Shown here in pieces: positions 1 through 64,000 of a stretch of DNA of 64,000 bases. Origin of the DNA: Polyangiaceae bacterium (GTDB lineage: Bacteria > Myxococcota_A > Polyangia > Polyangiales > Polyangiaceae); assembly GCA_025353725.1 (NCBI GenBank), contig JANXOF010000012.1, positions 1 through 64,000 on the forward strand, read 5' to 3'. How positions within the stretch are numbered: the first letter of the stretch is position 1; each line of letters opens with the position of its first letter. The position numbers and the translations under genes were made by a program. The notes beneath the pieces are model-generated. The model ran no database searches, was not told the origin of the DNA, and was given only the letters and a program-made list of their open reading frames with translations.

Positions 1-53
1 TCCCGCTGCGCTCGGGCACATGTCTGACTAGACCTCTTTACTGACCCGCGCCT

Positions 54-3000
54 TTGGCACAACAACAGGGGTGCGCCCTCCGCGGCGCGACGCTCATATT
101 GGAATCACGCGACTCCCGCGAAACTCGCGAATCCAGCTCGACTCCGTTTACGGACGCGCTGAGTCAACTCAACGACAGAGCCCTCCGCCGTTTGCTCGGT
201 GCGCGAGCCTTTCTTCGTGGCTACGACTACGTCCGGCGGCAAGCCGTGAGCGACGTCGCCATGGAGGACCTCGCGGCGCGTGGCGCCGTTCTGGGCACGG
301 AGCCTGAACCCTACGCGGTGAAGCTCCAGGTAACGCCCTCGGGGTTCACGAGCGAATGCTCGTGTCCTGCTTTTCCAAAGCTCAATGGCCACTGTAAGCA
401 CGTCGCCGCGTTGCTTATTTCGCTCCGCGATCAGGTGCGTCCTAAAGCACTCCGAGCTGAGCCCAGCGCGAACCTCTCGGCCAACGGGGGGGGGCCAAGC
501 AGCTCCCTTGGCGCGTCAAACGACGCCTCGAGCGCGCGCTCGCAGCACGGACTGCACCGGGGCGACCGACCTTCATCGGCGCTCCTCCCAGGCGGTGGCG
601 GTGGCGGTGGCGGTGGCGGTGGCGGTGGCGCTAGCCAAGAGCGAGGGCATGGAGACGAAGGAGGCGGAATCAGCCGTCGCGCGCGCCGTCGGGCCCGAAA
701 GCTCGCGACTCAGCGCACGCCGAACGCCGGGACGTCCCTCGGCGGCAGCGCGGGCGCCGGCGCGGGCGGTCATCGTCTGAGTTTCACCGCGGACGGTCGT
801 CCGGAACGAGGCTCCGATCGCGAAAGAGAAAGAGATCGCGATCGCGACAGAGATCGCGACCGGCCCGGCGCGGCGTCGCTTCACGGCGTTGACGCCTGGC
901 TTCCCGAGCCGATGCCGCCCGCGCCCAAGACCATCGAATACCGCATCCAGGTACGCCCTGGGCTGCTGCATGTTTCGCTCTTCGATCCCGAGCTCCGCAC
1001 GCCGCTTTCCGCCACCGCGCTGCTACAGTTTCAGGCGCAAAAACCAACGGCTGATCGCGACGCTCTGCGCGTTCTCGCGCGCCTCGAGAACGACGGCCCG
1101 CGTCGCGTCGGCATCGACCTTCGCGGGGAAGACGCCGCGGATCTCTTGCCGCTTCTCAAAGGCCGACGTGTCATCCTTGAGCCTCAGATGATGGAGCTCC
1201 GCTTTGGCGACGATCCCCTTCGTCCGCGCTTCGACCTCGAGTTGGGCCCTGACGGCACGACCGTGCTTGTTAAGACGACGTTCCAGCGTGCCGGAGACCC
1301 CCGAAAGTTTTCCCTCGCGCAAGGCGGGTGGTTTGAGGGTAGTCCGGGGTGGCATCTTGACGCACAAGAAGGATGGGCGCGCCCCATCGATCGCCGCGTG
1401 TCGCCCGGAAGCATCCGTCGTCTCACGCGAACCGCCTACATCTCCGAGTCGATCGACAACCTGCCGTCGCTCATCGCCCAAGGGCTTCCGCGTGTCGCGC
1501 TCGAGGTCGGTGCGGAGCTGCCGGATCTGTCGCAGGTCGCTGACGTCGTCGACATCAGGCCCACGTTCCGCCTTCGCGCGGGTGGCTCGCTCACGGAAGC
1601 CCGGGTGTCTCTCCGTGCGGCCTATGACGACGTCGAAATCGACGTTCGCGCCGATGGAATGACCCCCCCGGTGCTCGTCAAACCCCCGCGCGCTTCGGGG
1701 CCATCCGGCGGCGACGACGCCCCAGGCCAGCGTCGCCTGGCCTCGAACAAGCGCGCGACGGTGATTCGCTGCGACATCGCCGCGCAGCAAGAGTCGACCA
1801 ATAGCCTCCACGCGCTCGGTCTCAAAGCCGACGAAGACGGCATGGGGTTCGTCGCCCGCGGCGACGACGCGCTTCAGTTTTGGACCGAGGCCGTAGGGTC
1901 GCTGCCCGACGATTGGGACCTTTTTATTCCCGACGACCTCGTCGACGTTCAAGTGCGAACGAGTTCACTCCAGGCGAGTGCGCGGGTCTCGAGTGGCGTC
2001 GATTGGCTATCGCTTCGGCTTTCATTCGAATCCGAGGGAATTGCCGTAACCCAAGAAGAGCTCGGACGCTGCCTCGCCGAGGGCAGGCGGTACGTGCGTC
2101 TTCAAGACGGATCGTTCGCAAAAATAGACGTCGAAAAGGTCAAAGCGGTGCTTCTCCGCCAGGCTGAGATTCTGGCGACGGGCGGAGGGCAGGGGAGCCG
2201 TCTGCCGCTCTCGCAAGCCGGTCGTATCCAAGAACTCCTCGAACAAGTCGGCCGCGCGAACGTGAGCGTCGACACCAAAGACCTCTTCGGCAAACTCGCG
2301 AATATCGAAGAAATCAAAGTTGTAAAGAAGCCGCGAAACCTCAAAGCGCAGCTTCGCCCGTACCAGGAGCAGGGCTTTCAGTGGCTCTCGTTCCTCCACG
2401 AGATTGGCTCGGGCGGCATCCTCGCCGACGACATGGGTTTAGGCAAAACAGTCCAAACCATCGCTCTTTTGCTGAGTGTCAAAGCGGCCGTCGAGAAAGA
2501 CGCGAAAGCCGATGGCATAAAGAAGTTCAAGGCTCTTATCGTCGCGCCGACCAGCGTGGTTACGAACTGGGAGCGCGAACTCGACAAGTTCTCGCCCTCA
2601 CTGCGGCATGTGGTTTGGCACGGTTCGGACCGCAAAGAGCGGAAAGACGAACTCGAAGACGCCGACATCGTCATCACCAGCTACGCGCTTCTTCGGCGCG
2701 ACGAGGAGATGCTGTCGAAGCTCGACCTTACCTACGCCATCCTCGATGAAGCGCAGAACATCAAGAACCCGATGAGCGCGACGGCACGCTCGGCGAAACG
2801 CCTCAAGGCTTCGAGGCGGCTCGCGCTGACCGGCACACCTATTGAAAATCGCTTGTCCGAGATTTGGTCGATTTTCGACTTCGTGAGCCCGGGTCTCCTT
2901 GGGCCGCTCGACAAGTTCGAGGAGCGGTACGCGCGACCCATTGATGCCGGCGACGCGAAAGCTGCGAAGCGACTTCGCGCGACGATTCATCCCTTTATTT

Positions 3001-3764
3001 TGCGTCGCACGAAGTCGGAGGTGGCGAAGGACCTCCCCGAGAAGATCGAAAGCGACCAGTTCTGCGAGCTTACCGGCGAGCAGGCTGCGCTTTACGCGGC
3101 CGTCTTTAAAGAGGTGCGCGCGCAGGTGATGGGTGAGGTCGAGCGGCAGGGAATGGCGAAGAGCCATATCCAGATCCTCGCGGGTCTCACGCGCCTCCGT
3201 CAGGCGGCGTGCGATCCGCGTCTTCTCGGACTGCCCCGTGAGTTCGGCGACGAGGATTCGGGCAAGCTTGTGGCACTTCGCGAGCTCATTCAAACGTCCG
3301 TGGCCGGCGGTCATCGCGTGCTCGTCTTCAGCCAGTTCGTGTCGATGCTCACGCTGATCCGTCGTGCGCTCCACGAAGACGGCGTGGCGTACGAATACCT
3401 TGACGGAAGCACGAAGGATCGCCAAGCGCGGGTGGAGAACTTCCAGCGCGAAGACGGCCCGCCGATTTTCCTTATTTCGCTCAAGGCAGGCGGTGCAGGG
3501 CTGAACCTTACCGCGGCGGATACAGTGATTCACTTCGACCCCTGGTGGAACCCGGCGGTCGAAGATCAGGCCACGGACCGCGCCCATCGCATTGGGCAAA
3601 CACGGGTCGTGACGAACTACAAGCTCATCGCGAAGGGGACCATCGAGGAAAAAATCCTCGAGCTTGGCGGCAAAAAACGCGAGCTTGTTGGGGCCGTGTT
3701 GAGCGAAGACATGGGCGGAGCGAAGAAGCTGACAAAGGGCGATCTCGAGGAGCTGTTCAAGTAG
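54..3764 (+). CDS. SNF2-family DNA helicase/ATPase with N-terminal SWIM zinc finger
   Basis: A 1236-aa SWI2/SNF2 ATPase, expected to translocate on double-stranded DNA and remodel protein-DNA complexes in the cytoplasm. The N-terminus carries a SWIM zinc finger (C102, C104, C114, H116). Residues about 130-290 are low complexity: a poly-Gly run encoded by GGTGGC hexamers and an Arg/Asp/Glu dipeptide run. The helicase core fills the C-terminal third: P-loop DDMGLGKT near 791-800, DEAQ box near 897, LTGTPIEN motif III, and motif VI DRAHRIGQTR near 1173. The TTG at 54 is the first start after an in-frame TGA at 42-44; a second TTG at 99 is possible. This SWIM-SNF2 architecture is common in bacteria, and its in vivo role is poorly defined. 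A Ser/Thr kinase gene follows after 9 bp, so the two may be co-transcribed. Confidence 0.93.
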   Translation: MAQQQGCALRGATLILESRDSRETRESSSTPFTDALSQLNDRALRRLLGARAFLRGYDYVRRQAVSDVAMEDLAARGAVLGTEPEPYAVKLQVTPSGFTSECSCPAFPKLNGHCKHVAALLISLRDQVRPKALRAEPSANLSANGGGPSSSLGASNDASSARSQHGLHRGDRPSSALLPGGGGGGGGGGGGGASQERGHGDEGGGISRRARRRARKLATQRTPNAGTSLGGSAGAGAGGHRLSFTADGRPERGSDRERERDRDRDRDRDRPGAASLHGVDAWLPEPMPPAPKTIEYRIQVRPGLLHVSLFDPELRTPLSATALLQFQAQKPTADRDALRVLARLENDGPRRVGIDLRGEDAADLLPLLKGRRVILEPQMMELRFGDDPLRPRFDLELGPDGTTVLVKTTFQRAGDPRKFSLAQGGWFEGSPGWHLDAQEGWARPIDRRVSPGSIRRLTRTAYISESIDNLPSLIAQGLPRVALEVGAELPDLSQVADVVDIRPTFRLRAGGSLTEARVSLRAAYDDVEIDVRADGMTPPVLVKPPRASGPSGGDDAPGQRRLASNKRATVIRCDIAAQQESTNSLHALGLKADEDGMGFVARGDDALQFWTEAVGSLPDDWDLFIPDDLVDVQVRTSSLQASARVSSGVDWLSLRLSFESEGIAVTQEELGRCLAEGRRYVRLQDGSFAKIDVEKVKAVLLRQAEILATGGGQGSRLPLSQAGRIQELLEQVGRANVSVDTKDLFGKLANIEEIKVVKKPRNLKAQLRPYQEQGFQWLSFLHEIGSGGILADDMGLGKTVQTIALLLSVKAAVEKDAKADGIKKFKALIVAPTSVVTNWERELDKFSPSLRHVVWHGSDRKERKDELEDADIVITSYALLRRDEEMLSKLDLTYAILDEAQNIKNPMSATARSAKRLKASRRLALTGTPIENRLSEIWSIFDFVSPGLLGPLDKFEERYARPIDAGDAKAAKRLRATIHPFILRRTKSEVAKDLPEKIESDQFCELTGEQAALYAAVFKEVRAQVMGEVERQGMAKSHIQILAGLTRLRQAACDPRLLGLPREFGDEDSGKLVALRELIQTSVAGGHRVLVFSQFVSMLTLIRRALHEDGVAYEYLDGSTKDRQARVENFQREDGPPIFLISLKAGGAGLNLTAADTVIHFDPWWNPAVEDQATDRAHRIGQTRVVTNYKLIAKGTIEEKILELGGKKRELVGAVLSEDMGGAKKLTKGDLEELFK
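591..631 (+). repeat. GGTGGC hexamer tandem repeat encoding poly-Gly
   Basis: About seven uninterrupted copies of a GGTGGC-type hexamer lie inside the helicase gene and encode a Gly run of about 13 residues. The unit is a multiple of three, so copy-number change would lengthen or shorten the linker without a frameshift. Confidence 0.9.
816..861 (+). repeat. GATCGCGA-type repeats encoding an Arg/Asp/Glu run
   Basis: Imperfect repeats of GATCGCGA and GAGAAA type encode alternating Arg-Glu and Arg-Asp residues in the linker between the SWIM finger and the SNF2 core. This is a charged, probably disordered spacer. Confidence 0.8.
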
Positions 3765-3773
3765 GCTAGGCTC

Positions 3774-6185
3774 TTGCCGGTGGTGAAACCCGAAGCTTCG
3801 GACGCATCGCACATGCCGGAAGGGCCAGATTCGTCGCGCGCCTCGGGTGAGCGAATCGGCACGTATCGCATTATTCGTCGTTTGGCGACGGGAGGCACGA
3901 GCGAAGTGCTGCTCGCCAAAGCCGAGGGCCCGCAAGGGTTTGAGCGCTCGGTCGTCCTAAAAATACTTCTCCCCGAGTATAACCACGACGACGAGTCTAG
4001 GGCGCTCTTTGCCCGGGAGGCGACGGCGTACGCGCGCCTCTCGCATCCGTCGATCGTTCGTCTTAACGACTTTTTCGAGCACGACGGGCAGCTCGTGATG
4101 GTGCTCGAGTTTGTCGACGGGCCGCCTCTCAGCAGGCTTCGCGGGATGCTCAAATCTGTCGGCCAACGCTTCGACGACGCGACAGCCTTGTTCGTCGCAG
4201 GCAGTCTCTTCGAGGCCCTCGCGGCCGCGCATGCGGCGACGAACGAGATGGGTGAACCCGCCCCGGTCATTCATCGTGACGTGAACCCGGCCAACGTCCT
4301 CATCCGGTGGGACGGGCTCGTGAAGCTGGCGGACTTTGGTATCGCAAAGGTGACCGGGGCGACGCACCAAAGCAGCGCGGGCCTTATCCGTGGGACGTAC
4401 GGCTACATGGCACCTGAGCAGGTGAAAGGGGAGACGGTTACCCCACGCGCCGACGTCTACGCCGGCGCAATCATTTTATGGGAAATGCTCACGAAGGGGC
4501 GCGCTTTTACGCGCGGGGCGAAACCCGACATCGTGGTGCTTCGCGAGCTTTCAGAGCCGCGGATAGCGTCTATCGATCTGCTCCGCCCGGACCTCGACAG
4601 GACCCTCCGCGAGGCCGTAAAGCGTGCGCTCGAACCGCGTCACGAGAAGCGCAACATCACGGCTGAGGAGATGGTGTCGACGTTGCGGTTGGTGGTCCCC
4701 GAGGCGGTCGGGCGCGACATGCTCGTGAAGGCGCTGGCAAGTGTCCGCCATGAACCCAAGCCCGCCGCGACGTCCATGCCGCCGCCGATGCTCGTCGGAC
4801 CGCCGAACGAGCGCGTGGAACGCGTGCGAGCAATGTCGCCCGCGCGTCCAGGTGCGCTTCCGAAGATCGCGCCGGCGGTGAGACGCGCGCCCGATTCCGT
4901 TCGGAAGCTGGGACTGAATGGCGCCGTTCCTGCGGCTCCCGCGCCGGCGTCCAAAACGGCTAGCCTCGACGGTGTCCCGCGTCCCTCGAGTTCCGGCGCG
5001 TCGCCCGACGTTCCAGAGTTCGCATCCGTGGTGGAGCCGCCGAGTGCCCAGGCGCTTCGAAACGCCAGTCGAGGCGCAGTCGTGCCTGGCAACGGCGCGC
5101 AGGAGCTGACTGCGGCCCCGCCCGAAGTGCACGCGCCCTCGGGACGGAGCCCCGGAACGCTCCGGCTCGGGACCACGCGCATCGGCCTTGCGCCCGCCAG
5201 CGCATTTGACAGCCGCGTCGAACAAGTCGCGCGCGACCTCCCAAGCCGCATCCCTCCAAACGTGTTCCCGCGAACAGACCCACCGGCTGGACTTTCGGAG
5301 GCGCTCGACGCGCCGACGCGGGAGGACCTTCCGAAGCTTGCTCCACTTGCTCCAAGAGATGGCAACGAACCGGAAAGTGTCACTATAGCGTCTGCAACGT
5401 CGCTCTTGCGCGCCGCGTCAATACCGATCGAGGCCGCTCCGCCGGTAGATCTCGACGCCACGCTCGTGATGGAGCAGGCCGAGCTCAAGGCGCGCGTGTC
5501 GCGACCCGAACTCGTCTCGTCGCCTGGTTCTGGCCTCGAGCCGCTTGTCCCGCCTATGCCTTCGGCGAGTTCGCCTACCGCGCTCTCCCACGCCGAGAAT
5601 GCGCGCGCTGTCGAGCCGCTACCTACAGTGGCGTCGACCACTCAGATGACGCATCGGCGCACCCCGCGGCCAGGTTTGCACCCGCCTGCTCGGCCTGTTC
5701 GCGCACGGTTCGACTCCCGAAGCCTCTTGCTCTTGCTCGCGCTCGGGCTCGCTTTCTCGACTGTAGCGATGGTTGGTAGCTTCGGGTACGGGCGCTGGAA
5801 GAACGCGGATACCCTTGGTCGCGTGCCTCCCGAGCGTCCGCTTCCACGGTCTGCAGCCACGGTCGCGAGCCCGCTGCTCCTCGCGACCGCGCCCCAGGAT
5901 GCGCCGGCGCCTTCAGCGCTGTCTCAGACTCAGCCTGAGTCCCCCAAACCTGCGGTCCCGGCTTCCGCCGAGCGAGCCGTCGACGTTCCACCAGGCTCCG
6001 GTCGCGTAAAGACGACGGGAACCACGGCCGGCCGTCGTATTTTCGTCGACGACCGAACCGTCGGCCAAACCCCTGACTCCGTTGTCGTAAAGTGTGGCGC
6101 TCGACGGATTCGGCTCGGGAGTGCGGGCTCGACCCAGGCCATCGAGGTTCCGTGCGGAGGAGAAACGACGGTCGCGGACAGGTAG
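3774..6185 (+). CDS. Membrane-anchored serine/threonine protein kinase with PEGA-like C-terminus
   Basis: An 803-aa Hanks-type (PknB-like) kinase. The N-terminal catalytic domain spans about 28-310: Gly loop ATGGTSEV, ATP-binding K63, catalytic HRD with D169 and N174, DFG at 187-189, and an APEQ motif. All the key residues for activity are present. A long Pro/Ala/Ser-rich linker (about 325-645) leads to a single membrane segment near 650-672. The outer tail ends in a region (GRRIFVDDRTVGQTP) that resembles a PEGA domain. Such kinases in myxobacteria couple envelope signals to phosphorylation of cytoplasmic partners; the target here is unknown. The start is a TTG at 3774; ATG at 3813 is an alternative just before the kinase fold. 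The gene follows the SNF2 helicase by 9 bp and converges with the SUMF1 lipoprotein gene. Confidence 0.93.
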   Translation: MPVVKPEASDASHMPEGPDSSRASGERIGTYRIIRRLATGGTSEVLLAKAEGPQGFERSVVLKILLPEYNHDDESRALFAREATAYARLSHPSIVRLNDFFEHDGQLVMVLEFVDGPPLSRLRGMLKSVGQRFDDATALFVAGSLFEALAAAHAATNEMGEPAPVIHRDVNPANVLIRWDGLVKLADFGIAKVTGATHQSSAGLIRGTYGYMAPEQVKGETVTPRADVYAGAIILWEMLTKGRAFTRGAKPDIVVLRELSEPRIASIDLLRPDLDRTLREAVKRALEPRHEKRNITAEEMVSTLRLVVPEAVGRDMLVKALASVRHEPKPAATSMPPPMLVGPPNERVERVRAMSPARPGALPKIAPAVRRAPDSVRKLGLNGAVPAAPAPASKTASLDGVPRPSSSGASPDVPEFASVVEPPSAQALRNASRGAVVPGNGAQELTAAPPEVHAPSGRSPGTLRLGTTRIGLAPASAFDSRVEQVARDLPSRIPPNVFPRTDPPAGLSEALDAPTREDLPKLAPLAPRDGNEPESVTIASATSLLRAASIPIEAAPPVDLDATLVMEQAELKARVSRPELVSSPGSGLEPLVPPMPSASSPTALSHAENARAVEPLPTVASTTQMTHRRTPRPGLHPPARPVRARFDSRSLLLLLALGLAFSTVAMVGSFGYGRWKNADTLGRVPPERPLPRSAATVASPLLLATAPQDAPAPSALSQTQPESPKPAVPASAERAVDVPPGSGRVKTTGTTAGRRIFVDDRTVGQTPDSVVVKCGARRIRLGSAGSTQAIEVPCGGETTVADR

Positions 6186-6218
6186 CGCGGAGGGCTGCCT
6201 CCCCCGAAACGCGGGGTG

Positions 6219-7223
6219 CTACTGGGCGGGGTCAGAGCAGCAGCGAAACCCGGTCGAGTAGTCGTGGTACCAGGCCTCGTGCGCTTCCGTGCGGTAGCCG
6301 CATCCGTCGCCGTTTTGCGTCACGTCGAGGTAGTAGCCGCCCTGAAACGAACCTGCAGGGTCGAGCACCCACTCGTGCAGATTGCCGACCATGTCGTAAA
6401 CGCCGTAGCCGTTCGTGCACTCCTCATGCGAGCCCGTTTCGGCAAGCCCGCCCGCCATCTGGTTGAGGCGCACGTCGTTCATCTTCTCCCATGTGAAGGC
6501 CTTGCCTTCGACGAACGCAACCGGGAAAAAAGACGGCACGGGACTCTTGCCGTTGTCGTTGCACGTGCCGGGTGTCCGCTCGTTTGCGTAGCCGAACTTT
6601 TTCGCTTCCGGCCCTCGGCACGCCGTCTTCCACTCCGCCGCCCTACATAAGCGCTTACCGGAACGCCCGCACGCGTCGACCGCTTGTTTCTCGCTGATAT
6701 ACCCTTGAGGGTAGACTCCCTTTTCGCTCACGGCGCGGACTGTGTGGCCGGCGCCCAGCGCATCGGGCGCCTGGAAGTAAGGCCACGGGAGCTCCCTCCC
6801 ATCGGGCATCACCTCAACCAGCGACGCCTCGAACGTGTCGACACAAAACTTGTCGTCGACGCTCGCCATATCTGGAGGGCAGAGCCCGTTCATTGGGAGC
6901 GGGCGGTCTCCGGCCGCCAGAAGTTGTTCGATCGGGATGTCGGCCGTGGCCTCAAAGTTGAGCCTCGTCATCACGCTCGACGTGAGCTGCGCTTCACTGT
7001 TCGGATTCACAGCGGCCGACGCGTTGGGGTCAAAGAGTGACGCTCCGAAGAGGTGACCTCCGTACAGTCCGCTTCCTAAGCGCGAACAGCCCGTCATGCC
7101 CATCCCGAGAACTGCGGTGCCGACCGACGCCAACCCAAGCAGGGACATGCCGAGAACCGTCGCGAGTGCGAGGGATCGGTGGTTCGGGCGCTCGCGGCGA
7201 GGCGCATGAAGGAGATTTCGCAA
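6219..7223 (-). CDS. SUMF1/FGE-fold lipoprotein (formylglycine-generating enzyme family)
   Basis: A 334-aa protein with a signal peptide ending in a lipobox-like GMTGC (Cys near 46), so probably an outer- or inner-membrane lipoprotein. The rest matches the FGE-sulfatase/SUMF1 fold: FCVDTFEAS, the GKRLCRAAEWKTAC motif, GYGVYDMVGNLHEWV and the terminal GFRCC. Family members include true formylglycine-generating enzymes, nonheme iron sulfur-chemistry enzymes, and non-catalytic carbohydrate- or partner-binding versions. The block between the GNxxEW motif and GFRCC lacks the usual RGGSW-type arrangement, so I do not infer sulfatase activation. A paralogue with the same motifs lies at 42556-43518. 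The gene converges with the upstream kinase (33-bp gap) and has a 342-bp upstream region containing a 10-bp inverted repeat. Confidence 0.85.
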   Translation of the reverse strand: MRNLLHAPRRERPNHRSLALATVLGMSLLGLASVGTAVLGMGMTGCSRLGSGLYGGHLFGASLFDPNASAAVNPNSEAQLTSSVMTRLNFEATADIPIEQLLAAGDRPLPMNGLCPPDMASVDDKFCVDTFEASLVEVMPDGRELPWPYFQAPDALGAGHTVRAVSEKGVYPQGYISEKQAVDACGRSGKRLCRAAEWKTACRGPEAKKFGYANERTPGTCNDNGKSPVPSFFPVAFVEGKAFTWEKMNDVRLNQMAGGLAETGSHEECTNGYGVYDMVGNLHEWVLDPAGSFQGGYYLDVTQNGDGCGYRTEAHEAWYHDYSTGFRCCSDPAQ

Positions 7224-7565
7224 GTCGTGCCTCCGGCGTGTGACGAGACGGTGAACTCGTGAGCGAAGGCGTCCGCCCCGCGAGGCGCGTACTTACTTAC
7301 GCGTCCCCTGGGGATACTTTGCACCAGGGGACGATCCAACTTGAATCGCCCGTCCCGCCCGAATTAGGTGGGACCTCTACCGCCATTTAACGTGCATTAT
7401 TGGTTCAATTAACGTCGTGATTTCGGAGTTTTGTGGCCGTTTACCTAAATGTTCAGTTTAGCGTCCGAAAGGTCGCGCTTGCTGAGTGTGGGTAAAGCTA
7501 TGCTTTTGGTCGTCGCCGAGTCGAAGAGTCGCGTCGCCCGGACCGACTGGATCTAGGCTGGCCGG
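7224..7565. other. Divergent intergenic region, 342 bp
   Basis: Separates the minus-strand SUMF1 lipoprotein from the plus-strand lipase. The middle part (about 7380-7460) is noticeably AT-rich for this genome and may hold promoters for both sides. The only clear structure is the inverted repeat at 7302-7333. No ORF or RNA gene was recognised. Confidence 0.6.
7302..7333. promoter_or_regulatory. 10-bp perfect inverted repeat, possible operator or leader hairpin
   Basis: CGTCCCCTGG (7302-7311) and CCAGGGGACG (7324-7333) are perfect inverse complements separated by 12 nt. The element lies about 80 bp upstream of the SUMF1 lipoprotein start. There is no T-tract on either side, which argues against a simple intrinsic terminator. 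An operator or a 5'-leader hairpin are the alternatives. Confidence 0.4.
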
Positions 7566-8759
7566 GTGCACCGCCTCTATCTGTCCCCGGGGATGTTCGG
7601 CTTCGGTCGCCTCGCCACCTACGACTACTTCGCTCACGTCGAGCGTGCGCTCGTGAAGCGTTTTGCGGACGCCGGGAAGAAGCTCGAGCCGCACGTCGTT
7701 GACGTCTCGCCGACGGCGTCGATTCGGCGCAGGGCCGTCCGCCTCGCCGAACTTGTCGCGAAGACGGCGGACGACGGGAAAGGGACGATTCACTTGCTCG
7801 GCCATTCGACGGGCGGGCTTGATGCGCGGCTCGTGTCGTCACCGTCGGCGCGGCTCCCGACGGCAGCGGAGAACCTCGCGTGGAGGTCGCGTCTTCGCAG
7901 CGTGACGACGCTGAGCACGCCGCATTATGGGACGCCGATGGCGAGCTTTTTTGCGACCGTCAGCGGGCAGCGGATCCTCTACGCGGTCAGCGCGCTCACG
8001 TTCATCGGCCTTTCCCTCGGGGCTCCGCCTTTGGCCGCCGCAAGCGCGCTCCTCGTGACGATAGGCCGGCTCGACCGTGCGCTTGGCGTTGAGCTCCGGT
8101 TGCTCGACCGCACGACGGACGCGTTGCTGCGTGCGCTCGAACCGGCAACGAGCCGTGAGGTCCGCGGCTATCTCGACGCGATTCGCCGTGACCAAGGCGC
8201 CGTCATTCAGTTGACGCCTGAAGCGATGGACCTCTTCCAGGCGGGCGTCGAGGATCGACCCGGTGTGCTCTATCAATGCACGTGCGCCCAGGCGCCCGCG
8301 CCGACGCCCGGAAAGCTTGCCAAGTCGCTGGTCGGACCGTGGCGCGCCATTTCGTCGGCGATTTTCACGACGATGTACGGGATTACGGCGCGCCACGACG
8401 AGTGTTATCCGTGCTCCGCGCCCGAGCATCCCGCGGACGTCGAAGCCGCCCTCGTCAGCGCGTTCGGCAAACTGCCGAGTGTCCGTGCGAACGACGGCGT
8501 GGTTCCCCTGCTTTCCCAAGTGTGGGGGCGTGTCGCCTGGGCGGGGTACGCCGATCACCTTGACGTACTTGGGCACTTTCCTGGCGCTGTGGGGCCTCCG
8601 TCGTTTTGGAGCTCCGTTTTTGGCCGGAAGGCGAACCGCGGGCTCGATTCGGGCGACGCCGTGCACACGGATTGGCTCCGGAGCGGCGCCGATTTCAACG
8701 AACGCGGCTTTGGAGCGCTGATGGATGCCCTTGCCTCCGGCATGCTTGAGGCGTGTTAG
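7566..8759 (+). CDS. Alpha/beta-hydrolase, lipase/esterase-like
   Basis: A 397-aa hydrolase starting at a GTG. The nucleophile elbow GHSTGG gives Ser81. Asp310 in ANDGVVPL and His331 in YADHLD are well placed to complete a Ser-Asp-His triad, an arrangement typical of triacylglycerol lipase/PGAP1-like folds. There is no convincing signal peptide, so it may act in the cytoplasm or be exported by another route. A hydrophobic stretch (about 137-165) probably forms part of the lid or core. The substrate cannot be read from sequence. The stop is followed after 31 bp by a lipoprotein gene on the same strand, so co-transcription is likely. Confidence 0.85.
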   Translation: MHRLYLSPGMFGFGRLATYDYFAHVERALVKRFADAGKKLEPHVVDVSPTASIRRRAVRLAELVAKTADDGKGTIHLLGHSTGGLDARLVSSPSARLPTAAENLAWRSRLRSVTTLSTPHYGTPMASFFATVSGQRILYAVSALTFIGLSLGAPPLAAASALLVTIGRLDRALGVELRLLDRTTDALLRALEPATSREVRGYLDAIRRDQGAVIQLTPEAMDLFQAGVEDRPGVLYQCTCAQAPAPTPGKLAKSLVGPWRAISSAIFTTMYGITARHDECYPCSAPEHPADVEAALVSAFGKLPSVRANDGVVPLLSQVWGRVAWAGYADHLDVLGHFPGAVGPPSFWSSVFGRKANRGLDSGDAVHTDWLRSGADFNERGFGALMDALASGMLEAC

Positions 8760-8790
8760 CCTCGGGTTCTTACCCGGAGGAGCAGATTCC

Positions 8791-9978
8791 ATGAGCGATC
8801 GTCGTCGTCTTGCTTTGTTGTTGGTCGGTCTCCCTCTTGCGTTTTACGCCTACGCCTGTTCGAGCGATTCAACCGACGATGGCGGGGGCTCCCAGGCGGA
8901 TGGTGGCGTCGAGGCTGGCAAGAAGCCCGCTTCCGACGGCAGCACCGGATCGGATGGCAGCGTAGGTCCCGCGGTCGACGCCGGCGTCGACGCGAGCGAC
9001 GGAGCCGTGGCTCCGGCGTGTGTCGGCAACCCGCTAACCGCGGACGGCGGCACGTCTGACGGCGGCACGACGCTCGACGCGGCGGTCGCACAAACCATTG
9101 TGAGCGTACCCAACGGTGAATTCATTGACGGTCCGCAGTGGGTCGACACCGCGACAGGTGGATTCTTGGTTTACTCCGAATTTAATAACGGTCGGCGCAT
9201 CGCGCGGATTGCCGAAGATGGCGGCGCTGGCGCTACCTTTCGCGGGATGCCAGGTGGGCAAGACATCGGCGCGCTTGGTAGCGCGGTAAGCAATGGCATG
9301 CTCCTTACCGTTGTTTCTGACAGACGCCCGGATGGCGGAGCTGCGTCGGTCGTCTTTCAGACCGCACTCGACGGCGGCGCGGCGCCGACCATCCTGCTTT
9401 CTGTCGACGGCGGTGGCGGTTCGCCGAACGATCTCGTGATTGGAAAAGGCGGCACGGTCTACATCACGGACCCGCGGTTCCAGCAGAACCCTCCGAGGCC
9501 GCCGACCGGGATTCTTTCAATGGCTTCGGATGGCGGTAGCTTGACGCGAGCGGTCGCGTTCGCGACAGGCGGAGAAAAACCGAATGGCATCGCGCTCTCG
9601 CCCGACGGTACGAAGCTCTACGTCGGATTCACGGACCCGCCGCGCATCTTTTCGTACCCCGTGAGTGCCGCGGGAGTCTTGGCATCCAACGGCACGCCCT
9701 TCATCGCAGCCGAAAAGCTAGTTGACCTGCCGGACGGGCTCGCCGTTGATGTGGCAGGTAACGTTTACGTCGCTGAAGCACACAAAACCGAGGGAGTTTT
9801 TAGCGGCCGCGTTTCAGTGTTCTCAAGTACTGGCCAAAAGTGGGGTGAAATTGCTGTTCCTGACGGTCGGCCCACGAGCGTTGCCTTCGGCGGAACGGAT
9901 AAGAAAACCCTTTTCATCACCCTTGAAAGAGGCATTCGCGTCTACAAAGGACGCTGCGCTGGTCTCGCGGATAACTGA
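8791..9978 (+). CDS. Beta-propeller lipoprotein (SMP-30/NHL-like)
   Basis: A 395-aa lipoprotein. I chose the ATG at 8791 because a GGAGGA ribosome site lies just upstream and because it gives a classical signal peptide ending in the lipobox AYAC. After the Cys comes a Gly/Asp/Ser/Ala-rich linker of about 60 residues, typical of myxobacterial surface lipoproteins. The remainder has repeated propeller-like blades (LPDGLAVDVAGNVYVAEA, PNGIALSPDGTKLYVGF), as in SMP-30/gluconolactonase and NHL proteins. A sugar-lactone or scaffold role is possible, but catalytic residues cannot be assigned. The gene converges with the GT4 gene (13-bp gap). Confidence 0.8.
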   Translation: MSDRRRLALLLVGLPLAFYAYACSSDSTDDGGGSQADGGVEAGKKPASDGSTGSDGSVGPAVDAGVDASDGAVAPACVGNPLTADGGTSDGGTTLDAAVAQTIVSVPNGEFIDGPQWVDTATGGFLVYSEFNNGRRIARIAEDGGAGATFRGMPGGQDIGALGSAVSNGMLLTVVSDRRPDGGAASVVFQTALDGGAAPTILLSVDGGGGSPNDLVIGKGGTVYITDPRFQQNPPRPPTGILSMASDGGSLTRAVAFATGGEKPNGIALSPDGTKLYVGFTDPPRIFSYPVSAAGVLASNGTPFIAAEKLVDLPDGLAVDVAGNVYVAEAHKTEGVFSGRVSVFSSTGQKWGEIAVPDGRPTSVAFGGTDKKTLFITLERGIRVYKGRCAGLADN

Positions 9979-9991
9979 GACTCAAAAGCGT

Positions 9992-11137
9992 TTACAGGCT
10001 GTCGTAGATTCGCTCGTAAGCGCGGGCCATCACGGCTACTGAAAAACGATCCGTGACGGCGTCGTGAGCTCGTCCTCCGCGACGCCGGACTTCTTCGGGG
10101 TGGTCAATGGCGTCCTGCATCGCGCGCGCGAGGGCTGACGCCGAGTGGCCATGCGCGAGCCACCCCGTGTCGCCGTCCGTGACGATCTCGGGAATGCCGC
10201 CCGTGGGAAGCGCCACGACCGGCTTTCCCATGGCCATGGCCTCGAGTAGCGCGACCCCGAGGCCTTCCGCACGCGCGCTTGAGAGCGCGATGTCGGCGCT
10301 CTCCACGGCGTTCCGCACGTCGCCTACGTACCCGACAAAGCGCACGCGACCGTCGACGCCGAGCTGTTTTGCGCGCGCGCCTAGCGCCGTCCGCTGCTCA
10401 CCGTCTCCCACGATGTCGAGCTCTGCGTGGGGGACAAGCGCGAGGGCTTCAAGCGCAACGTCGAGACCCTTTCGAGGATCAAGCCGACCGAGCGAGACGA
10501 AGCGAACGCTGCGCGCCGCGACTACACCGCCTGCGGCGCCACCGCCCGTGACGACCTCAGACGACGCCAACGCCGTCCGCGGTTCGTTTGGGCGCGGAGC
10601 GAAGTGCACTGTGTCGACGCCGTTCGTGACGACGTGAACCCACGGCGCGACCCACGGCGCTTTCGCAAGCGCGACACGCGAAACATGCGACGAGATGCAC
10701 ACCACTGCGTCGGCGCGCGTGAGCGACCATCTCGAAAATGGCCAGCAGCTCGGGTCGTCGTACACACGCGTAGAGTGCTCGGTTCTCACGACTTTGGCGC
10801 CGACGCGGCGGGCCGCGCGCGTGCCGACGACCTGCGAACCGAACGTGTGAAGGTGAGCTATCGCGGCGTCGCGCTTCGTGAGAACGGCCGCGAGCCATGC
10901 GGCGTCGCGAGGTCCGAGCGAGCGAGCGAGGTAAGACAGCGGAGTCTCCCGCACCGGAGAGCGCTCGTCGACGTCGAGCCCGGCGTCGACAAACAGCGCA
11001 CGAAGCCGTTCGCTAGGCGTAAAAAGAGCCACGGTATGACGACGCGCCGTCTGCGCGCGCACCAGGTCGACGAGCATGCGCTCGGCGCCGCCGACCTCAC
11101 CCGCCACGACCACATGGACGACAGGACCGTGACTCAT
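9992..11137 (-). CDS. GT4-family glycosyltransferase
   Basis: A retaining GT-B glycosyltransferase, last gene of a three-gene minus-strand operon. The N-terminal acceptor domain begins with GEVGGAERMLVDLV. The C-terminal donor domain has VSLGRLDPRKGLD, GDGEQR and the E-x7-E signature EGLGVALLEAM followed by GKPVVALPTGGIPEIV. The ATG at 11137 gives 381 aa and sits 4 nt after the flippase stop, with AGGATG just upstream. An upstream GTG at 11161 would give 389 aa and a 20-bp overlap with the flippase gene. It probably adds a nucleotide-activated sugar to a lipid-linked or surface glycan in the same pathway as the flippase and deacetylase. Confidence 0.9.
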   Translation of the reverse strand: MSHGPVVHVVVAGEVGGAERMLVDLVRAQTARRHTVALFTPSERLRALFVDAGLDVDERSPVRETPLSYLARSLGPRDAAWLAAVLTKRDAAIAHLHTFGSQVVGTRAARRVGAKVVRTEHSTRVYDDPSCWPFSRWSLTRADAVVCISSHVSRVALAKAPWVAPWVHVVTNGVDTVHFAPRPNEPRTALASSEVVTGGGAAGGVVAARSVRFVSLGRLDPRKGLDVALEALALVPHAELDIVGDGEQRTALGARAKQLGVDGRVRFVGYVGDVRNAVESADIALSSARAEGLGVALLEAMAMGKPVVALPTGGIPEIVTDGDTGWLAHGHSASALARAMQDAIDHPEEVRRRGGRAHDAVTDRFSVAVMARAYERIYDSL

Positions 11138-11141
11138 CCAC

Positions 11142-12533
11142 TCATCCTGCTTCGGGCTCACTTCGAGGCTCCGCGTCAGTGACTCGTTCGACGGGAAGGT
11201 CGCGAACAGCCTTCAGGCGAGCCTCGAACTGAAACCAAAAGATGACCGCGATGACGGCGTGGACACAGGATGTGGAAAGCGCAATGCCCCTCAGCCCGAG
11301 GACGTTCAGCAACACGAGGTTAAAGACTGCGTTCGATCCCGCGTTGAGGATTCCCATTCCGATCATAATCGAGCTATTTTTGAGCGCTACGTGAGCCCGC
11401 GCAAGCACGAGTAAGGCCCCGAATGGGGCAAGCCCGACGAGGTGGTACGGCAGCAGCTCGATCATCGTCGTGACGCCCGCCGCATCCATCTGGCCTCGAA
11501 GGAATACGGCGCGCAAAATCGGACCGCGGAGCGCCATCATGAGCGCTGTCGAGGCGAGCAGGAGAAGGGTCACTGTCGTGAGTGAGGAGACGACGGTGCG
11601 GCGAAACGTTCGCAGGTCGCGACGCGCGAAATCCTCCGACAAATGCGACAAAAGTACCGGCAAGAGTGCAGCTTGGAGGAGCGACGTTGGCACAAGCGCG
11701 ACGTCGCCGGAGTAGCGCAACATCGTGCCCGCGCCGACGATTCCCGAAAGGCCCGCCATGAGCTGGTCGACAACGGGATTGACGCGCGTGACGGCGCCGC
11801 CCCCGACCTCGTGAGCAATGAGGCGGGCGACTCGCGTGAGCGCCGCGGGTCGCTTCATGGTCAGGTCGATTTTCACGCCTTTGATGTGAATCGTGAACCA
11901 CGCCAAAAGCGCCAGCGCGGCGAGCTCACCTGCGAGTGCGCTGAAGGGGACGAGAAGCACGCCGACCTTGGCGTGACCGCCGGCTAAAAGGGCGATCGTG
12001 ACGGCCATGCCTAGGCCACTCGCGATCGGCTGAATGACAAAGTGACGCTCCACCGTGAGCAACGCGCCGAAAAAGGTGCGAGTTGCCATCACGATCAGAA
12101 AAAGAGTGAACGGCGCCACCATCCACGCCGCAAGCGTGAATTCTGCACCTACGTAGCGGAACGCAAACCACCCGAGCGCGAGCGCTCCCACGGAGACGGC
12201 GAGTGCGCCGCCAAGGACCCACGTGTGGAGCAAGACCGATCCCAAAAGTGCGGGCACACCTGCCGGATGCGCGAGCCGCTCCTCGGCGAGCACGGGCACG
12301 AGCGGCGAGTCTTTGAACGCGGAAAAGACGAGCGAACCCGCGAATGAAAAGACCGCCCATGAAAAAAAATAGACGTCCATCGCCGCCGTGCGACCGAACC
12401 AAAACGCGAGTACCAACGGGAGAAAGAGCTCTCCTGTGCGGAACACCACGAGCGCCGGCATAACCAAGAGCGTCGTGCGCAAAAGCGATTTTTGGGGAGT
12501 CGCTGTCCGCGTAGCGGTCTCGTGGTCACTCAC
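11142..12533 (-). CDS. MurJ/MviN-like polysaccharide flippase
   Basis: A 463-aa integral membrane protein with about 12-14 hydrophobic helices. The start of the protein resembles the MurJ/MviN branch of the MOP superfamily (AFWFGRTAAMDVYFFSWAVFSF and FKDSPLVPVLAEE). MurJ flips lipid II. Relatives inside glycan loci flip undecaprenyl-linked oligosaccharides, and given the deacetylase and GT4 neighbours that second role is the better inference. The start overlaps the stop of the deacetylase gene by 4 bp (ATGA), indicating translational coupling. Confidence 0.85.
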   Translation of the reverse strand: MSDHETATRTATPQKSLLRTTLLVMPALVVFRTGELFLPLVLAFWFGRTAAMDVYFFSWAVFSFAGSLVFSAFKDSPLVPVLAEERLAHPAGVPALLGSVLLHTWVLGGALAVSVGALALGWFAFRYVGAEFTLAAWMVAPFTLFLIVMATRTFFGALLTVERHFVIQPIASGLGMAVTIALLAGGHAKVGVLLVPFSALAGELAALALLAWFTIHIKGVKIDLTMKRPAALTRVARLIAHEVGGGAVTRVNPVVDQLMAGLSGIVGAGTMLRYSGDVALVPTSLLQAALLPVLLSHLSEDFARRDLRTFRRTVVSSLTTVTLLLLASTALMMALRGPILRAVFLRGQMDAAGVTTMIELLPYHLVGLAPFGALLVLARAHVALKNSSIMIGMGILNAGSNAVFNLVLLNVLGLRGIALSTSCVHAVIAVIFWFQFEARLKAVRDLPVERVTDAEPRSEPEAG

Positions 12534-13462
12534 GCGCGGAGAATCTCGGGTACGTCACCGAGGCCCACCACTTGAATGCCTGCGCCTTGCGCAAACGTTA
12601 GAAGCGACCGCAGGCGGGCGAGGATGCCTTGTGCCTGGGTCTCGTTCGCCGCGTAGGGGCTCGTGTTCGGAACGACCTCGACGTTGTGAAACATTGCGTT
12701 GAGGATGACCGGCTTGGTGGGGGCGCATCGAACAGCCTCTGCAATTTCGTCCTCGGCGACGCGGATAAGGGGGCCGCTGGTCCCTCGGGTGGGACGAAGC
12801 CAGCGCGGTTCGACATAGCGGCCGAGGCCTGGAATGAAGTTGCGGAGGCGCCGCCGAATGGTGACGGGCACTTCGAGTATCGACGCCTTCCCAGGCAGGC
12901 CCGGCGCGTGCGGGTTCGGCCGATACGGTTGGCTTGGGGAGCCGCGAAACGAAAGCCCGGGCGCCCCCGACGAGGTCCAATCCATGTGCGGAGTGACGCT
13001 CGACTCTACGGCGTACCCAAGAGATTCCAGGATCGGAATCGTCTGAGGCCCGATGCCGAAGCGCCCGGCCCGAAAGGACTGCGGTTGGTGATCGAGCGTT
13101 TTGATAAACAAATCGGTGAGATACGTGAGCTTTTGGCGCTCGATCTGAGGCGTGTAGTCGCGCTGAAAGACCCGCGTGACGTCGGGTTCGAAAGCCCCGG
13201 GCTCTGCATATTCGCCGTGCAAATGTGTGCCCAGCTCACATCGGCTTGCGAGCGCGCGGAACGTTTCGGCGCAGGCGGCATCCCGGAGCACCTCCGGCGA
13301 GAGCAGATAGGTCGGTTTCGCCCCGAAAGACTCGAACATGGGTTGGAGCCGTTTGACGATCCCGTCTTCGACGCCCGCGAACGACATCGGCTGACGGCAC
13401 CTCCAGCGTGTGCCCTTGTCACATTCCGTGTCGATGGAAACGCATAAGTAGGTGCGGGCCAT
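12530..13462 (-). CDS. Polysaccharide deacetylase (NodB-like)
   Basis: A 310-aa carbohydrate esterase-4-like protein, first gene of the operon. The ATG at 13462 gives the compact start MARTYLCVSIDTE; a longer reading frame exists upstream but is Ala/Arg-rich and lacks similarity. D11 (SIDTE) fits the catalytic base, GTHLHGEY gives the His-rich metal site, and FRAGRFGIGPQTI is the conserved Arg block. The family removes N- or O-acetyl groups from glycans. There is no signal peptide, so it may act on a cytoplasmic, lipid-linked intermediate. It is divergent from the multispanning protein gene, across 139 bp. Confidence 0.85.
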   Translation of the reverse strand: MARTYLCVSIDTECDKGTRWRCRQPMSFAGVEDGIVKRLQPMFESFGAKPTYLLSPEVLRDAACAETFRALASRCELGTHLHGEYAEPGAFEPDVTRVFQRDYTPQIERQKLTYLTDLFIKTLDHQPQSFRAGRFGIGPQTIPILESLGYAVESSVTPHMDWTSSGAPGLSFRGSPSQPYRPNPHAPGLPGKASILEVPVTIRRRLRNFIPGLGRYVEPRWLRPTRGTSGPLIRVAEDEIAEAVRCAPTKPVILNAMFHNVEVVPNTSPYAANETQAQGILARLRSLLTFAQGAGIQVVGLGDVPEILRA

Positions 13463-13601
13463 CGCCCATCCCTTACCGCGCCTCGTAGCGGCGAGGCAAT
13501 TCGCAGCAGCGGTGCACGCCAATCTGCGGATATTCGCGCCTGTGGCCGATGCGCACACTGGCGGCCGAGCAAAAGTCGCGGCATACGCTCTCCTAGGGAT
13601 C

Positions 13602-15431
13602 ATGACCACGCATGTGACCGAGCCGCCGAGCGAGTCGATCGACGAGGAACGCGACCTCACTCGCGACAGGTCGCCGCCTCCGCCGCGGCTGGGCTCGGGC
13701 TTGTCCGGGCTGCGCGCCTACGTCGGCGGCGCTTCTCGCGCCACATCTGGGGATGAGGGCTTGAGGGCGGCGTCGGTCTGGGCTCAACCTTCCATTCACT
13801 CACCTCGCGCAGGCTCGGAACGAGCCGCCGCGCAACCGACTACGAAACGATCGCTTTGGATCGCGCGTGCCGCTTGGGCTGGTCTCGGCGTGGTGGGGCT
13901 GTTCTCGATCCTCGTCTTTTGGGCGTTTGACGCGTTACCGTTTCAGGACTTGCCCGCCCACGCAGGGCTTATCGCGATGCGCCATCGCTTCGGCGCATCG
14001 CCGCTCGCCTCGAGCTTTGAGTCCCGCTTCTTCGTTCTCGCCCCGCACATTGGCCCGTATTCGCTCTTTCGTTTTCTAGGCGAGACCTTCGTGAGCGTCG
14101 TTGGTCCGTTAGGGGCCGTACGAGCCCTCGCGACACTGCCCGTGGTGGCGACGCCGATGGCGATGCTCCTGGCCCGCCGCCGACTCCACGCCGACAAGAC
14201 CCCCGTCTACGGCTATCTGGGGGTTGCCCTTTCCTTCGGATTTATGACCCTCCTAGGGTTCGCGAGCTACTTGCTTGGTGTGGCGGTGATGCTCGTCGGA
14301 CTTGTGATGTGGCTCGAGCTCCTGGTCGCCGCCGACGACCGCGCGGCCGACCTTCGCAAGCGTGAGCTCGTGATGGCGGCGTTCACGCCGCTCATTTTCA
14401 TCGCACACGGCCATGCGTTCGTCTTGTTCTTGCTTTGTGCGTGCGTTTCTGCCGCGAGTTCCGGTGATCGGGCGGCGCGATTCGTTCGCTTCCGCGCGTT
14501 TGCCCCGGCCGTCGCTCTTGCTGGGTGGGTCGCGTGGATTGAGCGAGGCGCCTCCACACCCGCGGGCTCGGTGCCTGTTGTACCGCCGCTGATGCCGGTC
14601 TTTCAAAGTCCAGCAGCAAAGTTCGAGCTGCTCGTCACACCGACGTTGATGACCCGCAGCGGCGTCGACTTTTTCGTCGGTATCGCGCTTTGGGCCTTCG
14701 CCGCGTTGTGCTCATTTTACACGCTACGCGCGCTCGGTAAGTTACGCGCGCCTTCGACGACCCCCGCGGCGCGTCACAGTCGTGCGCTCTACGCTTCCGC
14801 CGCAGCGCTTTTTGTTCTGTTTCTCGTCCTTCCTCACGCGGTCGGATGGTTCGGCTTTGTCGACGGCCGGCTGCTGCCGCTCGTCCTGATGTTCGCCTTA
14901 CTTGGCGTACGCCGTGATGCGCTGCCGCGCTCGCTTGCCGTCGCCGCGAACATCGGCGCGCCTGCGGCTGCCGCAGCGCTCGCTGTCGTCGCGCTGACGG
15001 CGTCGTACCTCTTCCAAGACGAGGCCCACGGCTACCGCGAGGTCCTTGCGCACGTGCCTGCCGAAGCAACGCTGCTCAACCTCCCTCTCGACCCGAACAG
15101 CGATATCTTCACGGCACATCCCTTCATCCACTACGACAAGCTTGTGCTTGCCGATCGCCCCGTGGTGGTGAGCGATGTCTGGTTTCACCAGGGTTCCGCG
15201 CTTTATCCGACGTCAGAAAACCCCGCGTTGCGTCTCCCGGCGAGCTACAGCGAGAGCGACCTAAAGTTCATTGAATGGCCTGCTTATCGCCTTCAAGACT
15301 GGGATTTTGTGCTGATTCGGACGCGTCCGTCGGCCTCGCAGCCGTACACGCCGAATGACCTGACGCTCGAAGAGCACATCGGAGGCTGGTGGCTCTTCAA
15401 GCGCGTCCCCGGCTCTTCGGCCGCGCGCTAG
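13602..15431 (+). CDS. Multispanning membrane protein, GT-C-like architecture, function unknown
   Basis: A 609-aa protein. The ATG at 13602 follows an AGGGAT ribosome site; an upstream in-frame start exists but adds only low-information sequence. The first 80 or so residues are polar and probably disordered. They are followed by roughly ten hydrophobic helices from about residue 84 (LWIARAAWAGLGVVGLF onward), with a long loop after the first helix (DLPAHAGLIAMRHRF). The last 130 residues form a soluble domain rich in Trp and aromatic residues (FIHYDKLVLADRPVVVSDVWF). The layout resembles GT-C membrane glycosyltransferases, but I see no certain catalytic motif. The gene sits between glycan-pathway genes, and its stop overlaps the methyltransferase stop by 2 bp (CTAG). 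Confidence 0.75.
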   Translation: MTTHVTEPPSESIDEERDLTRDRSPPPPRLGSGLSGLRAYVGGASRATSGDEGLRAASVWAQPSIHSPRAGSERAAAQPTTKRSLWIARAAWAGLGVVGLFSILVFWAFDALPFQDLPAHAGLIAMRHRFGASPLASSFESRFFVLAPHIGPYSLFRFLGETFVSVVGPLGAVRALATLPVVATPMAMLLARRRLHADKTPVYGYLGVALSFGFMTLLGFASYLLGVAVMLVGLVMWLELLVAADDRAADLRKRELVMAAFTPLIFIAHGHAFVLFLLCACVSAASSGDRAARFVRFRAFAPAVALAGWVAWIERGASTPAGSVPVVPPLMPVFQSPAAKFELLVTPTLMTRSGVDFFVGIALWAFAALCSFYTLRALGKLRAPSTTPAARHSRALYASAAALFVLFLVLPHAVGWFGFVDGRLLPLVLMFALLGVRRDALPRSLAVAANIGAPAAAAALAVVALTASYLFQDEAHGYREVLAHVPAEATLLNLPLDPNSDIFTAHPFIHYDKLVLADRPVVVSDVWFHQGSALYPTSENPALRLPASYSESDLKFIEWPAYRLQDWDFVLIRTRPSASQPYTPNDLTLEEHIGGWWLFKRVPGSSAAR

Positions 15432-16009
15432 CCTTTTCGTTGCCAAAACAGGAACGTGTGCTGACGTTCGCGGAAGGGAAGCGTCACGTCAATACGCTCG
15501 AGGTTTCGCGCACCGAAACGGCAAGGCGCGAAGGCGCAGCTCGCGGGGCTTTTGCTCGGGTCGACATGGGTAGGCTTGAGAGGGTTGACCCCAAGTACGA
15601 GCCAGCCCCCGGGCCTAAGCGCGGAGGCGCACGCGGCGAGTGCCTTGTCGACCTCTGACGGGTCATTGAGCCCGAATCCAATGACACCGCTCATGACGAT
15701 GGCATCGAAGATGAACCCCGGGAAGTGAGTGGCCAGATCTTGAACGCTCCCAACGGCATGCGGTTCGCCGCCGAACGGGGTCAACCGCGCCTCAGGGTCA
15801 ATCGAGGCGAACACTTTGCCTGTAAACAGCGCGGCGTAGTGTTTCGTGTACCATTGCACGCCGACAAACAGCGCGCGCTGCACAGCGACGTCGGCTGCAA
15901 ACGTAGCGAGAATCTCGCGTTCGAGCACGCGACGATCCGGAGGGAGGTAAAGCCCGTGCTTCCACGCGGTATGCAGAACTTCGGCGCGCGCCCACGCGAA
16001 TGGATTCAC
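15428..16009 (-). CDS. SAM-dependent methyltransferase-like protein (DUF268-like)
   Basis: A 193-aa class-I methyltransferase-like protein. It contains a motif I-like FASIDPEARLTPFGG segment, FDAIVMSGVIGFGLND (motif IV region) and CASALRPGGWLVLGVN (post-motif strand). The overall pattern resembles DUF268/methyltransferase-11-type proteins that modify sugars in glycan loci. The only canonical start is the GTG at 16009. Upstream, the same frame stays open to a TAA near 16124 and reads as protein-like sequence (WGYTSEHGPQSWN) without any ATG, GTG or TTG, so the real N-terminus is uncertain. It is convergent with the membrane protein gene and divergent from the GT4 gene at 16090. Confidence 0.75.
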   Translation of the reverse strand: MNPFAWARAEVLHTAWKHGLYLPPDRRVLEREILATFAADVAVQRALFVGVQWYTKHYAALFTGKVFASIDPEARLTPFGGEPHAVGSVQDLATHFPGFIFDAIVMSGVIGFGLNDPSEVDKALAACASALRPGGWLVLGVNPLKPTHVDPSKSPASCAFAPCRFGARNLERIDVTLPFRERQHTFLFWQRKG

Positions 16010-16089
16010 GCCGCGTGCGTATGCCGCTTCGGTCTGGGGAGCAACGTTCCAGCTTTGCGGGCCGTGCTCGCTAGTGTAACCCCACTGCG

Positions 16090-17439
16090 ATGAACGCGGC
16101 TTTTTCGGGCGAGTTTAGCGTCGGCAACACGGGCTCAGGCGATGCCGCTGCGGCGGTGCTCGTTTCGGCCCGTCGGAAGGTACGCGTTCTGTTCATCAAC
16201 GACACGGCGCGTAACGGCGGACCAGGGCGGAGCCTCTTTTACATCCTAAAGTTCCTTGACCCTAACGTTGTGCATCGCGCGGTCGTCTTGCCGCGCCCCG
16301 GCGTCATTAGTGAGCTTTACGAGTCGCGCGGAGTCACCGAAGATCTCTTGTTCGAGCCGGATCTCGTTGAGAACCCGATCGAGCCGTGGAATCGGTCTAT
16401 GGAGCGCCTCGACTTCGACGCGCCACGCGCCGTGCAAGGCGTAAGGGCGGTGGGCAACGTATTCCGTGCGACGCGCGCGCTCGTAAAGCTCACGAGCGTC
16501 ATTCGTCGAGGGATGTTCGACCTCGTGTACTGCAACGGTACGAACGCCGACTTCGCGGGCGGCGCGCTCGCGCGGATGTCCGGCGTGCCCGTCATTTGGC
16601 ACGTTCGCTACACCTCGCTCCCGAAGGCCGTGCGCGGCGTCCACGACAGGCTTGCCGCGAGCCACGGCGTTCGCCGAATTCTTTGCGTTTCGAACGCGTC
16701 GGCGAAGCTTTTTCCGCACTGCCCTGAAAAAGTCCGCGTGATTCACAACGCGCTCGACGTCGCGGAGTTCGACGCTCGCGGCGTGACCCCGACGTTGCGC
16801 GAAGAGCTGAAGCTTGCGCCCGGTACGGTCGTGTTCGGCAGCCAAGGGCGAATTTTACCGCGAAAAGGCTACGTCGAGATGATTCGAGCGGCGCACCTCG
16901 CGCTCGGTCGAATGACCGACGTGGAGCGAACCCGCGTGCACTTTGCCGTGCTCGGAGATACGCCGGAGGACATGCAGCCGGACCACCTTGCCGAGTGCCG
17001 GGCGCTCGTTCAAGAGCTTCGCATCGGCCAGCATTTTACGTTTCTTGGATTTCGAAACGACGTAAAGCCGTATGTCACTGACTTCGACGTGGCCGTCGTC
17101 CCGAGCGTCTACGCCGACCCGCTGCCGCGCGCGGTGATCGAGTCGATGGCGCTCGGTAAGCCCGTCATCGCGTTCGACGTAGGCGGCGTAGCCGAGATGC
17201 TCGAAGGGGGAACGACCGGCACGCTCGTTCGCGGCCTGCCACCTGACGTCGACGGCCTAGCGACTCAAATGCTCATCTATTTTCGCGATCCGGCGCTTCG
17301 GGAGACGCAAGGGCGTGCCGGGCGTGCACGCGTCGAACGCGACTTCGACGGCGCCACGCAGGCTCAGCGCATTCAAAACGAGATTATCCTCGCTTCGGGC
17401 CTTTCTCAGGCCAGTGGTGTGGCTCGGGCAACCGCTTGA
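16090..17439 (+). CDS. GT4-family glycosyltransferase
   Basis: A 449-aa GT-B glycosyltransferase. NGGPGRSLFYILKFL marks the N-terminal acceptor domain. The donor domain has GSQGRILPRKGYVEMI, FTFLGFRNDVKPYV and the E-x7-E-like PRAVIESMALGKPVIAFDVGG near 345-365. The first 30 residues before VRVLFINDTA are weakly conserved in character, so a later start is possible. The stop TGA overlaps the TTG start of the following MMPL transporter (TTGA), implying coupled translation and a shared pathway, perhaps glycolipid synthesis and export. Confidence 0.9.
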   Translation: MNAAFSGEFSVGNTGSGDAAAAVLVSARRKVRVLFINDTARNGGPGRSLFYILKFLDPNVVHRAVVLPRPGVISELYESRGVTEDLLFEPDLVENPIEPWNRSMERLDFDAPRAVQGVRAVGNVFRATRALVKLTSVIRRGMFDLVYCNGTNADFAGGALARMSGVPVIWHVRYTSLPKAVRGVHDRLAASHGVRRILCVSNASAKLFPHCPEKVRVIHNALDVAEFDARGVTPTLREELKLAPGTVVFGSQGRILPRKGYVEMIRAAHLALGRMTDVERTRVHFAVLGDTPEDMQPDHLAECRALVQELRIGQHFTFLGFRNDVKPYVTDFDVAVVPSVYADPLPRAVIESMALGKPVIAFDVGGVAEMLEGGTTGTLVRGLPPDVDGLATQMLIYFRDPALRETQGRAGRARVERDFDGATQAQRIQNEIILASGLSQASGVARATA

Positions 17440-20168
17440 GCAGGGACGATGACCTTACGGCCGGCAAGCAAAGCCCTGTCCGCGCGTTCGTGGAGCGCGT
17501 GGTCGACGTCTCGATCTGCCGACCGTTTCTCGTGTTGGCCGTGGCCTTGGCCGTGCTGCTCGGGGCCTCGCTGTACGCGACGCGGCTTGAGCTGAAGTCC
17601 GACTTTCTCGAATTGCTCCCGCGGGATTCACCAGGGTTCGTCGCATTTGAACAGCAGCTGGAGCGGATGGGGGGAGGGGCCTCGCTGATTGTCATCGCCG
17701 AATCGCCCGACCGAATCGCCAATCAACGCTGGGTCGATGACATGTCGGCGCGCTTGGCGTCCATGGCCGACGCTCGAACCTCGTGCGTGCGCGATTCATG
17801 TGTCACCCCCGAGCGCGGCGTCACTCGCGGCGTTTCACCTGCCCCGAATGTCTTAAAGACTGAGACGGCAGCGTGCGCCAAGGCGTGCGGCGCACCGCTC
17901 ATTTCGTACGTCGAGAGCGGCACGAAGGAGGTGCGGGAGTTCTTCCGAGCCAACCAGTGGCTCTATGCCGATCTCGACGATCTCGAGAACGCCGACCGCA
18001 CCCTGGATCGCCAAATTGCCATCAAGAGCGGGATGGTGAGCGATCTCGAGAGCGAGGACGACGACCGCGACGCGACACCCCGGAAGGGCGACGGCCCCGC
18101 CGCGACGCGCACGCTCGGGATGGACGAATTTCACGACCGGTGGGAGAAAAAAGGTCAAAAAAAAGACGATTTCCCTTCCGGCTACTTCGCGACCCAAGAC
18201 GGCACAATGCTCGGTCTGCGGATTATCTCGCCTACGACAGGCACGGGAGACAAGGGCGGCGACCAACTCCTCGCCAAGGTCGAAGAGCTGACTCGGCAAA
18301 TGAACCCGGCGTCGTACCACCCGCAAATGCGTGTCGGTTTCGCAGGCGACATTCCAAATGCGATTGCCGAAAAAGATTCGATCGTCGGTGAAGCCGTGTA
18401 CGCGACGGGGATCGCGACGTTGCTCATTATCTTCGGAATCTTTGCTTTCTTCCGTTCTTTTTCGGCGCTCGCCGTCATGCTTCTTCCGACGACAGTAGGG
18501 ATTGCCTGCGCGTATGCCTTCGCGACAGCGACGTTTGGCTATGTGAATACGTCTGGCGCGTTCCTCGGTGCCATTATCCTCGGTAACGGAATCAACTATC
18601 CTATCGTTCTTCTCAGCCGCTACCGCGAGTTTGTCGCGCGCGGCATGGCGCGTGATGTCGCCAAAAAAGCTGCCGTGTGGAACGCTTTTCGAGCCGAGCT
18701 CGTCGGAGCAAGTGTCGCCGGAATTGCGTACGGCTCCTTGGTGATTACGCGATTTCGCGGGTTCAGCCAATTCGGGATGATCGGCTTCGTCGGTATGCTT
18801 CTCGTTTGGTTGTCGATCATTCCGCTCGTGCCAGCCTTGTTGACGCTTTTCGAGCGACTCCGAGCCAGGCCTCGCATCGCTCGTTTCGTCAACGCGCGCG
18901 ATGTCCTCCTCGACTCCCGGGCCGTCTCCTGGCTCTTCACGACGGTCGACTCGAACGGTGCAAGCGGCCCCTTCGTCCGATTTGTCGCGCGCGTCACTGA
19001 AAAGTATGCGGGTCCTCTCCTTGTCGCGGCCGCCGTACTTACGGCCGTCGCGGCTGTAAAACTTCCGTCCTTTCTGCGCGATCCTTGGGAGTACAACTTT
19101 GCGCACCTGGGGTCGCGCGGCTCAAAGGACGACGCAGGCGTGGGCGGCTGGTCGCTGAAGGCCGAGAAGGTCTTCGGCGGAAAGATGAACATTGCAGGCG
19201 CTCGCATGCTCGCCGCCACGCCCGACCAGGTGCCGGCGGTGAAAGCGCAAATCCTCGCGAACGACGCGAAGGACGCGCAAGGCAAGCTTGTTGAGGAGAT
19301 AAGTTCCGTGAGCGATCTGATGCCCGGGAACGCGCGCGAACAAGCGGCGAAGCTCGCAGTGCTCGATCGAATTCGAGACCGACTCACCGAACGCGTACTC
19401 TTCGAAATGCCGCGAGAAGAGCAAACGAAGCTGCTTGAGATGAAGCCGCCCGAGGCTCTCAAAGCGTTGACCACGCAGGATATCCCCGCGCTCCTTCGTC
19501 GCCGCTTCGAGGAAAAAGATGGCACGATCGGCGCTGTTTTCTATGTAAAGTTTATCGATCTTTCGTTTTCCGATGGCCATAATTTGCTGCGAATCGCGAA
19601 AACAACGGACAACGTCACGCTCCCCGACAGTACCGTCGTGCGCACAGCGAGCCGTTCGACTATTTTTGCTGAGATGATCCGCTCGATGGAGCGCGACGGC
19701 CCGCTCGCAAGCTTCGCCTCCTTGCTTGCCGTGGCGGCCGTGGTCATCCTCGCTACCTGGAGCCGCCGCGGTGCCGTGTGCGTGCTCGCGTCACTTCTCA
19801 TCGGCGTCGTGTGGATGGTGGGCTCGGCTGCGTGGATGAACGAGAAACTGAACTTCCTCAATTTCATCGCCCTCCCGATCACGTTTGGTATCGGCTGCGA
19901 GTATCCCTTCAATATTTTCGACCGCTCACGCCTCTTAAGCGGCGACGTGACGCTTGCTGTGCGCCGAAGCGGCGGAGCCGTCGCGATGTGTAGCTACACG
20001 ACGATGGTGGGATACGGCTCGTTGCTTTTCGCAGACAACCAAGCGCTTCAGTCCTTCGGGCGTCTCGCCGCGGGCGGTGAGGTAACCTGTTTAGTCGCGG
20101 CAATGTTCGTCTTGCCGGCGCTGCTCCACGTCTGGAAGCGTCGCCCGCATCCAACTCCCGTGTCCTAG
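17436..20168 (+). CDS. MMPL/RND-superfamily transporter (HpnN-like)
   Basis: A 910-aa transporter with the two-fold RND layout: TM1 near 30-48, a first large outer loop to about 315, a TM2-6 cluster near 317-475, TM7 near 525-545, a second loop to about 760, and a final TM cluster to 900. It lacks the third-party features of AcrB-type pumps and fits the MMPL group, whose bacterial members export lipids (mycolic-acid carriers, hopanoids by HpnN). Translation probably begins at a TTG overlapping the glycosyltransferase stop by 4 bp. This coupling suggests that the cargo is the lipid made or modified by that enzyme; hopanoid export itself cannot be claimed without hopanoid genes in view. Confidence 0.88.
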   Translation: MSRDDDLTAGKQSPVRAFVERVVDVSICRPFLVLAVALAVLLGASLYATRLELKSDFLELLPRDSPGFVAFEQQLERMGGGASLIVIAESPDRIANQRWVDDMSARLASMADARTSCVRDSCVTPERGVTRGVSPAPNVLKTETAACAKACGAPLISYVESGTKEVREFFRANQWLYADLDDLENADRTLDRQIAIKSGMVSDLESEDDDRDATPRKGDGPAATRTLGMDEFHDRWEKKGQKKDDFPSGYFATQDGTMLGLRIISPTTGTGDKGGDQLLAKVEELTRQMNPASYHPQMRVGFAGDIPNAIAEKDSIVGEAVYATGIATLLIIFGIFAFFRSFSALAVMLLPTTVGIACAYAFATATFGYVNTSGAFLGAIILGNGINYPIVLLSRYREFVARGMARDVAKKAAVWNAFRAELVGASVAGIAYGSLVITRFRGFSQFGMIGFVGMLLVWLSIIPLVPALLTLFERLRARPRIARFVNARDVLLDSRAVSWLFTTVDSNGASGPFVRFVARVTEKYAGPLLVAAAVLTAVAAVKLPSFLRDPWEYNFAHLGSRGSKDDAGVGGWSLKAEKVFGGKMNIAGARMLAATPDQVPAVKAQILANDAKDAQGKLVEEISSVSDLMPGNAREQAAKLAVLDRIRDRLTERVLFEMPREEQTKLLEMKPPEALKALTTQDIPALLRRRFEEKDGTIGAVFYVKFIDLSFSDGHNLLRIAKTTDNVTLPDSTVVRTASRSTIFAEMIRSMERDGPLASFASLLAVAAVVILATWSRRGAVCVLASLLIGVVWMVGSAAWMNEKLNFLNFIALPITFGIGCEYPFNIFDRSRLLSGDVTLAVRRSGGAVAMCSYTTMVGYGSLLFADNQALQSFGRLAAGGEVTCLVAAMFVLPALLHVWKRRPHPTPVS

Positions 20169-21048
20169 AGATGTCCTCAGGATATGGTCATTTTTGTAAA
20201 GCCTGCCTAATTAGAACGATAAGGCCAGCTCTCTCTTGTCTAAATCATATTGGGGGCCACAAGCGGTCGTGACACTGTCGGTTACTACTTATTGGTTCGT
20301 AACGTCGCAGCGTCGTATCTGGTTAAGCCAGCTTCGTTTGACGTCACTTCTGCATTCGATTTTGCGCGCTTAGGGCACTTTTTCGCCTTGAGGCTTAGTG
20401 AATGTGACTAGAATTTTTGGAGTTGATTTGTCGCTGCAAGCCACAGTGCACGCTTTTACGATTGCGTCACTCGAGCCGCAAACTGTTTAGTTGACGTCGA
20501 AGGTGGTCAAGGAAGTCGAAGTTACGCATGCCTTCAGGCCTTCAGGCCTCCACGCCTACGCGCGGGTGGCCTGCGACACGTTGTCTCCTACGGTCCACGA
20601 AGCCGTTCTTGCACCGGAACCCATCACCCAGCACGATGCCGCCGTTCGTCGAGACCTAAGTTTTTGACAAGAAAGGAAGTCTGCTTCTTTGAAAGCATGC
20701 GCGCGTACCAGGCCGCGCCGCGACGAACTACAGCCTGGAGGCTTGCGCGCAGATGGTCAGCGTAGGGCACTGTGCGCGAAGGTTGCTCTCCAAGGACTTA
20801 GACCTAGCGGCGATGCTTCGAGTGGTCGACGAGTGAATTCTTACGCAGGCCTTACATGCGAGCGCTCGAGGACCACGAGGAAGTCGTCGAACTCGATTGG
20901 GCGTGCCCACAGCAATCGGTCGGGCACCGATGAACGCGGTGACTGGTGGTCCGCGAAAACCGAAGGTCCGTTGCACAAAAAGAGGCTAACGGCGGGTGGA
21001 GATATCGTGTGCTGTCTGGGACCCCACACGAAATCCCCACGTTAGCGA
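20169..21048. other. 880-bp gene-free interval of lower GC
   Basis: Lies between the stops of the convergent MMPL transporter and typA genes. The first 350 bp are clearly more AT-rich than the neighbours, with runs such as CATTTTTGTAAAG. There is a short tandem repeat at 20531-20549. A 118-codon frame exists at 20689-21045 on the plus strand, but its composition is not coding-like and it shows no recognisable domain. The interval may be a decayed gene or an old insertion scar. Confidence 0.55.
20531..20549. repeat. Short tandem repeat CCTTCAGG x2
   Basis: CCTTCAGG occurs twice head to tail, followed by CCT, inside the gene-free interval. Its significance is unknown. Confidence 0.6.
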
Positions 21049-22932
21049 TCAATCGTAGCCGGGTGGGGGAACGGAACCGCTCTTGACGCCGCCCGCTTCC
21101 TCGATGGCGTCCGCCCGGCGAGGGCGACGAGTGCATTGAAGGATTTGCTTCCGAACGCGAACCGCGTCGGGAGTTACCTCGACGAGCTCGTCGGCGTCGA
21201 TCCATTCCATGGCCGTTTCGATGGAGAGAACTCGCGGAACGGCTAGCGCAACGTTTTCGTCTTTGCCGTGGTTGCGTACGTTTGTCTGCTTCTTTTCGCG
21301 CACGAAGTTGACGTCGGAGTCACTCGGCCGGTTGTGTTCGCCCACGATCATCCCCTCGTAGACGTCGGCGCCGGGCTTGAGGAAAAATTCTCCACGCGCC
21401 TGGAGATGGTTCATCGCATAGGGAGTAGCGACGCCCATGCGGTCAGAGACAAGCGCACCGAGCTGGCGCTTTGCCATGACCCCGCCCCACGGCTCCCATC
21501 CGTCGAACATCGTCGTGAGAAGGCCCGTACCGCGAGTTGAGGTAAGAAATTCACCGCGGAATCCAATAAGCCCACGGCTCGGGATGCGAAACTCAAGGCG
21601 CGCTCGGCCGTGGCCGTGGTTGCCCATCTTGGTCATTCGGCCCCTGCGAATTCCGAGGCGTTCCGTCGCGACGCCAATGTAAGCATCCGGGACGTCGACA
21701 ACGACGAGCTCGTAGGGCTCGTAGTCGACGCCGTCTTCGTGCTTCGTGATGACCTCGGGGTTTCCGAGCTGCATCTCGTATCCCTCGCGGCGCATCGTCT
21801 CGACGAGGATGGCGAGCTGGAGCTCTCCACGGCCGAGCACGGTGAACGTGTCCGGTGACTCCGTATCGTCGAAGCGGAGCGCGAGGTTCTTGCGAACTTC
21901 ACGAACGAGACGCTCGCGAAGCTGACGGCTCGTGAGAAACTTCGACAGCTTGCACTTGCCGGCGAACGGCGAAGTGTTGACGCCAATGCGCATCTTAATC
22001 GTCGGTTGTTCGACGATGATCCGGGGAAGTGCTCGCCCCTCCCAACCCTCGGAGAGGTCAACGATGGTGTCCCCGACGTCGATGTCGTCGATCCCAGCAA
22101 TGGCGACAATCTCGCCCGCGCGGGCCTCGGACGTTGTCGTCCGTTTCAGGCCCTCGTAGGTCGTGAGCACCTTAATCGTCGCCTTGTTCTTCGCCGCGGC
22201 CTTGAGAACGCCAACCTGCTGGTTCGCTTTAATCGACCCGGCGGCGATGCGCCCGATGGCGAGGCGACCGACGTAGTCATCGTGATCGATATTATTAATT
22301 ACAATCTGCAGCGGCGCAGCCGGATCAGCCTTCGGCGGCGGGACTTTTTCGAGAATGGTCTCGAAGAGGGGCTTGAGCGTCATGCTGTCGTCCGAGAGCT
22401 CGCGCTTCGCGACACCGTCTCGTCCGATCGCGTAGATGACCGGGAAGTCCATCTGCGCTTCACCGGCTTCAAGGTCGATGAAAAGATCAAAGATTTCATT
22501 CAGCACTTCGTCAGGGCGCGCGTCTTGTCGGTCAATCTTGTTGATGACGACGATGACCGGGAAGCCGAGCTCAATGCACTTCTTCAGTACGAAGCGAGTT
22601 TGGGGTAGCGGCCCTTCGGCCGCGTCGACGAGCAAAAGAGCTCCGTCGGCCATCATCAAGGTTCGCTCGACTTCACCGCCGAAGTCCGAGTGGCCGGGGG
22701 TGTCGACGACGTTGATCTTCACGACCTCGCCGTTTTTGTCTTTCCATCGAACACTCGTGTTCTTCGCGAGAATGGTAATTCCACGTTCCTTTTCGAGGTC
22801 GTTGGAATCCATGACGCGGTCGGCCATGACTTCGTTCTCGCGGAACGTGCCGGCCTGCTTGAGCATATGATCGACGAGCGTTGTTTTGCCGTGGTCGACG
22901 TGAGCAACGATCGCCACATTACGGAGCTGCAT
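21049..22932 (-). CDS. typA: Ribosome-associated translational GTPase TypA/BipA
   Basis: A 627-aa translational GTPase of the TypA/BipA family (usual length about 605-615 aa). The G1 motif is AHVDHGKT at 10-17, G3 is DTPGHSDFGGEVER and G4 is NKIDRQDARP. Domain II, the domain-V-like segment RGRMTKMGNHGHGRARLEF and the C-terminal segment GVATPYAMNHLQARGEFF follow. The protein binds 70S ribosomes and supports assembly of the large subunit and stress or low-temperature growth. The ATG at 22932 gives the canonical N-terminus; a longer in-frame extension is rejected as Arg-rich junk. It is the last gene in a minus-strand run, 89 bp after the second giant TPR gene. Confidence 0.97.
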   Translation of the reverse strand: MQLRNVAIVAHVDHGKTTLVDHMLKQAGTFRENEVMADRVMDSNDLEKERGITILAKNTSVRWKDKNGEVVKINVVDTPGHSDFGGEVERTLMMADGALLLVDAAEGPLPQTRFVLKKCIELGFPVIVVINKIDRQDARPDEVLNEIFDLFIDLEAGEAQMDFPVIYAIGRDGVAKRELSDDSMTLKPLFETILEKVPPPKADPAAPLQIVINNIDHDDYVGRLAIGRIAAGSIKANQQVGVLKAAAKNKATIKVLTTYEGLKRTTTSEARAGEIVAIAGIDDIDVGDTIVDLSEGWEGRALPRIIVEQPTIKMRIGVNTSPFAGKCKLSKFLTSRQLRERLVREVRKNLALRFDDTESPDTFTVLGRGELQLAILVETMRREGYEMQLGNPEVITKHEDGVDYEPYELVVVDVPDAYIGVATERLGIRRGRMTKMGNHGHGRARLEFRIPSRGLIGFRGEFLTSTRGTGLLTTMFDGWEPWGGVMAKRQLGALVSDRMGVATPYAMNHLQARGEFFLKPGADVYEGMIVGEHNRPSDSDVNFVREKKQTNVRNHGKDENVALAVPRVLSIETAMEWIDADELVEVTPDAVRVRKQILQCTRRPRRADAIEEAGGVKSGSVPPPGYD

Positions 22933-23021
22933 AGAGGTGCCGCTGTCTAGTAGGCGCAACGCATTGCGGCAAGCGTTAGTCGACAGATTGCAGATGTGAA
23001 AGACCTCAGCCGACCCGTGCG

Positions 23022-26000
23022 TTAGCGATCGAGGCCCAGTCTTGCGCGTGCTTCCGCGTACGCATCGGTCACGCTGAACGTCATCAGTTCGCGGGCTTCC
23101 GTCGTTCGTGCAATCCACGCGGCGCGTGCCTCGGGGTCCCGTGGCGCTTCCGGTTCGCCTTTCGACCAGGCGATGGCATCGAGTGCGCTGCTCGGATCGC
23201 CAACCGCCAAGAGCGCCACTCGGTTGGCCCACGCTTGCGCGGAAGGTCCGAGCATCGCCGCATCGGCGCCCAACGTACCCGCAGCCTCCAGCGCAATCAC
23301 GCCAACGGTCGGGTCGATGGATCGCGGAAGCGCAGAGGCAAGGCGACGCGACACGAGAGCGACCTTTTTGGCGTCGGCTCCCTGTGGTGTGAATTTGGGA
23401 TTAAGCGCGGTAAAGAGCGCACAAACAAGCACGGCGACATCGTCGGGCTGGCCGCGAACGAGCGCGGATGCTCGCGCCAGGATTAGCTTCAGCGCGCGTA
23501 CAATAACGAAAACGCGAGCTTGCTCGTTGCTGGTCGTCGCGAGCCCCTCCCCGACGAGCAGCATCGGTGGGGTTGAACGAAGCGGTATCGCTACGTTAGC
23601 CAGTTGAGGTGAGACCCAAATCTGCAGGGCGCCGAGCCCTACGACAGTCGCAATCCCGCCAATGGCTGTTCCAAGGGGCGTGCCTTGGACAAGCGGGGCG
23701 GCGTGCCATGCGCGGAGGTCGATCTGCGACCCCTCATCGAGCGTGTCGCCCGCGCGATGAAAAAGAGCTCTCAAGGCGGAACCGAGAAGCTCCGGCGCGA
23801 GAAGCTCGTCCAGCCGAGGGTCGATCGCGCGCGCATCGCCGCCCACTAGGCCCTTCGGTGCGGGGGCCCTCCCCAGCGCCGCGAGGTTCGGGCCCTCGAC
23901 CGCGTGTAACGTCGCTGAGACCACACGGGCGGCATCGTTGAGGCCCCTAAGGTCGTAAGCGGCGTGCAAAATTTCAAAAAGCGACGTGACGAATCGGCCC
24001 GCCACGAACGAGCGCCGTGCGTCACCTGCCGCACGGTCGAGGAGAATGTGCATCGCCGGAAGCTGCCGTTGCCGTGTATAGAACTCCGCCATCGCTCGGA
24101 GCGCGACGACGGACGTTGGAAATTCCTTTCGCGCGGATTCGAGAACCTGCTCCGACCGCCGTACATCGCGTGCCGCCGTCTCGTGAATCCGCGCCAGATC
24201 GATGAGTCGCTGAAGGCGAACGCTCGGTTCTATCGCGTGAAGAATGACCTCCTGTTGGGTCTCAATCGCGCGCGCGATGTCGCCCTGCCGCTTGTAGATG
24301 TCGATGAGCTTTTCGAGTGCGGGAACGTCGCCGGGAGCGCGTTTAACTACCTCGCGGTACGCAACCTCGGCGCGCGACAGGTTGACGGTGTGAACGCTGT
24401 AGAGCTCACCTAGTTTTTCATAAATCGCGCGCTGTTCTTCAGGCGTGTCGAGCAGCCGTGCGAGGCGTACGTACGCCTGTTCAACGCCCAACCAGTCGCC
24501 TTCCCGCGCGCAGAGGTCGGCCATCGCGGCAAGGGCGGTCGCGTGGTCCGGACTCCGTGCAAGGGCGCTTTCGAGCGAGGCCTTCGCCTTGGACAGCTCG
24601 CCCATTTGCCCGAGTGCCCGAGCGAGTTCTACTTCAAGGGCAATTCGTTCGCCGTCTTCCTTGACGACGACGAGTCGCTTCTCGAGAAGTCGTGCAAGTT
24701 CGGCGTCCAGGTGCCTTTCGGTGTAGAGCGCTTCGAGCCGCTGAACCACGTCGCCGTGCGTCACGTCGAGTTCTGCGCACTGCTCGAGCGCGGTCAACCC
24801 GCGCTCCGTGTCCTTCACTTCATCGAGCCAAAGGCGGGCCGCATCAAACCACGCGAGCACCTGGTGGTCGGGGACGGCGCTGGCGCGGGCGAGGCTCTCG
24901 CACGCCTCGGCCGCCTCCCGTGCCTGACCCCGCTGTGCCCGCACTTCGGCAAGGAAGCCCCACGTGACGACGTCGCCGGGGTCCTCCGTAGCTGCGTGCT
25001 CAAGCAAGCGGCTCGCATCGTCGAGGCGTCCTAGGCGAGCCGCCGCTTCGCTCGCGCGCAGTAAAAGTGTGGCTCGTTCTGGCGACCGCTGCGTGCGCTC
25101 GAGGAGCGCGTTCGTCGTCGATAGGAGCGTCTCATCGTCGTTTTGGGCGCGCGCGTGTGCGTTGAGCTGCCGAAGCGCCCACAATGAAGGGTCAGGCTGC
25201 GTGGCCGCGAGGCGAGCGATGTCGTGCGTTCGCTCCCAGCCAGCCTCTGTCCGTGTTTTGAAACGTGCCGCCGCTTGCGCATGGCCGGCCACTTCGCCTC
25301 CTGCCGTACCCTCCAGCGCGAGCGCGATTTGCTCGAAGATCCGAGGAAGTTCTTCGTCGCGGCCCTCCGCGATGAGCCGTTGCTCTACGGCACGAAGCGA
25401 GGGAAGGTGGCGCGGGGTCCTCTCAAGAATGGCGGTGTGCCACTCAAGCGCAAGCTTTTCGTCCTTTTCGTCCTTCTCGCCGATCGAATCGAGCTCGGCG
25501 AGGCGTTCAAAGGCCTCGGTGCGCTCCGAGTCGCTGTCGGTCACGTTGGCAAGCTCGACGAGTTCTGCGGACTGGCGGCTCGTATCACCGGTCTGCAACT
25601 CAGCGCGCGACGCCACTACGCGCGCAAACCTCCGTGACCCAAGGTCCGCGCTCCCGTCGACACCGCGTGCGGCTCGAAGCGAGGAAACAAAGTCACCCGC
25701 CCGGCCGAATGCGAGTGCGGCCTCGATGAGAAGCTGAGCTCGGACCTCCTTCGTTTTCGTTGCAGCCTGCTGTTCACGCCACGCACCCGAGTCCTTGGGG
25801 GGAGCGCTTGCGAGGTGCTCGAAGAGGTCGCGAAGGGCCGTGTCGTCGGGCCGCTCGCGCTGGGCCTTCTCGAGGCATGCACTTGCGAGTTCGGCGTCGC
25901 TTTCGGCGACGAGAAAGGCTTCGCGGACCGCGTCGAGCGCGTGTTCGAGGCCATCGGTGAGGGTTGGCCTCCGTGCCCGAATCCACCGAAGCACCTCATC

Positions 26001-28223
26001 GGTATCCCCCTTGCGACGGCCGATCTGCTCGCCTAGAAAAGCGGCGATGCCGAGCGTGGGTGCGTCGCGATGAACACGCTCCAGGACCCTTAGCTGCTCG
26101 TCTGCGTCGAGCGGCTTATGGCCTACGCTTGCCGACCGGTTGAGGCGTGCGAGTCCCTCCAGCCGGAGCACGGCGCTTTTGTTGCCGTCGTCCATTTGGT
26201 CGGCCATCTCGAGGAGTTCGCCGCCAAGGTCGGCGCTGCGCGAGGGTTGATCGTCGAGCGCGGCTATGGCTCTCAGGACGAAGTCGTGAGTGGCTCCATT
26301 GGCGAGTGCGTCGCGCCATGCGCGGATGGCATGGCTGCGGTCCCCCGTGCGCTCGGCGACCAGCGCGGCCGCGACGTACCGCTGGGCTAACGAGGGGGTT
26401 AGGTCGCTCGTAGGGGTCGAAGCCAGCGCTTCGCTCACTTCGCTCCAGCGGCGTGCGAGAATCGCAACCTCGAGGCCGACGCCCATCGCGGACGGCGCCT
26501 CCGTCGGGACGATAAAAGAGAGCGCCTCATCAAGGGAGACTACCGTGGGTTTCGAGGCGAGTAAGCGACCTAGGGAGGCGAGGCCGCGCAGATCCTTGCG
26601 ACCGACGGTGCGCCGTGCCCGGGTGACGGCCGCATCGGAAACACCCGACGGAAGCGCCAAGGCCGAGAGCGCATCGACGAGCGGCGCGTAGCGTTCGTGC
26701 TTTGCGAGCGCGTCGAGTGAACTCCCAGGGGGCTGAGCTGCAAAAGCTAAAAGAACGGCGTATTCGGCGACCTCAAAAGGCCCTGCATTCGCGAGTGCGA
26801 CGGCCATCACGTCGGGGTCCTTGAGTTCCATCGCACGAGCTGCGAGGGGTCGGCTAGCGAGCACTTCTCCCTCCCGAAGAAGCGTGCGCAGCGCTTTCAC
26901 GGAACCTCGCCGACCTCCAACGTGCGTTGAGCCTAGCGCGGCGGACAGCCAAAGTGCCGACTTCGTGAGCGACGGTTCGGCCGCCACATCGGCCAGCGCT
27001 TGCGCTGCCGTAACGGCATCCTTCCCGAGAAGTGCGGTACGCGCGCGCCGCAGGCCGCGTGTAACGGGCATCGCGTCGATGTCCGTTCCGGCGCGCGGTG
27101 CGCCGCGCAACATCAACACTGTCGCCACGGCCCTATCGAGGGCGATCAGTTCGGAGTTCTCTGCGAGGTCGGTTCCTGCGCTCGTGTGATTACCTTGCGC
27201 AAGAGCGAGCGCGGCTCGTGCGGCGGGTGCACGTACGTCCGCGGGGTCGAGCTTGCATGCTCGGTTCCATCGCTCGACGGCGGAATCACCATCTCCCCGC
27301 ATGCGTAGAATATCGGCCGCGAGGAGCATCGAGTGCGCGCGCGCGGCGGGGGTAGGGGAGTGCGTGGCTTCGGCGTCGAGGGCCTCGACGCTATCGGACG
27401 CGTGGGGCGGCGTGAGCTGCCTTACCTGACGCCACGTCAGTGCGACGTCACGTGCCACGTCGCGCGCTTCGGTCGCGAGTCGAAGAGCTTCGACGGATTC
27501 GCCGAGCAAGGCGCGGAGCTCACTTACTCCGAGGAGCCCCCGAGCTTTCTCGTGCGGATTTTCGGTCGCGCGGGCCTCTTCCTCGAACCACGCTGCGCGC
27601 TCGCGAAATTCGATATTCGCCGCGTCAACGAGGCACGAAGAGGCCTCGGGAACGCCCGCGCGAGCCAGCGTGTCTTCGTCGGATTCACCTCCGCCGCCTC
27701 CGATCGGGCGGTCAGCCACAAATGTTTCGCTGTCGAACGGGATTGAGTTCTGTGGCTGTTCGTCGGTTTCAGCGACATTCCCTCGAGGCGCAACGGCTCG
27801 AATTTTCGCAGACGGCGGCCGCAGGGGCGGACGCTGCGACGCGCCCTTCGCGAAGAGCTGACCGAGTCCACCGCTAGCCGAAGGCGCCGAAGAAGTGGAC
27901 GCCGTAGGCAACGCGGATTTCGGAGCTTCGACGCGCGGGTCCGAAGGCGACGGAATGTCGTCACCGAGCGCTGGGGCTTCGTTGCTGGGTCGGCGCGAGG
28001 CTTGCTCCCGAAGCTCCGGCGGCACCTGTGCAATCACGGTACCTTCACCCGAAAGGTTCTGAAGCGAGGTGAGTGGCGCGCGGGTTGGCGGTTCGACGAG
28101 CAATGTCGGTTGTGGACACTCGCCGGCGCTCGTAACGAGTGTGCTCTTTTCCCATTCATCCAGGGCCGAGCCCCAGTCGAGGTCGCCGAGTTCATCGGGC
28201 AGCTTGGAGCGATCCTTCGTCAT
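23022..28223 (-). CDS. Giant TPR-repeat protein, second of a tandem paralogous pair
   Basis: A 1733-aa cytoplasmic protein without signal peptide or membrane helices. The ATG at 28223 lies 2 bp after the stop of the upstream paralogue. The N-terminus is short and acidic (LDWGSALDEWEKS), followed by a Pro/Ser/Ala-rich disordered part to about 230. The bulk is Ala/Leu/Arg/Glu-rich helical repeats typical of TPR arrays (AEVAYREVVKRAPGDVPALE, EGDWLGVEQAYVRLARLLDT). The C-terminal 220 or so residues form a distinct domain (LQIWVSPQLANVAIPL) that aligns with the same region of the neighbour. TPR proteins scaffold complexes. The partner is unknown; the ending ITDAYAEARARLGLDR-type motif has no assigned function. 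Confidence 0.85.
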   Translation of the reverse strand: MTKDRSKLPDELGDLDWGSALDEWEKSTLVTSAGECPQPTLLVEPPTRAPLTSLQNLSGEGTVIAQVPPELREQASRRPSNEAPALGDDIPSPSDPRVEAPKSALPTASTSSAPSASGGLGQLFAKGASQRPPLRPPSAKIRAVAPRGNVAETDEQPQNSIPFDSETFVADRPIGGGGGESDEDTLARAGVPEASSCLVDAANIEFRERAAWFEEEARATENPHEKARGLLGVSELRALLGESVEALRLATEARDVARDVALTWRQVRQLTPPHASDSVEALDAEATHSPTPAARAHSMLLAADILRMRGDGDSAVERWNRACKLDPADVRAPAARAALALAQGNHTSAGTDLAENSELIALDRAVATVLMLRGAPRAGTDIDAMPVTRGLRRARTALLGKDAVTAAQALADVAAEPSLTKSALWLSAALGSTHVGGRRGSVKALRTLLREGEVLASRPLAARAMELKDPDVMAVALANAGPFEVAEYAVLLAFAAQPPGSSLDALAKHERYAPLVDALSALALPSGVSDAAVTRARRTVGRKDLRGLASLGRLLASKPTVVSLDEALSFIVPTEAPSAMGVGLEVAILARRWSEVSEALASTPTSDLTPSLAQRYVAAALVAERTGDRSHAIRAWRDALANGATHDFVLRAIAALDDQPSRSADLGGELLEMADQMDDGNKSAVLRLEGLARLNRSASVGHKPLDADEQLRVLERVHRDAPTLGIAAFLGEQIGRRKGDTDEVLRWIRARRPTLTDGLEHALDAVREAFLVAESDAELASACLEKAQRERPDDTALRDLFEHLASAPPKDSGAWREQQAATKTKEVRAQLLIEAALAFGRAGDFVSSLRAARGVDGSADLGSRRFARVVASRAELQTGDTSRQSAELVELANVTDSDSERTEAFERLAELDSIGEKDEKDEKLALEWHTAILERTPRHLPSLRAVEQRLIAEGRDEELPRIFEQIALALEGTAGGEVAGHAQAAARFKTRTEAGWERTHDIARLAATQPDPSLWALRQLNAHARAQNDDETLLSTTNALLERTQRSPERATLLLRASEAAARLGRLDDASRLLEHAATEDPGDVVTWGFLAEVRAQRGQAREAAEACESLARASAVPDHQVLAWFDAARLWLDEVKDTERGLTALEQCAELDVTHGDVVQRLEALYTERHLDAELARLLEKRLVVVKEDGERIALEVELARALGQMGELSKAKASLESALARSPDHATALAAMADLCAREGDWLGVEQAYVRLARLLDTPEEQRAIYEKLGELYSVHTVNLSRAEVAYREVVKRAPGDVPALEKLIDIYKRQGDIARAIETQQEVILHAIEPSVRLQRLIDLARIHETAARDVRRSEQVLESARKEFPTSVVALRAMAEFYTRQRQLPAMHILLDRAAGDARRSFVAGRFVTSLFEILHAAYDLRGLNDAARVVSATLHAVEGPNLAALGRAPAPKGLVGGDARAIDPRLDELLAPELLGSALRALFHRAGDTLDEGSQIDLRAWHAAPLVQGTPLGTAIGGIATVVGLGALQIWVSPQLANVAIPLRSTPPMLLVGEGLATTSNEQARVFVIVRALKLILARASALVRGQPDDVAVLVCALFTALNPKFTPQGADAKKVALVSRRLASALPRSIDPTVGVIALEAAGTLGADAAMLGPSAQAWANRVALLAVGDPSSALDAIAWSKGEPEAPRDPEARAAWIARTTEARELMTFSVTDAYAEARARLGLDR

Positions 28224-28225
28224 GG

Positions 28226-31200
28226 TCAGCCCTCGAGTCCGATTGCACGACGCAGGTCGAAGTAGGGGCGCGATAGAACGAACCGCAAGAGTTCGTGCGC
28301 GCGAAGGTCGTCGCGGATCACGCCGGCTACTTGGTCGAAAGGCGCACCGAAAAGGTCGGCGAGCACGACCGAAACATCTCCGGACGCGAGTACGGCGACG
28401 CGTCCTTGCGAGGCACGTGCGCGTGCGGCCCAAAGCCTTGCGTCTTGGTTGCTCTGCACGATCGCCATGCAGAGCGGTACGATAGCGGCCTTCGTTTTTC
28501 GGCTTATCGCTTTGCTCATGAGGCGCTCGACCTCGGCAAGGACCGCAAAAGGCGGGTGAGCTATAGGAACCTTCGCGATGTTACATGCCGCCACAACGAT
28601 GGCGGCGAGGGTCGAGTCATCCCGCCAGCGGGCGATCGAGCTGCCGCGTACGATGCCGAGAAGTTCGCGTGCGACGCGTGACCGAGTGACGGGCGACAGG
28701 GGTGCGTTTACGTCCGAACCGATGACGACCACGGGCGTTTCGAACGGAACGCCCGTCACTGCCGTAGGATCCACGCCTCCGACGCAGAGATCGAACTCTG
28801 CGATCCCGAAGGCCCCTGCCCACGTTGCGATTTCGTTTCGAACGGCAAGGCCAGCTCGCGGATCGACTCGGTCCTTCTTCGCATGAACCCCGAGCGAAGA
28901 GAGCTGCGGACCGAGTGCCTCGGTAAGTGTCGGGCCGAGTACGGCGAAAAGCTCGGCGATGGGTCCGTCATCACCGGGGGCAAGGATTTGACGGATCATC
29001 CCTTCGGTAAGCGCGATGTGCGGCACGCGCGGTTTTCTACTCCCGAGCATACTCACTCGCGTCTCGCTTGATCTGTCGCCGTCACCGAGAGCGACCGCAC
29101 ACGAGAGCGCCGACTGCTCGAGGCTTGCATCTCCCAGCGCGCGGGAAACGCGAGCGAGGCGGCGCTGAACTTCGACGTCAGCTGGCGATTCGTGGAGCGC
29201 GAAGAGCAACGCATCGCGGCCGTGCTCGAGGAAAGAGCGTCGCTGCGGTACGGTCGGATCCAAGAGGACCACGACGTCAAGGGCTTCGCCATCTCCGGGG
29301 GCTTCATCAAGCAGGAGACTTGCGGCCACGAGCGCGCCTCCCGGGGAATTGAGACGGTCACGATGGATGGCTAAGGCAAGGCGCGCCGCCTCCATGCGTC
29401 CCTCGCGCTCGGGACGCTCGTGCATGAGTTGTTCTAAAATGCGTGTGGCCTCGCTCCACGATCCCGTCCGCGCGGCCGCGCGGGCAAGGCGCTCTCGCAC
29501 CGGGAGCGTCGTGAGCCCTGCGGAGTGAAGTTTAAGCAAGACCGCGAGAGCGAGGTCGTGCCGTCCGAGCTTGTTTTCGTAAAGGTCGACTGCGGCTACC
29601 CCCGCGGTGATCCTATTTTTCGGTGATGCGGCGTCGATGGTCGCGAGGCGGCCGAGTTTCGAGGCCGCTTCAGTAAACATCCCCTGGCGAATGAAAATCT
29701 CGCCCGTTAGTGCGAGCGCTCCGACGTGATTCTCGTCGAAGAGCGTCACGTGTTCGAGGGCCTCCAATGCCCCTTCCGGATTCCCTTTTTCACGCAGTAC
29801 GCGCGCCATTTCCCAGTAGAGTTTTGCGATCTCTTGAGGGTCGTTCGTGACTTCGAGGCGCTTGTCGATGAGCGAGAGCAGACGGTCTGCGTCTTTGCGC
29901 TCCCGAACACGGCGGAAGAGCCTGTCGAACGCGACGGCACGCGTAGGGTCGCAAGCGAAGCTCGCCTCGAGTGCGTCTTCAGCGCGACGATCGAACTCCG
30001 TTCCGAGTGCAGACCACATCACTCCCGCTCGCTCCCAAAACGTGGCTGCGCGCGACTGGTTCGTGAGACGCGCACCGAGGTGCTCGCACGCCGCTGCGGC
30101 GCTCTCTGTATCCTCCAGCACCTCCGATGCCGCCCGGACGCCCTCCCACGCTTGAATGTCAAACGGGCGCGCGCCGATGACCGTGCGAAACATCTCTCTC
30201 GCGCGCGCCGCATCCCCGGTGGCCAGCACAGACCACGCAGCGAGAGCTAGGCCGTCAACTTCACCCTGTTCGCCGAGTGCGCCATCGAGTTCGCAAAGGG
30301 CAGCTGCACGGCGATGCGGCTGGCTGCCGGGGGGTGCAAGCTCGAGATTTGCGAGTCGCGACGCTTGCGATGACCCGGCGAGGAGCGGAAGGTGTACGAA
30401 ACCGCGCTTCAACGCGTCGAGGAGCGTGGCGCTCGCTCGCATCGCCTCGCTCGCTTCGTCGGGAAGAAATTCCGCGAGGGCCATGCGCGCAGGCACTTCT
30501 CGCGCCGTATCGCCCGAGGCCATCGTCGCGGCGAGCCACTCGATGGCGGCCGCGGCGCCTCCTCCGAGGTCGTGCCACTTTTTCGCCGCCTCAATCAGGT
30601 CCTCGGGCCCCTCGGCCGACGGCGCGTCGCGCGCGATGCGCAAAGACTCTGCGGCGGCTGCACATGAGGCGGCAGAGCTTACCAACGCCAAGGTGTCAAG
30701 CGCGCCGCGTAGGGCATCGGGCTCGAGTGCGCTTTGCGGCCACACAAGCCTCGCCAGCGCTCCTGCAAGCCGAAGCGTCTCATTTGAAACGATGTCAAGC
30801 CTTGCGAGTGCGGTCGCCGCCGCCTCGTCGGAGTCACCCATCAGAGCCTCGAGCGCGAAACGCTCAAGTGCGACGCTCCCATCTCCTCCGCCGCGTTCGA
30901 GTGCCACCCGTCGCCCCTTCAGCGAATCGATGTCTATTCCGCGCGAAGCCCACGCCAGAACGGAATTGGAAGCCTCAGCGTCCGCGGAGGATGCAGATTC
31001 GAACCACGCGATGGCGTTTGCACGGTCTCCGTTTCGCCAGAGCTCGAAGCCTGCTTCGAGCAAGCGCGCGCAGCGGAGAGGGCGATCGTGCGCGTGAGCG
31101 TCGGCGAGGGCCTTCGATGTGCGCGCGATGCCAACGTGGTCGCCAGACTCCCTTAACTTGTCGCTGAGGTAGGCTGCGACTAGCGGATCGCTAGGGTCTT

Positions 31201-33481
31201 CCGCGGAGAGTGCGCGTAGGTGCTTGAGCACCGCCTCGGAGTCGTCCGCCGCGTCAGCGCGCATCGCGCAGATGACCGTCAGGCGGGTACGAGCGACGGG
31301 GTCGGTGACGCCTTTGAGCAGTTCTTCAACGGCTTCTCGCGCGCGCTGTTGGACGTCGCAGGTATCGGCGATGTCGTCGGGTGCACGCGGCGCGTGCCAG
31401 ATGCCGCCCGCTAGGCCATCGAGGAGGAGACCAAGCCAAGCGCCGTTTGGAAGTCCACGTAAGTTCCGGCTGGCGTCAGCGGCGCCGCGCTCATCTCCCG
31501 CCGCGATGCGTAAGCGAGCCAGCTCGACCCAGAGCCATGGAAGCTCATCGAGGGGTTCAGTGAGAAGGAGGTTGACCGTCGCGGTCTCGAACCATTCGGT
31601 GTCGGCGCACAAGCTTGCCAGGCTCCGCGCGAAACGAGCGCCGAGTTCGAGGTCAACACCGCATGCGGTCGCTTGAGCGAGTGCCTTTCGTGCGCGGTCG
31701 GCGTCACCGGCGCCCTCCGCCCACACGTAAGCCGCCAGGATCATAGCGCGACCCCGGGATTCGTTCGAGGCATACAGCCTCGATAGATCTTCGAGCTCTT
31801 CGGCAAAGAGCCGCGCGTTTGATCCACGTCCTAACGTGTCTAATTTCAGGGCGCGCGCCGGTGCACTAAAAGGAGCTTGGGTCGTCGCGTGCGAAAGTGC
31901 TGCCATGGCGCCTTCGGCGTCGCCTTGGCGAGCGGCCTGTTCGGCGATGCGAAGCGAGAGCGAGGCCCTGACGCCCCCGTCGGTCTCGCCAACGAGCCTG
32001 CGTTCCGCAATCTCGGCCGCGCGAGCAGTGTTTCCTGCGCTATCCGCGAGGCGGAGTTGCGCGTTCAACACCATACGCTCCAGCGTCCTTGATTCTTCGT
32101 AAGCCCCTTCTTGCGTCTCTGTCGATGCTGTCGTCGCGTTGCCGGTTCCTGCGCGAGCGAGATCGCCGCGCCGTGAGTCGACAAGAAACTCAAAACCGCG
32201 AGCGAGAGAGCGCTCGGCTCGATCGACTTCCCCCGAGCGATGCCACGCCTCCGACGCGCGAAGAAGCACGTCGACAGCACTTTCGAGGGAACGCTCACGC
32301 ATGGGCACACCCAGCGAGTCTCCGCCGGCGGCGTCGGTGCACGCTTCATGGATGAGCTCAGCCCGACGGTCGAACGACTCCGCCAGGATACGCGCTTGTG
32401 CGCGAGTGTCGCTCGTCGATGCGAATCCGAATTCGAGGCGAACCAGGCGCTCGATTTCCACGTGCGCCGACCAGGTGGCGAGGTCGTTCTCGTCCCGCGC
32501 CTTTATAACGATCGCGAGGGCGCGATCGACGTCACCCGACGCTGCCGCAAGCCGCGCGACGTCGATGAGTAAAAGCGCGCGCCAGGTCGCGTGGCTCGTG
32601 AGGTCCGCGCGACCCGCGAGCGCCTCCTCGCGCAGGGTTGCATCGCCTAATTTGGCGGCGACCAGTTCGAGAGTAAGCCAAGCGGCGCCAAGGTTGCTGG
32701 CGACAGCCCCCGTCTCGGTCGCCTCTCGCGCCGCGCCCCGGGCACCCTCGAGGTCCTTTTGCACGTCTTCAATGAACGTGGCCCGCTCGGTAAGCGCGCG
32801 TGCTCGTTCGTCGGGTGTAGCCGCTGCTGCGACAAGCGCCTCGATAAGCTTACCAAGGTTCGAGAGGGATCGGCGTCGCTCGAGAAGGCGTACCAAGCCT
32901 TCGAGTGGTTCGCGAAAATTCGTGTCCGCATTGTAGGCCGAAAGGTAGTCGCGCGCGGCGCTTGGCTCATCGCCGGCAAGCTCTTGGATTTCGGCCGCTT
33001 CGTTGAGCAAACGCGCCTTTCGTCCGCGGTCGACGGTGACAGCGACTTCCGCACGCACTCGACGGACCGCCGCGGCAGCAGCCTCGGTGACGGCCTGACG
33101 GGCGGGCGAAGCGTTTGAAGACGAAAGAGATGACGCCGGGAATTGGGAGACGCCGACCCCCTTGATAGGCCCTGCAGGTCGGCTCGCGGAGCCGCCTACC
33201 GACGCTCCGCTCGGCTCCAAGCTAGCGTCAGTGACGTCGGAAGCATTCGGCACCGATTTCGATCTATTCGATAGGTCCGCCGAACCCGCGTCCGAGGCCA
33301 GGTGTTGACTCTCGGTGGTGAGCTTCGCCGACGGCGTGCCTGAATCCGCAACAACTGAGCTTGGGAGGAAGAGATTCGACACGACAACGACCGACGATTC
33401 AGTCGATGAATTGACATCGACCTCCTCGTAGAATGCCTCGCCGGCCTCCTCCCATTCAGTTTCGTTCGGCTTCTCGGCCAT
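28226..33481 (-). CDS. Giant TPR-repeat protein, first of a tandem paralogous pair
   Basis: A 1751-aa cytoplasmic protein. The N-terminus has an acidic, aromatic motif (WEEAGEAFYEEVDV) similar in style to that of its neighbour, then a Ser-rich disordered region to about 130. Next comes a very long Ala/Arg/Glu/Leu-rich helical repeat region (examples: DYLSAYNADTNFREPLEGL, RAVAFDRLFRRVRERKDADR), read as degenerate TPRs. A C-terminal domain (from about 1490) carries FDLCVGGVDPTAVTGVP and PVVVIGSDVNAPLS, matching the strands of the paralogue's end. The paralogue's start codon is 2 bp from this stop, so both are made from one transcript and may form a heteromeric scaffold. No enzymatic motif was found. 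Confidence 0.85.
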   Translation of the reverse strand: MAEKPNETEWEEAGEAFYEEVDVNSSTESSVVVVSNLFLPSSVVADSGTPSAKLTTESQHLASDAGSADLSNRSKSVPNASDVTDASLEPSGASVGGSASRPAGPIKGVGVSQFPASSLSSSNASPARQAVTEAAAAAVRRVRAEVAVTVDRGRKARLLNEAAEIQELAGDEPSAARDYLSAYNADTNFREPLEGLVRLLERRRSLSNLGKLIEALVAAAATPDERARALTERATFIEDVQKDLEGARGAAREATETGAVASNLGAAWLTLELVAAKLGDATLREEALAGRADLTSHATWRALLLIDVARLAAASGDVDRALAIVIKARDENDLATWSAHVEIERLVRLEFGFASTSDTRAQARILAESFDRRAELIHEACTDAAGGDSLGVPMRERSLESAVDVLLRASEAWHRSGEVDRAERSLARGFEFLVDSRRGDLARAGTGNATTASTETQEGAYEESRTLERMVLNAQLRLADSAGNTARAAEIAERRLVGETDGGVRASLSLRIAEQAARQGDAEGAMAALSHATTQAPFSAPARALKLDTLGRGSNARLFAEELEDLSRLYASNESRGRAMILAAYVWAEGAGDADRARKALAQATACGVDLELGARFARSLASLCADTEWFETATVNLLLTEPLDELPWLWVELARLRIAAGDERGAADASRNLRGLPNGAWLGLLLDGLAGGIWHAPRAPDDIADTCDVQQRAREAVEELLKGVTDPVARTRLTVICAMRADAADDSEAVLKHLRALSAEDPSDPLVAAYLSDKLRESGDHVGIARTSKALADAHAHDRPLRCARLLEAGFELWRNGDRANAIAWFESASSADAEASNSVLAWASRGIDIDSLKGRRVALERGGGDGSVALERFALEALMGDSDEAAATALARLDIVSNETLRLAGALARLVWPQSALEPDALRGALDTLALVSSAASCAAAAESLRIARDAPSAEGPEDLIEAAKKWHDLGGGAAAAIEWLAATMASGDTAREVPARMALAEFLPDEASEAMRASATLLDALKRGFVHLPLLAGSSQASRLANLELAPPGSQPHRRAAALCELDGALGEQGEVDGLALAAWSVLATGDAARAREMFRTVIGARPFDIQAWEGVRAASEVLEDTESAAAACEHLGARLTNQSRAATFWERAGVMWSALGTEFDRRAEDALEASFACDPTRAVAFDRLFRRVRERKDADRLLSLIDKRLEVTNDPQEIAKLYWEMARVLREKGNPEGALEALEHVTLFDENHVGALALTGEIFIRQGMFTEAASKLGRLATIDAASPKNRITAGVAAVDLYENKLGRHDLALAVLLKLHSAGLTTLPVRERLARAAARTGSWSEATRILEQLMHERPEREGRMEAARLALAIHRDRLNSPGGALVAASLLLDEAPGDGEALDVVVLLDPTVPQRRSFLEHGRDALLFALHESPADVEVQRRLARVSRALGDASLEQSALSCAVALGDGDRSSETRVSMLGSRKPRVPHIALTEGMIRQILAPGDDGPIAELFAVLGPTLTEALGPQLSSLGVHAKKDRVDPRAGLAVRNEIATWAGAFGIAEFDLCVGGVDPTAVTGVPFETPVVVIGSDVNAPLSPVTRSRVARELLGIVRGSSIARWRDDSTLAAIVVAACNIAKVPIAHPPFAVLAEVERLMSKAISRKTKAAIVPLCMAIVQSNQDARLWAARARASQGRVAVLASGDVSVVLADLFGAPFDQVAGVIRDDLRAHELLRFVLSRPYFDLRRAIGLEG

Positions 33482-33555
33482 TTCCGCATGGAAACATACC
33501 GCACGAGGCGCAGTCCCCGCGGGAAAAGTCTCGCGGGCGAGTTCTTACGGCTTCC

Positions 33556-33843
33556 TCAAACCAGGGCGTCGAGCTTTTCTTTGACCTTTCCCTCGATGGC
33601 GCCCTTCATCACTCGCAGCAGAAAAGGAAGGTCGATGGCCACTCGTACGAGGCTCGCTGTAACGGCTACTTCGCCCTTGGTACCCTTGGCGGCCCCGCTC
33701 GGAGCGTCGAAGCGTATCGTGTTACCGTCCCAGCTCCACGTGATCCCGAAACGATCCGCCATCCCCGTGGCGAGGTCCTCGGCTTTCTTCTTGGCGTCGT
33801 CGAGGGAGAGCGTGTGGGAACGAGAAATATCGATCGTGGCCAT
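33556..33843 (-). CDS. Polyhydroxyalkanoic acid system family protein (PHA_gran_rgn type)
   Basis: A 95-aa protein beginning MATIDISRSHTLSLDDAKKKAEDLA, with central ITWSWDGNTIRFDAP and a hydrophobic C-terminal helix (AIDLPFLLRVMKGAIEGKVKEKL). This matches the small proteins named after putative PHA-granule regulatory proteins. The family name comes from occurrence near phasin/PHA genes; a PHA role here is not shown, because no PHA synthase is in the window. It lies between atpC (150-bp gap) and the giant TPR gene (74-bp gap), all on the minus strand. Confidence 0.8.
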   Translation of the reverse strand: MATIDISRSHTLSLDDAKKKAEDLATGMADRFGITWSWDGNTIRFDAPSGAAKGTKGEVAVTASLVRVAIDLPFLLRVMKGAIEGKVKEKLDALV

Positions 33844-33993
33844 GCACGCTTCCCTACCACACTAGGCCTCAGCTCTGTGCTGAACTCAGACCGAACGTCA
33901 CCTCGCGGCGTCGCACCTCGTGCCGCGCGTCCGAGAGCGCGGCCTCTCCTCACGCACCCTCGGAACGGCGCGAAGGTCAAGTTGAGAAAACGC

Positions 33994-34518
33994 TCACGCC
34001 CCGTTGTCGAGAGGCTTTCCGTCCTCGTCCTCTACCACCGGCGGCGGGACCGGCCCGTACTCCTCAAACGGACGCATCGTAGCGGCCGGTGCGTCGCCGT
34101 GAAGCTCGAGTTGGACAGCAAGCCAGTTTTCACGGTCGATGAGCTGCTTCTTCTCGGTCCGTGTCGCGTCGCTTGTCACAATCTCGGCGAGCACTTTCTC
34201 GAGCTTCGCTTGAACTTCGCTAAGTTCCTTGCGCACGAGTACGGGCTCAATGGTCGAGCGCTCGGCGTAATCCTCCGCGAGGATGAGCACCTTGTTCTGG
34301 CCCGCCTCCGCAAAACCGGCGCCCACGGCAACCCGCTTGGACTCGCTTCCCTGACGGTAGGTCACAATGCCCGTGCGAACAGAGGCTACCAAAGGAACGT
34401 GCCCGGGCAGCACTCCGAATTCCCCCGTCACGCTCGGCGCCGTAACTTCGTCGACCGACACCGAAAGCGCTTTGCCTTTCGGTGTTACGATCTCCAACTC
34501 AATCTTGTCGACAGCCAT
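33994..34518 (-). CDS. atpC: F1Fo ATP synthase epsilon subunit
   Basis: A 174-aa epsilon subunit of the F1 central stalk, about 35-40 residues longer than the usual 130-140. The beta-sandwich domain is clear (IELEIVTPKGKALSVSVDEV, GEFGVLPGHVPLVASVRTG, VAVGAGFAEAGQNKVLILAE). A helical hairpin follows (VLVRKELSEVQAKLEKVLAEI). The extra C-terminal tail is Pro-rich and acidic (EYGPVPPPVVEDEDG). It starts 3 bp after the atpD stop, so the pair is co-translated. The epsilon tail can regulate ATPase activity in other bacteria; whether this extended tail does so is unknown. Confidence 0.95.
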   Translation of the reverse strand: MAVDKIELEIVTPKGKALSVSVDEVTAPSVTGEFGVLPGHVPLVASVRTGIVTYRQGSESKRVAVGAGFAEAGQNKVLILAEDYAERSTIEPVLVRKELSEVQAKLEKVLAEIVTSDATRTEKKQLIDRENWLAVQLELHGDAPAATMRPFEEYGPVPPPVVEDEDGKPLDNGA

Positions 34519-34521
34519 GGT

Positions 34522-36132
<1,611 letters not shown>

Positions 36133-36352
36133 TTACCATGGTCTCTTTGCCAACTCAATGCGGTACCTTTCGTTCGAAGCCGAGACGAACGGCGAGGTCG
36201 AGGGTCATTCGATGGCGGTATAGACTTGATTGCCATTGCTGCGTCCGGTGTCGGGTTTGGAGGCCTCCCACAGGGCTTAGCGTTCGGGGCTTTCCGGACT
36301 TCCTGGGCGCAGAGCTTGACGGCTTGGGTGGCGCCACCTAGACGTTTCAGCC

Positions 36353-38389
36353 TTGATCTCGCCTGAGACCATCGCTCTCGTCCGCGACCGCACGGACATC
36401 GTTGCGGTGATCACCGAAGGCGTCGCCTCGCTCAAGCGCCGCGGCCGGTCCTTCGTCGGACTGTGTCCGTTCCACAAGGAGAAGTCACCGAGCTTCCACG
36501 TGAATCCGGACAGGGGTTTTTTCCACTGCTTCGGTTGCAAGGAGTCAGGGAGCGCGATCGACTTCTTGATGAAACATGAGGGGTACACCTTCCCCGAAGC
36601 GGTTCGAGCCCTCGCCGAGCGCGCAGGAATCCCGATTGAGGAGGAGCGCGGCACAATTCAGGCCACGGAGGCTGAACGGACACGCAACGCGCGCGAAGAC
36701 TTGTACGCAGTCAACGCTCTCGCGGCGACGTTTTTCGAGCAAGCACTTCGTACGCACGAAAGTCGTGCGTACGCGCTTGAGGAGCTTGCGCGCCGCGGTC
36801 TTGTGCCGACGTGGGAGCAAGGCGCGTCGCCTTCCGCGCCGTTAGCGGCGCCCGGGTCGACGACGAGTTCCAGCAAGGACCCGAAGGTAGACGACGTCCT
36901 TCAGGCGTTCCGCATCGGCTACGCGCCTCCGGAGTGGGACGGTCTCACCACGTTCCTGAAAAACCAGGGAACTGGCGGTGTAACTCCCGTGGCTGCCGAG
37001 ACCGTAGGTCTCTTGGTTCCGCGCACGAGCGGGTCCGGGTACTACGACAGGTTTCGGCATCGTTTGATGTTCGCCGTCATTGATGCTCAGGGTAGGGTCG
37101 TTGCGTTCAGTGGGCGTGCGCTGCGAGACATGCCGCGTGAGGGGGTCGCCTCTGGCTCGTCCGCGTCCGCCTTCCCCGACCGCGATGCTGATGCTCCTAA
37201 GCCGCCGAAGTATATCAACTCTCCAGAGAGCCCCATCTACACCAAGGGGCAGATGCTTTTCGGCATTCATCAGGCACGACATTCCGTGCGGCAGTCCGAA
37301 TTGGCCGTCCTCGTCGAGGGGAACTTCGATGTCGTGTCTCTGCACGCGCGCGGCGTGACCAACGTGGTCGGTGTGCTCGGCACGGCCTTTACAACGGAGC
37401 AGGCTAAGCTCATCAAACGCTTTGCTCCGGATGTCGTTTTCCTGCTCGACGGTGACGCGGCAGGGCGGAAGGCGGTTCGCCTTTCGCGCGACGCGATTCG
37501 ATCGGCCGGGCTGTCAGCGCGCGTCGCTGACCTTCCGAACGGCGTGGACCCTGACCAGCTTGCCCGCGAAAAGGGAAAGGCCGCCATCGAACACATCGTG
37601 GCGAGCGCCAAGGGCATGCTCGAAGCCCTTATCGAAATGTCGCTCGACGAGAGCTTCACACAAGCTGACGCCTACGAAAAGCAGGCTCGCATCGCTTTTG
37701 TTGCCAAGCTACTCGCGGAAGAGGACGACCCTGTAGTGCTGCCGATGCTCAAGGGGTTTACGGATCGCATCGCGGGTCGCCTCGATATCGTTCGCTCGGG
37801 CGAGGGTGCGTTCCGTGCCGTCGAGCACAGCGTGAAGCAGGCTGTCGCCAAGGCGGAGGCCGAGCGCCGGCGCGTCGAGGCTGCGGCAGGCCTGACGACG
37901 CGGCATCAGGTTCAGGTCAGCAACGGCGTTCGCATCGCCCCCCGGACGCCGGGAGCTGCGGAGCGAAAAGCGATCATCGGCTACTTGATCGAATGGCCCG
38001 TGCTTTTGGATGATCTCGAAGTTTCCGAGGAGCTATCTATGCTTGAAGGAGAGAGCGTAAAGGTCGTCGCCGCGCTCCGTCGAGCTTGGAACTCGTCTCA
38101 CGCCAAGCTGGACACCGACGCATTTCTTGCTCAGATGGAGCCGAACGTGGACTCTCGTGTTCGCGCGTTCGTGGGCGAGCGATTATCGGACCCGGAGACA
38201 GAGAGCGAAACGCAAGCGAAAGTGTACTTGCTCGAGAACGCAAACAAGCTAAAGAGGCTCCTCCTTTCGCAAGAAGCTGCGGAGATCTCTCGTGAAACCT
38301 ACCGAGCGCATGGGGACGATGGGGCAGAGCGGGGATTCTTGAGGGAGTCACAGGAGCGGTTGAGAGCCAAGCACGGATTGAAGCCGTGA
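36353..38389 (+). CDS. dnaG: DNA primase
   Basis: A 678-aa primase that makes RNA primers at the replication fork. The N-terminal CHC2 zinc ribbon has C38, H41, C59 and C62. The catalytic core with the Toprim fold follows: VLVEGNFDVVSL near 315-328 and FLLDGDAAGRKA near 362. The C-terminal helicase-binding region is helical. Translation is assigned to a TTG at 36353 (MISPETIALVRDRTDIVAVI), giving the family-standard start. It is divergent from atpD across 271 bp and leads the dnaG-rpoD unit; rpsU, which often precedes dnaG in the macromolecular synthesis operon, is not present here. Confidence 0.97.
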   Translation: MISPETIALVRDRTDIVAVITEGVASLKRRGRSFVGLCPFHKEKSPSFHVNPDRGFFHCFGCKESGSAIDFLMKHEGYTFPEAVRALAERAGIPIEEERGTIQATEAERTRNAREDLYAVNALAATFFEQALRTHESRAYALEELARRGLVPTWEQGASPSAPLAAPGSTTSSSKDPKVDDVLQAFRIGYAPPEWDGLTTFLKNQGTGGVTPVAAETVGLLVPRTSGSGYYDRFRHRLMFAVIDAQGRVVAFSGRALRDMPREGVASGSSASAFPDRDADAPKPPKYINSPESPIYTKGQMLFGIHQARHSVRQSELAVLVEGNFDVVSLHARGVTNVVGVLGTAFTTEQAKLIKRFAPDVVFLLDGDAAGRKAVRLSRDAIRSAGLSARVADLPNGVDPDQLAREKGKAAIEHIVASAKGMLEALIEMSLDESFTQADAYEKQARIAFVAKLLAEEDDPVVLPMLKGFTDRIAGRLDIVRSGEGAFRAVEHSVKQAVAKAEAERRRVEAAAGLTTRHQVQVSNGVRIAPRTPGAAERKAIIGYLIEWPVLLDDLEVSEELSMLEGESVKVVAALRRAWNSSHAKLDTDAFLAQMEPNVDSRVRAFVGERLSDPETESETQAKVYLLENANKLKRLLLSQEAAEISRETYRAHGDDGAERGFLRESQERLRAKHGLKP

Positions 38390-38534
38390 GACGTGAGGCA
38401 CGTGCGTGAAAAGTAAGACACGTGAGGTGTCGCCGGGGTGATGAGTGGTGGGGGAATGGGAGAGTACGGCGAGAGCGGCACATGCCCGATCGTCGTCGAG
38501 CGTCGCGCAGCAGAAAGAGCGGAAAGAACTTCTG

Positions 38535-40349
<1,815 letters not shown>

Positions 40350-40364
40350 ACTTTTCGCGCGCGT

Positions 40365-40401
40365 GAAGCTGTCGCGGTGCTCAGTACACCGCGACGACTT
40401 C
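40365..40401. terminator. Hairpin between convergent rpoD and Pro-rich protein genes
   Basis: Fifteen-base arms at 40365-40379 and 40387-40401, with 13 of 15 positions paired and a 7-nt loop, start 16 bp after the rpoD stop and overlap the stop of the convergent gene. There is no U-tract, so this would be a non-canonical, possibly bidirectional terminator. Confidence 0.55.
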
Positions 40402-41479
40402 AGCGGAGTGCGAGGACGGCAACAACGACTGTCGCCATCGCGAGAGGCAGCCCCATGAGGAGGCAGCCTCCCGCGAGGGCTCCACGAGTTCGGTCCCGGG
40501 CGCTCGGACCGGGGTCGGAATGTCGAGGTAGATTTGGCGACAACACGCCCGCGTCTACCGGGGGAGAGAAAGCGGTCGGGGCCCTGACCGAAGCGCGGGC
40601 CGTCGGTTCGTACGCGACCGGCATCGCGAGTGCGGGGGTTGCTCGGAATAGTGGCGCCTCCGCGAAGGAAGACGCTCGCTCGTCCGTACGCTGCGTCGCG
40701 AGTGCTCCGTCGAAGGCTCTCAACGCGTCGTTGGGCTGGGGTGCGTTCGGTCGCTCCGCCGTTGGCCTTTCCGCCGTTGGCCTTGCCGGCTGCTGCGGAA
40801 GGGCAGGGAGCTGCGCAGACGCTCGGGGCTCGCCCGTCGTCCTCAGCCCGCGGTCAAGGGCGCCTTGGGTAACGGTTTCCTTCGTTCGAGCCATTGCTTG
40901 CCCGTGAGGAAACGATTGGGCGATGGGCGGTTGTCGGCGAGCAGGCGGAGCAGGCGACCTTTGTTCGTCAGTGCTTAGCGGGCGAAACGAGCGTTGATGA
41001 TCCCCTTGCGTTGTCTTGTCAGCGCCCCACGCAGGTGTGCGCGAATCGCGTCTCAAGGTCGGCGGCGGTGGTGGTGCTGGCGGCTCGCTCACGAGGCGCG
41101 AATCGGGAGCCGGAAGCTGACTCCGCTGAGTTCTCGGAAGGGTTGACGTGTCCTGTCGGAGGCCCGCCCGGTCCTCACGCCGCGTCAGTGGAGGCTCGCT
41201 CCGGGGCGCGCGCGTCGGCTGCGCTATCGTCCTCCGAATCAAGGGCGCTGCGCGCATCGTCAGGGTGCGCTCATCGCTGAAGCTTGGCCGAGGAGCAGGC
41301 GTCTGGGGTTTCGCTGGAGAGCGTCGCGTCGCCTGCGCTTCGCCGTGCAAAGCTGGACCGCCCGCCGCCGGCCTCGGTGACGGGTTGCGTTCGGCTGTTT
41401 CGCGACGCGGCTCAAGTTCGTGTGCCACCGGTCGCGCCATGACTTGTGTCGCTTCGTCGTCGTGCCCGCTCGGCATCAT
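40400..41479 (-). CDS. Pro/Arg-rich protein with single C-terminal membrane helix, unknown function
   Basis: A 359-aa protein from the ATG at 41479 (preceded by GGGAG about 13 nt upstream). It begins with an acidic DDEATQVMARP motif, a style often seen at the start of myxobacterial envelope and signalling proteins. About 310 residues of Pro/Arg/Ala/Thr-rich, probably disordered sequence follow, including a duplicated PTAER unit (14-bp DNA repeat at 40756-40784). One hydrophobic helix (GGCLLMGLPLAMATVVVAVLAL) ends the protein. It looks like a tail-anchored protein. No family was recognised, and the compositional bias leaves some doubt that it is expressed. It converges with rpoD. Confidence 0.55.
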   Translation of the reverse strand: MMPSGHDDEATQVMARPVAHELEPRRETAERNPSPRPAAGGPALHGEAQATRRSPAKPQTPAPRPSFSDERTLTMRAAPLIRRTIAQPTRAPRSEPPLTRREDRAGLRQDTSTLPRTQRSQLPAPDSRLVSEPPAPPPPPTLRRDSRTPAWGADKTTQGDHQRSFRPLSTDEQRSPAPPARRQPPIAQSFPHGQAMARTKETVTQGALDRGLRTTGEPRASAQLPALPQQPARPTAERPTAERPNAPQPNDALRAFDGALATQRTDERASSFAEAPLFRATPALAMPVAYEPTARASVRAPTAFSPPVDAGVLSPNLPRHSDPGPSARDRTRGALAGGCLLMGLPLAMATVVVAVLALR

Positions 41480-41665
41480 CGGCCGAGGCGATCTCCCGAA
41501 TTTGCCGTTCTTCGCATCCACCGCTCCAAGGTACAAGAGACGGAGCCGCTACGCGCGTCGTCGGACACTTTTGGGGCCTACACCGTGCCGCGTGAACCCT
41601 CACGACCTACACTCCTCCGCGTGCGCGTCTATTTCCGCCCTTTGTATTGGTTTCGGCGTGGTGCG

Positions 41666-42307
41666 ATGCTCGTGCCGCTGCTACTCGCGGTCTCCGCATG
41701 TGACCGGGGCTGGCTTGCCGGCTGGCTTGCGTCGAAGTCCCTTTCCCCGTTAGGTGGGGGCGAATCGCCTCGTGTATTGGTCCCGGGCCCCCTTGCGCCA
41801 AGTCGCCTCGAGGTCGGAGGCCTCGGGGGCACAGATTGTTCCGATGGGCTTTCGCGCTGCGCCGATGGCCGCATCGAGGTGTCGCTGTCGAGTCACGTCC
41901 CTTACCCCTGTGCGGCATCGGAGGTGCCAGGGAGTTGCGCGTGCCCTTGGCAAGCCACCGCGGCATGTCCAGGCGCATGCGTTCTGGACGGCTTAGAGGT
42001 GCTTGCCCATGAAGACGTCGCTCGGGTGCAGCTTTGCGCTCCGTTGCCCACCAAACGAGACGCGGGCGTTCGTCGTTCGGTTCCGATCGAAGAAGCAGAG
42101 CCCAAAATCGCCCCGTGCGCCGACGAAGGGATCTCCTGCGCCAAGGGGATCGTTCGATCGTGTGAGTCGGCCGGAGCGTTGGCTCGCGTCGTGGTCGTAT
42201 GTCGGTTCGGCTGCGCCCCTGGCATCGTCGTCGAGCCTGGGGACCTTCTGACCAACGATGGGGCTGAGGCGATCCTGTGTCGCCGTGTCCACGCCGAACG
42301 CGAGTAG
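41666..42307 (+). CDS. Cys-rich lipoprotein, unknown function
   Basis: A 213-aa predicted lipoprotein with a short signal peptide and lipobox LLAVSAC. An in-frame GTG about 40 bp upstream would add a more basic N-terminus (RVYFRPLYWFRRGA), so the exact start is uncertain. The mature part holds about a dozen Cys residues in patterns such as CSDGLSRCADG, CACPWQATAACPGAC and CADEGISCAKG, suggesting a disulfide-stabilised exported domain. No family was recognised. The gene is divergent from the Pro-rich protein gene and followed by the second SUMF1 protein gene on the same strand. Confidence 0.65.
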   Translation: MLVPLLLAVSACDRGWLAGWLASKSLSPLGGGESPRVLVPGPLAPSRLEVGGLGGTDCSDGLSRCADGRIEVSLSSHVPYPCAASEVPGSCACPWQATAACPGACVLDGLEVLAHEDVARVQLCAPLPTKRDAGVRRSVPIEEAEPKIAPCADEGISCAKGIVRSCESAGALARVVVVCRFGCAPGIVVEPGDLLTNDGAEAILCRRVHAERE

Positions 42308-42555
42308 CGCGCAGCGCCGTACGCGAAGCGAACTTTTCGACGCGCGTAGTCCAGTGGGCGGTTGCCAGGAAACGTGGCCTACCTTCGCGCGTGTTCGTAC
42401 GCTACCGATCGAAGTGGTGGCACTTACCCGACCCGAACTTAGACAGCCGAGACGCACGAGAGACGTTGGCTCTCAGATTGCTTCTAAGTTGCACAAGCAG
42501 GAGATCGCCGACTCTGATTCGGGGAGTACCCGTCGGACGAACGCGTACAGGGCAC

Positions 42556-43518
42556 ATGAAGCGGTCACAGGTCGGCTCGGCAATCTTCCTCTTTGGTACG
42601 CTGGTCTTTCTCGTTGCCCCTTCGGCGGAAAGCGTGGCGCAAGGGGGCGAGGCCAAGGGCATTGGTTCTGCCGCAGCGGTACCGCCGGTAAGCGCGGACG
42701 CCAGCGCTGGCGCTGGCCTCATGGGGGCAAGTGTACAGGCCCCCGTCGACGTTTCGGCGTCGAGTTCCTGTGTCGATAATCAAGTCGAAGTCGAAGGCGA
42801 CTACTGCCCAACGCTCGAACAGAAATGCCTTCGTTGGATGGACGCGGAGACGGTCGTGCCAAGGCGTTGCACGGAATTCGCGCCCACTGGCAAGTGCCAA
42901 GGCAAGACGACTCCGAAGCACTTTTGCATCGACAAGTTCGAGTACCCCAACAAGGTCGGCGAAAAGCCTGTCGTCATGAAAACGTGGTACGAGGCCGCCG
43001 ACGCGTGCAAAGTACAAGGCAAGCGGCTGTGTGGCGACAGTGAGTGGACGCTCGCGTGTGAGGGCCAAGAACGACTTCCGTACCCCTACGGCTACGAGCG
43101 AAACTCGCAGGCGTGCAACATCGACAAGCCCCATCCCGACGTCAACGAAGTCGCGATGGCAAACCCGCTCACGCGCGACGCCGAAGTAACGCGGCTCTGG
43201 CAAGGTGAGCCGAGCGGTTCACGTGACGCGTGCGTCAGCCCTTTTGGCGCGATGGACATGACGGGCAACGTCGACGAGTGGGTCGTCAACGAAAGCGGTG
43301 TTCCGTACAAGAGCGGTCTCAAGGGCGGATACTGGGGACCCGTTCGTGACCGATGCAGGCCGATGACCACAGCCCACTACGAGAGCTTCGTCTTTTACCA
43401 GATAGGCTTTCGATGCTGCGCGGACGTCGCGGATACGACAGCTAAATCCGCGGCTATGGGCGACTCGGGCCTCCGAGGCGTGATGCCCGCCACGAATTCT
43501 TCGGCCACCGCTCCTTAG
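42556..43518 (+). CDS. Exported SUMF1/FGE-fold protein
   Basis: A 320-aa protein from the ATG at 42556 with an N-terminal signal peptide (KRSQVGSAIFLFGTLVFLVA then AESVAQ). The body carries the same motifs as the lipoprotein at 6219-7223: FCIDKFEYPN, GKRLCGDSEWTLAC, FGAMDMTGNVDEWV and GFRCC. The segment GGYWGPVRDRCRPMTTAHYE corresponds to the region that holds the active Cys pair in true FGEs, but only one Cys is obvious there. The fold is clear; catalysis (Cys-to-formylglycine or nonheme-iron chemistry) is not established. The stop overlaps the stop of the convergent gene by 4 bp. Confidence 0.85.
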   Translation: MKRSQVGSAIFLFGTLVFLVAPSAESVAQGGEAKGIGSAAAVPPVSADASAGAGLMGASVQAPVDVSASSSCVDNQVEVEGDYCPTLEQKCLRWMDAETVVPRRCTEFAPTGKCQGKTTPKHFCIDKFEYPNKVGEKPVVMKTWYEAADACKVQGKRLCGDSEWTLACEGQERLPYPYGYERNSQACNIDKPHPDVNEVAMANPLTRDAEVTRLWQGEPSGSRDACVSPFGAMDMTGNVDEWVVNESGVPYKSGLKGGYWGPVRDRCRPMTTAHYESFVFYQIGFRCCADVADTTAKSAAMGDSGLRGVMPATNSSATAP

Positions 43519-43967
43519 GGCGACCCTCCTCCTTCCAGGCCCGCGTCGCTCGTCGGGACTTGCCTCACGGGTAGCCTCGGAGGGTCCCCATATTCCGCGC
43601 GAAGCTTGCGCTGGAGTGAGTCGACGAGCACCTGCTCGTGGTAGCCCGGCATGCGTGCGATCTGCACGACGACGCGGACGACGCCGTCTGTACCTCGGAC
43701 GAACTCCATGGACCCGGGGACGGACTTAGGTCCGCCCTCTGGCGAGCTGTAATCGAAGAGGAGGTAGCCGTTTGTATCGTCTTTCTCTGTCACCTTGAAG
43801 CCCAGATCCACGCGGACCAGGCGCACGCCGGCGTTCCACGTGCGCTCAAACCCGTAGGCCGAATCGTACGCACTTTTCGCGTCTGCCTGGGGGGCGGCGC
43901 CAAGGCTTACCAGAGTTGCCGCCCACAACGCGACTACCGCGGGCACCAGAAGAGGCCGAACACGCAT
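43515..43967 (-). CDS. Exported small protein, unknown function
   Basis: A 150-aa protein with a signal peptide (RPLLVPAVVALWAATLVSLG, cleavage near ADA-KS). The mature 120 residues look like a mixed alpha/beta domain (VRLVRVDLGFKVTEKDDTNG, FVRGTDGVVRVVVQIARMPG, LVDSLQRKLRAEYGDPP). The ending is Ser/Gly-rich. No family was recognised. It lies downstream of nothing on its own strand except the LPG-synthase-like gene 39 bp upstream, with which it may be co-transcribed. Its stop overlaps that of the SUMF1 gene. Confidence 0.7.
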   Translation of the reverse strand: MRVRPLLVPAVVALWAATLVSLGAAPQADAKSAYDSAYGFERTWNAGVRLVRVDLGFKVTEKDDTNGYLLFDYSSPEGGPKSVPGSMEFVRGTDGVVRVVVQIARMPGYHEQVLVDSLQRKLRAEYGDPPRLPVRQVPTSDAGLEGGGSP

Positions 43968-44006
43968 CTCGGTGGGCTACTCTGCTCTCGAGCCGGGGGC
44001 CAAATT

Positions 44007-45113
44007 TTACGCGGCGTCGATATTCTCCAAGTCGCCGGGCGTGTCCTCGGCGAGCCCGGGCGTGTGTGAGAGCTGGGAACGTGTGCTTCGGTCGAGAACG
44101 AGGAAAAAACCTGCTGCCACGACAGTCCAGACGAGCTGGATACTGTAGAGCAAAAAGACGTAAGCCGACCCCGCTCCAGTTACGACTCGAAGCGGGAAGT
44201 ACATGGTCATTCCTGCGTAGATACCCGCTTGGAAAACGCCGAGCAAGCCAGGCGGGCCAGGAATGAGTACCGTGCAGCCGAGCATGCCCATCATCGCGCA
44301 CGCTTCACCGAACGTAATGGCGGAACCGTCGGCGTGTACGACGCCTGCCCCCCACGCGAGAACCCACATACTAAAGGCGTTGAGCCCCCAGTAAAGCGCC
44401 GTCTCGAAAAGAAACCCTCCGGCGTCCCGCCCGCGCCCAAAGAAATGAAGTCCGGTCGCGAGCTTTTCTGCGACCCCTGCGAGCCTTTCGGCGAGTCGCT
44501 TGGAGACGAGACCAAACACGCGGAGCGTTGCTTTGTGCGCCCACGTTCGAGCGAAGTAGAAGACGGCAATCGTCGCGAACGCACTTGTGAAGATCCCGAG
44601 CATTACGAAGCCACTCGCGCGGACGCTCTGTACGCTGATAGGCAATCCCACTACCCTCTCGGGCAGAGGCTGAATCGTCGGCACGTAGACAAGTGCGACG
44701 GCGAGCACGATACTCAGAAAGAGACCGTCGACAACCCGCTCGGCCATGACGGTACCCGTCGCCGCGGACATCGACACCTTGCCCTTCTCACGCAGCATGT
44801 AAGGGCGCACAATTTCCCCGAGACGGAAAGGCATCAGCAGGATGGCGGCAAAACCAATCCATGAGACTGCGAGGATTCGTCGGGTTGGGATGTCGGCGAA
44901 AGAGCGCAGCAGGAAGCGCCAGCGGACGGCGCGGAAGTAACTCATGGCGACGAGTGCCGCGACGTAGAGCAAGAGTGTCCACCAGCGCACGTGCTTGAAG
45001 TCGCCTCCCTCTGGCACGAGTGTCATGCCGCCCTTCTGGAGCGTGAAAACAATGCATGCGGTAATCACGGCCGACGCGGTCAACTTCGCGGCATGGCGTT
45101 GGACAAAACTCAT
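44007..45113 (-). CDS. LPG-synthase TM-domain/UPF0104 flippase-like membrane protein
   Basis: A 368-aa membrane protein with about 8 helices matching the lysylphosphatidylglycerol synthase transmembrane-region family (PF03706). The signature is AMSYFRAVRWRFLLRSF followed by GFAAILLMPFRLGEIVRPYMLREKGKVSMSAATGTVMAERVVDG. In MprF this part flips an aminoacyl-lipid; stand-alone members are found near glycan and lipid genes and are thought to transport lipid-linked substrates. The ATG at 45113 is chosen; a TTG 24 bp upstream is in frame. It belongs to the same general envelope neighbourhood as the dehydrogenase and phosphatase genes at 46.8-48.9 kb. Confidence 0.8.
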   Translation of the reverse strand: MSFVQRHAAKLTASAVITACIVFTLQKGGMTLVPEGGDFKHVRWWTLLLYVAALVAMSYFRAVRWRFLLRSFADIPTRRILAVSWIGFAAILLMPFRLGEIVRPYMLREKGKVSMSAATGTVMAERVVDGLFLSIVLAVALVYVPTIQPLPERVVGLPISVQSVRASGFVMLGIFTSAFATIAVFYFARTWAHKATLRVFGLVSKRLAERLAGVAEKLATGLHFFGRGRDAGGFLFETALYWGLNAFSMWVLAWGAGVVHADGSAITFGEACAMMGMLGCTVLIPGPPGLLGVFQAGIYAGMTMYFPLRVVTGAGSAYVFLLYSIQLVWTVVAAGFFLVLDRSTRSQLSHTPGLAEDTPGDLENIDAA

Positions 45114-45625
45114 CGAATTCAAAGGCTTACGATCCAATCGGAAGGGGCGGAGTGCGAACCACTACCGCAGCTGCTTTGGGGCACGCGACGTGCTTAGCAT
45201 GGGTCACGCCGTTGGCCGAAGTGTCTCGACCGCCACGTCCGTGAAGGTCCGAGCAAACGCGACCATTCGCCGTAAATCAAGCCCTTCCGCAGCTCGTGAG
45301 TGACCTGAATTTGTAGTCCCCGAATCACTTTCATGACAGGGTGGGGGCCGTTTGCCAATCACGATCGGGCTGCTCGAAGGCAGTGACAACGTAATCAACT
45401 CGCACCGTCCGGTGCATCCTCCCGTTTGCTCAGCGAGCAAAGTTGACACTGCGCGCGGTTGTTTCCATTTCATTATTGCGGCTTGCGCTTCTGCGAGAGC
45501 TACTTTGTGTAGGCGCCAACTGTTCGACTCGAGCGGATCTTGTCGAATAAGCGACTCCCATCTCTCGCGCCGCGCATCCGATGAAGATTGCTCTTCTCTA
45601 TTTCTTTCTAATTAGGAGTAAAGTC
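45114..45625. other. Divergent intergenic region, 512 bp
   Basis: Separates the LPG-synthase-like gene and the FAS1 lipoprotein gene. A good -35 match, TTGACA, is at 45443-45448, but the corresponding -10 is poor. The last 50 bp are AT-rich and carry the FAS1 ribosome site AGGAG at 45614-45618. No RNA gene was recognised. Confidence 0.5.
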
Positions 45626-46708
45626 ATGTCCGTTCGTAATCGTCTCTCCATCGTCGCTTCTGTCGCCGCCATGATGTTGGCCGCATGTAGCGATTCGACC
45701 ACACCCGCAGCCAGCAGCGGTGGAACGCCAGGTAACCCCGATAGCGGTAAGACTCCGACGAGCGACTCTGGCACGCCGGATGGTAACAAGCTGGACATCA
45801 TCCAGACTGCCGCGGGCGCCGGAACGTTTAAGACTCTTGCGGAACTCCTCACCGCAGCCGACCTGGTCGACACCCTAAAGGGAGCCGGGCCTTTCACGGT
45901 GCTCGCGCCCACCGATGAGGCCTTCGCGAAGCTTCCCGCGGCGCTCGTTACTGCACTCAAGGACCCTGCGAACAAGGCGCTGCTGAAGCAAATTCTCACG
46001 TACCACGTCATTGGCGCGAGCGTGCTCGCGGCCGACGTCGTCAAGCTAACGAAAGCCGCCTCAATCGAAGGCGAAAACCTTAACATCTCCGTTGCGGACG
46101 GTAAGGTCGTCATCAACAAGTCGACAACTTCGCCGGCGGTCGTCAACAATGCGAACGTTACGGCGACGGACATTAAAGCGACGAACGGCGTCATTCACGT
46201 CATCGATACGGTACTCGCGAGCGACATCGCGCTGTTGAATCTACCCACGGCAATTGGTAGCAAGGACATCGTCGACACGGCCGTTGCAAGCTCCACGGCG
46301 CCGACCAATCCCGAATTCAAAACCTTAGTCGCAGCTCTCAAGAGCGAAACCCTCGTGGATACGCTCAAGGGCCCTGGACCGTTCACAGTGTTTGCGCCCA
46401 CAGACGCAGCTTTCGCAAAGCTTACGCTGAACTCGGAGAACCTTCCGGCAAAGCCGGCACTAGGTCCTACTCTCCTTTATCATGTAGTTCCTGGTATCGT
46501 GGGTTCGGCCGCGGTGGGCGCTCTCGACGGCAAAGACGTCGTTACGGTCGGGAAGAAGACCTTCAAGGTCAAGGTCATGGGAACGGACGTCTTCCTCACC
46601 GACGGAAGCAGCCCAGCGAATGATGTGAAGGTCATCAAAACGGACATCGCCACGAAGAACGGCTTGATTCACGTCATCGACACGGTCCTCACGCCCCCGA
46701 AGTCGTAA
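45626..46708 (+). CDS. Lipoprotein with two fasciclin (FAS1) domains
   Basis: A 360-aa surface lipoprotein. The ATG at 45626 is 7 nt after AGGAG. The signal peptide ends in the lipobox MLAAC, followed by a Thr/Ser/Gly-rich linker. Two FAS1 domains follow: about 50-195 (LDIIQTAAGAGTFKTLAELL, GPFTVLAPTDEAFAKLP, GVIHVIDTVL) and about 205-357 (FKTLVAALKSETLVDTL, GPFTVFAPTDAAFAKL, YHVVPG, GLIHVIDTVL). FAS1 domains mediate adhesion or protein interaction, so a cell-surface adhesive role is likely. A strong intrinsic terminator follows. Confidence 0.92.
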   Translation: MSVRNRLSIVASVAAMMLAACSDSTTPAASSGGTPGNPDSGKTPTSDSGTPDGNKLDIIQTAAGAGTFKTLAELLTAADLVDTLKGAGPFTVLAPTDEAFAKLPAALVTALKDPANKALLKQILTYHVIGASVLAADVVKLTKAASIEGENLNISVADGKVVINKSTTSPAVVNNANVTATDIKATNGVIHVIDTVLASDIALLNLPTAIGSKDIVDTAVASSTAPTNPEFKTLVAALKSETLVDTLKGPGPFTVFAPTDAAFAKLTLNSENLPAKPALGPTLLYHVVPGIVGSAAVGALDGKDVVTVGKKTFKVKVMGTDVFLTDGSSPANDVKVIKTDIATKNGLIHVIDTVLTPPKS

Positions 46709-46780
46709 GCTCTTTCTCCCGTGAGGCCGACGTTGAAAGCGTTGGCTTCCGTGCGCCTTCGTGAGGCCATCGATTGAAGA

Positions 46781-46820
46781 AGGGAGTCCGCCGCGCTGGC
46801 CGACTCCCTTTTTCTCTCTT
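46781..46820 (+). terminator. Intrinsic terminator of the FAS1 lipoprotein gene
   Basis: AGGGAGTC (46781-46788) pairs with GACTCCCT (46802-46809) across a GC-rich 13-nt loop. The second arm runs straight into a T-rich stretch ending at 46820. The element abuts the stop of the convergent dehydrogenase gene, so it could act in both directions. Confidence 0.8.
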
Positions 46821-48097
46821 TAAAGGCTCCAATACCGAAACCGAGGCTCGACCGCTGAAGGCGTGAACAAGCTTTTCACGTCGATGAGAATCCCGCCTTC
46901 GCGAAGCGGCTCGAAGATCGTGGCGCCGAGTTCCAGGTAAGCGTCGTGGGCGACTGCGACGACCATGGCATCCAGCTCACGGACCTCGCTCCACGGCGAC
47001 AGTTCGAGCCCGTATTCGTGCGTGGTTTCGTTAGGGTTTGCCATTGGATCATGCACGATGGCTTTGATACCAAACTCTGCAAGTTCGTGAATAATGTCGG
47101 GGACTTTGCTGTTCCGGATGTCGTTGACATTCTCCTTGAACGTAAGCCCCAAGACGCCTACTCGAGCGCCCCGGACGGGGACGTCGGCGTTCACCAAGAG
47201 TTTCACCAGCCGCTGCGCGATGTGACGGCCCATGTTGTCGTTGACACGACGGCCCGCCAGAATGACTTCGGGTTGATAGCCGAGTTGCTGCGCTTTGGTG
47301 GTGAGGTAGTACGGATCGACGCCGATACAGTGACCGCCCACGAGCCCGGGCCTAAACTTGAGAAAGTTCCACTTTGTCCCAGCGGCCGCGAGGACGTCCG
47401 AAGTGCGGATCCCCATGCGGTCGAAGATGATAGACAGCTCGTTCATTAGGGCGATGTTGATATCGCGTTGGGTGTTTTCGATAACTTTTGCGGCCTCGGC
47501 AACTTTGATCGACGGGGCGCGGTGAATCCCGGCGTCGACAATGCGTCCGTAGGCTTCGGCTACGCGTTCAAGCGTCGCGCCGTCTTCACCCGAGACGACT
47601 TTGATAATCCGCTCGAGCGTGTGTTCTTTGTCCCCTGGGTTGATTCGCTCAGGTGAGTAGCCGAGCTTGAAGTCGCTCCCTTGTCGAAGGCCGGAGACCT
47701 TTGCGAGCATGGGGCCGCACACGTCTTCCGTGACGCCTGGATAGACCGTCGATTCGTAAACGATGACGTCTCCCTTTTTGAGGACTTTGCCCACGGTTTC
47801 CGAAGCTCGAATGACGGGGCGCAAATCGGGGACGTTGTTTTCGTCGACAGGCGTCGGCACCGCGACCACGTAAAACGTCGCCTTCGCGAGATCGGTAAGA
47901 TCGCTCGAGACCCTCAGCGAGCTGGCTTTTAGAACGGTTTCGGAGACTTCACCGTTGCGGTCGAAACCGCGCGCTAGCTCCTGCACTTTCGGAGCGTCGA
48001 CATCAAAACCGATGGTCCCAGGAAACTTGCGCGCAAAGGCGAGCGCCACGGGGAGGCCAACATAACCCAGGCCGAGGACGGCAATTGTTTCGCTCAT
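46820..48097 (-). CDS. Nucleotide-sugar dehydrogenase (UDP-glucose/GlcNAc/ManNAc dehydrogenase superfamily)
   Basis: A 425-aa enzyme that oxidises C6 of a UDP-sugar to a uronic acid with two NAD+. The Rossmann fold starts at IAVLGLGYVGLPVALAF, with GFDVD binding the adenosine ribose. The catalytic Cys is C257 in GGHCIGVDPYYLT, a motif of the WecC/TviB-type subgroup; SPERINPGD is also typical. The likely substrate is UDP-GlcNAc or UDP-ManNAc, by motif similarity only. It would feed a capsule, O-antigen or exopolysaccharide pathway. The CpsB-type phosphatase gene lies 79 bp upstream on the same strand. Confidence 0.92.
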   Translation of the reverse strand: MSETIAVLGLGYVGLPVALAFARKFPGTIGFDVDAPKVQELARGFDRNGEVSETVLKASSLRVSSDLTDLAKATFYVVAVPTPVDENNVPDLRPVIRASETVGKVLKKGDVIVYESTVYPGVTEDVCGPMLAKVSGLRQGSDFKLGYSPERINPGDKEHTLERIIKVVSGEDGATLERVAEAYGRIVDAGIHRAPSIKVAEAAKVIENTQRDINIALMNELSIIFDRMGIRTSDVLAAAGTKWNFLKFRPGLVGGHCIGVDPYYLTTKAQQLGYQPEVILAGRRVNDNMGRHIAQRLVKLLVNADVPVRGARVGVLGLTFKENVNDIRNSKVPDIIHELAEFGIKAIVHDPMANPNETTHEYGLELSPWSEVRELDAMVVAVAHDAYLELGATIFEPLREGGILIDVKSLFTPSAVEPRFRYWSL

Positions 48098-48176
48098 GGC
48101 AGCGCCGCTTCTACCATCCTGGCGTCCGGGTCGCCCTAAGGATTGCGAAGCGTGGCTCGCGTCACGCGCTCTCCTT

Positions 48177-48926
48177 CTACGTCATTCCGAGGATCCCGCG
48201 TGGACCCGAGCAAAGGAGGCGATTGGCTTCCGCCGCGCCGACGCGTTTCGAGAGAGCGACGATGGCTTCGGCTACGGTTTCAATGTCGTCTAGGCGGTGG
48301 GCATCGGAGCAAGCGGCTTCGTAGGCTTCCTCCTCGAGGAGCTTTTCTGCGGCCTTTTTTGCCGCTCGCCCGTATTTGCCTACAAGCGCGCAAACGTCGA
48401 GGAGTAGGCAGGCGCCGGCATCGAGCAGCGGGTCGAGGCAACGGTCGTCGCTCCAAACCGGGGCGTAGCGCTCCGGGTGGGCGAGGACGGGACGCAGCCC
48501 GGCTTTCGCAAGGTCGAAGAAACGAAGGTCGATGCGCGGCGGGAATGCTTGCGGTGGCAATTCGACGAGTACGGCGCGTCGGCGATTCGGGTGAGCTGGT
48601 GTCGTCGGGTGAAGGTAGGGGTAGGGAAGCCCTTCTCCCCGAACGAGACGCTCAAACACGACCGAATCGAAGAAGTGCTCGCTCGCGAGGTGCACCTCCG
48701 GAAGGTCTTGAACGCCCAGAAGGTTCGGCCGCATCGCTTCAAAGGCGGCTTCGAGCTCCGTCCGATCGTTGTCGAACATGCCCGGGCGCATGTGGGGAGT
48801 CGCGACGACGAGGTCAAAACCGATGCGCTTCAGTCCGCGGAGCATGGCCACGCCAGCGTCGACGGAACGTGCTCCGTCGTCGATCGTAGCAATCCAGTGG
48901 CAGTGGAGGTCGACGTAACCGCTCAC
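48177..48926 (-). CDS. PHP-type protein-tyrosine phosphatase (CpsB/YwqE family)
   Basis: A 249-aa metal-dependent phosphatase of the PHP superfamily. In Firmicutes and some proteobacteria it removes phosphate from tyrosine kinases that control capsule assembly. Visible metal-site motifs are DLHCHWIATIDDGARS, ATPHM, the LASEHF region, LAHPERY and CSDAHR. The GTG at 48926 places the first metal motif at residue 6 as in the family; a longer frame extends upstream into the MglA-like gene. It belongs with the nucleotide-sugar dehydrogenase as a capsule/exopolysaccharide control pair. No cognate tyrosine kinase (BY-kinase) is in the window. Confidence 0.88.
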   Translation of the reverse strand: MSGYVDLHCHWIATIDDGARSVDAGVAMLRGLKRIGFDLVVATPHMRPGMFDNDRTELEAAFEAMRPNLLGVQDLPEVHLASEHFFDSVVFERLVRGEGLPYPYLHPTTPAHPNRRRAVLVELPPQAFPPRIDLRFFDLAKAGLRPVLAHPERYAPVWSDDRCLDPLLDAGACLLLDVCALVGKYGRAAKKAAEKLLEEEAYEAACSDAHRLDDIETVAEAIVALSKRVGAAEANRLLCSGPRGILGMT

Positions 48927-48987
48927 AATTGCATTCTCGTTACACCCGCCGCGCACCGCCGGCAAAGGCTGGTATGCTGCCCTTCCG

Positions 48988-50118
48988 ATGGCTTCGGTGA
49001 ACCCGCATACGCGGGAACTGGTCTTCAAGCTGGTGTTCTACGGGCCCGGGCTCGGCGGCAAAACCAGTACCCTTCAGTACATCCATGCGGCGACGAAGGC
49101 TGAACATCGCGGAAAGCTGGTGTCGCTTGCGACGCCGACGGACCGCACGCTTTACTTCGACTTTCTGCCGATTCGCGTCCCCCGGGTTCGAGGAATGGCC
49201 GTGAGACTGCAGCTTTTTACCGTGCCGGGTCAGGTGTACTACGCCGCCACACGAAAGCTCGTACTCTCCGGCGCGGACGGCGTGGTGTTCGTGGCCGATT
49301 CTCAAAACGGCCGGATGGAGACCAACCAAGAAGCGCTCGACGACCTTCGCGCGAACCTTGCGCAACACAACCGAACGCTGGAGGAGCTCCCTCACACGTT
49401 CCACTGGAACAAGCGGGATCTCGGCGACCTTGTCCCTATCGACGTCCTCGAGCAACGATTCAACGCTTTCGGCGCGCCCTCTCTCGGCACCGTAGCGACG
49501 AAAGGTGAGGGTGTCTTTGAGGGGCTCGAAAGAATCAGTCGCCTCGTCCTCAAGAGTTACGAGCAAGATCCCAATGTGCGCATTGAGGCGTCGCTTGGGC
49601 CGTTAGGCACGGGTGTCGCGTCGTCTGGGACGATGGGCTTGCTTCCTGCCGAGGCCATCGCGCGTGCACTTCGTGAGATCGAGACGGTGACGGCGGAGGA
49701 CCAGGATCGTCCCGTGGAAGCGCGAGCTGCCGTGAGTGCGAGCGCGCCACCCCTGATAAGTGACCGCCCGCGCGCGAACTTTTCGATGGCGGACCTCTGG
49801 CCAGAATCAGAGCGTGAGAGCGTTCGGCAGGCGGAGGCGATGATGGCTGCAAAAGACGCCATTAACGCGATGCTTGCGTGCGACGTTCTTGTTACGCGCG
49901 TGCTGGCTTCTGCCGCAGGCTTGGTCGGCACACTCGACGCCCCTCGCGATCCGGCCGTCGTTGCCCTTTTGCTTGGGCTTGATGGCTCGCGGTACCTCCA
50001 CTTCCGAACGGCCGTGCGCGCGGCGCGCCACCGTGAACCCGTGACGATGAAAGATGCGTGTGACGGCTACACGTTCGCGCTCGAGGCCCGCCGTGCGCGC
50101 GAGGTCCTCCGTCGCTAG
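48988..50118 (+). CDS. MglA-like Ras-family GTPase with C-terminal extension
   Basis: A 376-aa protein. Residues 1-195 are closely related to MglA, the polarity GTPase of myxobacterial gliding: P-loop GPGLGGKT (19-26), ATPTDRTLYFDFLP, TVPGQ (78-82), GVVFVADSQ and NKRD (141-144). MglA itself ends near 195. Here about 180 more residues follow: a Pro/Ala/Ser-rich linker and a helical C-terminal domain (SVRQAEAMMAAKDAINAMLA, FRTAVRAARHREPVTMKDA). This longer form is a paralogue, not the motility MglA itself; an MglB-type GAP gene is not adjacent. The gene is divergent from the CpsB-like phosphatase gene. Confidence 0.88.
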   Translation: MASVNPHTRELVFKLVFYGPGLGGKTSTLQYIHAATKAEHRGKLVSLATPTDRTLYFDFLPIRVPRVRGMAVRLQLFTVPGQVYYAATRKLVLSGADGVVFVADSQNGRMETNQEALDDLRANLAQHNRTLEELPHTFHWNKRDLGDLVPIDVLEQRFNAFGAPSLGTVATKGEGVFEGLERISRLVLKSYEQDPNVRIEASLGPLGTGVASSGTMGLLPAEAIARALREIETVTAEDQDRPVEARAAVSASAPPLISDRPRANFSMADLWPESERESVRQAEAMMAAKDAINAMLACDVLVTRVLASAAGLVGTLDAPRDPAVVALLLGLDGSRYLHFRTAVRAARHREPVTMKDACDGYTFALEARRAREVLRR

Positions 50119-50157
50119 CGGTATCTGGTTGCCGTAAGTCGGTGCGGTGAGTCTCGA

Positions 50158-50177
50158 ACGAACGCGCGAGTGTTCGT
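50158..50177. promoter_or_regulatory. Small inverted repeat ACGAAC-N8-GTTCGT
   Basis: Six-base arms with an 8-nt spacer, 25 bp upstream of a larger palindrome, in the leader of the lipoprotein gene at 50376. Confidence 0.25.
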
Positions 50178-50201
50178 CGCGAGGCCCACGCGCTTAACGG
50201 G

Positions 50202-50215
50202 CGTTCTCGAGAACG
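50202..50215. promoter_or_regulatory. 14-bp perfect palindrome, candidate operator
   Basis: CGTTCTCGAGAACG is an uninterrupted 14-bp palindrome about 160 bp upstream of the next start codon. The symmetry and lack of a loop suit a dimeric repressor site rather than a terminator. Confidence 0.4.
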
Positions 50216-50375
50216 AAGGCGCGATGCGAGCAAGCCGCTCGGAACTATCGCTTCCGCGGCGGATCGCGACGTTCCTTCAGACGCCTTGAGCGCCGCACCG
50301 TACGCGTAGTTTGTGCGATCGTCACCGTTGGAATGATTACTGCTTGATGGTCTCGGAATGCAAAGGCGAAGCCCG

Positions 50376-51434
50376 ATGAAGTCCTGGGTGTCTGCTGCGT
50401 CGCTTGCGACGATGTGCGCTGTGGTCGCCTTCGGTACGGGCTGCTCGTCCGCGGCCGATGCCTCGAAGTCCGACCCGGAATTGCGACTCGAGGGTCGCTA
50501 CGACGTGAAAACCTTGAGCGCCGCTACTCCGTTCCGGTCTGTATGGTTTTCGCGAGGCGGCGAGTATCACGCTGTTCTTTCGAGCTGCCGTACGCTGTGT
50601 GAGGAAAGGGGAACTTTCAACCTTTCCCAAGGCGTACTCAAAACAACGAGCCGAGGTGGAACGGTTCGCGAGCAAAACGTTGCGCTCTCGCCCCTTGCAC
50701 CTGCCGCGGCGACCGGGACAGCTAGGGCGAGTCGCTCGATAAACGTCCGCGAACTCGCAGCGAACGATAGTTCGAAAATGAGCGCTGCCACTGCGGCATG
50801 TACGGCAGGGGACGGTACCGAGATCACCGACGACTCGGCAAAGCTTGATGCTACTGACCTATCCAAAGATGGTACGAGTGATGGGAGTTCGGGCCTTATC
50901 GTGGCGAATCCTTCCCCATTGCTAGAAGGGTGTGCGTCAAGCTTGCTTGCGGGAGGCGTGGCATCGCTTTTTGAAAGCAATGGATCGAGCTACGCGCGAT
51001 CGAGTAACAAGGACGTCGCGCAGTCGGTAGCCCAAGCGTTGATCGTGAAAGCTTTGGGAGAATGCCTCAGCGAGCTCACGGACGACTGGCGGGGGCTTCG
51101 CGCGGGCTCGACGCTCGATACCGACGGCGCGAGTCGATGCGCGGTGGTCACAAAGGAATTTTCTGCGTCGATAGCGACAGCCTTGAAAGATTTGAGCGAT
51201 ACCGCCGACGCCACTATTAAAGAGCTGCGCGACGTGGTTTCAGGAAAATCTGCGCTCCCCGACGTCACAATCCCTGCCTACTTTGGAGCGCCCGCACGAA
51301 AACTTACGCGGAAGGATTGCGAACTCTTTATCGAGTCCCTTGAAGCCATGAAAGCGGATCTGAGCAAGCCAGACGCCACGAATCAATTTGCCAACGCAAC
51401 CAAGACGTTCAACCGGCTGGCTGGAGGGTTTTGA
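50376..51434 (+). CDS. Lipoprotein of unknown function
   Basis: A 352-aa predicted lipoprotein with a signal peptide ending in the lipobox GTGC. The ATG at 50376 is chosen over an ATG 18 bp upstream because it gives the better n-region and has AAGGCG upstream. The mature protein begins with a possible beta-rich domain (LRLEGRYDVKTLSAATP, GEYHAVLSSCRTLCEERGTF) with Cys pairs. A Ser/Thr-rich middle and an alpha-helical C-terminal part follow (EFSASIATALKDLSDTADAT). No family was recognised. The gene is preceded by the palindromic elements at 50158-50215. Confidence 0.65.
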   Translation: MKSWVSAASLATMCAVVAFGTGCSSAADASKSDPELRLEGRYDVKTLSAATPFRSVWFSRGGEYHAVLSSCRTLCEERGTFNLSQGVLKTTSRGGTVREQNVALSPLAPAAATGTARASRSINVRELAANDSSKMSAATAACTAGDGTEITDDSAKLDATDLSKDGTSDGSSGLIVANPSPLLEGCASSLLAGGVASLFESNGSSYARSSNKDVAQSVAQALIVKALGECLSELTDDWRGLRAGSTLDTDGASRCAVVTKEFSASIATALKDLSDTADATIKELRDVVSGKSALPDVTIPAYFGAPARKLTRKDCELFIESLEAMKADLSKPDATNQFANATKTFNRLAGGF

Positions 51435-51470
51435 CCATCGCGTACGGCGCGATCGACGGAACCACGGCAC

Positions 51471-51854
51471 TCATTTACGTTCGATGAGCTCTATCTTGTA
51501 CCCTGTGGGGTCCTCGACAAACGCAATCACAGTGCTCCCGTGTTTCATGGGTCCGGGTTCACGCGTCACTTTGTAGCCGAGCGCCCTTACCCGTTCGCAC
51601 GCGCCGTTGATATCCGGTGTACCGACTGCGAGATGCCCGAACGCGTCGCCGATGGAGTACGCACTCGTCTCCCAATTGTGGGTGAGCTCAATGACCGTCT
51701 CGTTCGCCTCCTGGCCGTACCCAACGAAGCAAAGCGTGAACTTCCCGTCTGGGTACTGGTTTTCTCGAAGCACGCGCATGCCGAGACCGTCGCAGTAAAA
51801 CCTCTTTGACGCGTCGAGGTCGACAACTCGAAGCATGGTGTGAAGTAGGCGCAT
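51471..51854 (-). CDS. gloA: Lactoylglutathione lyase (glyoxalase I)
   Basis: A 127-aa glyoxalase I, which converts the methylglyoxal-glutathione hemithioacetal to S-lactoylglutathione. The metal ligands H5, E56, H74 and E122 fall at exactly the positions known for the nickel-type E. coli enzyme. The vicinal-oxygen-chelate fold is intact (MLRVVDLDASKRFYCDGLG, FGHLAVGTPDINGACERV, FVEDPTGYKIELIE). The gene is a stand-alone housekeeping detoxification gene between two unrelated lipoprotein genes. Confidence 0.97.
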   Translation of the reverse strand: MRLLHTMLRVVDLDASKRFYCDGLGMRVLRENQYPDGKFTLCFVGYGQEANETVIELTHNWETSAYSIGDAFGHLAVGTPDINGACERVRALGYKVTREPGPMKHGSTVIAFVEDPTGYKIELIERK

Positions 51855-51882
51855 CGCTGGAGTCTACCACGCGAACGTGGGG

Positions 51883-52971
51883 TTATCGCCTCGCGAACGC
51901 GACGATGACGCCACTCTCACGCGCTCCCGTAGCGATGTAGACCGTGGTTGCGTCGGCAACGACAGAGGTTGCCGTGGTGAAAGCTTCATCCTCAAAGAGG
52001 ACGCGGACTGCTCCACCGCTCGTGGGCACGGCGCGGACCTGGGGTTTCATAGCGTCAAAGAAGAGCACCTCGCCCCCGGCGACCTCGAAGGGCACGTCGC
52101 GCACGTCGCGCGCGAGCTCCGTCATTGGTCCTCCGTTCTTCGGTATGCGCGAGATGAAAAGAACCTTGTCGACTTCATTTTGTACATAGATGAAGGCGTC
52201 GTCGATTTGAGGGTTGGCAAAGGAGGCGCCGACGGCGAGCACGTTCTTCTCACCCTTCGCGTGGTCGGCGCGATAAACCTTTGATGGTGTTAGCACGTAA
52301 GAATAGGTTGCATCGGCGACGAGCGCGCGTGGTGCGCCATCGAACGACGCAATCCGGCTGGTGGCGGATCCGGAGGCGCGGAGCAGGGCGCCACCCGGAC
52401 CAATGGCTTCCGCGATAAACGCCTCGCCATTGGCAACGGCGACGTCCGAAAAAATGCCTCGTTCGCGCAGCGTAAGGGGTTGCCCGCCTCCCCTTAGGGG
52501 AACTTGCAGGACCGTGTCTCCCGGACTCGCGACCCAAACGACGGATTCGGGACCGACGGCTATCGCGCCCGAAACGGGAGCATGACGAGCAAGGCGTACG
52601 GGCTCACCGCCTGCTTTGGGAGCGCTAAAAAGCGCATCGTTGTCGCTGTCGCCGAAGTAGACATTTGTGGCGTCGATAGCGAGGGCTCTTGCGCTCGCGC
52701 GAACGAAGACGCGCGCTTTTTGGCCATTGGTCACCATGGGCGAGGCGCCTTCCGGAGCCTCGGGAACCAAATCCTCGGCAGTGCCAGCATCGGTTGTGGC
52801 GTGGGTCGCGCGATAGCGGGCGCCACCCTCCGTTCTCTGCCGTGTGTGAGGGTCGCCAGGAAGGTCACGAGCGCGCGACGCACCGCACGCGGTGCCGCCG
52901 ACTTCAAAGGCCGCGACAAAGAACCAAATTCTGCGAAGGATTCGCGGCGAGGAGATCGTTGCGGCCGACAT
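51883..52971 (-). CDS. Beta-propeller-like exported protein
   Basis: A 362-aa protein from the ATG at 52971, chosen because it begins a basic, hydrophobic signal sequence (RILRRIWFFVAAFEVGG) ending near GTAC, possibly a lipobox. A GTG at 53070, directly after the stop of the response-regulator gene, is an alternative that would add 33 residues. The mature part has repeated blades of the type IDATNVYFGDSDNDALFSAP, VADATYSYVLTPSKVYRAD and VADATTVYIATGA, which suggests a propeller seen widely in myxobacteria. The function is unknown. If the GTG start is used, the gene would be tightly coupled to the two-component operon. Confidence 0.7.
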   Translation of the reverse strand: MSAATISSPRILRRIWFFVAAFEVGGTACGASRARDLPGDPHTRQRTEGGARYRATHATTDAGTAEDLVPEAPEGASPMVTNGQKARVFVRASARALAIDATNVYFGDSDNDALFSAPKAGGEPVRLARHAPVSGAIAVGPESVVWVASPGDTVLQVPLRGGGQPLTLRERGIFSDVAVANGEAFIAEAIGPGGALLRASGSATSRIASFDGAPRALVADATYSYVLTPSKVYRADHAKGEKNVLAVGASFANPQIDDAFIYVQNEVDKVLFISRIPKNGGPMTELARDVRDVPFEVAGGEVLFFDAMKPQVRAVPTSGGAVRVLFEDEAFTTATSVVADATTVYIATGARESGVIVAFARR

Positions 52972-53070
52972 GCGCGGCGCGCGTCCGGCGCGTGAGAGCG
53001 CGTGCACGCTTGCGTCGCTGGGTTCACCCTGAGGCGCGCGCGGCCCCTGGTTCGCGTTTCGAGCATTCAC

Positions 53071-54507
53071 CTAGCTACGTTCCCCGCAGTCGTCCGTCGC
53101 GTCGCCGATTGCGGCCGCCACAAGGTTGTACCGAACGAGTTTTCGGTAAAGCGTGGTCCTGTCGAACCCAAGTACCTTTGCGGCTTGAGTCTTATTTTCG
53201 CCAACGGCCTCCATGACGCGTTGAATATAGCGGCGTTCGACCTCCTCCATCGTGACGAGATCGGTCGGATCCTCCGTGGCCACAACGACAAACGACGTCT
53301 TGTAGTCGCGGACCTTCGGAGGCAAGTCATCGACGCTTAGGTCTTCGAAGCGCGCAAGAGCAACGGCTCGTTCGATGCAATTCTGCAATTCGCGGACGTT
53401 CCCGGGCCAGGCGTACGCGAGAAGCCGTTCCGCCGCTGGTGTCGATAACCCCGTTACGGACTTGCCCATGGCCCCGGAGTGGCGTCGAAGGAAATGCTGC
53501 GCGAGGGCGAGCACATCGCCTCCGCGCGCCCGGAGCGGCGGAAGAGCGACTTGTACGACATTGATGCGGTAGTAGAGGTCTTCCCGGAACTGGCCGCTCT
53601 CGACGAGGGATTCGATATCTCGATGGGTCGCCGCGACAATCCGCGCGTTGAAGGGCGTCTCTCCGTTGCCTCCGACCGGCCTGACGACGCGCTCCTCGAG
53701 AGCCCGAAGAAGGCGCGCCTGCATTCCCAAAGGCATCTCCCCGACCTCGTCGAGAAAAAGCGTTCCACCATCAGCCTCAACAAACAGCCCTTTCCTGGTC
53801 GCTCGCGCGTCGGTGAAGGACCCCTTGACGTGCCCAAAAAGCTCACTCTCAAGAAGTGCTTCGGGCATTGCCGCACAATTGATGGCGACGAACGGCCCAT
53901 TTTTTCGTTTACTTTGCTCGTGCAGCGCTCGTGCGACGAGCTCTTTGCCCGTGCCACTTTCCCCCGTGACGAGCACCGTCGTCTCGGTATCGGCTACGCG
54001 TGAGGTTGTTTCGTGGACCTTTCGGATAGCAGGGCTGTCACCGAGCATGTCGGAGATTGGTTTCGCGCGTGCCACCTCCTCGCGGAGTCGTCTGACTTCA
54101 TCGCGAAGTTGACGGTTCTGCAGCGCCCGCTCGACCGCGATGACGAGCTGCTCGATGTCGAAGGGTTTCGTGAGAAAGTCGAACGCACCCGCACGAAGGA
54201 CAGCCGTCGCGGTTTCGATCGAGCCGAACGCTGTGATGACGATCACGGGCACGTCCTGGCGGCTTCGGGCAATGCGCGCTGTGAGTTCAATTCCATTCAT
54301 GCCGTGCATGTTGATGTCCGTGACGACAACATCGAAGTCCTCGCGTTCGAGTCGCTCCCAAGCGCTGTCAGCATCGTACTCTTTCGATGCGGCGTAGCCG
54401 CGGCGTAGGAGCGCCTGCTCAATGACCTTTGCCATCTCCGGCTCATCATCGACGACGAGGATGCGCTTTAAAACTTCGGATTTTGTGGCGACGGCAGAAG
54501 TCGGCAT
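53071..54507 (-). CDS. NtrC-family sigma-54-dependent response regulator
   Basis: A 478-aa response regulator. The receiver has D20 and D21, the phospho-acceptor D64 and K114 (FLTKPFD). The AAA+ domain shows Walker A GESGTGKE (182-189), a GAFTGA-loop variant GSFTDA (229-234), a Walker B with LFLDEVGEM, and RIVAATHRD. The C-terminal Fis-type HTH (EENKTQAAKVLGFDRTTLYRKL-like, seen as ENKTQAAKVLGFDRTTLY) completes an enhancer-binding protein. Its partner kinase is 9 bp upstream. By this architecture it should activate sigma-54 RNA polymerase. The loop variant has been seen in functional members of the family but may change sigma-54 contact. Confidence 0.96.
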   Translation of the reverse strand: MPTSAVATKSEVLKRILVVDDEPEMAKVIEQALLRRGYAASKEYDADSAWERLEREDFDVVVTDINMHGMNGIELTARIARSRQDVPVIVITAFGSIETATAVLRAGAFDFLTKPFDIEQLVIAVERALQNRQLRDEVRRLREEVARAKPISDMLGDSPAIRKVHETTSRVADTETTVLVTGESGTGKELVARALHEQSKRKNGPFVAINCAAMPEALLESELFGHVKGSFTDARATRKGLFVEADGGTLFLDEVGEMPLGMQARLLRALEERVVRPVGGNGETPFNARIVAATHRDIESLVESGQFREDLYYRINVVQVALPPLRARGGDVLALAQHFLRRHSGAMGKSVTGLSTPAAERLLAYAWPGNVRELQNCIERAVALARFEDLSVDDLPPKVRDYKTSFVVVATEDPTDLVTMEEVERRYIQRVMEAVGENKTQAAKVLGFDRTTLYRKLVRYNLVAAAIGDATDDCGERS

Positions 54508-54516
54508 CCGCTCACT

Positions 54517-56007
54517 CTACGTTCGACCGGACGTCGCGGCACTAAGGCCGAGGGGCAAGACAAGACGAAACGTGCTCCCGCGCCCGAGTTCGCTCGCTAC
54601 GGTCATCCAACCTTCATGGTCCTCCAGGATTCCGTGCGTCACGCTTAGACCGAGCCCTGTCCCTTCGCCGACGCCCTTCGTCGTGAAAAAAGGTTCGAAT
54701 ATCCGCTCGAGGTCGGACTCTGGAATGCCCTGGCCGTCGTCCGTGACCTCGATGACGACGCACTCGCGTTCCACGCCGGAATCCGCCTCCGTAACGGACT
54801 TCGGTGCGGCCAAAACCTTTCGCGTCGACACCCTGACCGTGCCCCCATTGGGCATCGCCTGCACGGCGTTGATCACGAGGTTGGTCACGGCTTGCTCTAT
54901 CTGCGCGCCATCGGCCTTCAGGTAGACAGGTGTGCGGTTGGGATCCAAAACGATGTCGACACGGCTCTTTTTCGCGAGTGAACTCAGGAGGCTAGCCGCG
55001 CGCTCGGCGACTTCCCGAAGATTGACTTCCGTTCGCGTGGGAACGCGTCGCCTTGCGAAGTCGAGCAATTGCCTCACGATAACGGTCAGCCGCTCTGCCT
55101 GCGTCGCGATGACGCTGCATCCCTCCGGTGCTTCACTCAGCGATACCTCCCCAGACGCAATCAGTTTTGCGCGCATGGCGATAACTGCGAGCGGTGTTCC
55201 AAGCTCATGGGCTAGGCCGGTCGCGAGCGTGCCTACGGTGCGAAGGCGGTCGGCGTGCCGCAGTTGGTCGAGCGTGCTCATGCGTTTTCGCGCCGCGTCG
55301 TCCGCGCGGAGGCCCGCGTCGCGTAGCTGGTCACACATGGCATTGAGGTCGCGGACGAGACAGGACACCTCGTTCGAACCGTGCACAGGCAACCTGTGGG
55401 AGAGGTCTCCGCGACCGATGCGGCGCGCCTGCTCGGCGACTTCGGCGAGCGGCCGCGAGACGAGCCAAGTGGTAAGTAACACCGCGAGTGCCGTGGCGAT
55501 GCCGGCGACGGCAGCGGACGCTGCGAGTTGCTCACGAATTTCGGTCCAGAAAACATGGGAGCGCGATACGAGTGGCCGTGCAAGCTCCAGAGCGGCGGGC
55601 CGCTCACCTCGTCGCAGGAGCGGCAGATACGCGTAGACTACACGGGTTCCGTCGGCTCGAACGACGACCGAGGTCCGTGTGGCCCCGCTCCGCACATCGA
55701 CAAGGCTTGCGCTGTCTACGCGGGGCGCAAAAGAGTCTTTGGCGTCGGCACCCAGCCACGTCCAGCGAACCTCGATGCGCTCGTCGCGGTCTGCGTAGCG
55801 CACGAGCGTGAGGGCCTGATCTTCGCCGCCGCGCTCCCACGTCGCGAGCACCGCGTGGCTCAGCGTGTGTCCGAGGGAGGCAAGGTCTTCGGCAACGGTC
55901 TCTTCCATCGCTTGAGCTTCGCGGGTCGCGGCAACCCAGGAGTAAGCCAGCACGGTCAGCACGCCGCAACCGAGGAAGGCGAGCGCGAATTTGGTCGCGA
56001 CTTTCAT
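54517..56007 (-). CDS. Sensor histidine kinase
   Basis: A 496-aa membrane sensor kinase, partner of the NtrC-type regulator 9 bp downstream. TM1 is near 6-26 and TM2 near 163-183, enclosing an outer sensor of about 135 residues with no recognised domain. A HAMP segment (RPLAEVAEQARRIGRGDLSH) leads to the dimerisation helix with phospho-acceptor H267 (GLAHELGTPLAVIA). The N box (NLVINAVQAMPNGG) and the G boxes (DDGQGIPESD, GEGTGLGLS) of the ATPase domain are complete. The signal is unknown. The operon is divergent from a Fis-type regulator gene with a sigma-54-like promoter, an obvious candidate target. Confidence 0.95.
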   Translation of the reverse strand: MKVATKFALAFLGCGVLTVLAYSWVAATREAQAMEETVAEDLASLGHTLSHAVLATWERGGEDQALTLVRYADRDERIEVRWTWLGADAKDSFAPRVDSASLVDVRSGATRTSVVVRADGTRVVYAYLPLLRRGERPAALELARPLVSRSHVFWTEIREQLAASAAVAGIATALAVLLTTWLVSRPLAEVAEQARRIGRGDLSHRLPVHGSNEVSCLVRDLNAMCDQLRDAGLRADDAARKRMSTLDQLRHADRLRTVGTLATGLAHELGTPLAVIAMRAKLIASGEVSLSEAPEGCSVIATQAERLTVIVRQLLDFARRRVPTRTEVNLREVAERAASLLSSLAKKSRVDIVLDPNRTPVYLKADGAQIEQAVTNLVINAVQAMPNGGTVRVSTRKVLAAPKSVTEADSGVERECVVIEVTDDGQGIPESDLERIFEPFFTTKGVGEGTGLGLSVTHGILEDHEGWMTVASELGRGSTFRLVLPLGLSAATSGRT

Positions 56008-56181
56008 GCGCGCAACCTACAGCAGCGGCCGCGACGAGTGCAGCGGCACGCCGTTTTTCGGCCTTTGCAAACTGCGGCATTGTGTCAGTTAGCCTCAAGC
56101 GGGCGCGACAAAGTGGCGTTCGGCCACACCCTTGAGGTCCACATCTGACGTCAATTTGAAGCTTTTTGTCGCTTTTCGCGG

Positions 56182-56197
56182 TGGCACACCGCCTGCT
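56182..56197 (+). promoter_or_regulatory. Sigma-54 (-24/-12) promoter match upstream of the Fis-type regulator
   Basis: TGGCAC begins at 56182. GG (56183-56184) and GC (56195-56196) are separated by exactly 10 bases, the spacing required for sigma-54. The -12 element reads CTGC in place of TTGC. A start site near 56208 would leave a leader of about 60 nt before the ATG at 56267. Confidence 0.6.
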
Positions 56198-56266
56198 GTG
56201 ACGCGCGTACGCCTCACTTGGTCAGACCAAACTGGCCGTCAGAGGGGAAGAGGAGCGAAAACGATC

Positions 56267-56977
56267 ATGAACATCGCAACCGCGATTCCCGCAGCTCGTT
56301 TCAATGCACTGCTCGTAGAGGTCGAAGGCGACAAGAGTTTAGATCTTGAGCCCATGCTGCACCACCAGGGTTGCCATGTTCGCAAGGCCCTGATTCCGGC
56401 GCAACAGCCGATTCAAGCGTCGCTTGAGGGCATCGACCTCTTGGTTCTGTCGGGCCTCGCGGAGAGCGATGTTGTTGCGTGGGCTGAGCAGGCTATCGGC
56501 ACTTCCCGCGTGCTCGTAGTGACACCGAGCGTCGAAACTGCCATCCAGGCAGCCCGTCTCGGCGCTGCCACCGTGGTTGGCACGTCAATTGAGCTCGCGG
56601 CCGCTCAAATCGGACAGCTTATCGACCGTATCGAGTCAAAGCGCCACGCGGCTGGCCACGACAACCTTGGCGGCCGCAGCGCGTCGTCCGTCGTACCTGG
56701 TGCCCCGACCAGTGGGACCGTGCAGCGTCGTTCCACGCCTCTTCCCCGAGACGCTGCGCCCGAGGCGTTTGATGCGTTGCTCGAGTCGGCTGAGGCGCTA
56801 CTTCCGATGCACAAGTTTCAGCGGGTCTATGTCGACTACGCTCTCCGGCGCTTTGGGGGAAACAAAGTCCACACGGCCGCGGCATTGGGAATCGACCGTC
56901 GGACCATCCAGCGTTGGGCGCGGGCGCGTTTTGAGCCCGCGACGACGGCAAGTGCTCGTGAGCTTGGCGGGTCGTAG
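56267..56977 (+). CDS. Fis-type regulator with degenerate receiver domain
   Basis: A 236-aa DNA-binding protein. The ATG at 56267 is preceded by AGGAGCG. Residues 10-120 have the size and strand pattern of a receiver domain (FNALLVEVEGDKSL, DLLVLSGL, RVLVVTPSVETAIQAARLGA). However, the acidic pair, the phospho-acceptor Asp and the conserved Lys are missing, so it should not be phosphorylated in the usual way. After a Pro/Ser linker, the C-terminal part from about 178 is a Fis-like HTH (YALRRFGGNKVHTAAALGID then RRTIQRWARARFE). It lacks the AAA+ domain of enhancer-binding proteins. It sits back to back with an NtrC-type two-component operon and carries a sigma-54-like promoter, so it may be an output or modulator of that system. 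Confidence 0.85.
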   Translation: MNIATAIPAARFNALLVEVEGDKSLDLEPMLHHQGCHVRKALIPAQQPIQASLEGIDLLVLSGLAESDVVAWAEQAIGTSRVLVVTPSVETAIQAARLGAATVVGTSIELAAAQIGQLIDRIESKRHAAGHDNLGGRSASSVVPGAPTSGTVQRRSTPLPRDAAPEAFDALLESAEALLPMHKFQRVYVDYALRRFGGNKVHTAAALGIDRRTIQRWARARFEPATTASARELGGS

Positions 56978-57334
56978 ACCGCTCCAGCAGGCATTTGGCT
57001 GCTTTTAGCGAGTGCTGACCGACAGGCGCTCGTGGGAGCACGGTTCTTATGATTTTTGCGGCGCACCTCTAAGTACCCGTAACAACTTCATAAAATATGA
57101 TACAGAAATTCATAAGTGAGCTTCGGCCCACCGCTTAGAGGCCCTCGAAGAAGCGTTCCGTTTACTCAGCCGTGAAACGCTGGTACGTGGCCGCTTCCTC
57201 GAAGACTACATGGGTCATGCGGTCGGGGGAGGACGAGGCGTGCTGAAGCGTCTGTGCGTCATGGAGCTCCAGCGCCCAGCCGGCCAACCCCTCGAGTACG
57301 GGAACGTTCCCAAAACTCGGAGAGGACTCTCTTG
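56978..57334. other. Intergenic region upstream of hppA, 357 bp
   Basis: Contains an AT-rich block at 57081-57118 with a direct repeat, then about 200 bp of ordinary GC content. The hppA ribosome site AGAGGA lies near 57321. No gene was recognised. Confidence 0.6.
57087..57115. promoter_or_regulatory. Direct repeat TTCATAA spaced two helical turns, upstream of hppA
   Basis: TTCATAA occurs at 57087-57093 and again at 57109-57115 (22 bp start to start) within the most AT-rich stretch of the region. It is a possible regulator site or AT-rich promoter. The spacing puts both copies on the same DNA face. Confidence 0.35.
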
Positions 57335-59986
57335 ATGATAGCTCGCAATCGCGCGGCGCAGTGGCTTGCCAAAGCCGCAGGTCTTTTGTTTACGTTGCTT
57401 TATGCGCTTCCCGGCTTCGCCCAGGTGCGTGACGGACTGCAGGGAGGTGCCCTGGGTCCAGGGTCTGGATCACCATCGACCGCCGCTGCAAACGCCATCT
57501 CAACCGCGACATCGGCGTCAATGTCCATGCCCATGTCGGCTCATCATGGCGGCGGCGAGGCCAATCTCGTCGTTCCGAGGCTCGACGATACGTCTATCGC
57601 GACGTTCTTCGACGGGACAGCCGGGGCGACTCTACTTTACTTTGGAATCGGCGTCTGTGTCCTCGGGATGGTGTTCGCCTTTGCGATTTACAAATCGCTG
57701 GAGAACGCGCCGGTTCACAAGTCAATGTTGGAGATCAGCGAGCTGATCTATGCAACGTGCCAAACGTACCTCGTCACGCAGATCAAATTCATTTTGATCC
57801 TCGAGGTTTTTATCGGCTCGATCATTGTCTATTACTTCGGAGTCGCGCAGCACTACTTTGCAGAGGGTAAAGCTGCGCAGGTCTTCATCATCCTGCTCTT
57901 CAGCCTTATCGGGATCGCCGGTTCGTGCGCCGTTGCGTGGTTCGGCATCCGCGTGAATACGTTTGCAAACTCGCGTACGGCGTTCGCGTCGCTTCGTGGC
58001 AAGCCATTCCCCTGCTACGACATCCCGCTCAAAGCGGGAATGAGCATCGGTATGCTCCTCATTTCCGTCGAGCTGATCCTCATGCTCGGCATTCTGTTAT
58101 TCATTCCCGGGAATTACGCAGGCGCGTGCTTCATCGGCTTCGCCATTGGCGAGTCCCTGGGCGCCTCTGCGCTTCGTATCGCTGGCGGTATCTTCACGAA
58201 GATCGCCGACATCGGCTCCGACCTTATGAAGATTGCCTTCAAAATCAAGGAGGACGACGCGCGAAACCCAGGCGTAATCGCCGACTGCACGGGTGACAAC
58301 GCAGGTGATTCGGTGGGTCCGTCAGCGGACGGTTTCGAGACCTACGGGGTCACTGGAGTCGCCCTGATTTCGTTTATCCTACTCGCGGTGAAAAACCCGA
58401 CCACGCAGGTCGAACTCCTCGTTTGGATTTTCGTCATGCGAATTGTCATGGTGCTGGCGAGCGTGGCCTCGTACTACATCAACGACTTCCTTGCGCGCGC
58501 CAGGTACGCGAGCGCTGACAAGATGAACTTCGAGCAACCCCTGACGCAGCTGGTTGTTATCACCTCGGTCGTTTCAGTCATCTTGACCTTCATCGTCTCG
58601 AAGATGTTGATTCCGAACATTGGCGGCGACCCGTCCCTGTGGTGGAAGCTTTCGATCATCATTACCTGCGGCACGGCCGCGGGCGCTATCATCCCGGAAC
58701 TCATCAAGGTTTTCACCTCGGTCGATTCGGCGCACGTCCGTGAGGTCGTTACCTCTTCGCGTGAAGGTGGAGCGTCGCTCAATATTCTCTCCGGCCTCAC
58801 GGCAGGAAACTTCAGCGCGTACTGGATGGGCATCGTACTCATTGGCCTTATGGGCACGGCTTACATGGTTACCGAACCCGGTACCACGACGGGCATTGGC
58901 CACATCATGATGGTTAATGGCTTCGACCCGTCCGCTGTCTTCGCGTTCGGGCTAGTCGCGTTCGGCTTCCTCGGTATGGGGCCGGTTACGATCGCCGTCG
59001 ACTCCTACGGACCCGTGACTGATAATGCACAAAGCGTATTCGAACTTTCTCTCATCGAGAATATTCCGAGTATCGATAAAGAGATCAAGAAGGACTTCGG
59101 TTTCGACGTTCAATTCGAGAAGGGAAAGCATTTCCTCGAGGAGAACGACGGCGCTGGGAACACCTTCAAAGCCACGGCGAAGCCGGTTCTCATCGGCACC
59201 GCCGTTGTCGGAGCGACGACGATGATCTTCTCGATTGTTCTCGCGCTGACAAACGGCTTTACGGAGAACACGCAGAAGGTGTCGATTCTCTACCCGCCGT
59301 TCCTTCTCGGTCTGCTTGCAGGCGGATCGGTGATCTACTGGTTCACGGGAGCATCAACGCAGGCCGTCACGACCGGCGCTTACCGCGCTGTCGAATTCAT
59401 CAAGGCAAACATTAAGCTTGATGGCGTAGAAAAGGCTTCGGCTGAAGACTCGAAAAAAGTCGTCGAGATTTGTACGGTCTATGCCCAAAAAGGGATGTTT
59501 AATATCTTCTTAGTCATCTTTTTCTCGACCCTCGCCTTCGCCTTCTACGACTCGTTCTTCTTCATTGGGTACCTGATCGCTATCGCTATCTTTGGCCTCT
59601 TTCAAGCGCTCTTTATGGCGAACGCTGGCGGAGCCTGGGACAATGCGAAGAAGATCGTCGAAGTTGAGCTCAAGATGAAGGGAACGCCACTTCACGACGC
59701 TTGCATCGTTGGCGATACGGTCGGTGACCCATTCAAGGACACCTCGAGCGTTGCGCTCAACCCGGTAATCAAGTTTACGACGCTATTTGGACTTCTCGCA
59801 GTTGAACTCGCTGAGCAAATGAAGAACGCCAGCGGGCCCGGAACTGACAAGACTCTTCCACTACTGCTTTCGGCGCTATTCTTCGGAATATCGCTCGTAT
59901 TCGTCTACCGCTCCTTTTACGGAATGCGCATCGTTGTTGAGGCACCCTCGACCGGCACGAATTCGGCGAAGGCTGCGGAGGCCTGA
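57335..59986 (+). CDS. hppA: Membrane-bound ion-translocating pyrophosphatase
   Basis: An 883-aa membrane pyrophosphatase that pumps H+ (or Na+) out using PPi hydrolysis. It is longer than the usual 680-770 aa, because of an N-terminal signal/TM-like extension of about 80 residues rich in Ser/Gly. The ATG at 57335 follows AGAGGA. Catalytic segments are present in a divergent form: KEDDARNPGVIADCTGDNAG near 306-326 and GDTVGDPFKDTSSVALNP near the end. The segment GNTFKATAK places Lys612 at the position where Ala gives K+ dependence and Lys gives K+ independence, so a K+-independent enzyme is predicted. Ion specificity (H+ against Na+) cannot be read with confidence. Confidence 0.93.
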   Translation: MIARNRAAQWLAKAAGLLFTLLYALPGFAQVRDGLQGGALGPGSGSPSTAAANAISTATSASMSMPMSAHHGGGEANLVVPRLDDTSIATFFDGTAGATLLYFGIGVCVLGMVFAFAIYKSLENAPVHKSMLEISELIYATCQTYLVTQIKFILILEVFIGSIIVYYFGVAQHYFAEGKAAQVFIILLFSLIGIAGSCAVAWFGIRVNTFANSRTAFASLRGKPFPCYDIPLKAGMSIGMLLISVELILMLGILLFIPGNYAGACFIGFAIGESLGASALRIAGGIFTKIADIGSDLMKIAFKIKEDDARNPGVIADCTGDNAGDSVGPSADGFETYGVTGVALISFILLAVKNPTTQVELLVWIFVMRIVMVLASVASYYINDFLARARYASADKMNFEQPLTQLVVITSVVSVILTFIVSKMLIPNIGGDPSLWWKLSIIITCGTAAGAIIPELIKVFTSVDSAHVREVVTSSREGGASLNILSGLTAGNFSAYWMGIVLIGLMGTAYMVTEPGTTTGIGHIMMVNGFDPSAVFAFGLVAFGFLGMGPVTIAVDSYGPVTDNAQSVFELSLIENIPSIDKEIKKDFGFDVQFEKGKHFLEENDGAGNTFKATAKPVLIGTAVVGATTMIFSIVLALTNGFTENTQKVSILYPPFLLGLLAGGSVIYWFTGASTQAVTTGAYRAVEFIKANIKLDGVEKASAEDSKKVVEICTVYAQKGMFNIFLVIFFSTLAFAFYDSFFFIGYLIAIAIFGLFQALFMANAGGAWDNAKKIVEVELKMKGTPLHDACIVGDTVGDPFKDTSSVALNPVIKFTTLFGLLAVELAEQMKNASGPGTDKTLPLLLSALFFGISLVFVYRSFYGMRIVVEAPSTGTNSAKAAEA

Positions 59987-60060
59987 CCTCGCAACGGCAT
60001 GCTTTTAGGGGGCGCGCGAGAGCGCCTGCTTAGAGAGCCTGCACAAGAGCTTGCACAGAG

Positions 60061-60090
60061 AGCCCGCACCTGGCGACAGGTGTGGGCTTT
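60061..60090 (+). terminator. Intrinsic terminator downstream of hppA
   Basis: AGCCCGCACCTG (60061-60072) pairs with CAGGTGTGGGCT (60077-60088), with one G-T pair, around a GCGA tetraloop. T-rich sequence follows. It is placed 75 bp after the hppA stop and before the truncated-globin gene. Confidence 0.85.
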
Positions 60091-60208
60091 TGTGATTTTG
60101 CACTTACGCGCATGGCCTGCGTTGCCACGGCGCGCGGCGAAGGGGCTCACCTCTGTCGGGTGTTTTTTCTGGATCCGTGTTGAGCCCGACGCCTATAAAT
60201 GGTGGTCG

Positions 60209-60757
60209 ATGAGATCAAACCTGTTTGTTGGGTCTGTTTTTTTTGCGGCCTTCGGTGTCAGCGCCCTGTGCCTCGTCGCTTGCGGGCGCAAGCCCCCGCC
60301 GAAGGAGCCGACGATCACGGAAACGGTCTCGGATGCTGGCGCGGCGGACGCGGCGCCCCCGGAGCCACCGAAGCCGAAGTCGCTCTATGAACGCCTTGGC
60401 AACAAGGAGGGCATCACCAAGGTTGTCGACGCGTTCATCAAAAATTTGGCCGCTAACGAAATCGTTAAAAAGCGTTTCGCGAAGCTGCCCAAAGAGCGCG
60501 TCGAGAAGCTAAGGGCAAGCCTTGTGAACCAGGTCTGCAAAGAGGCCGGTGGCGATTGCGACTACACGGGCAAGCCGATGAAAGAAGCCCATAAAGGTAT
60601 GAAAATTACGGAGGCGGAGTGGAACGCAGCAGTCTCGGCGCTGAAAGCGGCTTTCGAGGAGAACAGCATTGCCGAGAACGAGCAAAACGACCTCATCGCG
60701 GCTATCGCCCCCATGAAGGAAGACATCGTCGAAGTGAAGGTCAAGGCTAAGAAGTAG
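60209..60757 (+). CDS. Lipid-anchored group-1 truncated haemoglobin
   Basis: A 182-aa protein from the ATG at 60209. The signal peptide ends in LVAC (C25), so it is lipidated and outside the cytoplasm. After an Ala/Pro-rich linker (30-56), residues 57-175 match group-1 truncated globins: SLYERLGNKEGITKVVDAF, DYTGKPMKEAHKGMKITEAE and APMKEDIV. H128 corresponds to the proximal F8 His. Aligned with mycobacterial trHbN, the distal Tyr B10 becomes Ile and Gln E11 becomes Leu, making an apolar pocket. C110 and C117 could form a disulfide. Haem binding is likely from fold and H128 but not proven. It is separated from hppA by a terminator, so it has its own promoter. Confidence 0.88.
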   Translation: MRSNLFVGSVFFAAFGVSALCLVACGRKPPPKEPTITETVSDAGAADAAPPEPPKPKSLYERLGNKEGITKVVDAFIKNLAANEIVKKRFAKLPKERVEKLRASLVNQVCKEAGGDCDYTGKPMKEAHKGMKITEAEWNAAVSALKAAFEENSIAENEQNDLIAAIAPMKEDIVEVKVKAKK

Positions 60758-60869
60758 TCTCGCTCGTCTAAAATCCGGCGCCAGGTAAGCCGGGTACGCC
60801 GGCTGCGTTCGTGCCTTTGGTGAAGTCCGAAGGCCTACGATCGGACGCTCGGCCGGCCTGAATCAGGTC

Positions 60870-63311
60870 TCAGGCGGGAGGGGGAGCCGCGTCGCTTCCG
60901 GCCTGCAGGTCTTCGAAGTTGCGCTTGAATCCACATTCCTTGTCCGCGCATGTGACCATCGGTTTGGCTTTCGTGCCGCCCATGACCAGAAAGAGCGCGC
61001 CGCAGTCCGGACATGGCTCAGGAATCGGTTTCATCCACAGCTTGAAGTCACACTTGACCGTTTCGTCGTTGTAGCGGCTGCACCCGTAGAAGGTCTTTCC
61101 ACCTTTCTTCTTTGGGCGAATTTCGATGATGTCCCCCCCACACTTGGGGCAGGGAACACCGAGCGGAACCGGGCGCGCGTTCTTGCATGCTGGGTATCCA
61201 GTGCACGAAAGAAACTCCCCGTAACGTCCGCTCCGTATCGACATCTTCTTGCCGCACTTGTCGCAGTCGAAGTCAGTCTCGCGCGGCGGCGGCGCCCCGC
61301 TTCCGTCGGCCCCCATGTCGCGCGTGGCCTTACACTTTGGGTAGTTGGAACAGCCCGCGAACCATCCGTTTTTCGACCAACGCTTCGACAGCTCGCCGCG
61401 CGGAAGTGAGCGCAACTTTTCGTCGACGCCGTCGGGGCCACAGGTGTCGCAGTATTCGCCCTCCATCAGGACAGGTTCGGGATTCCAGCGCTTAAGCTTC
61501 TTACCCTTATCGAGCTGCTCCCTGAATTTTTTATAGAAGCGCGAGAGGAGCACGGTACGCTTTTCCTTGCCCGCTTCGACCTGGTCGAGCTCCTCCTCCA
61601 TGCTCGACGTAAACGTTGGGTCCATGAACTCGAGCTCGCTTCGGAGGAGCCCGTCGACGACCATTTTGCCGAGCAGCGTTGGACGGAACGAGCGCGCATC
61701 GACCTTCTCGACGTAGTCGCGGGCCTGAACCTTGCTTATAATTTCTGCGTAAGTGCTCGGGCGCCCGATGCCTCGCTCCTCGAGTTCGCGCACAAGCGAG
61801 CCTTCGTTGTAGCGGGCGGGTGGCTGGGTAAACTTCTGTTCCGCAATCACTCCAGGCGGCGCGAAAAGTTCGAGGGAATCGCCCTCTTTTAGCTGCGGGA
61901 GCGACGCCTCTTCTCCGGTGGCCTCGTCAGCCTTTGTACCGTCGGCGACCTTGTCGTCGGCTTCTTCTCCGCCGGCCTGCTGTTCGCTCGAGGTGTCCCC
62001 TGAACCGTACACATCGAGCCAACCCCCGAATTTGAGCACACGGCCGCTTGCGCGAAGCGTGTACGCGGTCGCGGGGGCTTTCGCTTCGATGTCTATCGAC
62101 GTTTGGTCGAAGACCGCGTCTTTCATCTGGCTCGCGATGAAGCGCTCCCAGATGAGTTTGTAGAGTTTGAACTGCTCGTCTTTTAGATGTTTTCGGACGG
62201 CGTCCGGCGGAAAGTCGAGTGACGTCGGCCGTACGGCCTCGTGCGCGTCTTGAGAATTTTTCTTCGACTTGAAGACGTTGGGCTCCTTGGGAACCGCGTC
62301 TTTTCCGTACTTTGTTGCGATGTACTGGCGCGCGCCCTCGAGGGCCTCGGGCGATACGCGTGTCGAGTCGGTCCGCATGTAGGTGATGAGGCCGACCGTA
62401 CCGAGCTCTTTCCCGAGATCGACGCCTTCGTAGAGCCCCTGCGCGACCTGCATCGTTCGCTTCGCGCTGAAGGCAAGGCGGTTTACGGCGTCTTGCTGCA
62501 GCTTGCTCGTCGTGTACGGCGCGTACGGCTTCCGCTTTCGTTCAGCGGTGGTGACTTTCACGACCCGGTAGGCTGCCGTTTGGAGGTCCGCTTTGACGCG
62601 CGCGGCTGTCTCAGCGTCGGTCACTTCGATTTTTTTCCCATTTTCTTGGGAGAGGCGCGTCGCGAATGGATGTCGCTTATCGCTACCGACAGCGGTTTTG
62701 TCGCCTTTCGGCGTTAGCTTCGCGAGTCGGGCCCCGACATTCCAGTACTCCTCGGGTACGAAAGCGTCGATCTCGCGCTCCTTGTCGACGATCAGGCGTA
62801 GGGCGACGCTTTGAACGCGCCCGGCGGAGAGACCGAAGGCAAGCTTCGACCACACAAGAGCAGACACGTCGTAGCCAACGATTCGATCGAGCACGCGACG
62901 CGCTCGCTGCGCGTCGTACAGGTCGCCGTCGAGAGCGCGGGGTGAGGCGACGCCCTTCAAAACGCCGTTCTTGGTAATCTCATGGAACTCGACGCGTTTC
63001 GCTTCAAGTGGCTTTCCCGTCAGCTCTTCTGCGAGGTGCCAGGCGATCGCTTCGCCTTCCCGATCAGGGTCGGTGGCGAGAAGAATGTCGTCGGCATCTT
63101 TGGCCGCCGCCTTGAGCTCGGCGAGAACCTTCTCTTTTCCGGGAACGACTTCGTACGTTTCTTGAAATCCCTTATCGAAGTCGATGCCCATTTTCTTGGG
63201 CAGGTCTTTTACGTGACCCTTCGATGCGAGGACTTCGTAGCCCGGCCCCAGGTACTTTTTGATGGTCTTGGCCTTTGCCGGAGACTCGACGACCACAAGT
63301 GTCTTGCCCAT
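60870..63311 (-). CDS. topA: DNA topoisomerase I
   Basis: An 813-aa type IA topoisomerase that relaxes negative supercoils. The Toprim domain starts at GKTLVVVESPAKAKTIKKYL; DPDREGEAIAWHL is its acidic motif. The active Tyr is Y311 in LITYMRTDST (Y319 in E. coli). An acidic insert (about 440-475) is rich in Glu/Ala/Asp. Four Cys-type zinc-ribbon units cover the last 200 residues (YCDTCGPDG, CSNYPKC, CDKCGKKM, CTGYPAC, CPKCGGDI, CPDCGALF, CADKECGF). The ATG at 63311 matches family starts; a hydrophobic in-frame extension upstream is not real. It follows dprA in the usual dprA-topA order, across a T-rich 130-bp gap. Confidence 0.97.
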   Translation of the reverse strand: MGKTLVVVESPAKAKTIKKYLGPGYEVLASKGHVKDLPKKMGIDFDKGFQETYEVVPGKEKVLAELKAAAKDADDILLATDPDREGEAIAWHLAEELTGKPLEAKRVEFHEITKNGVLKGVASPRALDGDLYDAQRARRVLDRIVGYDVSALVWSKLAFGLSAGRVQSVALRLIVDKEREIDAFVPEEYWNVGARLAKLTPKGDKTAVGSDKRHPFATRLSQENGKKIEVTDAETAARVKADLQTAAYRVVKVTTAERKRKPYAPYTTSKLQQDAVNRLAFSAKRTMQVAQGLYEGVDLGKELGTVGLITYMRTDSTRVSPEALEGARQYIATKYGKDAVPKEPNVFKSKKNSQDAHEAVRPTSLDFPPDAVRKHLKDEQFKLYKLIWERFIASQMKDAVFDQTSIDIEAKAPATAYTLRASGRVLKFGGWLDVYGSGDTSSEQQAGGEEADDKVADGTKADEATGEEASLPQLKEGDSLELFAPPGVIAEQKFTQPPARYNEGSLVRELEERGIGRPSTYAEIISKVQARDYVEKVDARSFRPTLLGKMVVDGLLRSELEFMDPTFTSSMEEELDQVEAGKEKRTVLLSRFYKKFREQLDKGKKLKRWNPEPVLMEGEYCDTCGPDGVDEKLRSLPRGELSKRWSKNGWFAGCSNYPKCKATRDMGADGSGAPPPRETDFDCDKCGKKMSIRSGRYGEFLSCTGYPACKNARPVPLGVPCPKCGGDIIEIRPKKKGGKTFYGCSRYNDETVKCDFKLWMKPIPEPCPDCGALFLVMGGTKAKPMVTCADKECGFKRNFEDLQAGSDAAPPPA

Positions 63312-63441
63312 GCGTTCGGATGCCCCCAGAAAAAGGCGAAACGTAAAATGTAAAATGTGAACGTACAAAAAAACGAAAAAAGACCACAAATAGAAGCTAA
63401 ACGAGACGCGACAGCGAAAAAAACCTAAGCAGTCCCGATAG

Positions 63442-64000
63442 TTATCGCACCGTTGTGCGACTGAAGAAGCCGTTCGGGTTCTCTACTACTACGTCCTTCA
63501 AGGCGAGCGTCAAGAGGGCCGTTGCGGCAAGGGGTACCGAAAGGCATGTTGACTCGCTGATTTGGTCCTTGTGCATGGAGTTGGTGCAAAGTGTTGAAAA
63601 TACGAGTATTTCTTCGGCTGTCCACGACGTCGTATCGGGGTGTTTAGAGCGGTCCTTGAGAATTCGTGCGGTGGGGCTAGCGCAGCCGCTCTTTCGGTCG
63701 TGAAGTGTGAGCTGCGGCGCGGTGACATGCTCCCGAAGTCCAAGAGCCCGGAGGAGCTGGGCTGGCGAACAGAGAGGACGAGCGCGGTCGAGCTCGATTT
63801 CCGAAGAAGACCCGCAAAAGTCGCTCATCCACGGCGCCGCGGTCATCGCCCATACGGGGCGGCCGAGGTCCCGTGCCCATGCGGCAGCGTTCCGAGAACC
63901 GGATTGGAACCGCGCTTGAACGACAACGAGCGTTTCGGATAGCGCCGCCAAAACGCCGTTTCGATAGAGAAACGAGTCCGTGGTCTTGTCGTGGTCGTCC
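63442..64000 (-). CDS. dprA: DNA-processing protein DprA, C-terminal part (cut by the window edge)
   Basis: The reading frame is open to base 64000, so the 5' part lies beyond the window. The visible 185 or so codons hold the end of the Rossmann-like domain (DSFLYRNGVLAALSETLVVV, then RNAAAWARDLGRPVWAM). A C-terminal winged-helix-like region follows (TSWTAEEILVFSTLCTNSMH, LSVPLAATALLTLALKDVVV). DprA loads RecA on incoming single-stranded DNA during natural transformation. The gene order dprA-topA is conserved in many bacteria and supports the call. A TTG inside the frame at 63951 is not the real start. Confidence 0.9.
   Translation of the reverse strand, partial: DDHDKTTDSFLYRNGVLAALSETLVVVQARFQSGSRNAAAWARDLGRPVWAMTAAPWMSDFCGSSSEIELDRARPLCSPAQLLRALGLREHVTAPQLTLHDRKSGCASPTARILKDRSKHPDTTSWTAEEILVFSTLCTNSMHKDQISESTCLSVPLAATALLTLALKDVVVENPNGFFSRTTVR

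Follow-up and report, generated by a model that had tools for sequence, protein, structure and literature searches.

Adjacent giant TPR paralogues of Myxococcota, each capped by a putative M48 pseudopeptidase domain

We describe two adjacent genes of a Polyangiaceae bacterium, here called A and B, whose giant products appear to be coupled paralogues, each built from a TPR solenoid and a C-terminal cap that resembles a dead M48 peptidase; we consider it probable that together they form a stoichiometric cytoplasmic scaffold of the GltI/AgmK family. The feature is real, well conserved and apparently unnamed. Both genes lie on the minus strand of the window (the whole stretch of DNA analyzed, 64,000 nucleotides), with the lengths and positions given in the original prediction and a gap of 2 bp between them, and Pfam also confirms the ATP synthase genes atpD and atpC, typA, dnaG and rpoD as their neighbors. 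The bodies of both proteins are rich in alanine and leucine and match TPR families in Pfam. The pair is laid out as follows.

28226..33481, minus strand: gene A, giant TPR protein of 1751 aa (ATG start; TPR by Pfam)
33110..33481, minus strand: A, N-terminal low-complexity tail rich in Ser, Pro, Gly and Thr, about residues 1-124, variable among A orthologues
29054..33109, minus strand: A, helical-repeat solenoid, about residues 125-1476 (TPR by Pfam), in register with B
28229..29053, minus strand: A, C-terminal domain, residues 1477-1751, M48-like putative pseudopeptidase (AlphaFold, VIA-align, hhalign to M48)
28655..28669, minus strand: A, RELLG at the site of the lost HExxH (joint alignment with M48)
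28376..28405, minus strand: A, GRVAVLASGD, matching the third-ligand region of M48 (ExxxDRAG), its Arg near-invariant (alignment)
28221..28231, minus strand: stop/start junction of A and B, GGCTGACCATG, the ATG of B 2 bp past the TGA of A
23022..28223, minus strand: gene B, giant TPR protein of 1733 aa (ATG start; TPR by Pfam)
27657..28223, minus strand: B, tail of low complexity at the N terminus, likewise rich in Ser, Pro, Gly and Thr (residues 1-189, approximately)
28146..28184, minus strand: B, short conserved motif DLDWGSALDEWEK (DWDxALxxWE), shared by 15 of the 24 B proteins available at full length (four families)
23955..27656, minus strand: B, helical-repeat solenoid, about residues 190-1423 (TPR by Pfam), in register with A
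23025..23954, minus strand: B, C-terminal domain, residues 1424-1733, M48-like putative pseudopeptidase (AlphaFold, VIA-align)
23484..23498, minus strand: B, RALKL at the site of the lost HExxH (joint alignment with M48)
23196..23225, minus strand: B, NRVALLAVGD, matching the third-ligand region of M48 (alignment)

A 95-aa gene of the PHA_gran_rgn family (PF09650; 33556-33843, minus strand), overlooked in the original prediction, lies between atpC and A and accompanies A in several relatives as well. An Rfam search of the interval from 18 to 40.5 kb gave zero matches.

The kinship of A and B is faint in single sequences, where BLASTP finds a TPR match at only E 6e-6 and, at the C terminus, no more than a marginal 21.9 bits; family profiles were therefore built from orthologues gathered with C-terminal queries in 38 genomes of the same order, together with their flanking DNA. 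Profile-profile comparison of the two C-terminal domain families reaches a probability of 99.3% (E 2.8e-20) over 256 columns, the homologous stretch measuring about 280 residues, and the full-length family profiles align in register (E 5.4e-70). For the TPR part alone the in-register alignment scores 488 and the best one out of register 310, so the kinship extends to the whole genes, beyond a common repeat type. On these sequence comparisons, A and B are an ancient full-length paralogue pair. The expectation that the two proteins align along their profiles and share a C-terminal domain is thus strongly borne out; the likeness also seen between their N-terminal acidic motifs fails across the family, where the DWDxALxxWE motif of B is conserved and the N termini of A, which vary freely among orthologues, are not. 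In a tree of the C-terminal domain, the A and B copies fall into two separate clades, both spanning the order (SH-aLRT 98 for A and 95 for B), and a sister relation of A to B is not clear, A lying nearer to other paralogues (support 88).

Pfam assigns the C-terminal domains of A and B to zero families. A degenerate M48 peptidase was proposed from the sequence pattern before any structure was predicted, and structure prediction then covered the C-terminal domains of both proteins. AlphaFold returned confident models for A (pLDDT 93.6, pTM 0.91) and B (pLDDT 94.7, pTM 0.93). By VIA-align the A model is closest to BepA (Z 6.4), Ste24 (5.9) and BlaR1 (5.8), and the B model to HtpX (3cqb; Z 8.9, rmsd 2.6, 94 of 101 residues), followed by the M48 protein 3c37 (7.9), BepA (7.5), BlaR1 (7.4) and Ste24 (7.3). 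Foldseek by itself gave weak matches in the direction of M48, none below E 0.3. Weak rows to the toxins lethal factor and Certhrax were set aside as common zincin geometry, not kinship, and a sequence match of B to a TssM structure in the PDB (E 0.006), confined to a stretch of 56 residues, was judged to be chance.

The VIA-align scores of 6 to 9 for the two models are modest, moderate evidence when taken alone, and because such values can arise by chance, sequence homology to M48 was tested separately. The M48 profile combined a genuine M48 peptidase of the bacterium's own genome (Pfam E 1e-24) with its relatives, five out-of-frame rows being excluded. A profile of 111 C-terminal domains aligns to these genuine M48 sequences from the same order with a probability of 97.8% (hhalign; E 1e-12, 180 columns), and the reversed M48 profile and five column-shuffled ones stay at or below 0.1%. 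For subsets the probability is 87% for A alone, 72% for B alone and 97.7% for the GltI-type domains alone. BLASTP also aligns the GltI-type domain of the own genome with the own M48 peptidase (E 2e-5), across the helix that holds the HExxH active site, and a profile made from the dead copies alone retrieves an M48 locus in genome G028 (E 0.05) that the M48 search had found independently. Profiles and models together indicate that the C-terminal domain of A and B descends from an M48 zinc metallopeptidase. That the resemblance between the two C termini is merely the generic helical likeness of Ala-rich proteins, as their marginal pairwise BLASTP match might suggest, is scarcely credible: the reversed and shuffled controls already refute it, and the in-register alignment of the full-length proteins and two independent models, both confident and both closest to the same folds, contradict it as well.

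The active site of this peptidase has been lost throughout the family. In the joint alignment with M48, none of the 111 copies has HExxH; both zinc-binding histidines are gone in every copy, the first being replaced by arginine in 80, and the third-ligand glutamate, present in 22 of 22 genuine M48 peptidases, stands at that column in only 21 of the 111. What persists is an arginine in the second ligand region (106 of 111), equivalent to that of the M48 ExxxDR motif, and the near-invariant positions, mostly Gly, Pro, Phe and Arg, look structural in character. From this pattern we read the domain as a catalytically dead M48 pseudopeptidase that has shed its zinc ligands and catalytic residues. 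An enzyme that has re-invented its ligands, with a metal site or some other catalysis, would fit the glutamate of HExxH retained in about one-fifth of the copies, A included (RELLG), and the acidic residues near the third-ligand position in some; we regard it as very improbable, however, given the loss of the histidine pair in all copies, the variability of the ligand columns across the 111 and the mostly structural nature of what is near-invariant.

As a pseudopeptidase, the domain shares its fold, its sequence profile and the Arg of ExxxDR with the M48 enzymes HtpX, BepA and Ste24/ZMPSTE24, but unlike them it has neither HExxH nor the other parts of a zinc site, and it caps a TPR giant. The nearest folds after M48 are BlaR1 (M56) and other minigluzincins, themselves active membrane-bound signaling peptidases. 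Known pseudoenzymes among metallopeptidases reuse a dead peptidase fold for protein contacts or scaffolding (PMC11266112), as we propose for A and B; that review mentions neither M48 nor TPR nor Myxococcota, and the pseudopeptidase-capped family appears to be undescribed in the literature searched.

The combination of TPR and M48-like parts also recalls BepA and LapB, so that A and B might be chaperones or assembly factors of this type, serving envelope protein or LPS assembly from the cytoplasmic side. BepA does combine TPRs with an M48 domain and ranks with the closest structures, the TPR part of A and B gives weak matches to the LapB and BepA models, and several members of the family have a PPIC-type gene upstream. 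Yet BepA is periplasmic and carries its M48 domain first, the reverse of the order in A and B, in which no signal peptide is apparent by inspection, and the scores, 38 of the 363 bits required by the NCBIfam equivalog cut-off for LapB and 18 of 570 for BepA, fall so far under the cut-offs that they read as generic TPR matches. We therefore think an assembly factor of this type improbable.

The preferred reading of A and B as a scaffold draws on the wider family. Seven copies of the domain are encoded in the own genome (G000): A, B and five more, on the following frames.

C9:56000-75900 (locus L096): 3895-aa frame
C69:33000-46000 (L152): 1963-aa frame
C74:1-16000 (L097): 1875-aa frame
C52:1-16000 (L098): 1356-aa frame
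C35:5000-16000 (L153): 567-aa frame

A Ser/Thr kinase gene comes after the 1963-aa copy. Across the phylum, 139 of 237 sampled Myxococcota genomes have at least one copy. The gene immediately upstream of the 3895-aa TPR giant encodes a GltG-like FHA/TonB-type protein (NF033760, E 5.8e-75). In Myxococcus xanthus, GltI/AgmK (MXAN_4863) is a TPR protein of 4132 aa that has neither signal peptide nor TM segment and belongs to the gltG-gltJ cluster (PMC3169522); GltI has been described as a large scaffold that acts together with GltG to connect the Agl motor with MreB (PMC13104615). By size, context and family, the 3895-aa giant would be the counterpart of this gliding scaffold, and it ends in the same C-terminal domain as A and B. 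Profiles of the A and B domains match that of 11 GltI-sized members at 99.2% and 98.6%, respectively. A and B resemble GltI in being giant TPR proteins, and their N termini are hydrophilic by inspection, from which we infer a cytoplasmic location; they differ from the GltI type in being about half as long, in forming a coupled pair away from glt genes and in falling into separate clades of the C-terminal domain. The GltI-sized giants occupy a third clade (99), which also holds smaller paralogues. A and B are thus placed outside GltI orthology by location, with atpDC and typA as neighbors in place of a glt cluster, and by their own clades. The closest proteins whose role is known are thus scaffolds of the GltI kind.

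Adjacency of A and B in Polyangia, for which the original prediction proposed a survey, proved constant. In all 29 relatives whose A and B share a contig, drawn from genome collections that include MAGs, B directly follows A, and among the relatives examined there is no case of separation. The named relatives are Labilithrix MAGs, Polyangiaceae, Byssovorax and others of the former Myxococcales. Stop and start overlap by 4 nt (NTGA) in 22 of the 29, and in the other seven B starts between -14 and +4 nt from the stop of A, signals of translational coupling between the two cistrons. Apparent separations in G131 and G028 are contig-end effects: in G131 the N terminus of B directly follows A, and in G028 both genes reach contig ends. 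The B gene of G131 is split within its N-terminal tail over two contigs (C1:3595000-3606800, L212, and the end of C3, L211), likely by an assembly misjoin. Three of the 38 genomes (G012, G022 and G034), two of them small at 3.1-3.5 Mb, have no clear A or B.

The surroundings of the pair change. Upstream atpDC, whose constancy was part of the same proposed survey, is restricted to two genera of the family, the bacterium's own and one other; there is no special tie, and we rejected the association as a functional clue. Flanks differ by family: the own genus has atpDC and typA beside the pair, much of its family a PPIC-type gene, and six other families a c5-nadD block. In these six, c5, a gene of about 200 aa, directly follows B and several times precedes a nadD-like gene (for example, L085:4361-4987, L083:3694-4284 and L075:15001-15594). 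By eye, and with neither a Pfam match nor PDB support, its product resembles a degenerate YfcE-type metallophosphoesterase. A functional link through c5 is weak, since c5 stays with nadD even where A and B lie elsewhere and the own genome yielded no copy. At least five genomes have a divergent gene for a TPR giant with a zinc ribbon of the MJ0042 type upstream of the pair (L070:1-3225, L071:2-3445, L080:3-4022, L268:1752-5720 and L269:847-4617), usually with a PPIC-type gene in between; an MJ0042-type zinc ribbon is also found at the N terminus of GltJ. Some 10 kb of coding sequence has thus been kept in 30 genomes through changing neighborhoods, which points to a function under selection.

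A and B could instead be merely co-expressed tandem duplicates, each giant scaffolding a machine of its own and their coupling a matter of operon history. Many single family members elsewhere in the genomes, each able to work alone, speak for this, as does the grouping of A with other paralogues and not with B. Against that stand the adjacency and order kept in 29 of 29 relatives and the 4-nt overlap in 22 while the neighbors change, a retention beyond what drift usually allows after an old duplication, and we judge independent duplicates unlikely.

The two-part scaffold of the original prediction remains the best interpretation and gains from the relation to GltI, the complex itself being inferred. 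In such a scaffold the N-terminal tails would be disordered, the solenoids, about 1250 residues of TPR-like helical repeats, would bind client proteins, and A and B would assemble stoichiometrically in the cytoplasm, probably as a hetero-oligomer. The pseudopeptidase domain would cap the solenoid and may act as a protein-binding module, possibly for pairing A with B, and the DWDxALxxWE motif at the N terminus of B may dock a further partner. The kinship with GltI makes gliding-like or polarity machinery the first guess for the process served, although the pair does not lie near glt genes. More tentatively, and as a reading we hold possible yet would not ourselves expect, giant TPR scaffolds with a retired M48 protease as cap, several per Myxococcota genome, might include A and B as an obligate heteromer that organizes a cytoplasmic machine not yet described, alongside the gliding platform built on GltI; the cap would then be the coupling module shared by every such scaffold, including GltI.

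For the family, these results define a phylum-wide set of giants that appear to be pseudopeptidase-capped, and they single out within it A and B as an apparently obligate pair, coupled in translation and retained across an order. The C terminus of the GltI-type scaffold, a domain outside Pfam, would thereby gain an identity tied to the M48 peptidases.
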